DNA from: Nitrososphaerota archaeon
GTDB taxonomy: Archaea > Thermoproteota > Nitrososphaeria > Nitrososphaerales > Nitrosopumilaceae
Length of the DNA: 64,000 nt
Assembly (NCBI GenBank): GCA_005877205.1
Contig: VBPL01000038.1
Coordinates: 1 to 64,000, forward strand
Direction: 5' to 3'
The translations under genes were made by a program, and so were the position numbers. Numbering within the stretch: the stretch's first letter is position 1; every line of letters begins with the position of its first letter. Of this stretch, positions 1 through 64,000 are shown piece by piece. The notes under the pieces are model-generated. The model saw only the letters and a list, made by a program, of their open reading frames with translations. It ran no database searches and was not told where the DNA came from.

Positions 1-1815
1 CTAAGAACTGTATTACCTCGATTTGAGGTCAACCAATGTCAAAGGTTCACATCCGTGGATGAATTGCTGCAGGCGGCCAAATCTATCGACATAGATGATA
101 AAGTCGCAGCATTGGAAAGAGACAAAGAAAATCTTCTCACGCAGCTAAAAGAAACGGAAAATAACATGAAACTCGTAGAAGAATTCTCGTTCTTTCCGGA
201 AGATTTTGATGTCTTACAACTAAGGACAGCACACTCTTACTTTGCAAGAGTTGACTCAAAGGACTATGCTAACTTCAAAAAAGCAATGGACGTAAACAGC
301 CAAGACATCTTTCTTTATCCAAAAGAAGGCAAAGATACTACTCATGTGGTTCTTGTTACGTTTCCAAACTTCCCACCTCATGCGCTTGCTACCGTTGTAC
401 AGGAATATGACGTCAAAATCGAAGCGGTACCAAAACTTCAAGGTAGGGCGGATCAGCTGACTCAAAATCTAAAGATTAAACACAACGAGATCTCTCAAAA
501 ACTAAAGGAGATTGACGCAAAGTTGACGGAGATCTCAAAGGCACATTACGTGAACATTGTATGTCTTGAAGAACAATTAGAAATTGAGAACAAAAAACTA
601 GAGGTAGTAGATAATCTGGGAGTCACATCAGATTCATTTGCTTTAGAAGGTTGGATTCCAAAAACAAAGGTAAACCAACTCAATGGCGCATTTGAAAAAC
701 ATACAAAAGGAACAATGCTTTTTGAATTGGAAGCAGATGAAAATCCTCCAACATTGTTTGCTAATCCAAAAAGATTCAAACTATTTGAGGCATTTATTAG
801 ATTCTACTCGCTACCAATGGGGAAGGAATTTGATCCTACACTGATTTTTGGTTTAATCTTTCCAGTTTTCTATGGGATGATGGTGGGCGACGCAGGTTAC
901 GGTCTTGTTATTCTACTTGTCTGCAGATGGGTAATTAGGAGAATCGAGGGCGGAAAAAGAAATCTGAATATCATGCCATCACCTTTGCGTAGTTTTGCTT
1001 TGATGATATTGAAACGAAAACAAATGGTAAAACTAGCTAAGGCAATGACTCCAGGTGCCATAATAGCCATTATACTAGGATTCTTGTTTAATCTCTACTT
1101 TGGATTCCACCTAAACGGCTATTTGTTCAGCTACCTTAACAGTGCTTTGGGTCTACACCTTCCTGCAGACGGGACAATATTTAGCCCAATTCTAGGCCTA
1201 CGAAAACTCTTGCTAATTAGCGGATACATTGGCCTTGGAATGGTAACATTTGGTCTAATTCTAGGAATAATAAACACCCTAAGAGAAGGCCAAAAAAAGC
1301 ACGCAATTGGAAAGATAGGCTGGATTGTCTTTGGCTGGGGTGTAGTATTAACAGGATTAGCACTAATGCACCACGAACACATCAATCCAATACACCACAT
1401 ACAGGGAATATTCTACGTTGGATTGATGGTAGGAGGAATAGGACTAATGTTTGTCGGAGAGGGTCCAAGAGCAATAATGGAATTACCATCTATTGTAAGT
1501 CACATACTATCATACACTAGAATCATCGGCATACTATTGGCGTCTGTTATTCTGGCTGATGTAATAGACTTTATCTTCATCAAGGCATTACACCATTCGA
1601 TTCCTTTCGTTATACTTGGAACAGTCATACTTTTCATCGGTCACATATTTAATATCATAATTGGAGTCTTTGAACCAGGTATTCAGGGAGCTAGGTTGGT
1701 CTACGTGGAATTTTTTTCCAAATTCTATCATGGTAACGGAAAAGCTTTCAGACCATTCGGGTCAACAAGAAAATACACTTATGACCAATACGAAATACAA
1801 ACAGAAAAAAAGTAA
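1..1815 (+). CDS. atpI: V/A-type ATP synthase subunit I (5' end outside window)
   Basis: Membrane stator subunit (subunit a / I) of the archaeal A-type ATP synthase, which carries the half-channels for proton or sodium flow and links the rotor ring to the peripheral stalk. The frame is open from base 1 without a stop, so the GTG at 55 is probably internal and the gene starts upstream of the window. The visible N-terminal third is a hydrophilic, coiled-coil-like cytoplasmic domain. The C-terminal half has seven or so membrane segments, including the conserved MMVGDAGYG motif and a polar helix with SYTRIIG near the end, both typical of the family. Roughly 604 residues are visible against a usual 650-700. 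It converges on pyrI with one base between the stop codons. Confidence 0.93.
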   Translation, partial: LRTVLPRFEVNQCQRFTSVDELLQAAKSIDIDDKVAALERDKENLLTQLKETENNMKLVEEFSFFPEDFDVLQLRTAHSYFARVDSKDYANFKKAMDVNSQDIFLYPKEGKDTTHVVLVTFPNFPPHALATVVQEYDVKIEAVPKLQGRADQLTQNLKIKHNEISQKLKEIDAKLTEISKAHYVNIVCLEEQLEIENKKLEVVDNLGVTSDSFALEGWIPKTKVNQLNGAFEKHTKGTMLFELEADENPPTLFANPKRFKLFEAFIRFYSLPMGKEFDPTLIFGLIFPVFYGMMVGDAGYGLVILLVCRWVIRRIEGGKRNLNIMPSPLRSFALMILKRKQMVKLAKAMTPGAIIAIILGFLFNLYFGFHLNGYLFSYLNSALGLHLPADGTIFSPILGLRKLLLISGYIGLGMVTFGLILGIINTLREGQKKHAIGKIGWIVFGWGVVLTGLALMHHEHINPIHHIQGIFYVGLMVGGIGLMFVGEGPRAIMELPSIVSHILSYTRIIGILLASVILADVIDFIFIKALHHSIPFVILGTVILFIGHIFNIIIGVFEPGIQGARLVYVEFFSKFYHGNGKAFRPFGSTRKYTYDQYEIQTEKK

Positions 1816-1816
1816 G

Positions 1817-2278
1817 TTAGTAGTATTTTAGTTCATTAACATCCAGAATTCTTGTACAGTATCTGCATCTTAGGACAAGACCTGTTTTGTCTACGACATC
1901 CATTATTGGTTCAATATCTTCGTCACTGTTTGAGACGCAGTCTGGATTAGAACATTTGAAAATCCGCTCGATCTCATTGGGTAGGGTAACTCGCCTCTTT
2001 TCCACCAATTTGTAATCTTTAATGATATTAACAGTAGCCTTTGGTGCAATTAATGCGAGCTTGTTTGTATCAGAATCTTTTAGGAATCTGTTTTCCACTT
2101 TTATGATGTCCTTCTTTGTAACTTTTGAGCTTGGTACGTTAAGTGCTATAGTTATTACATTTCCATCTTTGCCATCAATTCCAAGTGCATTTAAGACCTT
2201 CAATCCCTTGCCTGCTTCAATGTGATCAATGACAGTACCATTCTTGATCTTTCGAACTATCAAGTCTGCCTCTGACAT
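1817..2278 (-). CDS. pyrI: Aspartate carbamoyltransferase regulatory subunit PyrI
   Basis: Regulatory chain of aspartate carbamoyltransferase; in characterised enzymes it binds nucleotide effectors and bridges catalytic trimers. The N-terminal effector domain contains the family signature KNGTVIDHI, and the C-terminal zinc domain has four cysteines in the pattern C-x4-C ... C-x2-C. I prefer the ATG at 2278 (protein starting MSEADL) because a TATA-like box lies about 27 nt upstream on this strand (around 2300-2309). The ATG at 2302 would add eight residues, and any longer reading would run into pyrB. The gene is divergent from pyrB rather than in the usual pyrBI order. Confidence 0.93.
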   Translation of the reverse strand: MSEADLIVRKIKNGTVIDHIEAGKGLKVLNALGIDGKDGNVITIALNVPSSKVTKKDIIKVENRFLKDSDTNKLALIAPKATVNIIKDYKLVEKRRVTLPNEIERIFKCSNPDCVSNSDEDIEPIMDVVDKTGLVLRCRYCTRILDVNELKYY

Positions 2279-2286
2279 TGGAATAG

Positions 2287-2310
2287 TTTGTATATCACTC
2301 ATATATAATA
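2287..2310. promoter_or_regulatory. Back-to-back promoter region of pyrI and pyrB
   Basis: Two AT-rich TATA-like stretches lie between the divergent pyrimidine genes: TATATAATA around 2302-2310 (read on the minus strand, about 27 nt before the 2278 start of pyrI) and TTTGTATATCA around 2287-2297 (about 26 nt before pyrB). The spacing fits leaderless transcription of both genes from overlapping promoters. This is inferred from spacing only. Confidence 0.4.
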
Positions 2311-2320
2311 GTGAACGGCA

Positions 2321-3253
2321 ATGAGCAATACCTTTTTCCAAAAAGATATTGTCTCGGTGCGTGATTTTGATAAGCAAAAGTTTGAGACAATTTTTCAAGC
2401 TACTGATAAAATAATTGCAATGAACCCAAATGAACGACGTGAACTTGGACGAGGAAAAACACTTGGTTATCTCTTCTTTGAACCTAGTACGAGAACAAGA
2501 TTGAGCTTTGAGGCAGCAATGGCATCAATTGGTGGAACCTCGGTTGGAATAGCAGACGCCTCATCATCCTCTGCAAAAAAGGGCGAAAGTCTGGCTGATA
2601 CAGTGAAAATTATGTCGCTTTACTCTGATGTGGTAGTCCTTCGCCATCAACTTGATGGCTCTAGTAGGTTCGCAGCAGAGGTATCTGAAAAACCTCTAAT
2701 AAACGCGGGAAGCGGTACAGAAGAACATCCAACCCAAGCTATATTGGATCTGTACACAATCAGAAAGGAAAAAAAACGAATTGATGGTCTCAAAGTAGGA
2801 ATCGTCGGTGATCTCAAGTACGGAAGAACAGTTTACTCTTTGTTATACGCGCTTAGCAACTACAAAGTTGACGTTCGACTAATATCGCCACCAGCTCTGA
2901 AAATTAGATCGGATTCAACATATGAAATACGAAAGCGACTGTCATACACTGAGGTAACAGAACTTGAAGACAATCTCAGTGATTTAGATGTAGTTTATGT
3001 AACAAGAATTCAAAAGGAAAGATTTGCTGACATGGAGGAATACGTAAGGGTAAAAGGTAGCTACAGAATTGGTCTAGAATTAGTCAAGAAAATGAAGGAC
3101 GATGTCATAATAATGCATCCGCTTCCTCGTCTAGATGAAATTTCACCTGACTTGGATTCAACAAAACAAGCAAAATATTTCCAACAGGCCAAGTATGGAA
3201 AAGACACGCGTGCAGCACTACTTGCATTGATTCTAAATGAAGGCGGAATCTAG
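2321..3253 (+). CDS. pyrB: Aspartate carbamoyltransferase catalytic subunit PyrB
   Basis: Condenses carbamoyl phosphate with aspartate to give carbamoyl aspartate, the first committed step of pyrimidine synthesis in the cytoplasm. The carbamoyl-phosphate motif is intact (FEPSTRTRLSFE, about residues 49-60), as are the loop with SSSAKKGES and the HPTQAILDLY motif. At 310 residues it is full length. It starts at an ATG 42 nt from the preferred start of the divergent pyrI. The C-terminal HPLPR motif that helps bind aspartate is also present. Confidence 0.97.
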   Translation: MSNTFFQKDIVSVRDFDKQKFETIFQATDKIIAMNPNERRELGRGKTLGYLFFEPSTRTRLSFEAAMASIGGTSVGIADASSSSAKKGESLADTVKIMSLYSDVVVLRHQLDGSSRFAAEVSEKPLINAGSGTEEHPTQAILDLYTIRKEKKRIDGLKVGIVGDLKYGRTVYSLLYALSNYKVDVRLISPPALKIRSDSTYEIRKRLSYTEVTELEDNLSDLDVVYVTRIQKERFADMEEYVRVKGSYRIGLELVKKMKDDVIIMHPLPRLDEISPDLDSTKQAKYFQQAKYGKDTRAALLALILNEGGI

Positions 3254-3272
3254 ATAATTAATCTAAATTTGA

Positions 3273-3656
3273 CTACATTGCAACTAACTTTACGTTTTCC
3301 ATCTTCTTGTTTGTCTGAAAATCTTTTGTCATGATACTAATCTTGTCGGCATCACCATTTAGTAAGAAAAGTTCCATGCATCTATTACCGTTTACTTTGC
3401 TGTGAAGATGAGTTCCTATCAGATCTTCATAGTTATGCTTTATTCCTGTGACTATTTGTTCGGAATCTTCATCATGAATAACCATCAATATAGCGTGAAT
3501 AAAGCCGGAAAGACTTCCTCTCTGTTTTTCTTCCGAGATTAGATTTCGTATCCCAGCACGAATAATTTCGGATCTTCCAGAAAATCCCATTACTTTTTGG
3601 ACTCTATCAATCTCAGAAAGAATCTCATCATTAAGTGATATGGAGACAATCGGCAT
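3273..3656 (-). CDS. NikR-like ribbon-helix-helix metal-responsive regulator
   Basis: Predicted DNA-binding metal sensor of 127 residues. Residues 1-45 form a CopG/RHH fold (beta strand IVSISLND, then two helices), and residues about 50-127 match the ACT-like metal domain of NikR. The four residues equivalent to the NikR metal ligands can be picked out as H74, H83, H85 and C93, although the spacing H-x8-HxH-x7-C differs slightly from E. coli NikR. It is transcribed away from the metal ABC transporter that begins 92 bp further on, so that transporter is the likely target. The metal sensed (nickel, zinc, manganese) cannot be told from sequence. Confidence 0.82.
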   Translation of the reverse strand: MPIVSISLNDEILSEIDRVQKVMGFSGRSEIIRAGIRNLISEEKQRGSLSGFIHAILMVIHDEDSEQIVTGIKHNYEDLIGTHLHSKVNGNRCMELFLLNGDADKISIMTKDFQTNKKMENVKLVAM

Positions 3657-3663
3657 GCCTTAA

Positions 3664-3729
3664 GTATTATTAACTATCTTATAAGTTTAGCAATAAAAAT
3701 TATTAATATTTTGTAGATTTATTAATAAC
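3664..3729. promoter_or_regulatory. Divergent promoter with repeated ATTATTAA-type motifs
   Basis: The 92-bp gap between the NikR-like gene and the ABC transporter is almost pure AT and contains three related words, TATTATTAAC near 3665, AATTATTAATATT near 3697 and TTATTAATAA near 3719. The last is a perfect 10-bp palindrome. They could be operator half-sites for the RHH regulator, but the low complexity makes chance a real alternative. Confidence 0.3.
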
Positions 3730-3748
3730 AGAAGCACAAAATTGGTTA

Positions 3749-4666
3749 TTGAACTTAGGAACGAGGGCGGCTATACTAGCAATTGTAATTGCTATACCAC
3801 TTTCAGGTTATACGCTATGGGTATCGGATCAAAATAAAGCAACAGGTCTAACGTTAGGACAACATAAAGTTCTCGTCACGTTTTATCCCCTTTATCAATT
3901 TACAAAAGCTATAGGTAAGGAAAAGGTTGATGTCTCAATAATAATTCCATCTGGAATTGAACCACATGACTGGGAACCAACAATTCAAGATATTCAGAAA
4001 ATGAAAGACGCTGATATGATAATAATAAATGGTGCAGGCCTAGAACCTTGGATTACAAAAATTGCTTCGATAAATCCTAATGTGATAATTGTTGACACCA
4101 GTAATGGAATACCATTATTACAAGAAGATTCGAACGGATTTGATAAGACCGCTAAAAAAGATCCACATATCTGGCTCGATCCCGTTCTTGCAAAAAAACA
4201 AGTACAAAGTATAGTAGATAATCTGATAAAGCTTGATCCACAAAATGCAAATTATTATCAACAAAATGCAAACGACTACAAAGCGAAATTAGGTGTGCTT
4301 GACAACAAGATCAAAACAGATCTTTCAATATGTGATAAAAAAGACTTTCTTGCATTTCATGATGCCTTTTCTTATTTCTCTAAAGAGTATGGCCTACATC
4401 AGCACACAATAGTTGGAGGACTTGATCCGGAAACAGAACCAACTGCGCCAACATTACAGCAAGTAACTGAAGATGCACAAAGCTTAGGATTAAATGTAGT
4501 ATTTACCGAAGAAGCAGTAAACCCAAGAGTATCACAAGTCATAGCTGATGAGATACATGGTAAAGTTCTGATCCTTAGTCCTTTGGAAGTGACTGATAAA
4601 AACATAGATTACATCACAAAAATGGAACAAAATGTCTCAAATCTAAAGGAGGCATTATGTTCATGA
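3749..4666 (+). CDS. znuA: Metal ABC transporter substrate-binding protein (ZnuA/TroA family)
   Basis: Extracytoplasmic receptor for a divalent metal, probably Zn2+ or Mn2+, anchored by an N-terminal membrane segment (residues 5-25). Candidate metal ligands typical of cluster A-I receptors are H73 (in GIEPHDWEP), H140 (in DPHIWLDP) and H204 (in FHDAF). The His-rich loop common in ZnuA is missing, which leaves the metal open. The start is a TTG; no earlier in-frame start with better context is visible. It overlaps the ATPase gene by 10 nt, forming an operon of receptor, ATPase and permease. Confidence 0.88.
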   Translation: MNLGTRAAILAIVIAIPLSGYTLWVSDQNKATGLTLGQHKVLVTFYPLYQFTKAIGKEKVDVSIIIPSGIEPHDWEPTIQDIQKMKDADMIIINGAGLEPWITKIASINPNVIIVDTSNGIPLLQEDSNGFDKTAKKDPHIWLDPVLAKKQVQSIVDNLIKLDPQNANYYQQNANDYKAKLGVLDNKIKTDLSICDKKDFLAFHDAFSYFSKEYGLHQHTIVGGLDPETEPTAPTLQQVTEDAQSLGLNVVFTEEAVNPRVSQVIADEIHGKVLILSPLEVTDKNIDYITKMEQNVSNLKEALCS

Positions 4667-5388
4667 AATTAGTGGAGATTGAAAATCTTAGTGTAAATTA
4701 TGATGGTATTTTGGCACTTGAGAAGGTAAGTTTCTCAGTAGAAGAAAAGGACTTTTTAGGCATTATTGGCCCAAATGGTGCAGGGAAGACTACTCTATTT
4801 AGCTGTATGCTCGGACTTTTAAATAACTATCAGGGAGAAATTAGATTTTTTGGTACAAACATAAGAAAATCAAAGCAATATCTTCGTCAAATAGGATACG
4901 TTCCACAAAAGCCAACCTTTGAAAAAAATTTTCCTGCTACTGTGGCCGAGGTTGTTAGAATGGGTTTAAGAAAAAATCAAAAAGATAATGTGATAGATAA
5001 TGTTCTTCAAAAAGTCTGGCTCCATGAGCTAAGTCATAGAAGAATAGGAGATTTATCTGGAGGTCAACAACAGCGTGTTTTTATTGCAAAAGCTCTCGTC
5101 TCTGAACCACAAATTCTTATCCTTGATGAACCTGTCACTGGAATAGATTTACAAAGCAAGGATTTGTTTTATCAAATTTTGCGCGATTTGAATCAGAAAG
5201 ATAAGATTACAATAATTTGGTCGTCACATGATCTGGACGCAGTTGCTAAACTTGCAGGTATGGTGGCATGTCTTAACCGTACATTATTTTTCCATGGTAT
5301 ATCAGAGGAGTTCTTCCATAACGAGAATCTTCTAAAGATGTATTCCGAATCTTCAATGCAGATGCATATGCATCACCACGAGAACTAA
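4657..5388 (+). CDS. znuC: Metal ABC transporter ATP-binding protein (ZnuC-like)
   Basis: Cytoplasmic ATPase that drives the metal importer. Walker A GPNGAGKTT (about residues 39-47), Q-loop, signature LSGGQQQR, Walker B ILILDEP and the H-loop (SSHD) are all present. At 243 residues it has the usual length. The C-terminus ends in a Met/His-rich tail (MQMHMHHHEN), which could bind metal and give feedback or delivery. A second ATG at 4663 is an equally plausible start. One nucleotide separates it from the permease gene. Confidence 0.92.
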   Translation: MFMKLVEIENLSVNYDGILALEKVSFSVEEKDFLGIIGPNGAGKTTLFSCMLGLLNNYQGEIRFFGTNIRKSKQYLRQIGYVPQKPTFEKNFPATVAEVVRMGLRKNQKDNVIDNVLQKVWLHELSHRRIGDLSGGQQQRVFIAKALVSEPQILILDEPVTGIDLQSKDLFYQILRDLNQKDKITIIWSSHDLDAVAKLAGMVACLNRTLFFHGISEEFFHNENLLKMYSESSMQMHMHHHEN

Positions 5389-5389
5389 A

Positions 5390-6232
5390 ATGGGCTTTGA
5401 AATTATATCCTACGGTTTTATGCAAAGGGCACTTGTCTCAGGGATAGCCATTGCTTTGATGTGTTCAGTTGTTGGACTCTTCCTGGTTTTAAGACGACAT
5501 TCACTTTTTGGTGATGCACTTGCACATTCAGCGTTTGGGGGAATAGCAGCAGGACTCTTTCTTGGGATTTATCCAATGTGGACAGCTTTTATCGTTTCCA
5601 TTTTAAGTGCATTAGGTCTTACAAAGATTAGACAAAGATTCCAGATTTCAGGCGATGCTACAGTGGCAATTTTGCTTTCATCTGGCCTTGCTATGGGAGT
5701 AATACTAATCAGCTTGGCAGGTGGTTTTACTGTAAACTTGTTTAGTTTTCTTTTTGGCAGCATTTTGCTTGTTAGCTTGGAAAATACGATTTTGATTTTA
5801 GGTTTGGCTGGATCAATCCTTATTGTAATTTTATTACTATACAAGCAGTTCGTGTATACAACTTTCAACGAAGAACAGGCAAAAGTTAGTGGTATCCAAG
5901 TAGAAAAGGTAAGCTATCTGCTCGTAGTAATTGCAGGAATAACTGTAGTAAGCTCGATGCAATTGGTAGGAATTCTTCTTACATCTTCACTAATTGTAAT
6001 ACCAAATGTAACTGCAATGTTATTTTCACGTGGCTTTAAACAAACTACAATACTATCAATGAGCTTTGCTGTGTTTTCTGCAGTCATTGGCATATTGACA
6101 TCGTATTCGTTTAATATCGCTCCAGGAGGGATGATAGTGCTAATCTCTATAATCATCTTTGGTGTTTCACTCGGATTAAAATCGCTTAGAAAGAATAAAT
6201 TTATCAGAAAACCTATAACAGCCAGATCCTAG
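5390..6232 (+). CDS. znuB: Metal ABC transporter permease (ZnuB family)
   Basis: Integral membrane component of the divalent-metal importer. It has about eight hydrophobic helices, and the ABC-3 family motif with RRHSLFGDALAHSAFGG near residues 34-50 is clear. The 280-residue length is typical. It is the last gene of the operon, and 23 bp separate it from the stop codon of the oppositely oriented 6256-8025 gene. Confidence 0.92.
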   Translation: MGFEIISYGFMQRALVSGIAIALMCSVVGLFLVLRRHSLFGDALAHSAFGGIAAGLFLGIYPMWTAFIVSILSALGLTKIRQRFQISGDATVAILLSSGLAMGVILISLAGGFTVNLFSFLFGSILLVSLENTILILGLAGSILIVILLLYKQFVYTTFNEEQAKVSGIQVEKVSYLLVVIAGITVVSSMQLVGILLTSSLIVIPNVTAMLFSRGFKQTTILSMSFAVFSAVIGILTSYSFNIAPGGMIVLISIIIFGVSLGLKSLRKNKFIRKPITARS

Positions 6233-6255
6233 AATTATAACAGCAAACTGTCAGG

Positions 6256-8025
6256 TCATGAACGCTGCAGATCTGGTAAGAACCTTAATTTTGAAAAAAT
6301 AATGGTGGTAGCAAAGAGTACAAGTAAAACTGTCAAGGGACCAAATGGAAACTCGGGAGCTATGACAATCGATTCCTCGGCAGATTCACCAGAATTGTCT
6401 ATGTTTTCTAGTTTTATCGTTATTGGTCCTTCTTGGTTCTTGGTAAAAGTATAATCTACAAAACTTCCTCCACTCTGAGATGAGGTTGAATTACGGTAGA
6501 CTTCCTTTCCGTTTTGTATGATTACAAAATCAAATGAAGAGTTTTCCAGAGGTTGACCTGTGTTCTTGTCTTTTATCGTAAATACAAACTCTGCCTGCGT
6601 TCCTGACGAAATTATTCCAGGGAACCAGGTAAGGTCGACGCTGTATTTTCCAGGGTTTTTTGTGTTGCCTTGTGTCGAATAGCTATCTAATTTTACGGGG
6701 AATTTTGGTGCATTTGCAACAGGTTCAACTACAACCGACGCGAACTCTGCACTGGCAAAACTATTGCCGCTCAGATTTTCAAATGCAACAGTTATTGGAC
6801 CTGCGTAGTTTGAAGGAAATGGAACATCAATATCATCTCCTCCAGTGGAATTTGAAGTCATACCACTGTGATGAAATATTACTCCATTATTACCCTCTAT
6901 CACTGAAAAATCATAGGATACAGCCCCAGCTGTTGCATTTATCAAGTATGGATCTAATATCTGGAACTTGAACTTGGTAGTAGAGCCCGCAGTAATTTGT
7001 GGTGGAGCCCAGCTTAAACTGACTTTGAACTGTGCATTGCTTGTAAACTGGATTATAGGGAAAGGATTCTCGTTGTTTGGCTTTAGCGAAAAAATCATTT
7101 GCTGCTTGAGGTTGTATTGTTGAGCCTGCAACTCTCTTACATTTTCTTTGTAAAGTATGAGATGAATAGTTCTACTTGTATCAGAAGAATAATCGTCAAT
7201 AGTGATTGCCTTGTCTGGCAACTTGATGTTATTGACATACGCATCATATCTTGTTACCATAAAGTCTCCAAATGACCTTGGAATCTGTATCTCCTGATGC
7301 ACCACACTGATCTGGCCAACGTTGTCCTCTGACCAGTTAAACGGCATTGTAAAGTTCATGAATTTTTTCTGAGAATCATATCTGAAATCGTGTATCTGGT
7401 CGTAGTAAGCAATGATTTGAATCTGCTGACTTCCAAAGTTGTTATCATGGACGGTATACTTGTCATATTCTGGTATTGAAATGCCAGCATTGTACGACTT
7501 GTTAACTTGATTGCTATATGATCCCATTGTCAAGACGTCTATCTTGAACTTGTAGAGTCCGCCAGAATTGAATATTGGTCCCTTGATGATGTAGTTTCCA
7601 CTATGCTGACCGGTAAAGCTAGAAAGGACTCCGCTTTTCTCCTCTGTTGAAATATCTCTAGATGTTTGTGAAAAGAAATTGAGAATAAAGTTTCCGCCGT
7701 CACTTTTGAAAATATGTCCAAAGATTGCCTGGTCTCCTTTGAAAGCTGAAACAGCAAGAGTAACTTCTGGAAATGGCTGCTGGGTTCCCACATCCAGTAA
7801 CATGAGGTTAATTTGAGTGCCTGTGTGATTATTATCTATAAAAAATGGGCTTGATCCTATGGATAAGGTCACATTTCTGTTACCAATGAGGGAGGGAGGC
7901 AACATCTCCTGTGCCAGTCCGTCCCCGTGGACAGATTGGAATGAAAATCCTAAAAATCCGAACAAGATTAGAAAAACTATTAATTGTAATTTTGGTATCA
8001 ATGAAAACCGCTTTTCAATTTGCAT
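6256..8025 (-). CDS. Secreted PEFG-CTERM-type surface protein
   Basis: A 589-residue exported protein of unknown function. It has an N-terminal signal peptide (about residues 1-34), a long beta-rich extracellular part with two Ig-like modules near residues 340-540, and a C-terminal sorting-type tail (PEFPFG at 557-562, then a hydrophobic helix and basic residues). The segment after the signal (LPPSLIGNRNVTL) matches the start of the 16529-17986 protein (LPPASVGNRNVQL), so the two are paralogues that flank the copper genes. Known families with PEFG tails are processed by archaeosortase-like enzymes; none is seen in this window. Confidence 0.75.
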   Translation of the reverse strand: MQIEKRFSLIPKLQLIVFLILFGFLGFSFQSVHGDGLAQEMLPPSLIGNRNVTLSIGSSPFFIDNNHTGTQINLMLLDVGTQQPFPEVTLAVSAFKGDQAIFGHIFKSDGGNFILNFFSQTSRDISTEEKSGVLSSFTGQHSGNYIIKGPIFNSGGLYKFKIDVLTMGSYSNQVNKSYNAGISIPEYDKYTVHDNNFGSQQIQIIAYYDQIHDFRYDSQKKFMNFTMPFNWSEDNVGQISVVHQEIQIPRSFGDFMVTRYDAYVNNIKLPDKAITIDDYSSDTSRTIHLILYKENVRELQAQQYNLKQQMIFSLKPNNENPFPIIQFTSNAQFKVSLSWAPPQITAGSTTKFKFQILDPYLINATAGAVSYDFSVIEGNNGVIFHHSGMTSNSTGGDDIDVPFPSNYAGPITVAFENLSGNSFASAEFASVVVEPVANAPKFPVKLDSYSTQGNTKNPGKYSVDLTWFPGIISSGTQAEFVFTIKDKNTGQPLENSSFDFVIIQNGKEVYRNSTSSQSGGSFVDYTFTKNQEGPITIKLENIDNSGESAEESIVIAPEFPFGPLTVLLVLFATTIIFSKLRFLPDLQRS

Positions 8026-8107
8026 TTCCTCTCTATAAATTGTGGCTTAATTATCATGATCTTCCATCTTTTAATTAAGATTTAAGATTGAAGCTGTTAT
8101 GTATCTT

Positions 8108-8605
8108 CTAGAGTGATGAGAATGTGTCGGCAAGATTATAGGCAGTTCTTTCAAGCAGAATGGGATTGTATTTTTGAATAATTTCTTTTGCCATATCGAT
8201 TTTCTTTATGTAGAAAACTTTCTTTAGCTTGATACTTTTGGTCTCGACTATTTTATCCTTAATTAGTTGGGAAAGATATGTGGATACTGTAGATGCTGAT
8301 TTGTGTACCTTTTCCACGATATCAGAGAAAGAAAGCATTTCGTCATTGAGCAATGTAAGCATTATTCTTCGTGGGGTTTCCTGTCTCAGATTTTTTATTA
8401 AGATTGATTCTTCCTCTGTGACAAAAAGAGGATAGAATCTAGTCTGACCTGATTTTCTTTCTATTTTTACACTTCCGCTCTCTTCCAATCTCTTTACATG
8501 GTAGCTTAGAACACCATTTTTCATTTGGGTTTCCCTCATTATCTCACGGAATTTTATTCCGGGATTTTCTTCAATTAGTTTAATAATTTCAGCACCTCTG
8601 TTCAT
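8108..8605 (-). CDS. Double winged-helix transcriptional regulator
   Basis: A 165-residue cytoplasmic DNA-binding protein with two winged helix-turn-helix units (about residues 5-60 and 75-130). The first contains GVLSYHVKRLEESG, typical of ArsR/MarR-like recognition helices, and the second STVSTYLSQL. No cysteine or histidine cluster for metal is obvious. It lies 2 nt downstream of the small membrane protein gene, so the two are probably co-transcribed, and the pair sits beside the copper fusion gene. A sensor-regulator pairing is inferred from this layout. Confidence 0.75.
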   Translation of the reverse strand: MNRGAEIIKLIEENPGIKFREIMRETQMKNGVLSYHVKRLEESGSVKIERKSGQTRFYPLFVTEEESILIKNLRQETPRRIMLTLLNDEMLSFSDIVEKVHKSASTVSTYLSQLIKDKIVETKSIKLKKVFYIKKIDMAKEIIQKYNPILLERTAYNLADTFSSL

Positions 8606-8607
8606 GT

Positions 8608-9000
8608 TTAATCCCTTCTAAAAACGCTTATAGCAAACATTCCAAGTGTACAAAGTGCAAGTATATGTCCGATTTCACCGGCTGAGAATGTACCAAGATA
8701 ATATGTGTATTGCCAAGCGGCATCTACAAGTGAAAGGCTTTCAGATGTTACAAATATGGAAAATGCTAGCATTGTAAACAACAACCTTCTGGTCCTTACT
8801 CTTGCATATGCTATTGCAGATATAATACTCAGAAAGACTGCCAAAGCGATTCCAGTAAGGTGAAGAAGTATGTGGAAAACTTGGAACTGGTGAAATATGT
8901 GAGGTAGTAGTACAGGTATAGCTAAGATTCCTATTATAGTAAAGACTGTTATGGTAAGTAACTTAGACCTATTTTCCAATAGGTGATTGTTTTTGAGCAC
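8608..9000 (-). CDS. Four-helix membrane protein, possible sensor partner
   Basis: A 130-residue protein with four predicted membrane segments (about residues 16-32, 40-65, 72-92 and 105-126). Helices 1 and 2 are joined by a stretch with histidines in HIFHQFQVFH and another at the start of helix 2, a plausible metal or heme ligand set, though not diagnostic. It is the first gene of a two-gene unit with the double-wHTH regulator. No family is recognised. Confidence 0.62.
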   Translation of the reverse strand: MLKNNHLLENRSKLLTITVFTIIGILAIPVLLPHIFHQFQVFHILLHLTGIALAVFLSIISAIAYARVRTRRLLFTMLAFSIFVTSESLSLVDAAWQYTYYLGTFSAGEIGHILALCTLGMFAISVFRRD

Positions 9001-9122
9001 AATAAAATATGATTTTTTGGAAATTTAAACGAACTGGTACAATTATCGAACAAGTAATTGTAACTAGCTCAGGATGTCAGCAAGTATACGTTTGTGGATA
9101 ATTGTAAATGGAGAACTTTAGT

Positions 9123-12089
9123 TTATAATTCCTGTGTCTTTCGTACTTGCCTTAAGCTTTTCTTAAGATCGATTACACTTTTGCAATAGAAAAAGGCTAC
9201 AACAATTAGTAGTCCTGTAGCCGAGGGAGCTACCACCTGTACATAGCTGAAACCTAACTTTGGAATTCCTACAGGAATGTTTGCTTGGTTACTCTGCAGG
9301 TTTCCTGATGTTGGATTTACTGAAATGGTTATAGTTCCAAGGGCATTTGCCCTCTCTTCAGCAATCACAATATTTCCTTGTGAATCAGGTGTTATCCATT
9401 GCACCGAAGAGTTTGGTGATGGAATGTTTTTCTCGATATATTCTCCAGTTCTTGTATCTAGTATTGCAATTTTGTCAAGAGTATGTAGTGCAACCCAGAG
9501 ATTGTGGTATTTATCAAAAGCCATTCCAAATGGCAGATCATCAGGGTCAGGATCAAGCTGTATTCTCTTGAAGGTTTTTAACAATGGATCAAAGACTGAT
9601 ACTGCTCGACCCTCATGTTCTGAGACATAGATCTTGCCCGTTTGGGGATCCAAAATTATGCCAGTTGGGCCTAAAAGCGTATAGTTTTTCGCCGTCGGTG
9701 CGTACTCTTCTATCTTGTTATTTGAGGTGTCTAAGCTAACTATCTTTCCACTTCCTTCTGCTATCCATATTTTTCCTGATGTATTGTCTATTGCCATTCC
9801 TAAGGGATCAGAATAGTTAGCTAGCTTTATTGAATCAAACTTTGTTGTCTTGATGTTAAACTTCAATACCTCGTTTGTGCTTGCAGAGGTGATCCAAATG
9901 GTATCGTTATTGTCAATTGCAATGCTTGAAAGAATTCCTTGACTTGGAATTGGATAATCTTGGTTTGAGTTATCATCTGGGCTGTAATGTCCAAGAATCT
10001 TTCTCTGATAATCGATATACCAGAGGGTATCATGTGAATCTAAAGCCATGTAAATCACACTATTTAATCCGGCAATCTTGTGTTCTGTGTATTTGTCTGA
10101 TCCCAGGTCAAACTCAAGTATCTTACCACTGTTAATCATAATGTCTCCAACCCATATCTTGTTTCTTGTACTGTCATATACTGGATACCTTGGTGTACTG
10201 TTTCCAGGTGTTTTGAATTCTGTGATATTTGTTACCAAGTTACCCAATTGAGGTTTTACCAACAAATCATAAGAAGCAACAAGATTGAGAGCATTTTCCT
10301 TGTTTTGTATCCCTTCTACTCTGACAGTCCAGTGTCCAGCAAATCCAAAATAAGTATCTGTGGAAAATGTTCCAACAGAAGTCTGATTTGTGTCTATGGT
10401 AATTGCTCCTATTCCGCTATCAGTTTGAGTAAGTTTGAGTTGAACTGATTTTATATCTATGGGATTCTTGTTTGAATCCAAGAATGATATGTTGAAATTG
10501 TTATTGCCTGTAGAAAACGGTGAGATTGACAGAACTATTCTACTTCCATTTTCAATAAATCTGGTTTGTGAAAACTGTTGTATATTTACTGAATTACTGT
10601 TCGCAGCCAAAGCAAACACCTTGTCAGGCAGCGACTGTAATATATTCTGGAACTCACTTGAAGGCAAACCCGAGTCTACAAGTACAGCAACTGATGCTAT
10701 AAGAGCTATTCCAATGAGTGCTTCTATCTTTATGCTGGAATGGAACTTGTTGAGAATTCGGCTTGCGTTTATGGAAACAGTTTCTGACAAGGTTGTGTTC
10801 TTTTGTGGGTTATCCGAGATTGCGGTGTACACACTCTTGTATATCGCTGTTTGATTATACGCCCCAAATGATATCATGGCAGCAGCAAGTGAGAGCTTTA
10901 TGATGAGAATCTTACCATAAAATGACGCCAAAGTTAATGCAAGGTTGCTTTCTAGAACATATAACAAAAATGGACCAGTGATTACCACCGCACCAAGAAC
11001 CGTTATCACAAGTGTCGAAAACCGTGGAATGAGAATCGAAATTACAGACAGACCAAGATTGGAATTTGTAATTTGTTTCAAATACGGCATGACAACGAGT
11101 GCAATATAGATCACTCCTCCGATCCAAAGCGACGCAAATACGTTATGGAAAAAATCAATTAATAATGGAATTATCTGACCAGTAGCTGCCCCATGACTTA
11201 TCAAACTAGTTGTTGCAAGTACTGCAAAACTTAAGCCAAACAATGTTAGAAGATATTTCTTCGAAAGGACTTTTGGTGACCTTTTCATCTTGTGATACAT
11301 TACAAAAGATAATGCGAAGAGAGCGGACGAAAGAGCCATTCTTAGAATCCATATGTTTCCGAACTTTGTTGAAATCGCATCCAGTATTCCCGCATTTATG
11401 GAATACGCTTGTACTGTAATCATTGCAACACCTGATAACAAAAGTATGTTGGAACCTATTGTTATCCATCTGACCATTGCACTATCTATCTTGGTTCTTG
11501 CTTCCAGTGTAGAATCTTTGAGTCTCGAAATCCTAGATATTGGATTCCATAACCAAAGAGTCGCAGATACTGCTCCTGTAACCATTACTTGCCCCAAAAT
11601 AGCTGGAAATCTTGCTATTGCTTCTGGTAATGAAACCACTTCATAGTTATTCAATCCTTGTGAACTTGTAACATTTTGTGGTACTGTCTGTCCTACTCCA
11701 AAGAAAAATGTATTCGAGGTCACATGACCATCAGTTTGATCAAGTACCTTGGCTACCACTGTGTAAATTCCATTTGGCAACCCAGGCTCGACAGAAATAC
11801 TAATCCCCTTCTGATCATCTGTTATGTAGTGTAAATTCTGACCTTGGACTTCTTTTCCGTTAAGATCTAAAACCCGTACTTGGCTGTATTTGATATCAAT
11901 TGCATCGTTAAAGTAAATGTCAATTTTCTCAGGAGGTATACTCAACGATTGATGGTCCGCCGGATCACTTTGTTCTATGTACGCATGAGCATATGATTTT
12001 GGAATATTTGGAATTACAAATAGTATTGAAGAGAGAACAAGAACAATTAGAACTAATTGAAATGATAATTTACGGTTAACGCTAACCAT
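9123..12089 (-). CDS. CopC-CopD fusion with C-terminal Vgb-like beta-propeller
   Basis: A 988-residue membrane protein predicted to handle copper at the cell surface. Order: signal peptide (1-34); CopC domain (35-135) whose mature N-terminus carries the copper-ligand histidine H35 and a later DGH motif; a CopD-type membrane domain of about eight helices (150-430); a beta-rich linker (480-610); about seven propeller blades (620-945) with the repeated pattern of IWxx...GKI...D found in streptogramin-lyase/NHL proteins; and a final membrane helix (about 950-972). CopC-CopD fusions are known, but the propeller fusion makes it unusually long. The start is an ATG just inside an inverted repeat and 14 nt from a palindrome. 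Confidence 0.85.
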   Translation of the reverse strand: MVSVNRKLSFQLVLIVLVLSSILFVIPNIPKSYAHAYIEQSDPADHQSLSIPPEKIDIYFNDAIDIKYSQVRVLDLNGKEVQGQNLHYITDDQKGISISVEPGLPNGIYTVVAKVLDQTDGHVTSNTFFFGVGQTVPQNVTSSQGLNNYEVVSLPEAIARFPAILGQVMVTGAVSATLWLWNPISRISRLKDSTLEARTKIDSAMVRWITIGSNILLLSGVAMITVQAYSINAGILDAISTKFGNIWILRMALSSALFALSFVMYHKMKRSPKVLSKKYLLTLFGLSFAVLATTSLISHGAATGQIIPLLIDFFHNVFASLWIGGVIYIALVVMPYLKQITNSNLGLSVISILIPRFSTLVITVLGAVVITGPFLLYVLESNLALTLASFYGKILIIKLSLAAAMISFGAYNQTAIYKSVYTAISDNPQKNTTLSETVSINASRILNKFHSSIKIEALIGIALIASVAVLVDSGLPSSEFQNILQSLPDKVFALAANSNSVNIQQFSQTRFIENGSRIVLSISPFSTGNNNFNISFLDSNKNPIDIKSVQLKLTQTDSGIGAITIDTNQTSVGTFSTDTYFGFAGHWTVRVEGIQNKENALNLVASYDLLVKPQLGNLVTNITEFKTPGNSTPRYPVYDSTRNKIWVGDIMINSGKILEFDLGSDKYTEHKIAGLNSVIYMALDSHDTLWYIDYQRKILGHYSPDDNSNQDYPIPSQGILSSIAIDNNDTIWITSASTNEVLKFNIKTTKFDSIKLANYSDPLGMAIDNTSGKIWIAEGSGKIVSLDTSNNKIEEYAPTAKNYTLLGPTGIILDPQTGKIYVSEHEGRAVSVFDPLLKTFKRIQLDPDPDDLPFGMAFDKYHNLWVALHTLDKIAILDTRTGEYIEKNIPSPNSSVQWITPDSQGNIVIAEERANALGTITISVNPTSGNLQSNQANIPVGIPKLGFSYVQVVAPSATGLLIVVAFFYCKSVIDLKKSLRQVRKTQEL

Positions 12090-12102
12090 GTGCTGGAAAT
12101 AA

Positions 12103-12116
12103 TAAAGTTAACTTTA
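12103..12116. promoter_or_regulatory. Perfect 14-bp palindrome over the copper fusion gene promoter
   Basis: TAAAGTTAACTTTA is self-complementary over all 14 bases and lies 14-27 nt before the ATG at 12089, over the TATA-like stretch of that promoter. A second small inverted repeat (GGTTA-ACGC-TAACC, 12074-12087) is just inside the gene. The location suits a repressor operator. The regulator encoded at 8108-8605 is one candidate, but no binding evidence exists. Confidence 0.45.
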
Positions 12117-12273
12117 CTATATGGTTCTTGCTATAATTCTTGACGAGCTATTGAATTAGATTTTTTTTATGTACAAATTAGTTAATGTGGAAAAAGTATT
12201 TTCTACATTTCAGATCGGTGTTATTCGATACTTGTACTAGAAAATATTTAAACAGAAGAAGGATCTGCACTCT

Positions 12274-13161
12274 ATGAATAAAAGGGCTGTAGCAATTTTA
12301 CTAGGAGGTATAATCTCTTCTAGCTTGATATATTCTCATCCTGTGTATGCACATAATTTTGGTGGGGACCAGAGTGCGTCTTTTCTCGCCAAAGTTGCAG
12401 AAATAAAAACAGAAATAAATCTACTGGCAAAGCATGTTACAGACTTGGAAACAGTTGACTATTATGCTGATGCTTTAAGTGAGTACTGGAATGCTAATGA
12501 TACGAAAGAAATGGGAGAGAGAAATAAATTATTGGCAAAAGAAATTCCAGATACAATTAATTCTACTATAAATGACGCTAAGGCTGGAAACCAAGCTGCA
12601 GTTACTGCAGATGCATCTCAACTAAATGGGTATCTTGATGAAGCTGTTCCAGTCAGGATTGACAAAGACAAGCTCAACAATTCAACCGTTCAGGCATTGG
12701 CAGTAACTTTTATCCTAAAGGAAGCTTTAGAAAAATATGGCAATGGTCTAAATTCTACGGTAGATCTTAATGAGATGTCTCAAATGAACATGACAAACTC
12801 GTCAAGCATGTCAGGAGGCATGTCTGACAGTGGCAATATTGTTGACCAAAATGCCTATGAAAATTCGATTGGTCTTGCGTCAGCAGCTCAAAAAATGTTC
12901 ATGGACTTGGCTGCAAAGAACCCAGACAAGTCTACTTATAACAATAAGATAGATACACTCTTTACAAATCTCTTACGAGATCTTAACAACAAAGCAGACG
13001 CAAATACGATAATGATGGATGTACATGTGAAGATTCATCCAGGCCTTATTAGTGGTTATGACATTGAGCCCATCCCAGAATTTCCAATGCCGGTATTGCT
13101 CGTAATAATCTCGATAATTGGTGTGATAGCAATAACGAAATTTGGACCTAAGTTAAGATAA
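12274..13161 (+). CDS. Secreted Met-rich protein with PEF-type C-terminal anchor
   Basis: A 295-residue exported protein of unknown family. It has a signal peptide (1-26), a largely helical body, a short methionine-rich segment around residues 168-185 (including MSQMNM and MSGGMS) that resembles Cu(I)-binding Met motifs, and a C-terminal tail of PEFPMP plus one hydrophobic helix and basic residues. A TATA-like AAATATTTAAA lies about 30 nt upstream. It probably forms an operon with the next gene, 23 nt downstream. The Met motif and neighbours suggest copper binding; this is inference. Confidence 0.66.
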   Translation: MNKRAVAILLGGIISSSLIYSHPVYAHNFGGDQSASFLAKVAEIKTEINLLAKHVTDLETVDYYADALSEYWNANDTKEMGERNKLLAKEIPDTINSTINDAKAGNQAAVTADASQLNGYLDEAVPVRIDKDKLNNSTVQALAVTFILKEALEKYGNGLNSTVDLNEMSQMNMTNSSSMSGGMSDSGNIVDQNAYENSIGLASAAQKMFMDLAAKNPDKSTYNNKIDTLFTNLLRDLNNKADANTIMMDVHVKIHPGLISGYDIEPIPEFPMPVLLVIISIIGVIAITKFGPKLR

Positions 13162-13184
13162 ATAGTCTAACTGATAACTTCATC

Positions 13185-13892
13185 ATGATGAAAAATAGGA
13201 TTTTAATCTTTGCTGCACTGTCAATTCTGATTCTAGTTACAGGTTCGATTTCTCCTTTTGTTTTAAAACCGGCGTCAGCACACATATCAAAAACTTTTGT
13301 GAATTACATTGTAGAGGTTGGTTGGAACAACGAACCTGCGTATACTGGTCTAATGAATGCGGCTCAGGTCACTGTAAAGAATGGTAACGGTGATAGTGCA
13401 AAACCTGTAATCAACGCACTGAAGAACATGCAAATTTCAGTAAAGTATGGTACAGTTACAAAACAACTTGATTTTGTGCCTAGTTCAACAGAAGATGGCC
13501 AATATGTGGCGCCTATCTTGCCTACAAGAGTCGGCTCATACAGTCTTGTAATGAAGGGCTCTATCGAAGATCAATATATTGATACGGAAATATCATTGGA
13601 TGATGTGGCAAACATTGATGTGGTGAATTTTCCCCCAATTAGTGCTTCTGATGAAACTTCGACAAACATGGAGCAAATTGGAATAATACTTAATCAATTA
13701 ACAAATGATATTGAAGAAGCAAAAAGGAATTCTGATGCTGCATCTCAGAGTGTCTTAAGTGCTGCTAAATCCTTCCAAGACGTAAAGGATAGCACAGATA
13801 GGTTTTACATGATAAGCATGACTGGTCTTGGTATAGGAATTGCTGGAGTAGTAATAGCAGTAATTGCAATTTCCCGCAAAAACGAAAAGTAA
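13185..13892 (+). CDS. Secreted membrane-anchored beta-domain protein
   Basis: A 235-residue protein with signal peptide (1-32), a beta-rich domain (33-155), a helical, possibly coiled-coil stretch (160-205) and one C-terminal membrane helix (208-229). The predicted mature N-terminus begins with histidine (HISKTF), which recalls CopC-like proteins where an N-terminal His binds copper; the domain itself is not recognised. It follows the Met-rich protein gene and precedes two cupredoxins. Confidence 0.62.
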   Translation: MMKNRILIFAALSILILVTGSISPFVLKPASAHISKTFVNYIVEVGWNNEPAYTGLMNAAQVTVKNGNGDSAKPVINALKNMQISVKYGTVTKQLDFVPSSTEDGQYVAPILPTRVGSYSLVMKGSIEDQYIDTEISLDDVANIDVVNFPPISASDETSTNMEQIGIILNQLTNDIEEAKRNSDAASQSVLSAAKSFQDVKDSTDRFYMISMTGLGIGIAGVVIAVIAISRKNEK

Positions 13893-13947
13893 TTTCTCAT
13901 AGACCCCCTCTATTTAGAGTTCATTTTCAGGAATTATGAGAAAGGTA

Positions 13948-13961
13948 AACATGTTTTTATA
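13948..13961 (+). promoter_or_regulatory. Promoter of first cupredoxin gene
   Basis: AACATGTTTTTATA, with the TATA part at 13954-13961, lies 25-32 nt before the ATG at 13986. The identical 14 bases occur at the same distance before the second cupredoxin gene, which supports both as real promoters producing near-leaderless mRNAs. Confidence 0.6.
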
Positions 13962-13978
13962 GTAGCTCACGGATCTCA

Positions 13979-14067
13979 CACAACAATGAAGTCAAAACCA
14001 ATGGGCGCACTATTCGGTGTTTTGGCTCTAGTTGCTATTCTGGCAATAGCCCCATCGGCTTTTGCAG
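13979..14067. repeat. 89-bp perfect direct repeat, copy 1 (signal peptide region)
   Basis: Seven bases upstream of the start plus the first 82 bases of the 13986 cupredoxin gene are identical to 14938-15026. The segment encodes the whole signal peptide. Identity at all third positions points to recent duplication or gene conversion. Confidence 0.95.
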
Positions 14068-14873
14068 ATGAATCAGAACAATATGTGACCATATCAAAGG
14101 GTGATAGTTCAAGTCAAGGTTGTGTGGACGCAAAGAACTGCTTTGATCCAATGATCTTAACTGTTGCACCTGGTACCAAGGTAGAATGGAAAAATGCAGA
14201 TACAGCAAGCCACACAGTATCAAGTGGCAAATCATCAGATAACGAAACTACATGGGGTTCTGTCTTCTACAGTGGTGACCTACCACTTAAGGCAGGACAA
14301 ACATATTCATTTACCTTCAACGATCCAGGCACATACGATTACTTTTGTACACTTCATCCATGGATGACAGGCCAAGTAATTGTTGCAGCAGCAATGCCAT
14401 CACCCCCACCTAGTCCATCTATGAGTATGACTATGCTGCAAGCAATGTCAAGCGATCAATCAGAAACGGTCACGATAGACACGACACCAGCTGCACCAAC
14501 AAATGGCCAACCATTGATGATCTCTCTGAACTTCACAGATGCGAGTGGAAATATACATCATCAGAACTATGCGATAACTGTTACACAAGATGGAAATGAT
14601 ATTTTGAGCAATGTAACGGGACATACCCACACAGGACTTGACACGCAGACTACACATGCCTTGACATCTTCTGATCCTGTAGATATCAAGGTGACCCTCA
14701 ATGGGGTTGGATTGCCAAATACAGATCCATCAACATGGACTGGTCCAAAGGGTGATATGATAAGCTTCCACGTTGTTCCAGAATTTGGCTCACTTGCTTC
14801 TATAGTTCTGACAATAGCCGTAATTAGCATCGTAGTGTTCACTGCAAAGACTAGAGTATTACCAAGACTCTAA
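13986..14873 (+). CDS. Blue-copper (cupredoxin) protein with PEFG-CTERM anchor
   Basis: Exported type 1 copper electron carrier, 295 residues. Signal peptide 1-27; plastocyanin-like domain about 30-135 with copper ligands H76, C121, H124 and M127 (motif YFCTLHPWM); a Met-rich Pro/Ser linker about 138-156; a second beta-rich domain about 160-260 of unknown role; PEFG at 265-268 followed by a membrane helix and basic tail. Two extra cysteines (C46, C52) may form a disulfide. In ammonia-oxidising archaea such proteins are thought to carry electrons from copper enzymes to the respiratory chain. Confidence 0.93.
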   Translation: MKSKPMGALFGVLALVAILAIAPSAFADESEQYVTISKGDSSSQGCVDAKNCFDPMILTVAPGTKVEWKNADTASHTVSSGKSSDNETTWGSVFYSGDLPLKAGQTYSFTFNDPGTYDYFCTLHPWMTGQVIVAAAMPSPPPSPSMSMTMLQAMSSDQSETVTIDTTPAAPTNGQPLMISLNFTDASGNIHHQNYAITVTQDGNDILSNVTGHTHTGLDTQTTHALTSSDPVDIKVTLNGVGLPNTDPSTWTGPKGDMISFHVVPEFGSLASIVLTIAVISIVVFTAKTRVLPRL

Positions 14874-14879
14874 ACCTAC

Positions 14880-14898
14880 TTTTCTTTTTGTATTTTGA
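14880..14898 (+). terminator. T-rich terminator after first cupredoxin
   Basis: Runs of T (CTTTTCTTTTTGTATTTTG) directly follow the stop codon, as expected of archaeal terminators. No hairpin is needed or seen. Confidence 0.45.
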
Positions 14899-14906
14899 TT
14901 CAATTA

Positions 14907-14920
14907 AACATGTTTTTATA
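14907..14920 (+). promoter_or_regulatory. Promoter of second cupredoxin gene
   Basis: AACATGTTTTTATA repeats the promoter of the upstream cupredoxin gene and ends 25 nt before the ATG at 14945. The two genes are therefore probably transcribed independently but under the same control. Confidence 0.6.
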
Positions 14921-14937
14921 ACCGCCAAATGATCACT

Positions 14938-15026
14938 CACAACAATGAAGTCAAAACCAATGGGCGCACTATTCGGTGTTTTGGCTCTAGTTGCTATTCT
15001 GGCAATAGCCCCATCGGCTTTTGCAG
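14938..15026. repeat. 89-bp perfect direct repeat, copy 2
   Basis: Identical to 13979-14067 and covers the start codon and signal peptide of the second cupredoxin. The flanking and downstream sequences diverge at once, so the repeat is a sharply bounded module. Confidence 0.95.
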
Positions 15027-15502
15027 CTCAAACTGTAGAAGTCAGTATAACAACGGGTGCAGGAAATCAGAATCCACCGTGTGTTGCAACAAAGGATTGC
15101 TTTACCCCAAATCCAGTACAAATAGCACCAGGTGACACAGTTAAATGGACAAATACCGACTCGGGCTCTGGCTCAACCACTCATACAGTAACAAGTGGGC
15201 ATCTAGAGGATAATGACGCTGGTAGTCTCTTCACTAGCGGTGACGCACCGCTTAAAAAAGGACAGACATATTCATTTACCTTCAACAATCCTGGCACATA
15301 CGATTACTTTTGCATGATTCATCCGTGGATGGCAGGTCAAGTAATTGTTGCAGCTTCAGCAACTAGTCCACCGACAAATAATGGAACATCTGATAATAAT
15401 ACCGTTCCAGAATTTGGTTCAATTGCACCAATAGTTCTTGCAATCGCTGTAATCAGCACTGTAGTTTTCACAGCAAGGAATAGAGGAATTCCAAAACTCT
15501 AG
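14945..15502 (+). CDS. Blue-copper (cupredoxin) protein with PEFG-CTERM anchor
   Basis: A 185-residue exported plastocyanin-like protein. Signal peptide 1-27 is identical to the neighbouring cupredoxin; the copper site is H80, C123, H126 and M129 (YFCMIHPWM); PEFG at 155-158 is followed by a hydrophobic helix and RNRGIPKL tail. Unlike its neighbour it lacks the second beta domain. Cysteines C46 and C52 are conserved between the two. Likely a short-range electron shuttle held at the cell surface. Confidence 0.93.
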   Translation: MKSKPMGALFGVLALVAILAIAPSAFAAQTVEVSITTGAGNQNPPCVATKDCFTPNPVQIAPGDTVKWTNTDSGSGSTTHTVTSGHLEDNDAGSLFTSGDAPLKKGQTYSFTFNNPGTYDYFCMIHPWMAGQVIVAASATSPPTNNGTSDNNTVPEFGSIAPIVLAIAVISTVVFTARNRGIPKL

Positions 15503-15524
15503 ACCTCTCTTTTTATTATTTTTT
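15426..15524. repeat. 99-bp near-identical repeat, copy 1 (C-terminal anchor plus terminator)
   Basis: Matches 17910-18008 at 95 of 99 positions by eye. It encodes the membrane helix and basic tail after PEFG and continues past the stop codon through the T-rich terminator. Confidence 0.9.
15507..15524 (+). terminator. T-rich terminator after second cupredoxin
   Basis: CTCTTTTTATTATTTTTT follows the stop codon by four bases. It is the last part of the 99-bp repeated module. Confidence 0.5.
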
Positions 15525-15527
15525 CAA

Positions 15528-16436
15528 CTAAGGACTTAGCTGGGGCTTTATAGTACTCAATGAAATCGCATGATCATCTATGAGAACACCCACTCCTACT
15601 GAGACACTCTTTATCCTAAGTATTATCTTTGACAAATCGTCATCAGAAAGATTGTATTGTTTTGCAAGAGATTTCTTGACTTTCATCTCGGTGTCTGATA
15701 TTTCGTTCAATGTTGAAGGAATTGACACATCCAAAGGTTTCTGTAAGATATCTTTTGGAATTTTTCCACTATAATCCTGTATGATGTAAAATGAAATTTT
15801 ATCCACAATGACCTCTCTTGGCAACGTATCAAGGGCATTTGCGGTGTAAAATGCTTGAACTTCAAGTATATTGATGTCATTTCCTGAAACAGTTGGTATA
15901 ACTCCACCTTTAGAAGATTGTAAAATCGAATCCAATGGGACATTAATCACGATGAATCCTTCAAGAAAGTTTTCATTATAATTACCTAGAACCTTCCTTA
16001 TGTCTTGACAAGTTATCGCTGTAGCACTCTCCGCGTCCAAGTTTACTAGGATTGCGTTGGAGGAGGATCCGTTATTTACAACTGAGTTCCAAAGCATCGT
16101 AGTCTTAAATTTCTGCTTATTGAAGATGCTAACATCTGTATCATAATGACCAGGTCTTAGAGGTCCCTCTCCTGCATAAATTGAGCCACATTCAAACTTT
16201 GTTGTGTACATAACACCAGTTGGACTAGAAATTGAAGTAGTTTCAGCTGTGGAACTACCTGTAACAGAGGAAGAATTGCTTACAAGAATAATTTTTGAAA
16301 TTTTATTTGTATCGTATATGGGAGGACTTTGAGCTACCACAAAATCTTGTTGAGGATGTACAAGAAAACTGAATGCAATAAAAGAAATAATTCCGATTGC
16401 AGCGAAAATCAAGGAATACATTTGCAAATTCTTCAC
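15528..16436 (-). CDS. Membrane-anchored extracellular protein of unknown function
   Basis: A 302-residue protein with an N-terminal signal or anchor helix (6-28) followed by an extracellular domain. The segment CGSIYAGEGPLRPGHYDTDVS near residues 82-102 reads like a conserved thaumarchaeal secreted-protein motif, but I do not recognise a family. The C-terminal part is mixed helix and strand with no second membrane helix. It is convergent with the second cupredoxin gene and divergent from the PEFG paralogue at 16529. Confidence 0.62.
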   Translation of the reverse strand: MKNLQMYSLIFAAIGIISFIAFSFLVHPQQDFVVAQSPPIYDTNKISKIILVSNSSSVTGSSTAETTSISSPTGVMYTTKFECGSIYAGEGPLRPGHYDTDVSIFNKQKFKTTMLWNSVVNNGSSSNAILVNLDAESATAITCQDIRKVLGNYNENFLEGFIVINVPLDSILQSSKGGVIPTVSGNDINILEVQAFYTANALDTLPREVIVDKISFYIIQDYSGKIPKDILQKPLDVSIPSTLNEISDTEMKVKKSLAKQYNLSDDDLSKIILRIKSVSVGVGVLIDDHAISLSTIKPQLSP

Positions 16437-16490
16437 ACATCAATTATTTTCCGATAATAATTTAATGTTGTGAGAACTTCGCTAACGGTT

Positions 16491-16522
16491 AAATATGAAA
16501 GAAGACCCGCTTAAAGCGGGTC
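16491..16522 (+). promoter_or_regulatory. TATA box followed by perfect hairpin/operator before 16529
   Basis: TTAAATAT at about 16491-16498 is a TATA candidate. Between it and the start codon lies a perfect inverted repeat, GACCCGC-TTAAA-GCGGGTC (16504-16522), strikingly GC-rich for this region. It would cover the expected transcription start, so it suits a repressor site, or an RNA hairpin at the very 5' end. Confidence 0.5.
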
Positions 16523-16528
16523 GGATAC

Positions 16529-17986
16529 TTGAAGATACATTTTACACTCACACTTTTTACATTTTTGTTTCTTATAGTTCTGGTCTCTTCTGTACCTTAC
16601 AGTGCATTTGGTGATGGCTTTACGCAAGAGAACCTCCCACCAGCATCGGTAGGAAATAGAAACGTTCAACTCTTCATTAAGCTATCACCGCCAATTATTA
16701 CTTCTGATACCAGTCAACCAAGAGAAATCTACATGAGACTTTTTGATGCTAATACTAACGAAACAATTGCGCATGATTCCTTTTTCATTACAATCACAAA
16801 ACATGATCAGTTACTCATGAGAGATCTTTTCCATACTCATACAGGAGAGTTACCGCTTAAGGTAACTCCAACTAATACACCAGGGAAATGGACCATTTAT
16901 GGTGACCAAGAACCATTTCTTAATGCGTGGGTAAACCAAGAAGGAGGCCCAATACCAGTTTTGGCAGATGCACTTGGAGAGGGTGGCCTGTATCATATTC
17001 ACATTGAATTGTTTGCAATCGATTATGACAAGAACATATTCACCCCGGACCAGACACCGAAATGGGATTCCTATCTAAGTGTAGGCGATATCTCCAACCA
17101 TGATATAACTTACAATGATAATACTTACAACTCTACTGTCATCTCATATTATGATAAAATTAACAACGACTTCAATTTTGATTCATCAAAGCTACAAATT
17201 TCTTATTCGATGCCTTTTGATTGGAATGTGACAAGACTAGCCAAGCAACCAATCTTTGTGCATGAGGAAATTCACATTCCAAAGTCATTTAAGGAATTTA
17301 CAAACACTCCCTCATATGCTGCCAGTATGAATGGTTACGAAATTACTGGAAGAAGGTTAATAGTTGATCCTTATACCGCTGGTGATACAGTAATAGCTCA
17401 TATACTGCTAAACAAAGTAGACATAGAAAACATAGCAAAGCAGTTGCCAAATGGAGCTGATACTATGAGCTTTACTCTTGCACCAGCGAAACCTAACGTT
17501 GTAACATCAAGTAGTGTCCTTACTGATTTTGGTGGGTGGGGAATAAGGCTGGGATGGAATCCAACTCAAATTGCTGCAAACTCACAAAATAGTTTGCAAC
17601 TTTCCTTCTTTGATGCATTTACGGAACAACCAATAAACGGAGATGTAAATTATGATCTAAAAATACTGGACAATGAAGGCAACACTATTCTTTCTAAGAC
17701 TAATCTTACTGCAAAAGGCGCTGTAGATACCCAGACATTAAACTTACCAGGTAACGGGGTATACAATATACAGATAAACATAAAATCTATAATCGGATCC
17801 ACAGGACTACCTGATACCTCTAGAGTTGGTCTTGCAAGAGGCAATGTCGTGATACCTTCTACTGTAACAGAAGATGAATCCCCACGTGTGCCTGAATTTG
17901 GTCCAGTCACACCAATAGTTCTTGCAATTGCTGTAATTAGCATTGTAGTTTTCACAGCAGGGAATAGAGGAATTCCAAAACTCTAG
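16529..17986 (+). CDS. Secreted PEFG-CTERM surface protein
   Basis: A 485-residue exported protein, paralogous in its N-terminal region to the 6256-8025 product. Signal peptide about 1-28, beta-rich extracellular body, PEFG at 455-458, then one hydrophobic helix and a basic tail nearly identical to that of the 14945 cupredoxin. The start is a TTG; no better start is seen upstream, where the hairpin lies. Function unknown; surface structural or binding role inferred from architecture. Confidence 0.75.
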   Translation: MKIHFTLTLFTFLFLIVLVSSVPYSAFGDGFTQENLPPASVGNRNVQLFIKLSPPIITSDTSQPREIYMRLFDANTNETIAHDSFFITITKHDQLLMRDLFHTHTGELPLKVTPTNTPGKWTIYGDQEPFLNAWVNQEGGPIPVLADALGEGGLYHIHIELFAIDYDKNIFTPDQTPKWDSYLSVGDISNHDITYNDNTYNSTVISYYDKINNDFNFDSSKLQISYSMPFDWNVTRLAKQPIFVHEEIHIPKSFKEFTNTPSYAASMNGYEITGRRLIVDPYTAGDTVIAHILLNKVDIENIAKQLPNGADTMSFTLAPAKPNVVTSSSVLTDFGGWGIRLGWNPTQIAANSQNSLQLSFFDAFTEQPINGDVNYDLKILDNEGNTILSKTNLTAKGAVDTQTLNLPGNGVYNIQINIKSIIGSTGLPDTSRVGLARGNVVIPSTVTEDESPRVPEFGPVTPIVLAIAVISIVVFTAGNRGIPKL

Positions 17987-18008
17987 ACCTCTCTTTTTAT
18001 TATTTTTT
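17910..18008. repeat. 99-bp near-identical repeat, copy 2
   Basis: Second copy of the anchor-plus-terminator module at 15426-15524, with four substitutions. The bodies of the two genes are unrelated, so the module moved or was converted independently of the rest. Confidence 0.9.
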
Positions 18009-18085
18009 TAAGCTGTGACTTATGCATAATATCAGTCTAATTCACAAAATACTATTATACAAATCAACGGTGAATTTATTGTTCC

Positions 18086-18817
18086 ATGCTGCCCATTCGA
18101 GACGAGAATCCTAAACCGCCAGGGTACAGGCCATATGTAACTTATGCATTAATACTCATCAACGTGCTAGTGTTCTTTTGGGAAATAGCTGTAACTCAGC
18201 AGATTTTCGAATTTACAAATAAAAGAGCAGAAGAAATTCTGTTACAATATGGAACAGTTCCAGCTGTCATAACCAACGGACTTGTTGATCACAACTACGG
18301 CGTAATTACATCAATTTTTAGCTCGATGTTTCTACATGCAGGTATAATACACATTGGAGGTAACATGTTATTTTTGTGGATATTTGGAGATAATATAGAG
18401 TACAGGTTTGGGAGAGGAAAATATTTTGCTCTGTATTTGTTTTGGGGTCTTGTAGCTGGTTTTGTCCATATCATGTCAGATCCTTCCAGCCCAGTACCCG
18501 CAATAGGTGCATCGGGAGCAATTTCTGGAGTACTTGGAGCTTATCTGATTCTATTCCCGAACGCAAAAGTAGTAACCCTATTACTTATGGGATTTTTCAC
18601 TAGATTTATTCGCATTTCTGCAAAATGGTATCTTCCATTTTGGTTCATTTTCCAAAATGTATTTCCTGCCTTAGTAGGTTCCAGTGGTTCCGGAGTTGCA
18701 TTCTTTGCTCATATTGGAGGATTCCTTATCGGTTTGTTATCAGGATTCATTTACAAGAAGACCCACCGCTCAGAATTCACTTATGGTACAAGGTATGGTT
18801 GGAAAGGATATACGTAG
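18086..18817 (+). CDS. Rhomboid-family intramembrane serine protease
   Basis: Cleaves membrane proteins within the bilayer. Six to seven membrane helices; the catalytic serine S143 is in GASGAISG, the catalytic histidine H209 in AHIGGFLIG, and the oxyanion asparagine N93 in HIGGNMLFLW. The 243-residue length is typical of compact archaeal rhomboids. A TATA-like CTATTATAC lies about 30 nt before the ATG. Substrates are not known. Confidence 0.93.
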   Translation: MLPIRDENPKPPGYRPYVTYALILINVLVFFWEIAVTQQIFEFTNKRAEEILLQYGTVPAVITNGLVDHNYGVITSIFSSMFLHAGIIHIGGNMLFLWIFGDNIEYRFGRGKYFALYLFWGLVAGFVHIMSDPSSPVPAIGASGAISGVLGAYLILFPNAKVVTLLLMGFFTRFIRISAKWYLPFWFIFQNVFPALVGSSGSGVAFFAHIGGFLIGLLSGFIYKKTHRSEFTYGTRYGWKGYT

Positions 18818-18899
18818 ATAAACTCTTAGATCACAGTTTCAAAAATGATTCCGATATATTGCTACTAAAGAATAAATTCCATTTGATTTACCAAGACAC

Positions 18900-19076
18900 A
18901 TGCCATTGATAACGATCTCAATGTACCCTGGCAGAACAGAGAAACAAAAAGAGGAATTTGCAAAAGCAATAACAAAATCCGCAGTAGAAATTCTGAAAAC
19001 AAAAGAAAACCATGTGATTGTTGTTTTCGATGAAAATCCAAAAGAAAACTGGTACATGGCAGGAAATCCTCTTTAA
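18900..19076 (+). CDS. Small tautomerase (4-oxalocrotonate tautomerase family)
   Basis: A 58-residue protein beginning MPLITISMYPGRT. The proline exposed after Met removal (P2) is the catalytic base of this superfamily, and the length is that of the family's minimal subunit. An arginine is present at position 12 (YPGRT), where the family usually has catalytic Arg11. A TATA-like AAGAATAAAT lies about 25-30 nt upstream. Typical members form hexamers and tautomerise enol-keto acids; the substrate here is unknown. It is too short for many gene finders. Confidence 0.88.
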   Translation: MPLITISMYPGRTEKQKEEFAKAITKSAVEILKTKENHVIVVFDENPKENWYMAGNPL

Positions 19077-19110
19077 ACACATTTTTATTTTATAGTAATC
19101 TACAAAATCT

Positions 19111-19920
19111 GTGACAAAAGTTACCATTGTGCAAATGAAAGCTGGTATTGATAAAGAAAAAAATTTGAAGAAAATTCTCTGTTACATATCAAAAGCTGCA
19201 AGTCAAGGTTCTGCTTTATGTGCGTTTCCAGAATTTATCATGTGTTATACTAGATCATCCCAATCGGCAGCAGAACTTTCGGCCATTGCTGAGAAGATTA
19301 CCGGGGAATTTGTATCATCAATAGCGGAAACTGCAAAAGAAAACTCAATACAAGTTGTGGGAACATTCTATGAAAAGAGTCCAAAACGTCATCGAGTATA
19401 CGATACCTCGTTTTTGATAAACAAGAATGGAAAAATACTTTCAAGATATAGAAAGGTTCATCTCTATGATGCACTTGGCTTCAAAGAATCCATGAAACTT
19501 TATCCAGGTTCTTCAATTGCAAAACCAGTTAAGACTAGCATAGGTAAATTGGGCTTGATGATCTGTTATGACTTGAGATTTCCCGAAATGTCACGTATTT
19601 TAGCATCTTCGGGTTCTGAAATCTTGATGGTTCCGTCTGCATGGGTAAAAGGTAAGATGAAAGAGGAGCATTGGATGACAATTAACAAAACACGAGCAAT
19701 CGAGAACGGTTGTTATGTAATTTCGCCAGATCAGGTAGGTAACATTTACTGTGGTAGAAGTCTGGTCGTGGATCCTTTTGGAAAAGTTCTTTTAGACATG
19801 AAAAAAAGAGAGGGGATCGGAACTGTCGATATTTCACTCAAACAAGTAAAACAAGTAAGAAAAATGCTGCCATTATTACGAAACAGACGGGTCGATATCT
19901 ATACTGATCTTAAGATTTAG
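19111..19920 (+). CDS. Carbon-nitrogen hydrolase (nitrilase superfamily, Nit-like)
   Basis: Cytoplasmic amidase of the nitrilase superfamily with the complete Glu-Lys-Cys triad: E41 in FPEF, K115 in YRKVHLYD and C152 in ICYDLRFPEM. The last motif is typical of the Nit/omega-amidase branch, which repairs or hydrolyses small amides such as deaminated glutathione or alpha-ketoglutaramate; the exact substrate is not determined. GTG start with a T-rich TATA stretch about 26 nt upstream. The 3' end overlaps the next, convergent gene by 11 nt. Confidence 0.88.
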   Translation: MTKVTIVQMKAGIDKEKNLKKILCYISKAASQGSALCAFPEFIMCYTRSSQSAAELSAIAEKITGEFVSSIAETAKENSIQVVGTFYEKSPKRHRVYDTSFLINKNGKILSRYRKVHLYDALGFKESMKLYPGSSIAKPVKTSIGKLGLMICYDLRFPEMSRILASSGSEILMVPSAWVKGKMKEEHWMTINKTRAIENGCYVISPDQVGNIYCGRSLVVDPFGKVLLDMKKREGIGTVDISLKQVKQVRKMLPLLRNRRVDIYTDLKI

Positions 19921-20386
19921 AAATTCTACTTGCACATTTTATGTTGGAACATTGTCTTGTCCACTTCTGTTTTTTTGAATATCTAAATAAAATTATAGGC
20001 CAGTAACAAACCTTGCAAGGAATTTTTGTAGCATGGATCATTCCTCTTTGTATTAATGGTGTTGATGCTTTACAGCCATTGTAATAGTTAGAGCATCCTA
20101 TGAATCTCTTTTTTGTCTGTCTAGACCTGATAATCAAGAGTTTTCCGATATGGCACTGGGGGCATTCTACAAGACCATTGCCAGGCGAGTTTGTGCCTAG
20201 AATAACGTACTTTCTCTTCCTTTCTGACCAAGAAAGGTAACCATTTCTGTCATAGTATTGTAGTAGTTCTGTTTTCATTTTTGCCACTTTTCTCTTTGTC
20301 ATAATGACAGAATTTCTTGAATTCACTTTATCTTTGGATATGGTCATTTGAGTAATATGATCTATCATTGATGTCATAGTATCCAT
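19910..20386 (-). CDS. Zinc-finger protein with topoisomerase-type C4 motifs
   Basis: A 158-residue protein with two C4 zinc ribbons like those at the C-terminus of type IA topoisomerases: C75/C78/C98/C105 and C124/C127/C146/C151. The N-terminal 70 residues are basic. Longer readings would run into the divergent thiolase gene, so the ATG at 20386 is preferred; it has a TATA-like ATATAAAAA about 30 nt upstream. Probable nucleic-acid binding; no catalytic topoisomerase domain is present. Confidence 0.75.
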   Translation of the reverse strand: MDTMTSMIDHITQMTISKDKVNSRNSVIMTKRKVAKMKTELLQYYDRNGYLSWSERKRKYVILGTNSPGNGLVECPQCHIGKLLIIRSRQTKKRFIGCSNYYNGCKASTPLIQRGMIHATKIPCKVCYWPIILFRYSKKQKWTRQCSNIKCASRISKS

Positions 20387-20410
20387 CAGGTTAAAGAATA
20401 GTAATGAAGA

Positions 20411-20420
20411 ATTTTTATAT
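20411..20420. promoter_or_regulatory. Shared TATA element between thiolase and zinc-finger genes
   Basis: TTTTTATAT around 20412-20420 sits about 26 nt before the GTG of the thiolase on the plus strand and about 30 nt before the ATG at 20386 on the minus strand. One element, or two overlapping ones, may serve both divergent genes. Confidence 0.4.
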
Positions 20421-20441
20421 GGAATGTAGTCAGCGAGATTT

Positions 20442-21596
20442 GTGGAAAAAGTTTGTGTAATTGGTGCTGGTAGCACAAAATATGGTAAATTACAAGATAG
20501 CATTACTGATATTGCATTACAAGCATCTGTTGACGCTTTAGAAAGCGCGGGAATAGAACCAAAAAAGATTCAGGCTGGATACATTTCTAATGTATTTGGT
20601 ATCGCAGATAAACAAGTTCATTTGGGTCCTGTTATAATGAGTAATCTTGGAATACCGGAAGTTCCGTCACTTTCCATCGAATCAGCATGTGGCAGTGGTT
20701 CGATTTCATTTAGAGAAGCATATGCAAATGTAGCTGCAGGATTTTATGACGTAGTACTGGCAACTGGAGTGGAAAAGGTAACTCATACTGGAACTGAATG
20801 GACTACTACTTACTTTTCGTATTGCTCTGATTTTTTTTATGAAGGAGGAGCTGGCGCATCATTTCCAGGATTGTTTGCATCGATGGCAAGAGCTTATCTT
20901 GCAGAATTCAAAGCTACAGAAGAAGATCTTGCAATGGTTGCAGTGAAAAATCATGACAACGGTTTCCTAAATCCAAAAGCTCATCTTAGAAAAAAAATCA
21001 CAGTAGATGATGTACTAAAATCAGCTATTGTTGCAAGCCCATTAAAGTTGTATGACTGTTGCCCGTTCTCAGATGGAGCAAGTGCAGTGATTTTGTGCAA
21101 TGAAAAATTTGCAAAAACTCATTCGAAAAATTACATTGAGGTTATTGGATCTGGAAGGGGTGGATCTCCTGCAGCTCTGCAAGGGAGAGAACACATCACA
21201 ACTATACCAAGTACAAAAATTGCGGCACAAGCTGCTTATAAAATGGCAGGAGTTACTCCAAAAGATATTGATTTTGCAGAAGTACATGACTGCTTTACGA
21301 TTGCAGAACTAGTTGACACTGAGGACCTTGGATTTTTCGAAAAAGGAGAAGCTGTGGAGGCACTACGACAGGGAAGAACAAGACTAAATGGAGACATTCC
21401 AATAAATCCATCCGGCGGTCTAAAATCAAAGGGTCATCCAATAGGCGCTACGGGAATAGGTCAGGTAGTAGAGGTCTTTGATCAATTAACAGGAAAGGCA
21501 GGGGAGAGAACGGTCAAAGACGCCAAAATTGGTCTGACACATAATTTTGGTGCAACCGGTGCAAGCTGCGCCGTCCACATATTCAAAAGTGTATAA
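20442..21596 (+). CDS. Thiolase family acetyl-CoA acyltransferase
   Basis: Condenses or cleaves acyl-CoA units. The acylation cysteine C83 is in SACGSGS, the HDCFT motif near 277 and the GHPIGATG motif near 336 are intact. At 384 residues it fits the archaeal SCP2-like thiolases that work with a small DUF35 protein, and such a gene directly follows with overlapping ends. Possible roles are acetoacetyl-CoA synthesis for the mevalonate pathway or acetoacetyl-CoA cleavage in the 3-hydroxypropionate/4-hydroxybutyrate cycle; sequence alone does not decide. Confidence 0.9.
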   Translation: MEKVCVIGAGSTKYGKLQDSITDIALQASVDALESAGIEPKKIQAGYISNVFGIADKQVHLGPVIMSNLGIPEVPSLSIESACGSGSISFREAYANVAAGFYDVVLATGVEKVTHTGTEWTTTYFSYCSDFFYEGGAGASFPGLFASMARAYLAEFKATEEDLAMVAVKNHDNGFLNPKAHLRKKITVDDVLKSAIVASPLKLYDCCPFSDGASAVILCNEKFAKTHSKNYIEVIGSGRGGSPAALQGREHITTIPSTKIAAQAAYKMAGVTPKDIDFAEVHDCFTIAELVDTEDLGFFEKGEAVEALRQGRTRLNGDIPINPSGGLKSKGHPIGATGIGQVVEVFDQLTGKAGERTVKDAKIGLTHNFGATGASCAVHIFKSV

Positions 21597-21963
21597 ATTG
21601 CTAGCCAAGGAAGAATTCATCAATAATGCTAAACTAGGAAAGGTTCTAGCCAGAAAATGCACAAGATGTGGTTATCTTCATCTTGCTACCACGTATTTCT
21701 GCCAAAATTGTGGAAATAAGACATTTGAGAACGCTATAATAGAAGGTAAAGGCACTATCATGACTTACACAATCATAACGGTTTCACCCGAAGGCTATGA
21801 AAAGTACATTCCATATGCATGGGTAGTAATGAAACTAGACAAGACCGACCTGCGCATTTCTGGGTTTATGGGAGGTATAAAATCTCCGGCAGATCTTCCA
21901 CTTGGAACAAAGGCAAAGATGACAGGTTACGACGAACGCGGAATAATAATCGAAAAACTGTAA
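21589..21963 (+). CDS. DUF35 zinc-ribbon/OB-fold protein, thiolase partner
   Basis: Small partner protein with an N-terminal rubredoxin-like zinc ribbon (CTRCG ... CQNCGN) and a C-terminal OB-fold that is known to bind CoA in archaeal thiolase/HMG-CoA synthase complexes, where it holds acetoacetyl-CoA as it is passed on. The GTG at 21589 overlaps the thiolase stop codon; a TTG at 21598 is an alternative. The tight coupling suggests a stable complex with the thiolase. Confidence 0.86.
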   Translation: MYKLLAKEEFINNAKLGKVLARKCTRCGYLHLATTYFCQNCGNKTFENAIIEGKGTIMTYTIITVSPEGYEKYIPYAWVVMKLDKTDLRISGFMGGIKSPADLPLGTKAKMTGYDERGIIIEKL

Positions 21964-22003
21964 ACCAAATTTATTAAATTGATTAAAAAAAATCAAAAGA
22001 TTT

Positions 22004-22011
22004 CTTTTATA
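22004..22011 (+). promoter_or_regulatory. TATA box of the small zinc-ribbon gene
   Basis: CTTTTATA centred 27 nt before the ATG at 22035, the spacing expected of a leaderless archaeal transcript. Confidence 0.5.
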
Positions 22012-22034
22012 CCCTTTAGACAACAACTCTTGTA

Positions 22035-22196
22035 ATGTCCGTAGATGTTGTATGTGGTAGATGTGGATCTAAAATTTCCAACATGAGAATGCTCAAATCA
22101 ATAAAAGATGTGATGAGACCGTATAACAACAAATGCCCCTCATGTGGACAAACGCTCTCCTCTTCAGAATTTTCGGTCGATGTGCAGAAAAATTGA
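22035..22196 (+). CDS. Small two-CxxC zinc-ribbon protein
   Basis: A 53-residue protein with two cysteine knuckles, CGRC (residues 7-10) and CPSC (34-37), separated by a basic helical segment. A well-placed TATA box supports expression. Such single zinc ribbons are common in archaea and often bind nucleic acid or basal transcription factors; no specific role can be given. Confidence 0.7.
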   Translation: MSVDVVCGRCGSKISNMRMLKSIKDVMRPYNNKCPSCGQTLSSSEFSVDVQKN

Positions 22197-22263
22197 TCTA
22201 AAACCCTCTTTATCGATCAAATTAGTCATAAATCTTATTTACTGATGCTATCTAGACATTCTT

Positions 22264-24357
22264 ATGGAACTTAGTGAGGAATTTGGCGAGAAGCGGGGAG
22301 GAATTTTACAGTCTGCATCAAAACGTGTTAGGATGATCTTTTCTGTTATGGCAAGTCCTAACAGAATTGATATTTTACGTATTTTAAATTCTAAAGGACC
22401 TCTTACTTATTCAGAATTAAAGTCACTTGCTGGATTCAAATCAAAAAAGGAGAGTGGAAAGTTTGCTTATCACCTACGAAAGTTATTGAGACAATCTCTT
22501 GTGGCGCTGAACAAATCTGAAAGACGATATACTATTACAAACCTAGGAAAGTTAGTTCTAAGTCTGGCAAGGCAGATAGAAGAACGATCGATCATTGAAA
22601 GCGGTAAGATGTACGTACGAACCTCTCATGAATCTATAGAAGAGTTCAATTCGCATAAGATAATTCAGTCGCTTGTTCGTGAAGGAAGCCTCCCTCTAGA
22701 ACTTGCTCAAAAGATAACAGAAGAGGTTGAGAATCGTATATACAAGTTCCAGACATCATATCTTACTTCATCACTAATACGTGAGATGGTTAACTCCGTC
22801 CTTCTGGAACAAGGTCACGAGGACTATAGGCACAAACTGGCTAGATTTGGTCTTCCTGGCTATGATATTCACGAACTGATCACAAACGTGGATGGTATCC
22901 ATAACGGCGTAGAAGGGCTACTATTTAAGACAGGCCAATCCGTATTCGGGGAATATCTGGTTTTAAATACTCTGCCTAAAGACGTGGCTGATTCACACCT
23001 GTCAGGGGATATACATATCACCAACACTGGTCTATGGTCGCTACTTCCGGATACCATATTTGTGAATATTAAGGAGCTTGTGGAAGATGGCGTAGACCTA
23101 AGAGGAAAGTTTCTAGGCGTCACGAGAACAACTCCGCCAGCCTCATTAGATGAGCTTGTGACCTCTCTTTCATTACTAACGTCTCTGCTTGTCAAAGAAG
23201 CGTCACAGGAAGTAATTATGGATGGTTTGGCTACCGTTTTACAGAAATATTCGAAGAACCTGTCAGATGTTGAAGAAAAAATTGCAAACTGCTTTACAAA
23301 AATATCTACAGCACCTAGGTATGGTAAGAACGGAACGCTAGCTTCTTTCCGAATTCCTATTAGCGGCGAATCAAAGATAGTGGGAGCGGTTCTTTTGGCT
23401 TACAAAAAATATGTCAAGTCAACACCGATTCCGTCAATAGGACTAATCGTAGACTATGAAAAAGGAAAGATAGGCGAGTTCTCGGACATTTTAGCTGATA
23501 TCATAGCACTAGGAGGACGTGTCATGTTCTCAAAAGGACTAGTATCAAACAAGGGTCTTGCCAGAGGGGACGCAAAGAATCTCAGTGCGACTTCAATTAA
23601 CTTGCAATCTTTATCGATAAACATGCCAAGACTTGCATTTGAATCAAATAAAGATGAAACTTACTTTAGAGCAAGACTTGCATTATTGATGAAGCCAGCT
23701 CTAGCAGCCATGTCGCTTAGAAAAAAGGAGATATCCGATCTTACCCGTCGTGGTCTTAACCCAATTCTTGCAAATAATACACAGTATATGCAGAAGGGCT
23801 CAGTTACGCTTGTGGTAAATTTGATAGGGCTAAAGGAAGCAGTTTATGGTATCTTAGGATACGAGAACAATAAGGCTGGCCACGAAATTCTAGCTAAAGT
23901 CATTACTACAGCCATGGAGGTTGCCGCTAAGAAAGGCAAGGAGATGGGAGACAACGTGACTATATCTATAACGGAGAGTGATGCTTCCGCACGCTTCTCC
24001 GGCTTGGATGGTGAAAAGTATGGTAAAATGTCCATTCATCAACATTTAGAAGGCGAGTCCTATTCAGAAGGGGTAGTTCTTGACGCCTCGGAATTGGATG
24101 GAATGACTCTTAAGAGTGAAAAGATCGTAGAATCCAACCATCTATCTAAGATGATAAATGGTGGGTTATTGGTTCAGCTGAAGATCCCAGATATCATGGA
24201 TTCTTCGAAAATCAAAAAGGCAATAGAGAAAGCGGGTGATTTATTAGGTTCATTTAGACCAATTAGAAAAGTCCCTATTTGCAGTAACTGTGGGCTAAAA
24301 GAGGAAAAGATAACAGAAAAGTGCCCTGTCTGTAAATCGCCTTACATACTGGCATAA
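22264..24357 (+). CDS. wHTH/ATP-cone/NrdD-like protein, probable RNR regulator
   Basis: A 697-residue protein built of: an ArsR-like winged helix (about 20-105, with FAYHLRKLL as recognition helix); an ATP-cone (about 118-200), the nucleotide-sensing module of ribonucleotide reductases and NrdR; a long region (about 200-660) resembling the catalytic barrel of anaerobic reductase NrdD; and a C-terminal zinc ribbon (C673, C676, C687, C690). NrdD enzymes continue after this ribbon into a glycyl-radical loop (RxxGY type), but this chain ends seven residues later, so the radical site is absent. The gene is 227 bp upstream of the class II reductase. Best reading: a nucleotide-responsive transcription factor from a dead reductase. 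Confidence 0.82.
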   Translation: MELSEEFGEKRGGILQSASKRVRMIFSVMASPNRIDILRILNSKGPLTYSELKSLAGFKSKKESGKFAYHLRKLLRQSLVALNKSERRYTITNLGKLVLSLARQIEERSIIESGKMYVRTSHESIEEFNSHKIIQSLVREGSLPLELAQKITEEVENRIYKFQTSYLTSSLIREMVNSVLLEQGHEDYRHKLARFGLPGYDIHELITNVDGIHNGVEGLLFKTGQSVFGEYLVLNTLPKDVADSHLSGDIHITNTGLWSLLPDTIFVNIKELVEDGVDLRGKFLGVTRTTPPASLDELVTSLSLLTSLLVKEASQEVIMDGLATVLQKYSKNLSDVEEKIANCFTKISTAPRYGKNGTLASFRIPISGESKIVGAVLLAYKKYVKSTPIPSIGLIVDYEKGKIGEFSDILADIIALGGRVMFSKGLVSNKGLARGDAKNLSATSINLQSLSINMPRLAFESNKDETYFRARLALLMKPALAAMSLRKKEISDLTRRGLNPILANNTQYMQKGSVTLVVNLIGLKEAVYGILGYENNKAGHEILAKVITTAMEVAAKKGKEMGDNVTISITESDASARFSGLDGEKYGKMSIHQHLEGESYSEGVVLDASELDGMTLKSEKIVESNHLSKMINGGLLVQLKIPDIMDSSKIKKAIEKAGDLLGSFRPIRKVPICSNCGLKEEKITEKCPVCKSPYILA

Positions 24358-24584
24358 GATTTACCTTAGGAAAGACAAAAGTTCACACAGAAAAGTTTTA
24401 CAACATTGTCAGAACCGTGTTCACTTTTCGAAAAATCATTTAACATTTATTTTGGGATACAACGATCCAATACTATGGAAATCGTAATAGTGTCAACAAA
24501 ATTGATCCAAAGCTTAGCTTTAGAAAATAATTTTTTGCCGCAGTGTTTATTTAACTCTCATTTTATACTCATGCGGGGAGTGAA
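24358..24584. other. Intergenic region upstream of ribonucleotide reductase
   Basis: 227 bp with no convincing gene. It contains a TTTATTTAA stretch (about 24545-24553) that could be the TATA box for the reductase, a second TTTTATA at 24561-24567, and a purine-rich GCGGGGAG at 24573-24580 that can serve as ribosome binding site for the TTG start. An imperfect dyad (AAAAGTTCACAC near 24376 against GTGTTCACTTTT near 24417) could be a regulator site. Confidence 0.35.
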
Positions 24585-27236
24585 TTGACAGATTTTTCAC
24601 AAATAGAAAATTCGATCATTCAAGTTAAGAAACGAGATGGTCGAGTATCAGATTTCCAAAAGGATAAGATCTCAAACGCCGTCTACAAAGCATTAGTTGC
24701 TTGTAACAGGCCAGATCATGGTTTGGCTGATAAACTTGCAAATCATGTTATAGAGAAACTTGTAACTCATGGCTATTCTGTATCAGAGACTCCGAGTGTA
24801 GAAGATGTCCAAGATATGGTGGAATCTACATTAATTGAAGAGGGATTAAGCGAGATTGCCAAAGCCTACATACTCTACAGGCACGAACGAAGAAGACTAA
24901 GAGATGAAAAGATGAAGGTTCTAGAATCAAAGACCCTCGACAGTGTAGCAAAGAAATTCGATCTGAATTGTCTGAGAGTTCTAGCGTCACGATACCTGCT
25001 TAGAAATAACAAAGGCCAGATAAATGAGAGCCCAGGTGAAATGTTTGAGCGAGTCGCAGTTCTGGTTGGGGTTGCAGATGTTTTAAAGGACTCTGCCATC
25101 TTTCAAGTTGAAGGAAGATATACTCAAAACATCGAAGAGGCCACACGATATCTAGACAAACTGGATGACTTTAACTACAAATTCAAGGTAGGAAAGTATT
25201 ATCTTAACAAATATCACTTTAGATCACTGATAAACCACTACATAGATCTGGCAAAGCGCGGTCAGATGAAAGTCAGTATCAAAGAATTACTAACAATGCT
25301 AGCTGCAAACAAGTTTGAACAGCACGCAGAGAGAATCAAAGAATACTATGATCTAATGATATCTCAAGACTTTTTGCCAAACTCGCCTACAATGATGAAT
25401 GCAGGAGCAAGACTTGGACAGCTGTCTGCCTGTTTTGTACTTGCTATGCCTGATGACATGGAAAAGATAATGAAGTCATCATCAGATGCCGCTTTAATAT
25501 TCAAGTCTGGGGGTGGAGTAGGCATCAACTACTCTGAATTGAGACCTGAAGGTGATATGGTGGCCTCAACCTCTGGAGTGGCTTCAGGTCCAGTCTCCTT
25601 CATGAATATAATAAACACTGTTACTGAAGTAGTCAAACAAGGTGGCAAGCGACGAGGTGCAAACATGGGAATTATAGAAGCTTGGCACCCAGATATTGAA
25701 AAATTCATCACAGCAAAGACAAAGCCAGGAGTTCTGGAGAACTTTAATGTAAGTGTTGGAGTATGGGAGGACTTTTGGGAAGCACTTGTTAATTCAAGTG
25801 ATGGAAAGTACGTTCTTCGAAGTCCGCGCGACAAATCTCTTGTCAGAGAAGTAAATGCACATCACTTGATTGATTTGATTGCACTAGCTGCATGGAAGAG
25901 TGCAGAACCTGGACTGATCTTCTTTGATATAATTAACAAATACAATGTATTTGCAAAAGCTCGTGGCGTACCATTGCGTGCTACAAATCCATGTGGTGAA
26001 CAAAGCTTGTATCCGTATGAATCATGTAATCTTGGTTCAATCAATATTGCAAACTTTGTGAAAAGAAAAGCTGATGGACAATACGAATTTGATTGGCAGA
26101 GATACGAAGAAACAATTAGAAAAACAACAAGATTTCTTGATAACGTAATAGATGTCAATAACTACCCAATTCCAGAGATAGATCAGGCATCCAAAGAGTC
26201 ACGAAGGATCGGACTAGGAGTGATGGGGGTGGCTGATCTCTTATTCAAATTGAGAATTCCATACAATTCACAAGAAGGATTCGAATTTCAAGAGAAGCTA
26301 GCAGAAGCGTTGACTTACTATTCCATGGAAGAGAGTATTGCACTTGCAAAGACACGAGCACCCTTCCCGTTGTGTTCAAAGACAGAATATGCTGAAGGAA
26401 AGATTCCTGTAGCTGGATATTATGAGAAACCAAAAAGCGCTCGTAGCTATGACTGGGATGCTTTGATAGCCAAGATCCAAAAACATGGTATCAGAAATGT
26501 TCTGACAACTACGGTGGCTCCTACGGGCACACTATCTATGATAGCCGATTGCTCAAACGGCATGGAACCAATGTTTGCTCTTGTCTTTGAAAAACGAGTG
26601 ACAGTAGGCAGGTTCTTCTATACTAACAAAATATTCGAGGCTGTACTAAAGGAACACGGCCTATATAATGATCAGATACTAGAAAAGATAGCAAATAACT
26701 ACGGTTCAGTAAAGGGAGTGCAGGAAATTCCTGAATGGATGCAGAAAATATTTGTTACAGCAATGGACATTCATTGGACTGATCACTTGATGGCTCAGGG
26801 AGTATGGCAAAAATGGATAGGCAACGCTATTGCAAAAACAATCAATATGCCAAGTGATGTCTCTTCTGATGACGTAAAGGCGGCCTATCTATTAGCGCAT
26901 GAGCTTGGTTTGAAAGGAATCACTGTATTTAGAGATGGTTCAAGACACGAGCAGGTGCTACACTTGACTGGAAACAATGTGCAGAAGACATTCCAGGTTA
27001 CACCAAGCGTGTATGTTACAGATCATATCTCAAAGAACATAACAAATGCATATCTGAAATCTCAGATAGAAAGAGCACTTCAAATAAAGATTCCAGATGC
27101 CGCAGTATCAACAACTACACTCACACCAGAACAGATGGAAGAGAGATTGTGTCCAACATGCAAGAACAACTTGGTCTTTGCAGAAGGCTGCAGTGTCTGC
27201 ATCGAATGTGGATACAGTGGCTGCACATCTGGATAA
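24585..27236 (+). CDS. nrdJ: Adenosylcobalamin-dependent (class II) ribonucleotide reductase
   Basis: Reduces ribonucleotides to deoxyribonucleotides using a B12-derived radical. Residues about 8-100 are an ATP-cone for overall activity control; the catalytic barrel follows with LSACFVL (first redox cysteine) and the NPCGEQ motif holding the thiyl-radical Cys and catalytic Glu, then APTGTLSMIADCSNGMEP. The C-terminus has a cysteine-rich tail (CPTCKNN ... CSVCIECGYSGC) for re-reduction. 883 residues is normal for the NrdJ group. The start is a TTG preceded by GGGGAG. Cobalamin genes at 46.5-50.7 kb would supply the cofactor. Confidence 0.95.
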   Translation: MTDFSQIENSIIQVKKRDGRVSDFQKDKISNAVYKALVACNRPDHGLADKLANHVIEKLVTHGYSVSETPSVEDVQDMVESTLIEEGLSEIAKAYILYRHERRRLRDEKMKVLESKTLDSVAKKFDLNCLRVLASRYLLRNNKGQINESPGEMFERVAVLVGVADVLKDSAIFQVEGRYTQNIEEATRYLDKLDDFNYKFKVGKYYLNKYHFRSLINHYIDLAKRGQMKVSIKELLTMLAANKFEQHAERIKEYYDLMISQDFLPNSPTMMNAGARLGQLSACFVLAMPDDMEKIMKSSSDAALIFKSGGGVGINYSELRPEGDMVASTSGVASGPVSFMNIINTVTEVVKQGGKRRGANMGIIEAWHPDIEKFITAKTKPGVLENFNVSVGVWEDFWEALVNSSDGKYVLRSPRDKSLVREVNAHHLIDLIALAAWKSAEPGLIFFDIINKYNVFAKARGVPLRATNPCGEQSLYPYESCNLGSINIANFVKRKADGQYEFDWQRYEETIRKTTRFLDNVIDVNNYPIPEIDQASKESRRIGLGVMGVADLLFKLRIPYNSQEGFEFQEKLAEALTYYSMEESIALAKTRAPFPLCSKTEYAEGKIPVAGYYEKPKSARSYDWDALIAKIQKHGIRNVLTTTVAPTGTLSMIADCSNGMEPMFALVFEKRVTVGRFFYTNKIFEAVLKEHGLYNDQILEKIANNYGSVKGVQEIPEWMQKIFVTAMDIHWTDHLMAQGVWQKWIGNAIAKTINMPSDVSSDDVKAAYLLAHELGLKGITVFRDGSRHEQVLHLTGNNVQKTFQVTPSVYVTDHISKNITNAYLKSQIERALQIKIPDAAVSTTTLTPEQMEERLCPTCKNNLVFAEGCSVCIECGYSGCTSG

Positions 27237-27350
27237 AAACAAAGCTAACACATACTTCACCTTACGCTTATCCTGTTTAATGGATAAGGGCGGGGGGCAA
27301 TCAGTACTCTGCCCGCGGCAGAGGAAAATCTTCAAAACCCCCCGTATACC
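27237..27350 (-). ncRNA. Candidate structured GC-rich RNA downstream of nrdJ
   Basis: The 221-bp gap holds a compact GC-rich block unlike its AT-rich surroundings. Three perfect pairings are visible: an outer stem CGGGGGG (27291-27297) with CCCCCCG (27338-27344), an inner hairpin CTCTGCC-CGC-GGCAGAG (27307-27323), and a separate hairpin CTTATCC-8 nt-GGATAAG (27267-27288). On the minus strand a TATA-like TTTTATTAATAAAT (about 27374-27387) precedes it by about 26 nt and a GTTTTTA run (27234-27240) ends it, so minus is the favoured strand. It does not fold as a tRNA and has no clear H/ACA or C/D boxes. Confidence 0.42.
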
Positions 27351-27388
27351 GACGTTACTAATTACGTAAAGATCATTTATTAATAAAA

Positions 27389-27400
27389 GTTACCGGTAAC
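27389..27400. promoter_or_regulatory. 12-bp perfect palindrome GTTACCGGTAAC
   Basis: Self-complementary over 12 bases, located between the RNA candidate and the glycosidase-like gene, 58 nt before that gene's TTG. A second 12-bp palindrome, AGCTTTAAAGCT at 27416-27427, covers the probable TATA box of that gene. Both may be operators. Confidence 0.35.
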
Positions 27401-27457
27401 ACTATATTGCAATAGAGCTTTAAAGCTTTTAACTAGAGACGATTCGTAGGATCATAA

Positions 27458-28570
27458 TTGAATAAAAAAATTATTAGTGTTGCCATCGGAATTGCAGTTG
27501 CAATTATTGCAGTTACAATGATTTTTGTCGTCTTACAACCGCAGCAACTTACTCCACCACCACTACAGACTGCACATAATCCAAAACTTGGTCTAGTTGT
27601 CATGCCTCCTACTCAAAGACCAACACTTGAAGAGATACAAAATTCATACAGCCAAGCTGCATCCACTGGGATAGGAAGGAGTAACGTCTATCTCTCTTGG
27701 CCAAATATCGAACCCACGCAGGGAAAGTACAACTGGAGTACTTCAGACATCCTAATGGGATTAAACAGAGAACAGAATCTTAATGTTACACTTTATTTTT
27801 CTGTAATTAATAATCGTGTCTTTGGACCATTTCCAGATTGGATAGAAAAACCACAACTTGATCAAAAACTAGAAAATAAAACAATCGCTACACTTGACAC
27901 CATCTTATCGAGATACTATATAGTTGATTATGTAATAATAGGAGGAAACGTGTACGCTTACTTTAAAGAACATCCGGAGGAGATTCCAAAATATGTAGAT
28001 TTCTTTAATGGTGTATACAACAAATTAAAAGAAAAGCATCCTAATGTGAAATTTGGAAACTGGTTTTCATTAAATGACATTGTGAATCATTATGATAATG
28101 ATACAGTATCAAAACTCAATCAAGGCGATTTTGTAGCTTATTCTTATGCACCTGTAGACCTGCTTTATTACCAGAGCAAGAGTCCAGATGAAGAAGGAAA
28201 GAATCTACAAAAAATGATAGATCTTGCAAATGGCAAAAAAATAGCATTAATAGAAGTTGGATGGAGTACCAACAAATCAGTTAACGGTATAGAAGAAGAT
28301 CAAGTGAAATTTATGAAAAATGTATACGACTTTTACAGGAAGAATCAATCGCAATTTGAATTTCTAACTTGGTATAGGCAATATGATAGACCGGTAGATA
28401 CATGTTACAACTCTCTGAACCAAGAATCTGGTTCAATGTTTGGCAACGAATTTGTTTTAAATAATACTGCATCATATCTTTGTGGCACTGGCCTTATTGA
28501 TACAGACAAAAACCCAAAACCTGCATGGGATGAATTCAAAAGACAAATAGAATTGAGTTCTAATTCTTAA
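27458..28570 (+). CDS. Membrane-anchored glycoside hydrolase-like TIM-barrel protein
   Basis: A 370-residue extracellular protein held by an N-terminal membrane helix (residues 5-26). The motif WPNIEPTQGKYNW (81-93) is typical of clan A glycosidases, and E266 in IEVGWST matches the nucleophile position of related barrels. The usual acid/base motif GNE after strand 4 is replaced by G163-N164-V165 (IIGGNVYAYF), so the acid/base Glu appears to be missing and the protein may bind rather than cleave sugars. TTG start. It may act on the cell-surface glycans. Confidence 0.62.
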   Translation: MNKKIISVAIGIAVAIIAVTMIFVVLQPQQLTPPPLQTAHNPKLGLVVMPPTQRPTLEEIQNSYSQAASTGIGRSNVYLSWPNIEPTQGKYNWSTSDILMGLNREQNLNVTLYFSVINNRVFGPFPDWIEKPQLDQKLENKTIATLDTILSRYYIVDYVIIGGNVYAYFKEHPEEIPKYVDFFNGVYNKLKEKHPNVKFGNWFSLNDIVNHYDNDTVSKLNQGDFVAYSYAPVDLLYYQSKSPDEEGKNLQKMIDLANGKKIALIEVGWSTNKSVNGIEEDQVKFMKNVYDFYRKNQSQFEFLTWYRQYDRPVDTCYNSLNQESGSMFGNEFVLNNTASYLCGTGLIDTDKNPKPAWDEFKRQIELSSNS

Positions 28571-28578
28571 TTACAAAT

Positions 28579-28651
28579 GCGGTCGCCGGGATTTGAACCC
28601 GGGTAACGGGCTTGGAAGGCCAGTGTACTAACCAAACTATACTACGACCGC
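28579..28651 (-). tRNA. tRNA-Gly (anticodon UCC)
   Basis: A 73-nt cloverleaf on the minus strand. The acceptor arms GCGGTCG/CGACCGC pair fully, the T-arm is CCGGG-TTCAAAT-CCCGG, and the anticodon loop CTTCCAA gives UCC for glycine. One T-C mismatch sits in the anticodon stem. No intron and no encoded CCA. Confidence 0.96.
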
Positions 28652-28671
28652 TCATTCTGCCAATCTTAGAC

Positions 28672-29340
28672 CTACATAATAATTCTTTTTTCATATTCGT
28701 ACAGTACACGTGAAATGATCACATGAGCTTCAAGAGCATTTTTGTTAATAGATACTGTTCTATCGAAATGTTTCTTTGTCATATCAGAAAAATGACCTTT
28801 AGCAAATCCTCCCACCACCAAACAGGTTTCGCTATCTAATTCCAGAGCCAACTGTTGATAAGAGATTAAAGTTCCTTTTGTAGAAAGCCCAACTATTTGC
28901 TTTGGTTTTATTTTATCCATTAAGCTAGAAAAATCCATATTTTTTATTTCAAGAAGAGTTTTGTTGTCCTCTTCTATCTTGCCAGTAGAATACAATTTTT
29001 CAATTAATCCAACAAATCTATGATAAGATTTTGGCAGCCTAACATTTTGACTTACAAATATGACTTTGTCATCAATCGTATGAACGAAGACGCAAAGTTT
29101 TTTTTCAAAATATAGAGGAATACTGCAAGCCTCCAGAAGGGAAAAATGTACCAAATCTGGTCTGCCTCTTTTTATCTCATCCTTAATTCCCTTCATAGCA
29201 GCAAAATGCCATGATATGTCTAGCAAAATTTCAGATGGTTTCTTCTTCGATCTTCTGGCTGAAGCAAGGACAGAATTGTGCTTTTGGAGTTCTGGCGGTA
29301 CTAGTTCCAGAGCAGACTCTGCTATAACAAGAGAAAGCAA
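28672..29340 (-). CDS. nep1: Nep1/Emg1 rRNA pseudouridine N1-methyltransferase
   Basis: Methylates a hypermodified pseudouridine of 16S rRNA and helps assemble the small subunit. The SPOUT-type fold is recognisable, with the N-terminal LVIAESALELVP, the RRGRPD-like motif (KRGRPDLVH, about 57-65) and the cofactor-binding C-terminal region VVGGFAKGHF (about 177-186). The start is a TTG, two bases from the start region of the divergent RNase P gene. Its neighbours are all translation related. Confidence 0.92.
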   Translation of the reverse strand: MLSLVIAESALELVPPELQKHNSVLASARRSKKKPSEILLDISWHFAAMKGIKDEIKRGRPDLVHFSLLEACSIPLYFEKKLCVFVHTIDDKVIFVSQNVRLPKSYHRFVGLIEKLYSTGKIEEDNKTLLEIKNMDFSSLMDKIKPKQIVGLSTKGTLISYQQLALELDSETCLVVGGFAKGHFSDMTKKHFDRTVSINKNALEAHVIISRVLYEYEKRIIM

Positions 29341-29342
29341 GA

Positions 29343-29696
29343 TTGTATTTTAAGGGTAAGAATTATTTAACTAACGTGAAAGCTGCGCTGAAGGACCTGA
29401 TAATCGAAAGAATGCAAATTCTTATCAATAACGCCATGTCAAATGCAAGATCAAATCCAGAATTAGCAGAAAGACAAGCAAGTCTTGCTAAAAGACTAAG
29501 CACAAAACATCGAGTTAGAATGCCATATGAGATACGGATGAACTTTTGCAAGAAGTGTAAAAAGTTCATCGTGCCAGGTTTCACATCTAGAGTAAGAGTG
29601 GGAAGAAGTTCTGTGAAATCAGTACGCATCACCTGCGGGTTTTGTAATCACACATATCGAAAGATCATTAAAAAACAAATTCTAAAAGGTCAATGA
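29343..29696 (+). CDS. rnp4: RNase P protein component 4 (Rpp21 family)
   Basis: Protein subunit of archaeal RNase P, which trims tRNA 5' ends. It has basic helices at the N-terminus and a zinc ribbon with CKKC and CGFC (about 60-63 and 98-101). The TTG at 29343 gives 117 residues; the GTG at 29376 (protein beginning VKAALKD) would fit a TATA-like TATTTTAA about 26 nt upstream and is a good alternative. Divergent from nep1 with almost no spacer. Confidence 0.9.
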   Translation: MYFKGKNYLTNVKAALKDLIIERMQILINNAMSNARSNPELAERQASLAKRLSTKHRVRMPYEIRMNFCKKCKKFIVPGFTSRVRVGRSSVKSVRITCGFCNHTYRKIIKKQILKGQ

Positions 29697-29727
29697 TTTA
29701 TAAGACGAACTTTAAATTTTGGTTTTC

Positions 29728-30180
29728 ATGGCAAAGGCATACGATGTACCTCCGGATTTACTGATTAACAAATTATCAGAGATTCTAAAGAGCGAGGATA
29801 TCACTCCTCCCAGCTGGATCCCATTTGTCAAAACTGGCTCTCATGCACAAAAGCCACCACATCAAAATGATTGGTACTATACAAGATGCGCATCTCTTTT
29901 GAGAAAGATTTACCTACATGGCCCTATTGGTATACAAGACCTAAGAACAATGTATGGTGGAACAAAGGCAGTAGGATACGGAGGAGCTCATCACCGAGAT
30001 GCGGGTGGTGCAATCATTAGAACTGCGGTTCACAACCTGGAAAAATTAGGTTATCTTGATAAGGTTGAAGGAAAAGGAAGAACAATCTCTCACGCAGGAA
30101 TGAAAAAGATTGATCGTGTTTCAACTGAAATATTAAATGAGCTAATAACAAAGAACCCAAATCTGAAGAAATACTCCTAA
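29728..30180 (+). CDS. rps19e: 30S ribosomal protein S19e
   Basis: Archaeal/eukaryal small-subunit ribosomal protein. The sequence begins MAKAYDVPPDLL and contains the family block WYYTRCASLLRKIYL and YGGAHHRDAGG. ATG at 29728 is chosen over an upstream TTG. It is followed at 7 nt by the PDCD5-family gene, an arrangement common in archaea. Confidence 0.96.
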   Translation: MAKAYDVPPDLLINKLSEILKSEDITPPSWIPFVKTGSHAQKPPHQNDWYYTRCASLLRKIYLHGPIGIQDLRTMYGGTKAVGYGGAHHRDAGGAIIRTAVHNLEKLGYLDKVEGKGRTISHAGMKKIDRVSTEILNELITKNPNLKKYS

Positions 30181-30187
30181 TGGTCTT

Positions 30188-30466
30188 ATGAGCATCGAAA
30201 ATCCAAACGATGAAAGAAAGCCAAATGATGCAGAAGTTAATGCTCTAAAAGAGCACGCACTCAGAACGCTTCTTACGCCTGAAGCCAGATTGAGATTAAA
30301 CAATGTAAAGATGGTAAAGCCAGATCTTGCTGCAATGGTTGAGAACTATCTTCTTGGGATGGCATCACAGGGTAAGTTGAACTCACAAATATCAGACGAT
30401 CAACTAAAGCAAATTCTACTGTCTATCCAACAACCAAAGAGAGATTTCAAAATAAACCGAAGGTAG
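30188..30466 (+). CDS. PDCD5-family DNA-binding protein
   Basis: A 92-residue helical protein of the PDCD5/TFAR19 family with the conserved LLTPEARLRLNNVKMVKP segment (33-50) and a basic C-terminal tail. The family is universal in archaea and linked to nucleic acid binding and to ribosomal genes by position; the exact role is not settled. It forms a unit with S19e. Confidence 0.93.
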   Translation: MSIENPNDERKPNDAEVNALKEHALRTLLTPEARLRLNNVKMVKPDLAAMVENYLLGMASQGKLNSQISDDQLKQILLSIQQPKRDFKINRR

Positions 30467-30509
30467 GTCTAGCGAAAATATATTAGGGGTAAGTTAGGCG
30501 GATCCAACT

Positions 30510-31559
30510 ATGAAAGCAGTTGTTTACGAAAAATATGCGCCAAATGATGACTACAAATCAATTCTAAAAGTTAAAGAAGTGGATGATCCAAAACCAAAAC
30601 CCAACGAAGTCGTCTTTAGAGTAAAAGCTACTGCACTTAACTACAACGATATCTGGGGAATGAGAGGACAACCGATTCCAGTTCCTTTACCTCACATTTC
30701 AGGATCAGACGCAGCAGGTGAAGTCATAGCAGTAGGAGCTGACGTTACTAGTTTCAAGATAGGTGATAAAGTTGTTTCACATTCAAACATGTCATGCAGA
30801 GTTTGTCAAGCGTGCACTGATGGACGCGAATATGATTGTATCAAGAGGACCATTTGGGGATTCCAAACAGGACCACTATGGGGTGCCTTCTCCGAAATCA
30901 CTCATTTGCCAGAGGTAAACGTTGCAAAAATTCCAGAAGGTGTAAGTTATGATGACGCAGCAGCAGCTTCAATGACTCTGTTGACTGCTTGGCATATGCT
31001 GGTAGGAAGAGCAAGGATTCGTCCGGGTCAAACCGTACTTATCATGGGAGGAGGTTCAGGTGTTGGCAGCTTTGGAATTCAAATAGCAAAACTCTATAAC
31101 TGTACTGTGATTGCAACTGCAAGCCCTGACAAACTAGACAAACTAAAGCAGGCAGGTGCTGATTATGCAGTAGATCACAGAAAAGAAGACTGGAGCAAAG
31201 AAGTAAGAGAAATTGCAAAACCACTAGGTGGTATCGACATTTCATTTGATCATATTGGACAAACCCACTGGAATGCTCAGCTTACTCTGCTGAAATATGG
31301 TGGAACGCTTGTCACGTGTGGAGCAACCACGGGATATGACGCCAAGACCGATTTGAGACACATTTTCTTCAAAGGAACAAACATCTTGGGTTCAACACAG
31401 GGAACAAAGGCAGAATTAGAACAGGGCCTATACTGGATGGGCAAAAAGAAGATAAAAGCTGTAATAGATTCTGTACATAGCTTTGAAAATGCTGCAGAAG
31501 CACATACTAAGATGCTAACGGGTAAAGGAATGTTCGGCAAAATCTTAATGAAACCATAA
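30510..31559 (+). CDS. Zinc-binding MDR-family alcohol dehydrogenase/enoyl reductase
   Basis: A 349-residue NAD(P)-dependent medium-chain dehydrogenase. The N-terminal GroES-like domain has the structural-zinc cysteines in SCRVCQACTDGREYDC (about 92-107), and the Rossmann part has GGGSGVGSFGIQIAK (about 181-195). The catalytic zinc site is incomplete (NYNDIWG instead of C-x-D/S-x-H), which favours reduction of enoyl or quinone substrates over alcohol oxidation. A crotonyl- or acryloyl-CoA reductase role in carbon fixation is possible, not shown. Confidence 0.82.
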   Translation: MKAVVYEKYAPNDDYKSILKVKEVDDPKPKPNEVVFRVKATALNYNDIWGMRGQPIPVPLPHISGSDAAGEVIAVGADVTSFKIGDKVVSHSNMSCRVCQACTDGREYDCIKRTIWGFQTGPLWGAFSEITHLPEVNVAKIPEGVSYDDAAAASMTLLTAWHMLVGRARIRPGQTVLIMGGGSGVGSFGIQIAKLYNCTVIATASPDKLDKLKQAGADYAVDHRKEDWSKEVREIAKPLGGIDISFDHIGQTHWNAQLTLLKYGGTLVTCGATTGYDAKTDLRHIFFKGTNILGSTQGTKAELEQGLYWMGKKKIKAVIDSVHSFENAAEAHTKMLTGKGMFGKILMKP

Positions 31560-31572
31560 ACCCACTCATTTT

Positions 31573-32430
31573 ATGGCAAGACTCTTACGAAGTCTTCTAT
31601 TTGTTCCTGGAAATAATGCACGATTCTTAGAAAAAGCTAAAACCCTTGCTGCTGACATTATTTGTTTTGATTTGGAAGACGCGGTACCTTTTGAAGAAAA
31701 AAAATCAGCTAGAAATCTAATCAAAAATGCATTGACAGACCGTCCTCAATACAAAGCTGAAGTTTATGTAAGAACAAACTCTCTTGCGTCTGGCATGATT
31801 CCAGATGATTTAGCAGAAATTATTCAGAAAGGAACTGATGGAATAGTAATTCCCAAGGTCAATGATGCAAACGAAATAACAAAAATGGAAAGGATTTTGG
31901 CAAGTTTAGAAAAGAAACGAAAATTGAAACCTACAGAACTTATCCCGTCAATAGAATCTGCAACAGGTGTTGTCAATGCGTATAATATTGCATCAGCCAG
32001 TAAAAGAGTGTCAGCTCTTGTTTTTGGTGTGTTTGACTTGCTCAATGACTTGGGAGTAGAATACACAAAACAAGCAGATGGTGCACGATACGCAAGATCT
32101 AAGATTCCTATAGACGCAAAAGCAGCAGGAAAATATGCTATAGATGCAATCTGGCAGGACCTAAACGATACGAAAGGGCTTGAACAAGACTGCCTTACAG
32201 CTAAGAATTTAGGATATGTGGGCAAAAGTGTCATTCATCCTGACCAGATCAAGACCGTACATAGCGTATTCCATCCTACTCTATCTGAGATAGAATGGGC
32301 AAAAAGGGTCATTGAGGCATATTCTTCAGCAAAAGTTACAAAAAAGGGTGCAACCACAGTAGATGGTAAAATGATAGACGAAGTTCACTTCAAGAGAGCC
32401 AAGACCCTGATTGATTCAACTCCTTCTTAA
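31573..32430 (+). CDS. HpcH/HpaI-CitE family CoA-ester lyase
   Basis: A 285-residue TIM-barrel lyase similar to citrate lyase beta, malyl-CoA lyase and citramalyl-CoA lyase. The start LLRSLLFVPGNNARF and the metal/substrate residues in CFDLEDAVP (about 32-40), PSIESATGVVNA and GVFDLLNDLG are typical. It starts 13 nt after the dehydrogenase gene, so the two are probably co-transcribed. The exact acyl-CoA substrate is unknown. Confidence 0.85.
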   Translation: MARLLRSLLFVPGNNARFLEKAKTLAADIICFDLEDAVPFEEKKSARNLIKNALTDRPQYKAEVYVRTNSLASGMIPDDLAEIIQKGTDGIVIPKVNDANEITKMERILASLEKKRKLKPTELIPSIESATGVVNAYNIASASKRVSALVFGVFDLLNDLGVEYTKQADGARYARSKIPIDAKAAGKYAIDAIWQDLNDTKGLEQDCLTAKNLGYVGKSVIHPDQIKTVHSVFHPTLSEIEWAKRVIEAYSSAKVTKKGATTVDGKMIDEVHFKRAKTLIDSTPS

Positions 32431-32474
32431 CGATCAGAATAAATCATCATATATCAAATAACATCACGTTACAG

Positions 32475-33065
32475 ATGTTTACTGGAATTATTGAAGGCCT
32501 TGGTAATGTTGTGAAATTTGATAAAAAAACAAAAAATCGTAGTGCAGCCAAAATGCAAATAAATCTAGGCAAATTTGCAAAAGATCTCAGAGTGGGAGGC
32601 AGCGTAGCAATAAATGGTGTTTGTCTTACTGCAGTCAGAATAACAAAGGGAATAGCTGAATTTGAGATGGTGGGAGAAACAATCAAGAAAACGAATCTTG
32701 GACACTTGAAAAATGGTGATAAAGTGAACATAGAAAGAAGTCTGAAGATTGGTGACAGACTAGAGGGACATTTCGTACTAGGACACGTCGATGGTGTAGG
32801 TATAGTTGTTAAAATAGAAAAACAACCAAACCAAGTAAAGATCTGGATCGAAACAGCAAATGAACTATCAAAACACATAATCAGGAAAGGATCCGTAACA
32901 ATAGATGGAATAAGTCTGACAGTTGTTGATGTGTTTAAAAATAAATTTTCCGTTTCAATAATACCACATACAATCAGAGTAACAAATCTCAGATTCAAGA
33001 AAATTGGCGATAAAGTTAATATTGAAACCGACATTCTTGGAAAGTACGTCATGTCTGAAAGCTAA
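32475..33065 (+). CDS. ribE: Riboflavin synthase, bacterial-type alpha chain
   Basis: Dismutates two 6,7-dimethyl-8-ribityllumazine molecules to riboflavin. The protein begins MFTGIIEGLG and has the two tandem lumazine-binding barrels (about 1-97 and 98-190), each with a GxVxxxGxxL-type motif. This is the bacterial/eukaryal type and unlike the archaeal pentameric synthase of methanogens, so its presence suggests an old gene acquisition. It opens the riboflavin cluster, 72 nt before ribB. Confidence 0.95.
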   Translation: MFTGIIEGLGNVVKFDKKTKNRSAAKMQINLGKFAKDLRVGGSVAINGVCLTAVRITKGIAEFEMVGETIKKTNLGHLKNGDKVNIERSLKIGDRLEGHFVLGHVDGVGIVVKIEKQPNQVKIWIETANELSKHIIRKGSVTIDGISLTVVDVFKNKFSVSIIPHTIRVTNLRFKKIGDKVNIETDILGKYVMSES

Positions 33066-33080
33066 AAACCTACTACTTTT

Positions 33081-33094
33081 TTGGTAATTACCAA
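33081..33094. promoter_or_regulatory. 14-bp palindrome upstream of ribB promoter
   Basis: TTGGTAATTACCAA is fully self-complementary. It lies just before the TATA candidate TTTATAAT (33108-33115) for the ribB ATG at 33138. The position suits a regulator that controls ribB and the four genes after it; archaeal riboflavin regulators of the RbkR type bind palindromes, but I cannot match the motif here. Confidence 0.45.
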
Positions 33095-33137
33095 TTTTCT
33101 AGTAAGATTTATAATTATACGAACAAGCTGATTACGC

Positions 33138-33818
33138 ATGTCCTTACAAGAGGCAATTTCTTCGCTTAGAAAAGGAGATTTTATCTTACTTCATGACGAA
33201 AGCACACGAGAAAATGAGGTCGATATGGTAGTTGCTGCGGACTTGGTAACACCAGAACACATTTCGCGTATGCGTCAAGATGCAGGCGGCTTGATATGCC
33301 TATCAATAAATTATACGTTTGCTACAAGCCTGGGTTTAAACTACATGCACGACATACTATTCAATTCCCAAAATATGGACGTGGATTCAAAAAGGATGAT
33401 TATTGGCACCGCCCCATACGGAGACAGACCATCATTTTCAATCTCTATCAACCATATGAGCACCTTCACTGGCATAACAGATAGAGACAGAGCCTTCACT
33501 ATGTCAGAAATGGCCCGTTTGTACAAAAACGGAAGCAAGAACAAGAAAGAAGTTTTCAATTCCGCGTTTAAAACACCTGGACATGTCCCACTTCTTATTG
33601 CATCAGAAGGTTTGTTGTCAAATAGACTGGGTCATACGGAAATGTCAGTTTATCTGACAACTCTTGCGGGACTTTCTCCAGTAGCAGCTATCTGTGAAAT
33701 GTTGGATTCTGAAACATATACTGCATTATCTATTGAAAAAGCAAAAAAATATGCACAAGAAAACGCCATCCCATATTTCGATGGCGGTGAACTTGTAAAA
33801 TTCGCCAAGGAGCATTAA
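33138..33818 (+). CDS. ribB: 3,4-dihydroxy-2-butanone-4-phosphate synthase
   Basis: Makes the four-carbon unit for lumazine from ribulose 5-phosphate. The acid loop HDESTRENEVD (about 19-29) and RMRQDAGGLIC are the catalytic signatures, and residues in GHTEMSVYLT complete the site. 226 residues matches the stand-alone archaeal enzyme. Only 2 nt separate it from ribH. Confidence 0.95.
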   Translation: MSLQEAISSLRKGDFILLHDESTRENEVDMVVAADLVTPEHISRMRQDAGGLICLSINYTFATSLGLNYMHDILFNSQNMDVDSKRMIIGTAPYGDRPSFSISINHMSTFTGITDRDRAFTMSEMARLYKNGSKNKKEVFNSAFKTPGHVPLLIASEGLLSNRLGHTEMSVYLTTLAGLSPVAAICEMLDSETYTALSIEKAKKYAQENAIPYFDGGELVKFAKEH

Positions 33819-33820
33819 TT

Positions 33821-34231
33821 TTGAACATTGCAATTGTAGTCTCGGAATTCAACAGGGAAGTAACTTCAAAAATGCTAGACGTTGCAATTGAGAAGGCAAA
33901 GACGCTCAAAATGAATGTAAAATATACTTGTAAGGTACCCGGCGTGTTTGATATGCCACTTGTAATTGATAGATTGCTGAGGAAAAATGATGTTGATGCC
34001 GTGGTGACTCTGGGTGCGGTAATTAAGGGACATACAAAACATGATGATCTTATTGCCAATGCTACTGCAAGCGCTCTGATCGAGCTATCAATAAAGTATC
34101 AAAAGCCGGTAACATTGGGTATTTCAGGTCCCGGGATGAGTGATAGACAGGCGCACCAGAGAATAAGACCTGTTGCTGAAAGAGCAGTAGAGGCCATTCA
34201 GAAGATTAGTGAAGAATTGAGGAAGATATAA
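33821..34231 (+). CDS. ribH: 6,7-dimethyl-8-ribityllumazine synthase
   Basis: Joins the dihydroxybutanone phosphate with the ribitylamino-pyrimidine to give lumazine. Motifs: the N-terminal VVSEFNREVT (phosphate and ring binding), VPGVFDMP, and GAVIKGHTKHDD with the catalytic histidine. 136 residues is typical of archaeal enzymes. TTG start; one base separates it from the GTP cyclohydrolase III gene. Confidence 0.95.
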   Translation: MNIAIVVSEFNREVTSKMLDVAIEKAKTLKMNVKYTCKVPGVFDMPLVIDRLLRKNDVDAVVTLGAVIKGHTKHDDLIANATASALIELSIKYQKPVTLGISGPGMSDRQAHQRIRPVAERAVEAIQKISEELRKI

Positions 34232-34232
34232 G

Positions 34233-34985
34233 GTGATTCAGCTCACGATAATTAAGATCACAGGATACGGTCCATGGACACTTACACTAGGTAGTGACAG
34301 AGAACATAGGCTGCAAATTCTACAAGCATCATTATATAAAGAAATACAAAATCTCTTTTCCGAAAAAAACTGTCTTGCCTTTCCAAATCGATTTGATGAA
34401 ATTTTTGTTATAACAAATGGCCTTTCAGTTAATGATCATGTTGAAATTCAAGAGCAATTAGCAAAATCTTTCCAGTTAGGTCTGTCAATGTCTATAGGAC
34501 AGGGAAGAACACCATATGAAGCAAACTTGAATGCAGATAAAGCAAGAAGATCTAAAATTATTTTAGGCAAATATCGCAACATTTTCGGATTACCATTGAA
34601 AAAGGAAGAAGATTTGGTACAGATAATCCACATGGATGTTGATGGGTCTACCTCTATTTCGGCAAGCAAGTCTCCTTATGATGTTTCATCACTAATTCTC
34701 AAATTGTATTCTAATATGTCAGATTTTTTCCTGTCGAAAAACTCTCTTGCGTTTTTTATGGGAGGAGACAATTTTATGATAATTAGCTCGGATATTGACA
34801 AGGAAAGCATATCAAAGTTTCTTGATTTAGTAAGACGTCAACATGGAGTATCCTTTAACTGTGGAATTGGAACAGCAAAGACTAGTAGAGATGCTGCCAA
34901 ACTGGCAACTAAATCTCTTGATAGAATACGAGAACTTAGAGACTCTGGCAAAAAAGAGCAACGAATACTTGAATTAACATGCTGA
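34233..34985 (+). CDS. gch3: GTP cyclohydrolase III (archaeal type)
   Basis: Opens GTP to the formamidopyrimidine (FAPy) intermediate, the first step of the archaeal riboflavin route. The 250-residue protein begins with the ITGYGPWT motif and contains two related halves with the metal-binding HMDVDGSTS and the GGDNFM motif of nucleotidyl-cyclase-like folds. GTG start. It overlaps the following amidohydrolase gene by 7 nt. Confidence 0.92.
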   Translation: MIQLTIIKITGYGPWTLTLGSDREHRLQILQASLYKEIQNLFSEKNCLAFPNRFDEIFVITNGLSVNDHVEIQEQLAKSFQLGLSMSIGQGRTPYEANLNADKARRSKIILGKYRNIFGLPLKKEEDLVQIIHMDVDGSTSISASKSPYDVSSLILKLYSNMSDFFLSKNSLAFFMGGDNFMIISSDIDKESISKFLDLVRRQHGVSFNCGIGTAKTSRDAAKLATKSLDRIRELRDSGKKEQRILELTC

Positions 34986-36169
34986 TAAGAAATGTCAGCC
35001 TTCTTTTGGGTCAAGAACTGGATTACGTTAACACCATATGTGTACGTATTTCAGACAAATACATTGAGACTATAGGAAAGAACCTTCAAGCCAAAAAAGG
35101 CGAGGAGGTGATAGATTGTGAAGGCCTTCTAATGATACCTGGCTTAATTAATGCACACACACATGTTGGGGATTCTATTGCTAAAGATATCAGTATAGAC
35201 ACAGATATTGAGGCTAAGATTCATCCAGTAAGAGGTCTCAAACAAAAAATTCTCAAGAATTCAGACACGTCACATCTTACCAGCTTCATTCGTAGTTCAT
35301 GTCTTTCAATGATTAGAAAGGGAATAACTACACTCATTGATTTTCGAGAAGGGGGTATTGAGGGTATCAATATACTTCGGAGAGCATCATCTGGGATTCC
35401 AATAAGACCTGTTATTCTAGGCAGGGTGGAATTCTACCAAGATTTTAAATCGATCAAGGCAAATTCTCCAATCCCAGAATCAAAAAATTCAGATTTCGAA
35501 AATCTACTAAGAAATTGTGATGGAGTTGGAATTAGCGGACCCAACGAATTCAGTGATTCTGCTCTAAGATACTTCTCAAAACATAAGAAAATTCGTGCAA
35601 TACATTCGGCAGAAACCGAAGAAAGTAATGCAATATCTGAAAAGCTAACAAGTAAGAGTGAGACTCGTAGAGCACTTCTTGCAAAGCCAGACTTTCTAGT
35701 GCACATGACTTATGCTTCTAAACAAGATCTACAACTAGTATCTAAAAATAAAGCTAGTATTGTAGTCTGTCCGCGAGCAAATGGTGCTCTAGCAGAAGGC
35801 ATTCCAAATGTGAATCTCATGTTAGAAGCAGGATGCAATGTTGCTATCGGAACAGATAATGTGATGATAAATTCTCCAGACATGTTCAAAGAGATGGATT
35901 ATCTTTGGAAGATTTCTATGGGAATGAAGAAGAAAAGATTGTCTCCAAAATCTATATTGAAGATGTCTACCGTAAACGCTTCTGTTCTTTTAGGTGGTAA
36001 GGTAGGAATTATTCAAGCCAGTAATATTGCAGACTGCATCTTTATGGAGAAGCATGCAATAGATTTGGAACCAATGCATAATCCTCATGCATCAATTGTG
36101 CATCGTGCCTCAGAGAGTACAGTAAGAGCTGTAATGTTCGAAGGAGAAATAATTCATGGCAAAATCTAG
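34979..36169 (+). CDS. Deaminase-type amidohydrolase in the riboflavin operon
   Basis: A 396-residue metal-dependent hydrolase of the ATZ/TRZ-cytosine deaminase group. Metal and catalytic residues are H60 and H62 (NAHTH), H209 and E212 (HSAE), H242 (VHMTYAS) and D293 (GTDN), the pattern of mononuclear aminohydrolases; CPRANGAL near 264-271 is also typical. It is translationally coupled on both sides, 7 nt overlap with GTP cyclohydrolase III and 14 nt overlap with the ArfC reductase. Those neighbours make the reactions just before it in the pathway, so deamination of the ribityl-diaminopyrimidinone phosphate is the best inferred role; FAPy deformylation is the alternative. Confidence 0.8.
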   Translation: MLIRNVSLLLGQELDYVNTICVRISDKYIETIGKNLQAKKGEEVIDCEGLLMIPGLINAHTHVGDSIAKDISIDTDIEAKIHPVRGLKQKILKNSDTSHLTSFIRSSCLSMIRKGITTLIDFREGGIEGINILRRASSGIPIRPVILGRVEFYQDFKSIKANSPIPESKNSDFENLLRNCDGVGISGPNEFSDSALRYFSKHKKIRAIHSAETEESNAISEKLTSKSETRRALLAKPDFLVHMTYASKQDLQLVSKNKASIVVCPRANGALAEGIPNVNLMLEAGCNVAIGTDNVMINSPDMFKEMDYLWKISMGMKKKRLSPKSILKMSTVNASVLLGGKVGIIQASNIADCIFMEKHAIDLEPMHNPHASIVHRASESTVRAVMFEGEIIHGKI

Positions 36170-36806
36170 ACCGTATATCATACTTAGTGCAGCCATGAGT
36201 ATAGATGGAAAGATAGCAAGCCGTTCAGGAGATTCCAAGCTTTCATCAAAAAAGGATCTAGTACGTCTTCACAGACTGAGACGAAATATGGATGCTATAC
36301 TTGTTGGAAGAAACACTATTGCTGTTGACGATCCATTGTTGACTGTAAGGCATGTACAAGGAAAGAATCCAATTCGCGTAATCTTGGATTCAAGAGGAGC
36401 CATTGCTAAAAGTTCCAAAATCATAAAAACGGCAAGTAAAATTCCTACAATACTAGTGGTAACCGAGAAGGCTCCGAAAACCTTGGAGAAACTTACTAAG
36501 AAGAAAGTTGAAGTAATAAGGTGTGGACAAGATAAAATTGATCTAAAGAGATTGTTGAGGATCCTTCTAAAAAAAAGAATCAACAAGATTCTCTTAGAAG
36601 GCGGTGGAATAACCAACTGGTATTTCATAAAGGAAAAATTAATCGATGAACTTATCCTTACAGTTACGCCCTATGTACTAGGAGGCAAGGATGCTATCTC
36701 ACTGGTACAGGGCAATGGCTTTGATAAGATATCAAAATCTTCATCATTCAAACTAAAGAATGTGAAAAGAATGAAAAATGAGATAATTCTTTACTATGGT
36801 TCTTAA
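36156..36806 (+). CDS. arfC: 2,5-diamino-6-ribosylamino-pyrimidinone phosphate reductase (ArfC/RibD-reductase type)
   Basis: Reduces the ribosyl side chain of the pyrimidine intermediate to ribityl with NADPH. The dihydrofolate-reductase-like fold shows in SAAMSIDGKIA (about 11-21), DAILVGRNTIAVDDP (46-60) and LLEGGGITNWYF (about 147-158). At 216 residues it is the stand-alone reductase, without the RibD deaminase domain, which leaves the deaminase step to another protein. Its 3' end overlaps the convergent tfe gene by 4 nt. Confidence 0.92.
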   Translation: MAKSRPYIILSAAMSIDGKIASRSGDSKLSSKKDLVRLHRLRRNMDAILVGRNTIAVDDPLLTVRHVQGKNPIRVILDSRGAIAKSSKIIKTASKIPTILVVTEKAPKTLEKLTKKKVEVIRCGQDKIDLKRLLRILLKKRINKILLEGGGITNWYFIKEKLIDELILTVTPYVLGGKDAISLVQGNGFDKISKSSSFKLKNVKRMKNEIILYYGS

Positions 36807-37312
36807 TGCTTTAGGTCATCACGTAGCTGATCAATCTTGCTTTGTAATGCTTTCTTCAGTTTTTCGTTTTTTGATAGGTTAACCAACTTTCCGCAGGTTG
36901 GACATTTGAAGGAAAGGTCAAGAGCCTTTTCAAAAGTCAATTTTTGACAGTCAGCAGTTCCACAATGATAAAAATCTGCAGAGTTTTCATAATCTAATCT
37001 TTGTTGTAATCTTTCAACAATCTTCTTTTTCTGATTTTCAATGAAATTATCAACCTCATCTCTTCTTGCCCTCCATCTGTACACAAACCATCCTTTCTTT
37101 TCGTCTTTGACTCTTATGCCAGTTATCAAAGCCTTTCCGAATAGATCATACAACACTTTCCTAACTATGTTAATTCTAAGTCCTGTAGAACTTGCAATTT
37201 CCTCGTCTGTTGCATCCTCTGTATTGAGAAGAGAACGGGCCACCTTGAGATATTCATCTCCACCGATTAAAGATGCTATCTTTACAAAAGGGTCTTCATG
37301 TTCAACTGTCAT
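36803..37312 (-). CDS. tfe: Transcription factor E alpha subunit (TFE)
   Basis: Helps RNA polymerase open promoters. Residues about 5-85 are an extended winged helix and about 120-150 a zinc ribbon (C-x4-C ... C-x2-C), the TFIIE-alpha layout. The length of 169 residues is usual for archaea. It lies downstream of the Trm56/HflX pair on the same strand. Confidence 0.94.
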   Translation of the reverse strand: MTVEHEDPFVKIASLIGGDEYLKVARSLLNTEDATDEEIASSTGLRINIVRKVLYDLFGKALITGIRVKDEKKGWFVYRWRARRDEVDNFIENQKKKIVERLQQRLDYENSADFYHCGTADCQKLTFEKALDLSFKCPTCGKLVNLSKNEKLKKALQSKIDQLRDDLKH

Positions 37313-37339
37313 ATATTCTCCCTCCTCCTCTCTCCATAT

Positions 37340-37867
37340 TTAATCAGTGGTTTTATTCATTACTCTCTTTCCCTTTTTTGTAGGAATTATTTCCCGTTCA
37401 GCGTTAGGGTACTTTTGAAATTGTCTACGTTGCAAAATTCTGTCAAGTAATATGGCAAGTGCAGATATCTCCGAGTGCGGCTGATTTCCTACTGCAACAT
37501 TGTAATCCGCAATATCGTAAACTTCTCTTGGAACCTTTTCTGCACCTACCACTACTAGGACCTTGTCTTCTTTTCTTAGGTCTGATTGCACTGTGTTAAT
37601 ATCTTCTCCGTACATCGTTAAATGAACAATTTTGAAAGCATCCTTCTTTTTTGATCTAATAACCTCTTTCCAGTTCTCTATAATTTCTACTTTGAAATCA
37701 CTACCCCACATCTTATTTACTTTGGAAATAGTATCCTTGATTTCTGGATTGGTATCATACATCAATATTTTTGATGCCCCAAAGGCCCTAGACACTAGTG
37801 CTACGTGTGTTGTTACTCTATCATCCCTAACTAATCTTTGACCAATTCGCAGAACTTCAATCTTCAT
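37340..37867 (-). CDS. tRNA (cytidine-56-2'-O)-methyltransferase Trm56
   Basis: Archaeal SPOUT-class enzyme that methylates C56 in the T-loop of tRNA. Typical features are the N-terminal [26 protein letters not shown] region (in part) and the C-terminal [12 protein letters not shown] and VGNQPHSE motifs of the trefoil knot. 175 residues is the family length. It overlaps the HflX gene by 11 nt and follows it in the same transcript. Confidence 0.94.
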
Positions 37868-38984
37868 AGTTAATTTCTATTTCTTGTTTTGGTACTTCGT
37901 TCTTTTCATTTAATTGTGGTTTATCTTCAATTGCTTGTTGTATCAGGTTTTTTAGCCTAGAAATATTTTGCCCAGTCACAGCAGATATGGGTAACCACTT
38001 TTTGTTGTCTTTGAGTGCTAGCTGATCTGCCTTGTCATTGACTTCTTCTTCAGATACAAGATCAGATTTGTTTAGAACAAAAATTATCTTATCTTTGTCG
38101 ACCCCAATCTCATCTAAGGTAGTAACGCAGCTTCTGAATTTTTTCCTTAATTCTAGTATACTGTCACTTATATCTACTACCACAATGACAATGTCTGTGT
38201 AGGTTAGCTCTTCAAGAGTAGACTTGAATGCCTGAATCATGTAAGCAGGGAGCTTACTGATGAATCCAACAGTATCAGATATTAGCACCTCCATTTTTTG
38301 TAATATGATCTTTCTAGTAGTAGTTGAAAGAGTAGTGAAAAGCTTGGGGCTCTCTTCTTTGTTTTCACCTGTTAACATATTGAAGAGGGTTGTCTTCCCT
38401 GCAGATGTATAGCCTGCCAAAGAAACAGTTTTGAAACCAATTCTTTTTCTAGCCTGTCTGTGGAGTTCACGTTGTCTTGATGATTTTTGCAACTTGGACT
38501 TTACGCTATTCATTCTGTTTTTGATATCATTGGAGTAGACATCAACTTCGAATTTTCCAATTCCCATGAATCCAGGCTGTTCTCCCATTTTAGCAAGCCT
38601 TACTTTTTCTTTTGCTCTTGACATCTCGTATCTTAGTTGAGCTAGCTTTACTTGAAGAATGGATTCAGAACTTCTTGCTCTTCGTTCAAAGATCTGTAAA
38701 ATCAGAGCTTCTCTGTCCAAAATATTTGTCTTCAAAGTAGAAGCAAGATTATAGTTCTGACTTGGCTTGAGTATTTCGTCAAATATCACAACATCAGGTT
38801 TTAACGAATTGACCAACTCTTTTAATTCCTCTACCTTTCCCTCACCGATTCCGTATTTTGCCCTGTTAAGAAACTTCTGGCGGATTATTTTACGGATATC
38901 ATATCCAGCGGACTCGCAAAGAGCAATCGCTTCCTTTACTGCATCCTCTTTATCGTAGGTTATTAAGATGGCAGAATCTTTCAA
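37857..38984 (-). CDS. hflX: GTPase HflX
   Basis: Ribosome-associated GTPase. The N-terminal HflX domain (about 1-180) includes a glycine-rich stretch and a coiled coil, and the G domain starts with GYTSAGKTT (P-loop, 191-199), followed by DTVGF (G3) and NKSD (G4). 375 residues is normal for archaeal HflX. It may split ribosomal subunits under stress; co-transcribed with Trm56. Confidence 0.94.
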
Positions 38985-39010
38985 TGTCTTTACTACTGAC
39001 CACTCGTATC

Positions 39011-40054
39011 TTATTGTTTTCGAAGGGTCTTTTCAATGGTCATGTTCAAGACAATCTCAGCAATATCGCTTGCATATTCCGATATTCTTCGCATGTTCTC
39101 ATTCATCCTTCGTACACGATAAATCTCCTCATCATCCCTTAGTGATCTCATGCTATCGAGGATCCTTTTTTCATATCTAGATATTTCAAAGGTCTTTTCG
39201 ATCGTTCGTTCTGCTTGGCTGAAATCCCTCTTGAATAAAGAAAGACAGGCTTCGTCTAGCACTGACAGTGAAAAGTTATTCATTTCTTGAATAGGCTCTA
39301 GCACTGATTTTCTGATTGGCCTTTTGAACTCGAGAAGATCTTTTGCTATTGCAGTAGCATGGTCGCCAACCCGTTCTATGTTCTTTACAATTAATCTATA
39401 CCCAAGACAATGATGTGGGCTTTCTATTCCCATTTCTTTTAACATGTGTTCATTTTGTATGGCAATTTTTAGTTGTCGTATTATGTAAAAGCTAAATCTA
39501 TCAACTTCATCATCACTACTTATGACTTCTTTTGCCAAATCATAGTTTGCCTCTCCGAGTGCCAGCATAGCGTCATTTTGCATAGATTTTGCAATTATCA
39601 ACATTCTTTTCAATGCACCGTCTACTGAAAGTTCAAAGAGATTGATGAGTACTTGGATAGTAATGCCTTCTGTTGAATCTGCAATGATCTCAGTACCCAT
39701 CAACATACCCTTGACTGCATTTTTTACTGCGTTTCTTTGTGATGGTTTCAATCTTCCAAGCTTGGGCTTTACGTGTATGATACTAAAACCAAGAAGATAA
39801 AGCGAAATAAGCTTCCTAATAATTACTGATCCTTCATCATCTTGTTTTATTTCGATTGTTGCATCTTCGGCGCCAGCAATTTTGTTGTGATGTTTTAATG
39901 GGACAATCTGCAAAGCTGAGATCCCCTGACGTACGACTGCAACTTGATCACCCTGTCTGAGACCCATCTCAGTTATCCATTGTTTCGGTAACGAGACAAT
40001 ATAGGAAGACTTGCCAGTAAACTGTATTTTCCTCATTTCTTCATTGTTTCCCAT
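39011..40054 (-). CDS. PhoU-like phosphate regulator with AbrB-type N-terminus
   Basis: Residues about 5-50 form a SpoVT/AbrB DNA-binding fold ([18 protein letters not shown]) and the rest two PhoU helical repeats with metal-binding acid motifs ([25 protein letters not shown]). Such fusions in thaumarchaea are predicted to control phosphate uptake. I choose the ATG at 40054 (MGNNEEM) because CTATATAG at 40077-40084 is then 23-30 nt upstream; the ATG at 40075 would overlap this box. Confidence 0.86.
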
Positions 40055-40076
40055 ACTCCATGTATCATGAATCATT

Positions 40077-40105
40077 CTATATAGTTTTTCGGGTGTGCTA
40101 TATAG
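40077..40105. promoter_or_regulatory. Twin CTATATAG promoter elements
   Basis: Two identical palindromic CTATATAG words, 40077-40084 and 40098-40105, lie between divergent genes. The first is spaced for the PhoU-like gene on the minus strand, the second for the PUA-domain gene on the plus strand with a short leader. Confidence 0.45.
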
Positions 40106-40140
40106 TAAGTCTCAGAATTGCAAAAATAATTAGATGTCGC

Positions 40141-40617
40141 ATGATTAATGAAAATCGGATGGACCCGATTCTAAAAATCAGATATACGTTGGATGCCCTT
40201 TTTGGAACAGGCGTTTCGAGGTATCTCCCAAAGGACATTAGAATCACATATTCAAAAAGAACTGGCCGAATTCAACATGCATATCAGGATGATAAATTAC
40301 TATGCACTCTACGAATAGATGGGGGGCTAGCCATTACACCACATTTTGCTCAAATTCTTATGAAAAGTAAGAAATTTCGAGAAAACTGCCTTGAGGTAGA
40401 TAACGATTCGAAGTCATTTATCGAAGATGGAAAATCCGTCTTCTGTGGACACGTTAAATGGTGCGGTAAGAACGTTCTGATAGGGGCCGATGTGCCAATC
40501 CTATATAATGACAAAGTTATTGCTGTCGGTAAGGCAGTCCTATCATCAAGTATGATAAGATCTCTTAAGAGAGGCGTAGCAGTTAGGATCAGAGATAGTT
40601 TAAAAAGTCCAGATTGA
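40141..40617 (+). CDS. PUA-domain protein related to archaeosine/tRNA modification enzymes
   Basis: A protein of about 158 residues whose C-terminal part (about 85-158) is a PUA RNA-binding domain (NVLIGADVPILYNDKVIAVG...), preceded by the small domain that usually comes before PUA in archaeal tRNA-guanine transglycosylase. No catalytic domain is present. The start ATG at 40141 is chosen from the TATA position; 40159 is possible. It is followed 16 nt later by the NAC gene, suggesting an RNA or ribosome role. Confidence 0.78.
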   Translation: MINENRMDPILKIRYTLDALFGTGVSRYLPKDIRITYSKRTGRIQHAYQDDKLLCTLRIDGGLAITPHFAQILMKSKKFRENCLEVDNDSKSFIEDGKSVFCGHVKWCGKNVLIGADVPILYNDKVIAVGKAVLSSSMIRSLKRGVAVRIRDSLKSPD

Positions 40618-40633
40618 GGAGAATGGGTATACA

Positions 40634-40975
40634 ATGATGCGTGGCGGTAACCGCGAAATGCGGCGAATGTTGGATAGAATGGGTCTTGAAATGAAGGACG
40701 TCCAAAACGTGCAGGAAGTCATAATCAAGACTGATACAAAAGAGATTATAATTACCAAACCATCGGTCACAGAAATGAAGGCCAAGGATAATTCCATTTT
40801 TCAGGTTATTGCAGATAGTTATGAAGAAAGGGAACTAGAAGTACCAGTATTTAGTCAAGAGGATATAATGCTTGTAGCTCAACAGGCTAATGTATCCCCA
40901 GAACAGGCAACAAAAGCATTAACTGAAGCAAAAGGGGATTTGGCTAGAGCGATACTTTTATTGACAACTAAATAA
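40634..40975 (+). CDS. nac: Nascent polypeptide-associated complex protein
   Basis: Ribosome-bound chaperone for emerging chains. Residues about 1-60 form the NAC domain with the basic ribosome-contact start (MMRGGNREMRRMLDRMG) and residues 75-113 a UBA domain (VAQQANVSPEQATKALTEAKGDLARAI). The 113-residue length is typical of the archaeal homodimeric protein. Confidence 0.96.
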   Translation: MMRGGNREMRRMLDRMGLEMKDVQNVQEVIIKTDTKEIIITKPSVTEMKAKDNSIFQVIADSYEERELEVPVFSQEDIMLVAQQANVSPEQATKALTEAKGDLARAILLLTTK

Positions 40976-41037
40976 GTATCTTTGATCAAGAATAAATTAC
41001 AGATAAACTTTAAATTTTCCAAGAAGGAAGGTTAGGT

Positions 41038-41145
41038 ATAGCGTACCAAGCCCAAAACAACATTGCGATTGCAACGGTATCAGGCAGATCATATTTTAAA
41101 TTCGTAAATACTCTAAAGCGTCTAAAGTTAAGCTACGATTCAGTA
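41038..41145 (+). other. Probable N-terminal coding extension without ATG/GTG/TTG
   Basis: Directly upstream of the TTG at 41146 the same frame stays open back to a stop at 41011-41013 and encodes protein-like sequence (IAIATVSGRSYFKFV, KRLKLSYDSVLP), but holds no ATG, GTG or TTG. A TATA-like CTTTAAATTTT (41007-41017) predicts a transcript starting near 41038, where an ATA codon stands; ATT codons follow at 41062 and 41068. Confidence 0.5.
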
Positions 41146-41691
41146 TTGCCTGAAGAGATTACTAGCTCTGATAAAAGACTAATTCTTACAACTGTTAGAG
41201 AATCTGAAAAAATTCCAAGTAATCTGATTCTCTTTGATGATGAATTTGATTACGACCCAACCATCGTTAGGGGAAAAATAGTGGAGAAGCTAGAATCAGG
41301 AATTCATCACGGCTCGTTGGTAATAGGAATTGATCCTGGTAATAGAATTGGACTTTCTGTATTCTATTACGAAAAGGAAATCGAGAGCTCAATATACACA
41401 TCAGTTGATGATTTAATTTCGCACATTGTGAAAATCTTGGTAGGACTACACGCCAAGCGAAAAGTTGTCAAAGTAGGAAATGGAAACATGAAGATTGCAA
41501 GACAGCTAACTAACTTACTGAACCTTCGGTTCTGTTCACATTTTGAGTTGGAATTCGTAGACGAACGAAAGACATCATTAAGAGTAAGAAATTACAATAA
41601 AAGAGGAGAACGGGACAAAGTATCTGCAAGATACATTACTCAAAGAGAGGGATACCGACATCTTGTTCTACCGCTGTCGAGAACCGGTTAA
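41146..41691 (+). CDS. RuvC/RNase H-fold protein, putative nuclease
   Basis: Contains a RuvC-like motif VIGIDPGNRIGLSVF (about 59-73 from the TTG) with the first catalytic aspartate, a later acidic motif ELEFVDERKTS and a C-terminal RDKVSARYI that can supply the last acidic residue, as in Holliday-junction resolvase-like folds. It is not one of the known archaeal Hjc resolvases. 181 residues from TTG, but sequence upstream in frame also looks coding. Function in DNA or RNA processing is inferred. Confidence 0.66.
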   Translation: MPEEITSSDKRLILTTVRESEKIPSNLILFDDEFDYDPTIVRGKIVEKLESGIHHGSLVIGIDPGNRIGLSVFYYEKEIESSIYTSVDDLISHIVKILVGLHAKRKVVKVGNGNMKIARQLTNLLNLRFCSHFELEFVDERKTSLRVRNYNKRGERDKVSARYITQREGYRHLVLPLSRTG

Positions 41692-41939
41692 TGATGGAAA
41701 AATTATGAAGATGCTTTATATAGTATATCGAAAAAAACCATAAAAAATGACGAATTTCGCGTTTTTAGAAAACATATATATTTATCATATGTTTTTTCTT
41801 TTTTCCTGAAATCTGTTCAAATAGTGTTGCGCAGTCATTATAAATCTTGCAAATAATTTTGGACCACATTGTAGAAATTTCTGATCTACGCTTAAATATT
41901 TACTAATACTATATAAAATTACACAAGGTAGAATCAGAA
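41692..41939. other. Intergenic region with inverted repeat and T-run
   Basis: 248 bp without a gene. AAAACATAT (41769-41777) and ATATGTTTT (41787-41795) form a perfect 9-bp inverted repeat with a 9-nt spacer, directly followed by TTTCTTTTTT; this may be a terminator for either strand or a regulator site. A TATA-like ACTATATAAAAT lies about 25 nt before the next ATG. Confidence 0.45.
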
Positions 41940-42176
41940 ATGACATGTAAAGGAATATGCACAAGATACAAGGCACAAAAGCCAGTAGGTACGGGCCGTT
42001 ACGCGTCAGGACAGAAAAGATGTCAAATTTGTGAAATTTTCATAAAATGGGAAGGTCTTTGGTGTCCTTGTTGCGGATACAGACTCAGAACTAAACCACG
42101 AAACCTCAAATACAAAGCAAAGCTACGCGCAAGAGTCGAAGCTGATCAATTAGAAGCGATAGCAATAAAGGCGTAG
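41940..42176 (+). CDS. Small zinc-ribbon protein, thaumarchaeal type
   Basis: A 78-residue basic protein with cysteine pairs CQIC (28-31) and CPCC (42-45) and a highly basic C-terminal helix (RLRTKPRNLKYKAKLRARVE). A good TATA box precedes it. Proteins of this kind occur repeatedly in thaumarchaeal genomes and are probably nucleic-acid binding; the specific role is unknown. Confidence 0.75.
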   Translation: MTCKGICTRYKAQKPVGTGRYASGQKRCQICEIFIKWEGLWCPCCGYRLRTKPRNLKYKAKLRARVEADQLEAIAIKA

Positions 42177-42193
42177 TTAGCTGACTTAGGCTG

Positions 42194-42529
42194 TTGATAT
42201 CACAAGTCGGTTATAAGGAAAAAACCGTAAAGGTGAATCATAGAGATTTCTTGGTACAAATTGTTCCCTTCGACAATGGAAATTTTATTTCTATAACAGA
42301 GGGAAAGGAAAAGATAGGAACACTTGTTGTTTCAATCGGCTCCGGTGGCCGTACAAGTACTGCTACAGTAATACCATCAAAATCCGAAACTACATTTCTC
42401 AAAATGGTATCAGAACGTGTAGCGGCTACGATAAACGGAATCTGCATCTTTTCGCTTAGTATCCAAAAAGAGTTAGAACTTGATAGTATGAAAGTTCTAA
42501 TGAACGAAGTCATGGAGATTATAAAATAA
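42194..42529 (+). CDS. Proteasome assembly chaperone-like small protein
   Basis: A 111-residue alpha/beta protein. The pattern of a strand pair with IGTLVVSIG, then a loop, a helix (FLKMVSERVAATI) and strand (ICIFSLSI) resembles PAC3/PAC4-type proteasome chaperones, but the match is by eye and weak. TTG start. Its stop codon overlaps the start of the UbiD-family gene by one base, so the two are co-transcribed. Confidence 0.5.
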   Translation: MISQVGYKEKTVKVNHRDFLVQIVPFDNGNFISITEGKEKIGTLVVSIGSGGRTSTATVIPSKSETTFLKMVSERVAATINGICIFSLSIQKELELDSMKVLMNEVMEIIK

Positions 42530-43863
42530 TGAGTTCTGATCTGCGAGACTATCTAGCTCAGATTTTAAAGAAAAAAGATTTAACTGTAGTAAAAAAGACA
42601 GTTTCTACAAAATACGAGATAGCAGCAATTACCGCAAAAATGGATGGTTCAAAGGCCATACTTTTTGAGAAAGTCAAGGAAAGCAGATTCCGCATAGTTT
42701 CAAATTTGGTTGGCACAAAAGAGAGATTTGCACAAGCAGTTGGAGCTTCACAGCACAAGATACATGATAAAGTCATTTGGGCTATAAAACATACATCAAA
42801 GCCCAGAATAGTTGCAAAAGGTAAATTTATGGAAAATCAATCACACGACCTCTTCATTTTACCGATAGTAACTCATTTTGCAAAAGAGCCTGGTCCTTTT
42901 ATCACCTCTTCTATTATTTACACACGAAATCAAGAGGTAGGAACACAAAATTCTTCATTTCACAGGTTGCTTCTACTTGATAAGAGACATTTTTCGGTCA
43001 GAATGGTCGAAGGTAGGCATCTTCACAGGACGTATATGTATGCTAAAGAACATGGGGAAGACCTCCGAGTTGCGATCACCGTGGGAGTTCATCCAGCAGT
43101 ATCGATCGCAGGAGCATATCAAGCAGAATGGGGACAAGACGAGCTTGAAATTGCTAATGAGCTTCTAGGTAGAAAGCTCACACTTGCAATGTGTCCTTAT
43201 TCTGGTCTGTTAGTACCATCTGAAGCAGAAATAGTAATGGAAGGTCGTATTCTAAAGGATAAAAACTACAAGGAATGGATGGTTGAGATGCTGCGTACTT
43301 ATGATTTCAAACGTATGCAACCAGTATTTGAGCTAGACAGAATACATTACAGAAATAAACCAATCTTTCATGATATACTCTCAGGCTACGGGGAACATAG
43401 ATTGCTAATGGGCATGCCCATTGAAGCTAAGCTCAACAGAAATCTCAAAAAAGTTTTGCCACAGACTAGAAAAGTCGTGTTGACAGAAGGCGGGTGTAAA
43501 TGGCTTCATGCTGTAGTTCAGATGTCAAAAAAACGAGAATCTGATCCAAAAAAAGCTATCAAGGTAGCATTTGCTACACATAGATCGCTCAAAAACGTGA
43601 TCGTGGTGGATGACGATATTAATCCATTAGATCCTGTTGCCGTAGAATATGCAATGGCGACCCGATTCCAAGCAGATAAGGATCTTGTGGTAATACCCAA
43701 AGTTAGGGGCTCTAGCCTTGATCCATCCAGTGACCAGAAGAACCTACTTACTACCAAAATGGGTGTTGATGCCACAAAATCATTTTCAAAAAACTCACAA
43801 GGATTTGAGATTGCCACGATTCCTGGGTCAGACAAACTATACCTGAAAAATTATTTGAAATAA
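42529..43863 (+). CDS. UbiD-family decarboxylase (candidate anhydromevalonate phosphate decarboxylase)
   Basis: A 444-residue decarboxylase of the prenylated-FMN-dependent UbiD family. Motifs: the central HRTYMYAKEHGEDLRVAITVG region and the acidic residues in AMCPYSGLLVPSEAEIVMEG (E-x-x-x-E type). In archaea that use the modified mevalonate pathway a UbiD homologue decarboxylates trans-anhydromevalonate phosphate; that role is plausible here but other UbiD substrates cannot be excluded. Convergent with heme O synthase. Confidence 0.83.
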   Translation: MSSDLRDYLAQILKKKDLTVVKKTVSTKYEIAAITAKMDGSKAILFEKVKESRFRIVSNLVGTKERFAQAVGASQHKIHDKVIWAIKHTSKPRIVAKGKFMENQSHDLFILPIVTHFAKEPGPFITSSIIYTRNQEVGTQNSSFHRLLLLDKRHFSVRMVEGRHLHRTYMYAKEHGEDLRVAITVGVHPAVSIAGAYQAEWGQDELEIANELLGRKLTLAMCPYSGLLVPSEAEIVMEGRILKDKNYKEWMVEMLRTYDFKRMQPVFELDRIHYRNKPIFHDILSGYGEHRLLMGMPIEAKLNRNLKKVLPQTRKVVLTEGGCKWLHAVVQMSKKRESDPKKAIKVAFATHRSLKNVIVVDDDINPLDPVAVEYAMATRFQADKDLVVIPKVRGSSLDPSSDQKNLLTTKMGVDATKSFSKNSQGFEIATIPGSDKLYLKNYLK

Positions 43864-43876
43864 ACCAAAACCTAAC

Positions 43877-44782
43877 CTATAGTGCAGAATCTATCATAAG
43901 TGCTATGAAAAGTATGGCAAGATATGGACTTGAAAACTTGAACAATGTCCAGGATGCTCGCTCTGATGGTTTAACAAGAAGCCACACGCTCAGAGCAATC
44001 ATGATCGCACCAGATGCCACTGCAGTGTACAAATAGACTTCATGGAAGAGGTGTTTTCCAGGAGAATCAGTCATGAAAAACGGAAGCACACTGAAAAGAA
44101 CCATCATAAGGGTTGTACCAGCAATGACACGAACAGAAGTCTTCTCAGATTGAACCGCAGTCAGCATTGGAACTTTAACTTTATTGTAGTCTTCTTTGAC
44201 ATGCAAAGTAAGACTCCAGATATGCATTGGAATCCAAACAAAAACCAATCCAGCCATGACTAGCCCTAAATCCCAGAGTCCAGTTGTGGTAACTGCCACA
44301 TATCCAATCATAGCAGGAGCTCCGCCGGAAAATCCTCCGAGAACAATGTTGGTTCTACTCCTTCGTTTGAGTAGCTTGCTGTAGACTAGGATATTGTCAG
44401 CTAGACCAAAAGCCATGAAAATTCCAGCCCAGATATTGATTGCAAAGGAGGAGACCAGTGATATAGCAGCTAAAACTAATCCAAAATACAATGCCTTTTC
44501 TGCTGGATAGATTCTTCTACTTGGGATTGGCCTGTCTTTTGTTCTTTCCATTATTGCGTCTATGTCTCGGTCATTGTAGTTTGTCAAAGTATTGGCAGCT
44601 GCGGAACCTGCAATGACACCACCAATCAGTAACCCCCATGTAGGAGGTGACACTGGTGTGTGATACAGATTAGAAGCGGTAAATGCTGCACCTATTGCAG
44701 TGAAAACCAAAAGATACCATATCTTTGGCTTGGTAACTTCGTAGTATACTTTGATCCTAGAACTAGCTTTTGTTGTTAGCAA
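43877..44782 (-). CDS. ctaB: Protoheme IX farnesyltransferase (heme O synthase)
   Basis: Membrane prenyltransferase that adds a farnesyl-type group to heme B for the terminal oxidase. About eight to nine helices; the first aspartate-rich motif is NYNDRDIDAIMERTKDRPIP (about 68-87) and a second lies near residue 200 (VKEDYNK). 301 residues, TTG start. It follows the Lrp-type regulator on the same strand after 51 nt. Confidence 0.93.
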   Translation of the reverse strand: MLTTKASSRIKVYYEVTKPKIWYLLVFTAIGAAFTASNLYHTPVSPPTWGLLIGGVIAGSAAANTLTNYNDRDIDAIMERTKDRPIPSRRIYPAEKALYFGLVLAAISLVSSFAINIWAGIFMAFGLADNILVYSKLLKRRSRTNIVLGGFSGGAPAMIGYVAVTTTGLWDLGLVMAGLVFVWIPMHIWSLTLHVKEDYNKVKVPMLTAVQSEKTSVRVIAGTTLMMVLFSVLPFFMTDSPGKHLFHEVYLYTAVASGAIMIALSVWLLVKPSERASWTLFKFSSPYLAILFIALMIDSAL

Positions 44783-44833
44783 ACTCTCGCATCTTTTGGG
44801 CTTTTAGTTATTTATAGGTTGAAAAAGGTTCCA

Positions 44834-45292
44834 TTATTTTGCTGGCTTGTAAGGCATGGGTTTGGTAGTTCTTTTCATTTCTATGAAGCTCTCCGAGCGT
44901 TGGACTCCCTGAATCCGCCCTAGCCTTTCGGATATCAATCTGTGCATCTCGTCTAGGTTCTTGGCATACATTGTCACAATAATGTCAAACCTACCAGTAA
45001 CTTCGGAAATCTCCCTTACCTCCGGAATTTTCATCAATTCCTCAATGACGTTATCTCTCATTTTTGAGTCCATGTTTACACCGGTCAGGGCTTTTACCGT
45101 GTAGCCTAATTCCCTATCATTTACTACTATGGTAAAGCGCTCGATAAGCTTTCTTTTTACAAGTCTCTTAATTCGGCTGTATACCACAGAAGAATTAACA
45201 TTAATCTTCTTTGAGATTCGTGGAACAGAGATATTTGCATCCTGAGATAATTCTGATAAAATAATCATATCGAGATCATCAACTTTTGCCAT
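44834..45292 (-). CDS. Lrp/AsnC-family transcriptional regulator
   Basis: A 152-residue feast/famine regulator: N-terminal helix-turn-helix (about 5-55, ISVPRISKKINVNSSVVYSRIKRL in part) and a C-terminal RAM ligand domain (about 65-140, VREISEVTGRFDIIVTMYA). Typically binds amino acids and controls their metabolism. It lies between the ASADH-type gene and ctaB on the same strand. Confidence 0.92.
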   Translation of the reverse strand: MAKVDDLDMIILSELSQDANISVPRISKKINVNSSVVYSRIKRLVKRKLIERFTIVVNDRELGYTVKALTGVNMDSKMRDNVIEELMKIPEVREISEVTGRFDIIVTMYAKNLDEMHRLISERLGRIQGVQRSESFIEMKRTTKPMPYKPAK

Positions 45293-45368
45293 TCAAAACA
45301 CCGATTATTGTGAATAAATAGATCCTAATAAAGTTGTTATTATAATTTTTCTATGATTTTCTATTTGG

Positions 45369-46445
45369 CTAAATGTAGCCTTTCTTGTATAACATCTCAG
45401 CTAGAAGAACTGCTCCTTTGGCAGAACCCATCTTCTCATTGTGTGAGAATAATACGTACTTTATGCCGTTTTCAAAGACTGTATCCTCTCTGAGTCTCCC
45501 AACTACTGTAGTCATTCCATCATTGACTTCTCTATCTAGTCTTGGCTGTGGCCTTGTTGGATCTTCATGAACCATAAGATATTCTTTGGGTGCCGATGGT
45601 AAACCAGCCACACTTACTTTGTCTGAGAATTCTCGCATAGCTTTTTTCACACTCTCTGGGTCAGCATGTTTCATAGTTTCAACAAAAACAGATTCTGTAT
45701 GACCATCGATTACTGGAACTCTTGTACATGTGCAACTAACTTTGAGTTTTGCCGGATCAATTTTTCCATCAACTAGATTGCCCAGTATTTTTCCAGTTTC
45801 TATTCTTACCTTGTCCTCCTCCTTTGGTATGTACGGAATTATGTTGTCAGTAATATCTAGTGCGGAAACACCCGGCGACCTTCCAGCTCCGGACATTGAT
45901 TGCATGGATGTCATGATAATCTTTTGAGCACCAAACTTGTCTAAAAGAGGCTTCATGGTGATGGCAAGCCCTGTGGTAGTACAGTTTGGTAAGGGTGCCA
46001 CAAATCCTTTCCAACCCCGATTCTTTCTTTGTATATCAAGTAACGCTACATGTTCGTCATTTATGCCAGGGATCAAAATAGGTACATCTGGCTCATATCT
46101 ATAAGCTGCTGATGTACTGATAACTGGGACATCTTTTGCAAATTTTGTTTCTATATCCCTAGCAGCCTCGCTTTCTACTGAGCTGAAAATCAAGTCAAGG
46201 TTTTCAGTTTTGATATCGTCAACGGATTCCACTATCATGTCTTTTATATATTCAGGAATGGGCTCTCTGATATGCCATTTCAAGATCCCAGAATTTGGGT
46301 CCCTGATGGCATCTACAAACTTTTTCTTCACAGAGCGTTCTGATGCGGCTATGTGCTTTACCTCAAACCAAGGATGCTTGTTTAAGGCAATTACAAACTC
46401 TTGTCCTACTGCACCAGTAACTCCGATGATAGCTACCCGTTTCAT
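45369..46445 (-). CDS. asd: Aspartate-semialdehyde dehydrogenase family protein
   Basis: NADP-dependent reductase of 358 residues. N-terminal Rossmann motif GVTGAVGQEF (about 8-17); the catalytic cysteine is in PNCTTTGL (about 153-160), and the catalytic histidine in DGHTESVFVE. In the archaeal branch the same fold also serves as malonyl-CoA/succinyl-CoA reductase in the 3-hydroxypropionate/4-hydroxybutyrate cycle, so either amino acid synthesis or carbon fixation is possible. Divergent from the cobalamin operon. Confidence 0.88.
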   Translation of the reverse strand: MKRVAIIGVTGAVGQEFVIALNKHPWFEVKHIAASERSVKKKFVDAIRDPNSGILKWHIREPIPEYIKDMIVESVDDIKTENLDLIFSSVESEAARDIETKFAKDVPVISTSAAYRYEPDVPILIPGINDEHVALLDIQRKNRGWKGFVAPLPNCTTTGLAITMKPLLDKFGAQKIIMTSMQSMSGAGRSPGVSALDITDNIIPYIPKEEDKVRIETGKILGNLVDGKIDPAKLKVSCTCTRVPVIDGHTESVFVETMKHADPESVKKAMREFSDKVSVAGLPSAPKEYLMVHEDPTRPQPRLDREVNDGMTTVVGRLREDTVFENGIKYVLFSHNEKMGSAKGAVLLAEMLYKKGYI

Positions 46446-46527
46446 ATGAAAAAAGTTGGCTAAACAATTAATATTCCTTTAGAAGGAACCAAAACACAAC
46501 TAAATACCATCGTGATATCTGAAAAAT

Positions 46528-47607
46528 GTGAAATTCAACGTAGAAAGAGACATTACAAATCGTAAGATCGTAGCTCATGGAGGAATCTATTCCACCGACC
46601 TCGGTTATGATCCAAAAATAATCGACTTTAGCTCAAATGTAAACCCCCTTGGCTACTCTCCATCAATAAAGAATAGCCTCAAAGAACATTTTTCGCTTAT
46701 TTCGGTATATCCTGATTCTAATTCAAATGAGCTAAGAAAGTATTTGCAAAAATATACATCCATTCCATCGGATCAAATTGTAGTTGGAAATGGAGCAACA
46801 GAGATAATCTATAATTTCTGTCGAGCCTTCCTAAAAAGACGTAAAGTATTGATTCCAATTCCTACTTTCGGCGAATATGAGTCCGCAGCACGATTACAGG
46901 GTGCCTCAGTTCATTTTCTAAAAACAATGAATCTTAACAACAGTATATCAAAACTGCAGAAAGAAATTTCAAAAAAAGACTGCGTCTTTATCTGTAACCC
47001 AAATAACCCTACTGGTGTTCTTACAAAAAGAAAAGACCTTCTGAGGATCTTGGAATCAGCTTATGATAAATCCGTCATTGTTTTCCTTGATGAATGCTTT
47101 ATTGAACTTGTTCCAAACAGCAACGAAAGTCTTGTCTCTTATCTGAAAGAATTCGATAATCTTTTCATCCTTAGGTCCCTCACAAAATCATTTGGTTTAG
47201 CTGGTCTGAGAATAGGATATGGACTAGGAAGTAAGAGGATGATCGAAGTCCTACATAAACTCAAGATTCCATGGAATGTAAATGGTATCGCACAGAAGCT
47301 GGCAATAAAGGCTCTATCCGATGTTTTACATCTTAAGAAGACTAGAAAAATAATAGCAAGGGAAGAAAAATTTTTAAGATACTCCATATCGAAAATAGAT
47401 GGTCTCACCTGTTATCCTTCTAACGCAAATTTCATTTTGATTAAGACAGAAATGAATTCAAAACAAATTCAAAAAAAACTGTTGAAGAGAAATATTCTGG
47501 TCAGAGACTGTAGTACATTTAGAGGGTTAAATAATAATTTCATAAGGGTTGCAATCCGAACCCACAAAGAAAATCTCAAGCTGATCGAGGGAATGAAAAG
47601 ATTATGA
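46528..47607 (+). CDS. cobD: Threonine-phosphate decarboxylase-like PLP enzyme (CobD type)
   Basis: PLP-dependent fold type I enzyme of 359 residues related to histidinol-phosphate aminotransferase. The N-terminal HGGIYS motif and context in a cobalamin operon favour L-threonine-O-3-phosphate decarboxylase, which makes the aminopropanol linker of B12. The PLP lysine is in RSLTKSFGLAGLRIGYG. GTG start with a TATA-like CTAAATACC about 28 nt upstream. It overlaps cbiP by 4 nt. A histidinol-phosphate aminotransferase role is the alternative. Confidence 0.84.
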   Translation: MKFNVERDITNRKIVAHGGIYSTDLGYDPKIIDFSSNVNPLGYSPSIKNSLKEHFSLISVYPDSNSNELRKYLQKYTSIPSDQIVVGNGATEIIYNFCRAFLKRRKVLIPIPTFGEYESAARLQGASVHFLKTMNLNNSISKLQKEISKKDCVFICNPNNPTGVLTKRKDLLRILESAYDKSVIVFLDECFIELVPNSNESLVSYLKEFDNLFILRSLTKSFGLAGLRIGYGLGSKRMIEVLHKLKIPWNVNGIAQKLAIKALSDVLHLKKTRKIIAREEKFLRYSISKIDGLTCYPSNANFILIKTEMNSKQIQKKLLKRNILVRDCSTFRGLNNNFIRVAIRTHKENLKLIEGMKRL

Positions 47608-48449
47608 CAGCTTCAACACTAATGGTACAAGGCACGTCTTCAGGAGCAGGTAAGTCGACACTTGTTACTGCTCTTTGTAGAATTTTTGCAAATGAAGGTT
47701 ACCGTGTAGCACCATTCAAATCCCAAAACATGTCATCTTATTCTTATGTCGGAAAAGATTTTGAAATTGCAAGGGCACAGGCAATCCAGGCTATTGCAGC
47801 AAGAACAAATATTGATCCATGGATGAATCCGATCTTACTTAAACCCATTGGAAATTACAGAAGTGAGGTTTTCGTTAACGGAAAATTTTACAAAAAGATG
47901 CATGCTAAAGAATACTACAAGAAATTCTCCCTCACAAAAGGCCTATCTACATCAAAGGAATCCTTGGATCGATTACGCAGAAGATATGATATGGTAATAC
48001 TTGAGGGAGCTGGCTCTCCGGCAGAAATAAACTTGGCCAGATACGATATCGCAAACATGAGGATGGCGGAGTATTGCTCAGCGCCAGTAATTCTAGTGAC
48101 AGACATTGATAAAGGAGGAAGCTTTGCTAGCATAATCGGAACGCTGGCGCTACTTGAAAAGAAATATAGAAAGCTCATCAAGGGCTTTGTAATAAACAAA
48201 TTTCGTGGTGATATGGAAATACTACGTCCGAGCTTTTCTGTATTAGGAAAAAAAACTATGAAACCCGTATTTGGTACAATTCCTCTTCTAAAATTTGATA
48301 TTCCAGAAGAGGATTCCCTTCACGTTACACCAAAGCAGGTTTCTTGGACAAAAAAATATCTGAAGTCTTTGGACACAGAAATAGAGCATTTAAGTCGCGT
48401 TGTAAGAAAAAATCTGAACATGAAAGCTGTAGGTGCATTATTAAAATGA
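47604..48449 (+). CDS. cbiP: Cobyric acid synthase CbiP, synthetase domain only
   Basis: ATP-dependent amidation of adenosylcobyrinic acid diamide to cobyric acid. The N-terminal P-loop GTSSGAGKST (about 10-19), the FKSQNMS motif and LEGAGSPAEINL are intact. The protein stops at 281 residues where normal CbiP/CobQ (about 490 residues) continues into a glutamine amidotransferase domain with a catalytic Cys; no such domain is encoded in any frame because cbiB starts right here. It therefore needs a separate glutaminase or free ammonia. ATGA overlap with cbiB. Confidence 0.88.
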   Translation: MTASTLMVQGTSSGAGKSTLVTALCRIFANEGYRVAPFKSQNMSSYSYVGKDFEIARAQAIQAIAARTNIDPWMNPILLKPIGNYRSEVFVNGKFYKKMHAKEYYKKFSLTKGLSTSKESLDRLRRRYDMVILEGAGSPAEINLARYDIANMRMAEYCSAPVILVTDIDKGGSFASIIGTLALLEKKYRKLIKGFVINKFRGDMEILRPSFSVLGKKTMKPVFGTIPLLKFDIPEEDSLHVTPKQVSWTKKYLKSLDTEIEHLSRVVRKNLNMKAVGALLK

Positions 48450-49438
48450 TCCTCATACCAGTTCTAGCACTAGCTTTAGCTCTTACAATTGATTTTGCAT
48501 TTGGAGATCCAAAGAACAAGTATCATCCAACAGTTTGGATTGGAAAACTAATAAGCAAAGTTATACTTTTAGTGAGATCTGGTAGCCCAGTTTTAGAAAA
48601 ATTAGGTGGTGTAATGGTAGTTATTTGCGTTATAGTTTTGGTTTCCGTTTTGATATTGTTATTAGACTCTGGACTGAAATATCTTAACAGTCTTGCGCTA
48701 AACGGCATTTTCACGATTCTCGTCTTGGCATTAACTATTGTTGCGATAGGAGTGTTGCTAAAAACTACGATCGCAATAAAAGGAATGGAACAACATGCGA
48801 CAGAGATTATGGGCGCACTCTCAAAGAATGATTTGGATTATGCTAGGATAAAGCTCTCTATGATAGTAAAGAGAAGTACAAAAAAACTCGACAGACAACA
48901 TATTATTTCCGCAACGCTAGAAAGCATTAGTGAAAATATTGTTGATGGGATTACAGGACCTCTTTTCTATTTTGCAATTTTTGGCCTTGTAGGTGCATTT
49001 ATTCATAGAACGGTAAACACCATAGACTCAATGATAGGTTACAAGACAGATTTGTTCAGTAATCTGGGATGGTTTGGTGCCAATTGTGATAAGGTATTGA
49101 ATTACGTCCCGTCAAGGCTTACGAGTTTTGTGATGATACTTGCAAGCATAATTATGGCAGGAAATTGGCGCCATTCGCTTGAAGTTATGAGAAGAGATGG
49201 TCCAAAGACGGAGAGTCCTAATGCTGGATACCCAATGGCAACGATGGCAGGAGCTCTTGATATCAGATTCGAGAAATTGGATCATTACATCCTAGGTGAT
49301 GGTGATTCAGAGATAACCGAGGCACATTTCAAGTTGGCAGTTTCCATAATGAAACTTACTACTATTTTGTTTGTTATATTATTTACAATTCCAATGATTG
49401 TAGTCTTATCGTATGTGGGATGGTGGTCTTTTGTTTAA
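48446..49438 (+). CDS. cbiB: Adenosylcobinamide-phosphate synthase CbiB
   Basis: Membrane enzyme that attaches aminopropanol phosphate to cobyric acid. Begins MILIPVLALAL and contains DFAFGDPKNKYHPTVWIGKLI (in part), then ESISENIVDGITGPLFY and the NAGYPMATMAGAL motif typical of the family. The ATG at 48446 overlaps the cbiP stop (ATGA); an earlier start would give an unrelated basic N-terminus. 330 residues with about five membrane helices. Confidence 0.93.
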   Translation: MILIPVLALALALTIDFAFGDPKNKYHPTVWIGKLISKVILLVRSGSPVLEKLGGVMVVICVIVLVSVLILLLDSGLKYLNSLALNGIFTILVLALTIVAIGVLLKTTIAIKGMEQHATEIMGALSKNDLDYARIKLSMIVKRSTKKLDRQHIISATLESISENIVDGITGPLFYFAIFGLVGAFIHRTVNTIDSMIGYKTDLFSNLGWFGANCDKVLNYVPSRLTSFVMILASIIMAGNWRHSLEVMRRDGPKTESPNAGYPMATMAGALDIRFEKLDHYILGDGDSEITEAHFKLAVSIMKLTTILFVILFTIPMIVVLSYVGWWSFV

Positions 49439-50156
49439 GGGAATAGCATCAGTAGTATCATTTTTGACTATTATTCCGTCAAAAAATGGCGATCTTGAAA
49501 CTGTTGCAAAAAGCATGTATCTTTTCCCAATAGCTGGAGCAGTAATAGGACTGATCATTGGAGGTGCAGGTTATGGCCTTTCTCTGTTTGCCCAACCTCT
49601 GATAGTAGGTCTTGTATTAACAGGCGCACTTGTAATCATAAGTGGAATACATCACACAGATGCTTTGTGTGATTTTGCAGATGGGATCATGGCAAAAGGA
49701 ACGAAAGAAAAAAAATTACAAGCTATGAGAGATCCGGCAGTTGGTTCTGCCGGCGTGGTAACTGTGGTGTTGTATGTTGCAGGCATGATAATGGCGTTAT
49801 CGATGATGAAGGGATTTGCACTCTTTCAGGCAATTTTGCTAAGTGAACTTATGGCAAAATTTGCAATGGTTCTTCAAGCTAATCGTGGTTTCTCAACATG
49901 GCAGGGTATGAGCTCTCCCTTTACCCAATCAATGAAAGACTACAAAAAACTAGGTATAGCTGCAGGACTTGCCATTGTGCCGACCATCTTGTTAGGAGGC
50001 ATAACCGGAGTATACGTAACTGCTACTTGTATACTCTTGTCATTTTTACTGCTTGGAGTTGCAAATCGTACCTTCGGAGGAATCTCTGGAGACGTATTTG
50101 GAGCAAGTAATGAACTTGTGAGACTGGCATCTCTTCTGATCTTTGCATCAGTATGA
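49413..50156 (+). CDS. cobS: Adenosylcobinamide-GDP ribazoletransferase CobS
   Basis: Joins alpha-ribazole to adenosylcobinamide-GDP in the membrane, the last assembly step. The metal/nucleotide motif HHTDALCDFADGIMAKG (about 76-92) is clear and six or so membrane helices follow. ATG at 49413 overlaps cbiB by 26 nt; a TTG at 49431 is possible. The next gene starts 4 nt before its end. Confidence 0.93.
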   Translation: MWDGGLLFKGIASVVSFLTIIPSKNGDLETVAKSMYLFPIAGAVIGLIIGGAGYGLSLFAQPLIVGLVLTGALVIISGIHHTDALCDFADGIMAKGTKEKKLQAMRDPAVGSAGVVTVVLYVAGMIMALSMMKGFALFQAILLSELMAKFAMVLQANRGFSTWQGMSSPFTQSMKDYKKLGIAAGLAIVPTILLGGITGVYVTATCILLSFLLLGVANRTFGGISGDVFGASNELVRLASLLIFASV

Positions 50157-50737
50157 TAGGATTAGTAATGTGTGGTGGTAAGGGCACAAGGATGGATTCA
50201 CTAGAAGAAAAACTCTTGATCAAATACAAAAATCCAGTAATACAGCACGTTATAACTGCGCTTCAAGACTCTCGGATCTTTTCTAAAATAGTTTGCGTTA
50301 CTAGTCCTAACGCACCAAAAACTCGTCAGTTTGTCAATGCACTTGGAATCAACACAATAGAAACGGAGGGAAATGGGTATGTCGACGACCTCAGCGAGGC
50401 CTTACTTAACTTTGATGAAACTGTTTTTGTTGCTTCTGGCGACATGGCACTTTTGGATGACAAAATAGTTAGAAAAGTTGTCGAATTTGCAAACTACAGA
50501 GAGCCTTGGATCTGTGTACTAGTAAGAAAAATTTTTCTAGATTATCTTGGAATTGAAGCAGAATATATTATCAGATACAACAACGAGGAATGTGCTTATT
50601 CTGGCATATCGATAGTAAATCCAAAAGAGATATCAAGAATGCAGCAAGTCAGGGAATCTTATATCATACTTGATGATAAACGAGTGGCTATGAATTTGAA
50701 TACTAAGAAAGATTACGATTTACTCTGCACTACCTAA
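50153..50737 (+). CDS. cobY: Adenosylcobinamide-phosphate guanylyltransferase CobY
   Basis: Archaeal nucleotidyltransferase that activates adenosylcobinamide phosphate with GTP, replacing bacterial CobU. MobA-like fold with the N-terminal GLVMCGGKGTRMDS motif for GTP and VASGDMALLDD for the metal. 194 residues. Last gene of the operon; convergent with S27e, overlapping by 18 nt. Confidence 0.9.
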   Translation: MIGLVMCGGKGTRMDSLEEKLLIKYKNPVIQHVITALQDSRIFSKIVCVTSPNAPKTRQFVNALGINTIETEGNGYVDDLSEALLNFDETVFVASGDMALLDDKIVRKVVEFANYREPWICVLVRKIFLDYLGIEAEYIIRYNNEECAYSGISIVNPKEISRMQQVRESYIILDDKRVAMNLNTKKDYDLLCTT

Positions 50738-50917
50738 GACTTTTCCGTTTATTTCTGCAATGGAACCAGTCGGTTCTGCTAAAGTGTTGCCACAGGCTTT
50801 GCATGCAACGGTACTTGAAACATGTGAATAAAGAACGCTTTCCTCTCCACACTCCTTGCACTGAACCTTCTGGAATTTACTGCCAGGTTTTGGAATTAGA
50901 ATATGAGCCTTTTTCAT
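50720..50917 (-). CDS. rps27e: 30S ribosomal protein S27e
   Basis: A 65-residue zinc-ribbon ribosomal protein with cysteine pairs CKEC (20-23) and CKAC (39-42). The family length and the L44e neighbour confirm it. The C-terminal codons overlap the end of cobY. Confidence 0.96.
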   Translation of the reverse strand: MKKAHILIPKPGSKFQKVQCKECGEESVLYSHVSSTVACKACGNTLAEPTGSIAEINGKVLGSAE

Positions 50918-51195
50918 TATGCGATCAACTCTAGTTTTCTTAGTCTTATCCCTGCCACATTAAATTTCTTCTTGCATTCTGGGCACATTAAAATGGGTGT
51001 CATCTTCTTAGTTGTCTTGGCCGGTTTTGCTAGCTTGGGGAATTTCTGACCACCATATCCTTTCTTATCTTCAGCGTGTCTTCTCTCACCGATAGCCGAA
51101 CCTCTTCTCTTTCCTGCCTTGTACAAGGAAACCTTCTGCACTGTGTGCTTTTTACATTTAGGGCAGTACCTTCTGATCTCCTTTGGCATGTTCAT
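50917..51195 (-). CDS. rpl44e: 50S ribosomal protein L44e
   Basis: A 92-residue zinc-binding ribosomal protein with CPKCKKHT (about 11-18) and CPECKKKF (about 74-81), and the basic GYGGQKFPKLAKPAKTTKK segment in the middle. The stop codon overlaps the S27e start by one base, the usual archaeal order. Confidence 0.96.
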   Translation of the reverse strand: MNMPKEIRRYCPKCKKHTVQKVSLYKAGKRRGSAIGERRHAEDKKGYGGQKFPKLAKPAKTTKKMTPILMCPECKKKFNVAGIRLRKLELIA

Positions 51196-51262
51196 AAAAA
51201 ATGACCAGCGTTGTCCGTAATTTAAACATCGCTTTAATAATGTAGATGATCACACTCTTTTT

Positions 51263-53035
51263 GTGAAGGCCCATCCTCTTGCCTCCATGATTTCTTTACT
51301 CAACTCAGTAGCTATGGGTGAAAGTAAGGCAGACATTGTTTTGAAGAATTGCAAGCTAGTCAACGTCTACTCTAGGGAGCTTATTCCACAAACTCATGTT
51401 GCTATAGCGAAAGACAGAATTGCCTATGTTGGAAGAGATGCCTCTCATACGATAGGAAGCAAAACTGCGGTAATTGATTTGGAAGAAAAATATGTTACAC
51501 CAGGCTTTGCGGATTCACACATACACATTGATCAATATATTTTGCCTTCAGAACTTGCAAAGAAATCTCTTCTTTGTGGTACTACCACCTTATTTTCTGA
51601 CCCAATTGATATCGTAGGTGTCTGCGGTTACAGAGGCTTTAGAGAATTTGTTAAGATGACTGAGAACTTGCCAATCCGGGTGTTCCACGTAATTCCAGGA
51701 GGCCTTCCTGTAGACAGAAAGTTTAGTCATTCAAGGACGATGAGCAAAGAGGAAGAAAGGAGAGCCTTTGACTTGGATAACGTGGTAGGCCTGGGAGAGG
51801 TATTTTCTTGGACTAAAGTTACAACAAGAGATCCAAGAACAATTCAGAGCATAGCTACGATGTTACAAAATAATGGTATCGTAAACGGGCACACTGCTGG
51901 AGCAAGCGACAAGAAATTGAACGCTTACATAGCTTCCGGGATTTTCTCATGTCATGAGCCAATAGACTATGATCAAGTGATCGAAAGGCTAAGGCTTGGT
52001 ATGTGGATTATGATGAGGGAGGGTTCTATCCGACGAGATCTTGACAAGATTATACCAAACGTGATTTCACGCAAAACCAACATTGACAGATTGATGTTCT
52101 GTACTGATGGGGTAACGCCAAAAGACCTTACACAATTTGGTCTAATTGATCATTGTATTAGAAAATCCGTTATGTTAGGTATTGATGTTATTGACGCAAT
52201 ATCTATAGCTTCGAAAAATTGTTTTGAATACTATAACATGAGTAAAGAATATGGAGGAATTGCGCCAGGGAAGATGGCTGACATACTAGTTTTTGATGAT
52301 TTGGAAAAAATTAAACCAAACAAGGTTTTCGTGGGAGGAAAATTAGTAGTTGCTCATGGAGCACTAGTATTCAAACCTGCAAAAATCAAGATTGCAAAGT
52401 GGTTGACAAGAACAGTAAAAACAGGCAAGAAATTCACAGAACAGGACTTTGTCATACGCAGTAAACAAAGGTCTGTTCAAGCATTGGTAATCAGACTTGA
52501 GACAGAAATAATAACCAAAAAGGATCAGGAAGAGCTTCAGGTAAGAGATGGAAATGTCTTGGCATCACGTGACAAGGATGTATGGAAAGTAGCTGCAGTT
52601 GATAGAACTTATGGCTCGGGAAAGTACTCCATTGGCTTTTTGAAAAATTTTGGGGCTAGTGTAGATGCATTTGGATCTACTCAAAGTTTTCATGAAAATG
52701 ACATGATCATCATCGGGTCTAATGAAAATGACATGGCCTTTGTGGCAAACAGGCTAATTCAGATGCAAGGGGGAATGCTAGCTGCAAAGGATGGTAAGAT
52801 CTTATGCAAATTTGAAATGCCCGTGGCAGGCCTTATATCGGCACTTCCGTTTGAGGAGGCACTACAAGAATATTCTGAGATTGATTCACGAATAGTAGAG
52901 CAGGGATGCAAGTTCAAAAATCCCCATCTCATTCCATTATTCCTGCCTTTTCTTGCCTTGCCTGAGATTAGAATCTTACACAGCGGCATCATTGACGTGA
53001 AAAATAGGACCTTTTTGAAGATTATGAACCAATAA
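51263..53035 (+). CDS. ade: Adenine deaminase
   Basis: Converts adenine to hypoxanthine in purine salvage. Amidohydrolase-type barrel with metal motif DSHIHIDQ (about 84-91), the conserved acid in GLGEVFSW, NGHTAGAS, SCHEPIDY, and CTDGVTP, followed by the C-terminal Ade-specific beta domain. 590 residues matches the family. GTG start. Next to the thermosome on the same strand but with its own promoter region between them. Confidence 0.93.
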   Translation: MKAHPLASMISLLNSVAMGESKADIVLKNCKLVNVYSRELIPQTHVAIAKDRIAYVGRDASHTIGSKTAVIDLEEKYVTPGFADSHIHIDQYILPSELAKKSLLCGTTTLFSDPIDIVGVCGYRGFREFVKMTENLPIRVFHVIPGGLPVDRKFSHSRTMSKEEERRAFDLDNVVGLGEVFSWTKVTTRDPRTIQSIATMLQNNGIVNGHTAGASDKKLNAYIASGIFSCHEPIDYDQVIERLRLGMWIMMREGSIRRDLDKIIPNVISRKTNIDRLMFCTDGVTPKDLTQFGLIDHCIRKSVMLGIDVIDAISIASKNCFEYYNMSKEYGGIAPGKMADILVFDDLEKIKPNKVFVGGKLVVAHGALVFKPAKIKIAKWLTRTVKTGKKFTEQDFVIRSKQRSVQALVIRLETEIITKKDQEELQVRDGNVLASRDKDVWKVAAVDRTYGSGKYSIGFLKNFGASVDAFGSTQSFHENDMIIIGSNENDMAFVANRLIQMQGGMLAAKDGKILCKFEMPVAGLISALPFEEALQEYSEIDSRIVEQGCKFKNPHLIPLFLPFLALPEIRILHSGIIDVKNRTFLKIMNQ

Positions 53036-53077
53036 GATATTAAAAGGGGTAAGAAATTACGAACTAGGGGATTAATT

Positions 53078-54709
53078 TTGGCATCGATTCAACAAACACC
53101 ACAGGGTCCTGTTCTGGTATTAAAGGAAAGTGCATTGCAACAAAAGGGAAGAGATGCACAAAAAAATAATATTGCTGCAGCCAAATTGGTTGCCGAACTT
53201 GTAAGAACAAGTCTTGGTCCAAGAGGAATGGACAAAATGCTTGTAGATTCTTTAGGTGATGTTACAATTACAAACGATGGTGCTACTATTCTAAAAGAGA
53301 TTGATGTCCAACATCCAGCCGCGAAGATGATGGTTGAAATTTCAAAAACCGTTGATAACGAGGTAGGCGATGGAACTACATCATCTGTAGTTTTCGGAGG
53401 TTCTTTATTGGCAAAGGCCGAAGAGCTCCTTGAAAAGGACGTTCACGCTACTGTCATTATTGAAGGCTTTCAGGCTGCATCAGAGAAGGCACTGTCTCTT
53501 CTTGCCGAACTTGCAAAACAAGTAAGTCCAGACGAGAGAGAAATTCTGTTGAAAATTGCAAAGACAAGCATGGAATCAAAACTTGTCTCAGAAGACAGTG
53601 ATATGCTCTCAAAACTCGTTGTAGATGCCATATTACAGATTGTGGAAAAAGAAGCAGAGGGACATAGCGTAGATCTGGACAATATCAAGGTAGAGAAGAA
53701 AGCAGGTGGATCTATCCGAAACACTAAACTCATCAAAGGCATCGTACTCGACAAGGAAGTAGTTCATAGCGGAATGCCAACAAAGATCGAAAAGGCCAAA
53801 ATTGCTTTACTTAACTCCCCACTTGAAATAGAAAAGACAGAAATGAGTGCAGAAATCAGGATCACCGATCCAACTCAGATGCAGATGTTCCTTGAAGAAG
53901 AAAATAGGATGCTCAAGACTATGGTTGACAAGATTCATGAGATCGGTGCAAACGTGTTAATTTGCCAGAAAGGCATAGATGATATCGCACAGCATTATCT
54001 TTCCAAACAAGGAATTCTTGCAGTAAGAAGAGTAAAGGAAAGCGACATGACAAAGCTTGCAAAAGCAACAAGCGGCAGAATTAGCAGCAATATCGATGAT
54101 ATGACTCCAAAGGACTTGGGTACTGCTGAACTTGTGGAACAGAGAAAGGTAGAGACAGAGAAATGGGTCTTCATAGAAGGCTGCAAGAATCCACGAGCTA
54201 TTACTATTTTGATTAGAGGAGGCTCACAAAGAGTAGTAGACGAAGTTGATAGATCACTTCATGATGCATTGATGGTAGTAAAAGACGTAATAGAGAAACC
54301 AGCCGTAGTGGCTGGGGGAGGAGCGCCAGAAGAATACCTGGCTTCGAGCTTGAGAGACTGGGCAGATAGATTTGAGGGAAGAGAACAACTTGCAATCAAA
54401 AAGTACGCAGAAGCTCTTGAGATAATTCCACTTACAATAGCAGAAAACGCGGGAATGGATCCGATTAACACAATGGTGACACTTCGTGCAAAACAAAGCC
54501 AAGGTAAGAAATGGACAGGAATAGATGCAAGAAATACCAGAGTCGCAGACATGTATTCCTTGGATATTATAGAACCGGTGGTAGTAAAAGAGCAGATAAT
54601 AAAATCTGCAACCGAGGCAGCTTGCATGATATTAAGAATTGATGATGTTATTGCATCATCTGGCGCCAAAGGGGGCGGAGGAAGACCTTCACCACCTCCA
54701 ATGGGCTAA
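53078..54709 (+). CDS. thsA: Thermosome (group II chaperonin) subunit
   Basis: ATP-dependent protein-folding chamber subunit, 543 residues. Signatures: [20 protein letters not shown] (about 47-66), [19 protein letters not shown] (about 97-105) and [10 protein letters not shown] near 408. The Gly/Pro-rich C-terminal tail ends [12 protein letters not shown]. Start is a TTG with GGGGATT upstream. The PfkB kinase gene follows after 9 nt. Confidence 0.97.
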
Positions 54710-54718
54710 ACTTTTTTC

Positions 54719-55732
54719 ATGTTAGAAAACCTGCAAAATCTTAACCTAGGTGGCTCAGTTGTTGTTCTAAATGATTTTTTCCTTGATAGAATAATCAAGA
54801 TACGAGATCTTGGAAAACTCTACAATCAAATTTTAGAAAAAAGTAGGTTGGGTGGAAGTATACGGGGAATTCCACAGACAGACATCAAGGGAGGAAATGC
54901 AACAAACGTAGCGTATGCGCTTGCAAAACTTGGTTGCCCAGTTTCCTTAATTACGGTAGCAGACAGGGCTGGCTCAAAAATGTTAAAAGAAACATTTTCT
55001 GAATTTCAGAACGTTGCACTTTTTGTAATTGACGGAAAACCAGGACGGACAACTTCCCTTGAATTTAGCAATAATGGGGATATAGTAAACATAATGCTTT
55101 CTGATTTGGGGGATAATGAGAACTTTGGACCTGATAAGCTTGAACCAATGGAACAGACGGTACTCAAGAAAGCCGATGCTGTAATAGTAACAAACTGGGC
55201 TAGCAATAAGAAAGGAACTGAACTTTCAAGATTTGCGTTTGAAAAATCTAAATCCGCTCTTCATTTTCTAGACCCTGCAGACATAGAGACAAGGCAAGGA
55301 GAATTCAAAGAAGCCTTGTCTGAACTAGAACCTGACCTAGATTCTTTATGTATCAATGAGGGTGAGTGTAACGCACTACTGAGACAATACGGACTTGGTA
55401 CCATTACCGACGAAGAACATACCAAGAAAATAGTTACAGAATTGGCCAAAAGAACTTCAATATCAATAGATCTTCACACCTCATCTGGTTCATATTGGTC
55501 AAATGGAAATGAGGTCGAATTTGTTAAATCTTTTCCAATTCAACCAAAGTTTGTTACTGGAGCAGGCGATGTTTGGGATGCCGCAAATCTAATCGGATAT
55601 CTTGCTAATTTGGAACCTGCCGAGAGACTCCTTTTTGCAAATGGAGCAGCATCGTTGTATATCAACAGTTATCAAGCAATTCCGCCCAATATCGACCAAG
55701 TTTTATCACTGATCAAAGTCAACAAAGACTAG
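54719..55732 (+). CDS. PfkB-family sugar/nucleoside kinase
   Basis: A 337-residue ribokinase-like kinase. The substrate-side GGNATNVAYALAKLG motif (about 59-73) and the catalytic GAGDVWDAANL motif (about 280-290, with the base Asp) are intact. The phosphoryl acceptor (sugar, nucleoside or sugar phosphate) cannot be told. It follows the thermosome gene closely and probably shares its transcript. Confidence 0.86.
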   Translation: MLENLQNLNLGGSVVVLNDFFLDRIIKIRDLGKLYNQILEKSRLGGSIRGIPQTDIKGGNATNVAYALAKLGCPVSLITVADRAGSKMLKETFSEFQNVALFVIDGKPGRTTSLEFSNNGDIVNIMLSDLGDNENFGPDKLEPMEQTVLKKADAVIVTNWASNKKGTELSRFAFEKSKSALHFLDPADIETRQGEFKEALSELEPDLDSLCINEGECNALLRQYGLGTITDEEHTKKIVTELAKRTSISIDLHTSSGSYWSNGNEVEFVKSFPIQPKFVTGAGDVWDAANLIGYLANLEPAERLLFANGAASLYINSYQAIPPNIDQVLSLIKVNKD

Positions 55733-55815
55733 ATGTTACATAACTGCACAAATCTACGAAGTTACTGACACAATATTTGCCTGTAGATCGAAATTGAGTC
55801 ATATGATCCGATTAA

Positions 55816-57249
55816 ATGAGAGAAAGGTTTTTTAATAATCACAAATTAATCCCCCACAGATTGGATTACAAATTTTTTGTTCCGGTACTGGCAGTGATGC
55901 TATTTTGTGCTTCTTTGCCAAACATGTCGGCAAATGCACAAACGGGATCATCAATCAACAACGCTATCAGTTCACTTGAAGATTGTGTCCAAAAGTTTCA
56001 AGGCTCGGACCATATTTACTGTGGCGGCTCGTTTTCATTAGATATTGCAAAATCAGGTCAACAATTCTCGAAATATCGTTACGGTTCTTCTAATAGTATA
56101 ATAGTCAACGAACAGACAAAGGTAACACTTTCAGGACTAAGATCATCAGATCCTGACAGTGACAAATTAGCTTACTCTTGGTCTCAAATAAGCGGTGACA
56201 AGATAACTTTCTCATCCACAACAGCGCCAGTGATATCATTTATTGCACCTGCAGTTCCACCAAATGAGGTAAAGACCGTGACGATAGGCCTGTCAGTAGA
56301 TGATGGCCACGGTGGAATAGATAACGCAAGGTACAACATTATAGTCTTACATGTTAACCACTCCCCCATAGTCAAAGTAAGTGATGACATTACAGTTGAT
56401 GAGGGGACACCAGTGACTCTGACAGGTTCTGCAACAGATCCTGACAACGATCCGTTAAAGTACTCATGGGGTCAGTATTCTGGCCCAGACGTTGAATTAT
56501 CTTCCTACAGCGATACATCGGTATCATTTACAGCACCGGCAGTTGACCCAGATACAACTAGGGCACTACTTTTCATCTTTACTGCAGATGACGGACACGG
56601 AGGCAGAGCTTCTGCAATGGTGAAAGTTACAGTCAAGAGTACTCACATAAGTCCGACAGTTTCGTGTTCAGATATTTCCGTTCTGCAAAATACTCCTGTT
56701 ACATTAACTGCACAGATATCAAATCCAAGTGGTGATCTATTATCGTACCATTGGAAACAAGTTTCTGGAATTCCTGTAAGGCTATCGTCAAACAGTGATT
56801 TGACACCAACATTTGTTGCTCCAACTCCAAATGGAGTAACCGGCGAGCTAAAGTTTGAGCTATTAATTGGTGACGATCTGGTAAGTGTTTCAGCGTGTGA
56901 CGTGATAGTGAAAATTACTACCACAGAAGTAAAGGGACAACCACCAGTAGCTGATGCTGGTCCAGATCAAACCGTAAATGAGCTGACAAGAGTTGTATTA
57001 GATGGTAGTGCAAGCACAGGTGATCATATAAAATACTCATGGCAACAGATAAGCGGTGACAAGGTTATGGTGCTATTCAGCCAAACTGCACAACCCGCAA
57101 TCTTTACACCAGCCGTTCCAATAGGTGAAACAAAGGAACTAGAGTTCAAACTCACAGTCACAAATGCGTTTGGACAGGATACCGCTACAGTCAAAGTTAT
57201 TGTAGAACACAATAACAACAATCCAACCGCTGTAATTACTCCAGAGTAA
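55816..57249 (+). CDS. Secreted PKD-repeat protein
   Basis: A 477-residue exported protein: signal peptide (about 20-42 hydrophobic), a short Cys-containing segment, then four PKD/REJ-like beta domains (about 90-180, 185-275, 280-370, 375-468) with the repeated pattern of L-x-Y-S-W-x-Q-I-S-G. It ends abruptly in PTAVITPE, which looks like the beginning of a fifth repeat, and has no C-terminal anchor. Likely a cell-surface or secreted adhesion protein. Confidence 0.8.
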   Translation: MRERFFNNHKLIPHRLDYKFFVPVLAVMLFCASLPNMSANAQTGSSINNAISSLEDCVQKFQGSDHIYCGGSFSLDIAKSGQQFSKYRYGSSNSIIVNEQTKVTLSGLRSSDPDSDKLAYSWSQISGDKITFSSTTAPVISFIAPAVPPNEVKTVTIGLSVDDGHGGIDNARYNIIVLHVNHSPIVKVSDDITVDEGTPVTLTGSATDPDNDPLKYSWGQYSGPDVELSSYSDTSVSFTAPAVDPDTTRALLFIFTADDGHGGRASAMVKVTVKSTHISPTVSCSDISVLQNTPVTLTAQISNPSGDLLSYHWKQVSGIPVRLSSNSDLTPTFVAPTPNGVTGELKFELLIGDDLVSVSACDVIVKITTTEVKGQPPVADAGPDQTVNELTRVVLDGSASTGDHIKYSWQQISGDKVMVLFSQTAQPAIFTPAVPIGETKELEFKLTVTNAFGQDTATVKVIVEHNNNNPTAVITPE

Positions 57250-57342
57250 CAAACTCTAGCTTTTTCTGACTTTATTTTTACTTCAGATCTTGTCTACAAA
57301 ACAGATTTTTTCACCTGACTGAAATATCTGAAATGAGACAAA

Positions 57343-57564
57343 TTATCTGATCCTTCTACGAGGGAGAAACAAAAGTACTGTTCCTAATAATATCAAGATT
57401 GCTACTAATGCGGTATACAAGACCGTAAGGGGGAGAGATGTCATGTAGTCATTTGGTCCAGTAGGGTGCAAGAAGCTAGAACCCACAGATAATGCCCATA
57501 TTAGAAAAAAGGATCCAATAACTACGCTTACATCAATTACCAAGATCTTGTGAATAGGTCTCAC
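57343..57564 (-). CDS. Small two-helix membrane protein
   Basis: A 73-residue protein with two hydrophobic helices (about 8-28 and 46-66) and a strongly basic C-terminus (PRRRIR). Unrecognised. It lies alone between the PKD protein and guaA. Codon use and the clean membrane pattern support a real gene. Confidence 0.55.
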   Translation of the reverse strand: MRPIHKILVIDVSVVIGSFFLIWALSVGSSFLHPTGPNDYMTSLPLTVLYTALVAILILLGTVLLFLPRRRIR

Positions 57565-57635
57565 AATATCATTAATTTGGTATTGATCTTAAACTATTTC
57601 TTGGGCTAGGGTACAAAAACACGAGGAAATCTATT

Positions 57636-59159
57636 TTATTGTGGTTCGATAGTAGCTGGAGGTTTGCTTGAAACTACGTAGCTAACCCAGGCCACATCTT
57701 CCACCTCATTTGTAATTCTGTTACTAATTCGTTCAAGTACGTCAGAAGGTAACCTAGTCCAGTCTGCGGTCATTGCATCTATCGAATCCACTACACGAAC
57801 CATGACCACACGACCGTATTTTCTTTCATCACCTACAACTCCGACTGCTCTATCATCTCCAACCGCGGCATAAGCTTGCCAGACCTTGTCGTACCATCCT
57901 GACGTAATGAGCTCATCTTCAACGATTTTGCTTGCGTGTTTACAAATTTGCAATTTTTCAGGCGTTACCTCTCCGATCACCCTTACTGAAAGACCAGGTC
58001 CAGGGAATGGGTGACGGTTGAGAATCTTAACAGGTACTCCAAGGATTTTTCCTACTTTTCTTACCTCATCTTTGTAAAGATATCGGAGAGGCTCCAAGAT
58101 TTGAAGATCAAGCCAAGAAGGAAGTCCACCTACATTGTGGTGTGTTTTGATCACAGCAGCAGGTCCTTTTGATACTCCACTTTCTATGACATCAGGATAA
58201 AGAGTGCCTTGAGCTAGCCACTTGAAAGGGCCATTCTTTTCAGTAAATTCTGTAAAAATCTTAACGAATTCTTCCCCTACTATCATTCGCTTCTTTTCAG
58301 GGTCTGTTACTCCTCTTAACCTACTGAGGAACCTTTCTTTTGCATCAATTATGGTAAAATGCATCCCAAAATTGTTCTTGAACATCTCTTCAACTTCTTT
58401 TTCCTCATTTAGTCGAAGTAATCCATTATCAATAAAAACGCATTTCAGTCTACTTCCTATTGCCTTTTGGATTAGAAGCGCTGCCACGGTAGAGTCAATT
58501 CCACCACTAATTCCACACAAGACATTGCTATCTATTTTGGAAATTTCGGAAACTGTATTTTCTACGAAACTCTCAAGAGTCCAGTCTTGTTTTGTTCTGC
58601 ATATATTTAGAACAAAATTTTTGAGAACTTGAATTCCTTTTTCTGTGTGCACTACCTCAGGATGGAACTGAATACCATAGACCAGCTTCTGTTTATTAGC
58701 TATTGCTGCAGCGAAAGAATTTTCAGTATGCCCTATTACTTCAAATCCCTTTGGAAGAGTTTCAGCTGCATCACCATGACTCATCCACGCCCTTGTTGAT
58801 TTTCCCATTCCAGCAAGTAAATCAGAATCATTGTCTATGCTAAGTATGGAGGAACCATATTCCTTGTGTGATTGTTTGACTTTGCCTCCAAAGTTATTTA
58901 CGATTAATTGATGGCCGTAACAAATCCCAAGAACCGGTAGACCTATCTCAAATATCTTACTGGTTGGCTGCGGAGAATCTTTGTTGTAGACACTTGCAGG
59001 CCCTCCACTGAAAACTATTCCCTTGGGATTCATCTTTTTTAGCTCTTCAATTGATATGTCGTAAGGAACTAGTTCTGCATAAACCGACAAGTCTCTAATT
59101 CTTCGGCATATTAGATGACTGTACTGTGACCCAAAATCTAGTACAACTATCCTGTCCAT
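57636..59159 (-). CDS. guaA: GMP synthase (glutamine-hydrolysing), single chain
   Basis: Aminates XMP to GMP. The N-terminal class I glutaminase domain has C80 in GICYGHQ, with His and Glu in HPEVVHT; the PPi-loop GISGGIDST (about 217-225) opens the ATP domain, and the C-terminal dimer domain ends in SKPPATIEPQ. Many euryarchaea encode the two halves separately, here they are one 507-residue protein. It follows the coiled-coil gene by 4 nt on the same strand. Confidence 0.97.
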   Translation of the reverse strand: MDRIVVLDFGSQYSHLICRRIRDLSVYAELVPYDISIEELKKMNPKGIVFSGGPASVYNKDSPQPTSKIFEIGLPVLGICYGHQLIVNNFGGKVKQSHKEYGSSILSIDNDSDLLAGMGKSTRAWMSHGDAAETLPKGFEVIGHTENSFAAAIANKQKLVYGIQFHPEVVHTEKGIQVLKNFVLNICRTKQDWTLESFVENTVSEISKIDSNVLCGISGGIDSTVAALLIQKAIGSRLKCVFIDNGLLRLNEEKEVEEMFKNNFGMHFTIIDAKERFLSRLRGVTDPEKKRMIVGEEFVKIFTEFTEKNGPFKWLAQGTLYPDVIESGVSKGPAAVIKTHHNVGGLPSWLDLQILEPLRYLYKDEVRKVGKILGVPVKILNRHPFPGPGLSVRVIGEVTPEKLQICKHASKIVEDELITSGWYDKVWQAYAAVGDDRAVGVVGDERKYGRVVMVRVVDSIDAMTADWTRLPSDVLERISNRITNEVEDVAWVSYVVSSKPPATIEPQ

Positions 59160-59163
59160 GATT

Positions 59164-59718
59164 TCACTTTGAGTTTTCGATCATTCGAATGAACGACCAT
59201 GTTGCTGTGTTTATTATTTCATTTACTCTTTCTTTCTGACGATAATTTTTGATTAGAATTTCTCTTATGCGATTCCCGTCCTTGTTTACCATGCAACTAA
59301 TCGCTGAATTTTGGGGAATCTTGCCATTTTGAATATCGGTATTATCTTGATTTTCCATTCCGCCTATGATCCTGCCAAGAAAGAATGATTTGAATGGCTG
59401 TGTATCTATATCTAAAATGATATCTTCAGAAGGAATGATTACAAGCTCTTCTTGAGTAACATGTGCATTTGCTATTATTTTATTATTATCAGTCTTTATT
59501 GGAATGACAGAAGCTGTCTGCTGGACTGGCTGGCTTTTTCTACCATCTGAAGACATAAGGGTTGATGCTTTGCTGAAACTTGACTGCTTGACAAGGGAAT
59601 CTAGAATCATAAGATTTTGCTTTAATTTTTCTACCTCTTTTTCTCTTTTTTCGATTTCTTCAGAGAGCCATTCTCTTAGCTCCAAGATATCGCGGAGATG
59701 TTCTTCTGAATAATCCAT
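59164..59718 (-). CDS. Coiled-coil conserved archaeal protein
   Basis: A 184-residue protein with an N-terminal coiled coil (about 8-45), a low-complexity linker and a C-terminal globular region (about 90-184) rich in strands, ending with a helix. No family is recognised, though this shape is common next to guaA in related genomes as far as I can judge from context. Co-transcribed with guaA. An AT-rich TATA stretch lies about 20-30 nt upstream. Confidence 0.62.
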   Translation of the reverse strand: MDYSEEHLRDILELREWLSEEIEKREKEVEKLKQNLMILDSLVKQSSFSKASTLMSSDGRKSQPVQQTASVIPIKTDNNKIIANAHVTQEELVIIPSEDIILDIDTQPFKSFFLGRIIGGMENQDNTDIQNGKIPQNSAISCMVNKDGNRIREILIKNYRQKERVNEIINTATWSFIRMIENSK

Positions 59719-60096
59719 ACTTGTTCTATTCTTGAATGGATAATAAATATTAAAACAAGTTTAAAGTTGGTATTAGTAGCGGAGCTCCGACAAATTATGG
59801 ACTCCAACCACTTACACATTTTCCTCTAACGGAACAACGTAGACCGTTAGTATGAGCAGTAACAGCAGTAAAACATTTGATCACTGGGATATAGGCTACA
59901 CAAATGTAAACCAGATGGAATTTGTACTAGGTATTATCGTTCTATTTTTGAATACATGACGGTTTTTTAGTAAATATCTTAAAGTTCATTAATTCCACAA
60001 AAGATCTCTTATCAGAAAATAGAATTCTACATAACAATTTATTAGAAAAAAGTTGCAAAGTCATTAAGTATAAATTGAAACCACTATTAGCTTGAA
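59719..60096. other. 378-bp intergenic region with short repeats
   Basis: Contains the promoter of the coiled-coil gene on the minus strand, a plus-strand TTTAAAG (about 59758-59764), the palindrome CGGAGCTCCG (59780-59789), an inverted repeat CTAACGG/CCGTTAG (59826-59832 and 59844-59850) touching a short reading frame, and GTATAAAT (60068-60075), which is well placed as TATA box for the gene starting at 60097. Confidence 0.5.
59852..59959 (+). CDS. Possible 35-residue membrane peptide
   Basis: An ATG frame encoding a polar N-terminal half (MSSNSSKTFDHWDIGY) and a hydrophobic C-terminal half (EFVLGIIVLFLNT). It directly follows a perfect 7-bp inverted repeat and a plus-strand TATA candidate lies about 90 nt upstream. 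It could be a small membrane protein or chance. Confidence 0.28.
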   Translation: MSSNSSKTFDHWDIGYTNVNQMEFVLGIIVLFLNT

Positions 60097-61275
60097 TTGT
60101 CTGTACAGACAAGACATTTCATATCCATTAGGACCGGACGAATAACCCTCGCTGCCGTTTTACTTGCGCTAGTCCTAACGTTATTCATTTCGCCTGATTC
60201 TTACGCAATGGACAAATCAGAAAAGATGAGGTGGCAACTCATATTCCTCTCACCATACAGTGGATGCACAAATTACCAGTACCAGATGGCAAATGCATAT
60301 GACGAAATAACTAGCAAATATTTTGAGTTATACAAGTTTGAAAATTCAAAATACCAACCACAATGCATGCCTGACAAAAAATACACACATTATCAAGTCC
60401 CAGATGATTTAGATCTGATAATACTTGTCTATGATAATGAAATCGGCAAAAGGGAACTGCACGGAAACGATGTTGGGGGACTATACAATCACATTGGAGC
60501 AGACAAAACAAGAGATCACACCATAATAATTTGTGACTGTTCAAACTTTGGATTTTCCGATCCAGTCTGGATCTTGAGTCATGAGCTCTCTCATTTTATA
60601 ACATATTATCTTGGATTTGACCAATCAGTTGTCGAGGACAAAATCCATTCACTGGGTTACAAATATGATCAATGCATAGAAGGTAGCTGGGAGGCCACCT
60701 GTTCTAGTGTTCTAACACATGTTTATGGCGATCATTACTTTACCAAGGCCACAGTAATGGCTCCATATGAGCCTGCCATAGGAAAGAAGTTGTTTGCACT
60801 AGAAAATGGTACAGCAAATGATGCCATAACAAGTGACACCGTAGCAGGTGATGCATCAGAAAGTGTTGCAAGTTCACAACTCGTTATGAGTATGCAAAAG
60901 GAAATCACAAAATGGTGGCTTGCGGGAAAGATTAACGATACTGACTATACCAAGGTACTAGGGTATATGGTGGACAAACCGGGTGGAATGATGACGAGTG
61001 ACAAACTACCACCTAATGTTATTTTATTTGATGGCCCTGATGGAATAAAAGAGAATGCTACGTTTTATGATACTGGCTCAGAGCAAAAACTAAAAGGGTC
61101 TTTGCTAAACCGAATACCGTTCAAATCTGAGAACACTACAGATTTGTCTGGTACAATACAGATACCACAATGGTTTAAATCAAAAGCCTACTGGTGGTCA
61201 CAAGACCAGGTTTGGAGTGATAAGGACTTTTTGAATGGGATAAAACAACTGTTCAATATAGGCATTGGAAAATAG
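60097..61275 (+). CDS. Secreted zinc-metallopeptidase-like protein
   Basis: A 392-residue exported protein: signal peptide (about 15-37), a domain with the zinc motif H162-E163-L-S-H166 (SHELSHF) and several cysteines likely in disulfides, and a C-terminal part with tryptophan-rich segments (EITKWWLAGKI and PQWFKSKAYWWSQDQVWSDKDF) resembling repeats often seen on thaumarchaeal secreted proteins. A third zinc ligand is probably E180 or a residue near it. TTG start with a TATA box 22-29 nt upstream. Confidence 0.7.
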   Translation: MSVQTRHFISIRTGRITLAAVLLALVLTLFISPDSYAMDKSEKMRWQLIFLSPYSGCTNYQYQMANAYDEITSKYFELYKFENSKYQPQCMPDKKYTHYQVPDDLDLIILVYDNEIGKRELHGNDVGGLYNHIGADKTRDHTIIICDCSNFGFSDPVWILSHELSHFITYYLGFDQSVVEDKIHSLGYKYDQCIEGSWEATCSSVLTHVYGDHYFTKATVMAPYEPAIGKKLFALENGTANDAITSDTVAGDASESVASSQLVMSMQKEITKWWLAGKINDTDYTKVLGYMVDKPGGMMTSDKLPPNVILFDGPDGIKENATFYDTGSEQKLKGSLLNRIPFKSENTTDLSGTIQIPQWFKSKAYWWSQDQVWSDKDFLNGIKQLFNIGIGK

Positions 61276-61360
61276 TGCATGATCTTGGCTTAGAGACCTG
61301 AATTTTCTTTAAGTTCTTTGAAGTAGGTTAACGAATTGGCTAAAATCCCCTTTCAAGGAC

Positions 61361-61708
61361 TCAAAATATGCCGTACTTGCTGGATTCCATCTCTTCCTTT
61401 ATGGCTAGTTTAACTTTCAGGTTCTTCTGGCTAACTTTTTCTCTTAACCATGTTAGAAATTTGCGGTCAAGACCATTGCCCTTTATTCTTTCAAAATCTG
61501 GTCCCATTTGTTCGGAAAGTTTTCTTACAAGTGATTTATTTACGCACACTACATAAAAATGCCATCCAAAAGCAAACTCGGAATCTGTGACAATAAAATC
61601 ATTTTCTCCATGAACCATTTGTTCGAGGTTTCTTAATGTTGAAATTATTGCCTTACTTGTACTTTCATAATCGGTAGCTGACACATTAATGTTAATTCTT
61701 TCTTCCAA
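61361..61708 (-). CDS. Small hypothetical protein
   Basis: A 115-residue soluble alpha/beta protein of unknown function, with a helix-rich start (DYESTSKAIISTLRNLEQM), central strands (FAFGWHFYVVCVNKSL) and a basic helical end. It is upstream-adjacent to nothing obvious and has its own start region. No motif is diagnostic. Confidence 0.58.
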   Translation of the reverse strand: MEERININVSATDYESTSKAIISTLRNLEQMVHGENDFIVTDSEFAFGWHFYVVCVNKSLVRKLSEQMGPDFERIKGNGLDRKFLTWLREKVSQKNLKVKLAIKEEMESSKYGIF

Positions 61709-61743
61709 TGTAATCTATCCGTGGTTTACAAATAAAAACATGA

Positions 61744-62517
61744 CTAAGGCAAGTTTCGATTTAACAAATGTTCTACTTCTATATTAAAAAATGTTCTCAG
61801 TATGCTTATGTAATTCTTTACCGGCTGAGGTATCTCATCTCCGCATGCGATTCCTAGGTTCTTGGCGTTTATCCATATGACAAGAGATTGGAGAATAGTT
61901 AGAAATCTATCATTGCCAGCTTCTTTCGATCCTATTGCATTTGAATATCTCTCTGCAAATTCCCATGCTGTGGCAAAATCTATGCAATCAGTATCAAATA
62001 TCGCAAGTAGCTGCTCTCTCAGATCTTTAGCTTTCTTGAATGGAACTACATTCAGGACATAAGGGAAATCCACCTTATCGGATAGGAAACTGGTAAGTGG
62101 TCCCCAAATAGTTATTATCCTAGAACCATTCTTTAACTGTAAAAATTTTGGAATCATTTTCTCAATTATATGTTCATCAACAAACCAAAAGAAAACTACC
62201 GATGCATCACTAATATCAGACTGTAAGAGGTCTTCACATCTTAACGATCCATTATGAAGTTTTTTTTCTTCTAACTTTTTTCTCGCATACAAAATCTTTT
62301 TAGGGTTACTATCTATCCCAACAGCTTTCTTTACGCCAAATTCTTCTAGAGCAATGACTATTCCGTTACCATTACTGCATCCTAAATGATAGAAAGTATC
62401 ATTTGTGTCTAATGATGCGAATCGAAATATCTCTCTTAGGACATCGTCACGTAATTCAACATCCTCGCCTGTTATAATTGACTGAGGAAGTGATCTAATA
62501 TATTCCTCTATTTTCAC
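61744..62517 (-). CDS. SAM-dependent methyltransferase-like protein
   Basis: A 257-residue class I methyltransferase-like protein. Motif I is YHLGCSNGNG (about 42-51), followed by the acidic GIDSNP end of strand 2 and the CEDLL/VVFFW region for motifs III-IV. The C-terminal third is a helical extension without known match. The substrate is not predictable. Followed upstream on the same strand by UPF0147. Confidence 0.75.
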   Translation of the reverse strand: MKIEEYIRSLPQSIITGEDVELRDDVLREIFRFASLDTNDTFYHLGCSNGNGIVIALEEFGVKKAVGIDSNPKKILYARKKLEEKKLHNGSLRCEDLLQSDISDASVVFFWFVDEHIIEKMIPKFLQLKNGSRIITIWGPLTSFLSDKVDFPYVLNVVPFKKAKDLREQLLAIFDTDCIDFATAWEFAERYSNAIGSKEAGNDRFLTILQSLVIWINAKNLGIACGDEIPQPVKNYISILRTFFNIEVEHLLNRNLP

Positions 62518-62543
62518 AATAGAACAAAATTTTTATGCTAAAT

Positions 62544-62828
62544 TTATTCTCTTATCCTTTCCAAGGCTGATACTGCTTGCCATAGAGTTACCCTAACATA
62601 TGATGGCATGTTAGGATCCTGTGTTATATCATCTAGAGCACTAATTGCATTTGCAGCTCTTACAGAAACAGAGTAATCTTGCTTCTTTAACTCCATTAAA
62701 AGATCTGTTAGATTTTTCTTTATATTTTTTGGTGTAGAAGGATTTGCTACTATTTCTTCTAGTGTACTAATGGCCATGTTAAGTGTCTCAGTATTTTGAT
62801 TCTTTTTTTCGACCATTGTACCATTCAT
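62544..62828 (-). CDS. UPF0147-family protein
   Basis: A 94-residue helical protein of the archaeal UPF0147 family, recognisable from the ISTLEEIVANPSTPKNIKK and DDITQDPNMPSYVR segments. All-helical fold; function unknown though conserved across archaea. A second Met (residue 5) is a possible start. Confidence 0.88.
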   Translation of the reverse strand: MNGTMVEKKNQNTETLNMAISTLEEIVANPSTPKNIKKNLTDLLMELKKQDYSVSVRAANAISALDDITQDPNMPSYVRVTLWQAVSALERIRE

Positions 62829-62864
62829 GCTATGCTAAATGTAATTATTTTATAAAGTTTCCAT

Positions 62865-63173
62865 CTATACTTGCAAAAAGATGTTTTCTGATTCTATGAC
62901 CACTTTATACAAGCCTAGGTCTTTGATCTTGGCAGGAAACGAAGAAAGTTTGCCTGTTTTACAGTCAAATTTTGCTCCATGCCAGCCACACGTAAGAACA
63001 GAACCATCCAAGGTTCCTTCTGAAAGGCTTGCACCTGCATGAGTACAAGTATCATCTATGGCACAGTATATCCCGTCTACATTTACTACAAGTATCTCTT
63101 TTCCGTCTGCAGTAACTTTCTTCATTTTCCCTGGTGAAATATCTGAAGCTTTACCAACAATTATCCTTCCCAT
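62865..63173 (-). CDS. Rieske-type [2Fe-2S] ferredoxin
   Basis: A 102-residue soluble Rieske protein with both cluster motifs: C43-x-H45 (DTCTHAG) and C62-x2-H65 (CGWHGAKFD). This is the short dioxygenase-ferredoxin/NirD-like type without membrane anchor. It probably passes electrons to an unidentified oxygenase or reductase. Next to the FAH-family gene on the same strand. Confidence 0.94.
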   Translation of the reverse strand: MGRIIVGKASDISPGKMKKVTADGKEILVVNVDGIYCAIDDTCTHAGASLSEGTLDGSVLTCGWHGAKFDCKTGKLSSFPAKIKDLGLYKVVIESENIFLQV

Positions 63174-63234
63174 GCCAAGATTGACATAAATCGCTCTTAA
63201 TAATTTTTAATGTTAAATTTCGACTTTGCGTGCT

Positions 63235-64000
63235 CTATGCTAAACGAACCTTAACAGTGTTTTCTAATTTTCCAAGTCCTTCTATTTCCATCTCAATCTT
63301 GTCGCCATCTTTTAAGAATATTGCATCAGGCTTGTTGAGCATAACACCAGCGGGTGTACCAGTTGATATTATGTCGCCCTTTTCTAGTGTCATTACCTTG
63401 CTTAACATTGACACTATAGAATAGACATTGAGAAACATATTTGACGTTGAAGAATTCTGTCTGACAACGCCATTTATCTTTGTAACCATTTTGAGGTTAT
63501 GAGGATCTGGTATCTCATCTGCGGTAGTGATCCATGGTCCGCAAGGTGCAAATGTGTCAAATCCCTTAGCGCGAGTAAACTGCTTGTCTTTTGCTTGTAT
63601 ATCGCGAGAGGAAGTGTCATTTAGGATCATATACCCAAAAACGATATCTTTAGCTTCTTTATCGGATATGTTTTTGCAGTTAGCTCCGATTATCACGGCA
63701 AGCTCAATTTCATAGTCAAGTTTTGATACAAATGAAGGACATATTATATCAGAAGTGGAACCGTTGAGTGTAGACCTAGGTTTTATCACAATGCTCGGTT
63801 CATCTGGCGGGATCAAATTCTGTTCTTTTGCATGATCCTTGTAATTAAAGGCCAAACAAATTATTTTTGACGGATTTGGAATTGGTGCAAGAAACTTGAA
63901 ACCAGGTAATTTCTCATTATAATTCAGTTGACCCGCCTTTGATTTTATTTCATCAAACCAGCCATCAAAAAGAAAATCTTTGATATTTTGAGGTATAGGG
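63235..64000 (-). CDS. Fumarylacetoacetate hydrolase family protein (5' end outside window)
   Basis: C-C bond hydrolase or isomerase of the FAH superfamily. Metal-binding acids appear in KLDYEIELAVIIG (E-x-E) and in NDTSSRDIQ, and the C-terminal GDIISTGTPAGV motif is typical. The frame stays open to the window edge through IPNPSKIICLAFNYKDHAKEQ (in part), so the internal TTG at 63855 is not the true start. Members act on beta-diketones or oxaloacetate; the substrate here is unknown. Confidence 0.88.
   Translation of the reverse strand, partial: PIPQNIKDFLFDGWFDEIKSKAGQLNYNEKLPGFKFLAPIPNPSKIICLAFNYKDHAKEQNLIPPDEPSIVIKPRSTLNGSTSDIICPSFVSKLDYEIELAVIIGANCKNISDKEAKDIVFGYMILNDTSSRDIQAKDKQFTRAKGFDTFAPCGPWITTADEIPDPHNLKMVTKINGVVRQNSSTSNMFLNVYSIVSMLSKVMTLEKGDIISTGTPAGVMLNKPDAIFLKDGDKIEMEIEGLGKLENTVKVRLA

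Follow-up and report, generated by a model that had tools for sequence, protein, structure and literature searches.

An amidohydrolase-superfamily protein as the proposed deaminase of archaeal riboflavin synthesis, encoded within a thaumarchaeal rib gene run

We analyzed a 64,000-nucleotide stretch of DNA from an ammonia-oxidizing Nitrososphaerota archaeon (contig VBPL01000038.1, here the window) and propose that one of its genes, whose product we call X, very probably encodes the deaminase of archaeal riboflavin synthesis, with substrate, reaction order and activity predicted from the sequence. On this assignment, the archaeal enzyme for the deamination step would very probably come from the amidohydrolase superfamily and have no relation to the CDA-fold RibD of bacteria and fungi, which would make it a non-orthologous solution with charged substrate-binding residues of its own (K88, R266 and R376). 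The deamination role had been put forward in a first-pass annotation of this DNA, and it is supported by gene neighborhood, co-occurrence with arfC, active-site residues and the lack of a RibD deaminase, the activity itself being a prediction. The window thus presents an operon-embedded version of the archaeal deaminase candidate, for a step whose intermediate also feeds F420.

The riboflavin gene run and its upstream element

The genes on the plus strand follow the order ribE-ribB-ribH-arfA-X-arfC, after which comes a TFE gene on the opposite strand (Table 1). The ATG of X at 34979 lies inside arfA, which ends at 34985, giving an overlap of 7 nt, and the stop codon of X, ending at 36169, lies beyond the arfC ATG at 36156, giving an overlap of 14 nt. 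These open reading frames and overlaps had been given exactly in the first-pass annotation, and the single run of X with ribB, ribH, arfA and arfC that it described holds, with the gene names backed by domain and equivalog searches; ribE and the palindrome and TATA-like element upstream of ribB are additions to it. In the Nitrosopumilaceae lineage, the overlaps of X with arfA and arfC suggest coupled translation. Genes for a zinc-type alcohol dehydrogenase and a CitE-like lyase precede ribE (window positions 30510-32430), a position kept in several relatives, down to ∼60% and ∼50% identity.

Table 1. Features of the riboflavin gene run and codons of selected residues of X (window coordinates)
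Feature	Position	Strand	Evidence
ribE, riboflavin synthase, bacterial (lumazine-binding) type	32475-33065	+	TIGR00187, 219.4 bits (cut-off 156.6)
Conserved intergenic element, ribE-ribB gap	33072-33115	+	Alignment of ten same-genus loci
ribB	33138-33818	+	TIGR00506, 202.1 bits (cut-off 177.45)
ribH, 6,7-dimethyl-8-ribityllumazine synthase, TTG start	33821-34231	+	TIGR00114, 134.5 bits (cut-off 84.6)
arfA, GTP cyclohydrolase III, GTG start	34233-34985	+	GCH_III PF05165, 1.3e-53
X, amidohydrolase-superfamily aminohydrolase, 396 aa; proposed 2,5-diamino-6-ribitylamino-4(3H)-pyrimidinone 5'-phosphate deaminase	34979-36169	+	NCBIfam PRK07213 (MJ0699 family); Amidohydro_1, 4.8e-37
H60-T61-H62, metal-binding HxH motif	35156-35164	+	H60, H62 invariant in alignments A1 and A2
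H209-S-A-E212, metal ligand and Glu typical of aminohydrolase deaminases	35603-35614	+	H209, E212 invariant in A1 and A2
H242, catalytic/metal His	35702-35704	+	Invariant
C264-P-R266-A-N268, family-specific CPR[AS]N	35768-35782	+	R266 position differs in DadD-type relatives
D293-N294, catalytic Asp and N294	35855-35860	+	N294 invariant; Gly in nearly all DadD-type relatives read
arfC, 2,5-diamino-6-ribosylamino-pyrimidinone 5'-phosphate reductase	36156-36806	+	TIGR01508, 196.3 bits (cut-off 186.45)

The gap between ribE and ribB holds a perfect 14-bp palindrome, TTGGTAATTACCAA (33081-33094), followed by the TATA-like TTTATAA and accompanied by flanking repeats; the palindrome and the TATA-like box are conserved across the ten aligned same-genus loci. 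With up to two mismatches allowed, the palindrome has a single match in the window; at this tolerance, chance alone would give 0.55 matches. We regard this element as a candidate promoter/operator of ribB-ribH-arfA-X-arfC, and our guess is that the archaeal regulator RbkR might bind the palindrome, which would make it a candidate RbkR operator.

Family, active-site residues and phylogeny

X is a member of the NCBIfam family NF005552/PRK07213, named "chlorohydrolase" (329.5 bits, cut-off 294). This is the sole curated family whose cut-off it passes among the matches listed, where the next families reach at most 120 bits against cut-offs of 391-617. The ArfB/creatininase model NF033501 is absent among the best 25 of the 49 NCBIfam matches. 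In Pfam, X matches Amidohydro_1 and Amidohydro_3 only; the search returned no PF00383 (RibD/CDA-fold) domain and, at E ≤ 0.001, no PF02633 (creatininase/ArfB) match. The NCBI name of the family is probably wrong. Because the nearest solved structures are those of purine-nucleoside enzymes (MTA/SAH deaminases) or s-triazine hydrolases, the substrate we propose for X is deduced rather than transferred by homology; a single-sequence AlphaFold2 model of X, at a mean pLDDT of 33.7, is uninformative.

The same family has been proposed before for archaeal riboflavin synthesis. Its Methanocaldococcus protein scores 559 bits, and in Methanocaldococcus sp. SG1 the PRK07213 gene lies six places from hmgA, with MscS, priL, DP1, a small ORF and a hisA-like gene in between. 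As hmgA is MJ0705 in Methanocaldococcus jannaschii (PMC6616113), MJ0699 belongs to the PRK07213 family, a placement made by this gene-order count in sp. SG1 and not from the MJ0699 sequence. Pfeiffer 2021 (PMC8305020) counted three gaps in haloarchaeal riboflavin synthesis, for two of which Rodionova 2017 had supplied candidates; those tabulated are HVO_1235 for ArfB and HVO_2483, which is marked "also predicted for MJ0699," and the third gap is the phosphatase EC 3.1.3.104. Since the other two gaps are ArfB and the phosphatase, HVO_2483/MJ0699 would by elimination from that table be the Rodionova 2017 deaminase candidate. The first-pass annotation knew of no well-established archaeal enzyme for this step. 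We likewise found no proven one, but a candidate of the same family had been nominated in 2017 (PMC8305020), so that the hypothesis raised for X arrives independently at a prediction already in print. The archaeal deaminase was still a prediction only in the 2021 annotation review (PMC8305020), and the passages searched in a 2026 riboflavin review name no archaeal enzyme for the deamination step. An experimental test of the activity of the X family was not found in the literature searched, most subscription journals lying outside that search.

X carries the full HxH, H, HxxE, H, D set of aminohydrolase deaminases (COG0402-like). The residues that had been singled out as deaminase-type (H60, H62, H209, E212, H242 and D293) are all present; a 34-row alignment of the family shows them invariant, together with P54, D65, K88, E124, N268, G291 and N294, and R266 and R376 nearly so. 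Beyond the catalytic set, D65, K88, E124 and N294, along with the nearly invariant R266, are taken as specific to this family. We infer that the contacts to the phosphate or the ring carbonyl come from K88, R266 and R376. DadD/MTA/SAH-type relatives have the catalytic set in common with X, but they carry Met or Gly at the D65 position, other residues at that of R266 and Gly (once Cys) at that of N294. For K88 and E124, two alignments with the DadD-type proteins disagree, one showing E and a gap and the other different residues, and the contrasts are therefore limited to D65, R266 and N294. Likewise, the MTA/SAH and 5'-deoxyadenosine deaminases 3LNP, 4GBD and TM0936 (1P1M/2PLM) share the HxH, H, HxxE, H, D chemistry with X, whereas they are without D65, CPRxN and DN and fall into a separate clade. 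In a maximum-likelihood tree, a branch with 100/100 support divides the 43 riboflavin-type from the 11 DadD-type proteins, and methanogens have one riboflavin-type protein of the X family and one separate DadD (MTA/SAH-type) deaminase. The residue signature thus separates X from look-alike deaminases, and the genome list shows where it is present or missing. Members of family f24 (L173, L174, L228-L231 and L259-L261) are shorter, at ∼350 aa, read NPR[AS]N for CPR[AS]N and score well under the PRK07213 cut-off; their residue signature is intact, and they do not adjoin the arfA-arfC-ribB cluster.

Gene neighborhood and co-occurrence with arfC

The proposal that X should recur next to arfC or ribB in other thaumarchaea was borne out, and the pattern extends well beyond them. 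The loci compared came from the genus, the order and the phylum of this archaeon, with a further set from other Thermoproteota families. X is present in 25 of the 25 sampled genomes of its family, always beside rib genes, and all 67 amidohydrolase ORFs (67/67, duplicate loci included) adjoin arfC and/or arfA-ribH-ribB. The X-rib arrangement is not due to chance, because it recurs in all 67; the rib-linked ORFs include proteins only 25 to 28% identical to the X of the window. Gene order varies among families, with ribB-ribH-arfA-X in f32, arfC-X or X-arfC in f44 and f40, arfA-X in f43, arfC-arfA-ribB-ribH-X in f30 and, in f19, a divergent arrangement. No X match was obtained in four genomes of this archaeon's order (G027, G030, G033 and G037). 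Homologues linked to other pathways, which would count against the proposal, were not seen for the X subfamily. In methanogens, f24 and f35, no rib genes lie near X within the stretches read, so that the link there rests on co-occurrence. The MJ0699/HVO_2483 family thus resembles X in family, invariant residues and proposed job and differs from it in that X is inside a rib run with overlaps on both sides, whereas the methanogen loci read are unlinked; the gene context of X is stronger than the one the methanogen genes give.

Co-occurrence was assessed in one sample of 151 Thermoproteota genomes, searched for PRK07213 and ArfC; doubtful genomes went through a second search, with a wider profile of the family, and were checked against the residue signature, and those with neither gene were judged mostly from the PRK07213 search alone. 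Both genes are found in 62 genomes, X without arfC in 1, arfC without X in 11 and neither in 77, so that 62 of the 63 X-bearing genomes have arfC (Fisher p ∼1e-29 by genome; at the level of taxonomic families, 12/16 versus 0/20, p = 1.5e-6; both statistics ignore shared ancestry). G105 holds a divergent, borderline member of the X family. The single-contig genome G115 has a clear member (L258) and no ArfC match, and its sampled genus mates have both. The 11 genomes with an ArfC-like protein and no X (G085, G121, G187, G087, G159, G110, G122, G158, G176, G143 and G188) therefore have another deaminase or incomplete pathways. Heterotrophic marine thaumarchaea are reported to be devoid of ribBD, ribE and ribH (PMC7300363), and X would be expected to be absent from them as well.

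Predicted reaction and alternative functions

In the pathway as we envisage it, ArfA would open GTP, a separate formamidase would deformylate the product and ArfC would reduce the ribosyl to the ribityl chain. X would then replace the 2-amino group of 2,5-diamino-6-ribitylamino-4(3H)-pyrimidinone 5'-phosphate by a carbonyl. By analogy with known amidohydrolase chemistry, H242 and D293 would activate a water bound to the metal and E212 would shuttle the proton; this water would attack C2, and ammonia would leave. A phosphatase and then RibH and RibE would complete the riboflavin pathway, and the same X step would also supply F420 precursor synthesis.

The bacterial RibD deaminase domain and its fungal counterpart at this step are CDA-fold zinc deaminases. 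The same net chemistry and pathway stage are expected of them as of X, which belongs to a different Pfam family. X is ordinary in its family and not in its role. A RibD-like deaminase elsewhere in the genome would have weakened the case for X; the search for a RibD-type enzyme in its own genome returned a single PF00383 match, a ComEB/dCMP-deaminase-like protein (L001:1363-1917, contig C85), and a RibD-like enzyme for the step was rejected on this ground. The L001 protein also matches a model for anti-phage dCTP deaminases, but its 91 bits fall far short of the cut-off of 400. Nearly every genome sampled from the family Nitrosopumilaceae has just one PF00383 protein, and no PF00383 match was found in the single-contig genomes G099 and G117 or in the controls M. 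jannaschii and Sulfolobus acidocaldarius. As G099 and G117, which have arfA, arfC, ribB, ribH and X, and both controls are without a PF00383 match, a RibD-type deaminase can be missing entirely from archaea that have the pathway.

The alternative that survives best, although it is unlikely, is that X acts before ArfC, on 2,5-diamino-6-ribosylamino-pyrimidinone 5'-phosphate, as in the bacterial order. The position of the X gene between arfA and arfC would fit this reading, but gene order alone cannot give the order of reactions. According to the 2026 review, which cites Graupner 2002, reduction precedes deamination in archaea, yeasts and filamentous fungi, and the reductase encoded here passes the archaeal equivalog cut-off.

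We consider it still less probable that X is the FAPy deformylase, taking the ArfB function in place of a creatininase-family enzyme, a fallback that the first-pass annotation had also ranked below deamination. As it had noted, the run contains no arfB, and the creatininase-family protein found elsewhere in the genome (L187:1486-2214, contig C46), a candidate ArfB, scores 45 bits against an ArfB equivalog cut-off of 180, so that the thaumarchaeal deformylase is a candidate only. Against a deformylase role stand the aminohydrolase/deaminase kind of the residues of X, with E212 invariant, and the presence of exactly one creatininase-family gene in each of the 25 family genomes. Moreover, M. jannaschii has a characterized iron-dependent ArfB (Grochowski 2009) in addition to its MJ0699-family member, which is therefore not needed for deformylation there. 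ArfB of M. jannaschii and BrbF of Sinorhizobium meliloti are, like the proposed X, hydrolases of this pathway, but they belong to the creatininase family (PF02633), of which the genome of X holds its separate member. The creatininase gene of this genome and a purU-like formyltetrahydrofolate deformylase gene have 4 nt in common.

That X is an SAH, MTA or 5'-deoxyadenosine deaminase sitting in the operon by chance is very improbable. The kinship to MTA/SAH deaminases and s-triazine hydrolases among solved structures speaks for it, but X stays far under the cut-offs of the corresponding families (PRK08393, 120.5 of 617 bits; PRK07228, 97.6 of 522; PRK15493, 62 of 779), the methanogens hold X beside a phylogenetically separate DadD-type paralogue, the genome of X already carries an adenosylhomocysteinase, and a housekeeping SAH enzyme is not expected to track arfC. 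Just as improbable is a house-cleaning role on damaged or off-pathway pyrimidines, with an unrecognized enzyme doing the main deamination: the 11 arfC-bearing genomes without X would fit it, but X is universal in the sampled family, in most loci its gene overlaps those of arfA and arfC, and neither the run nor the family search yielded another deaminase candidate.
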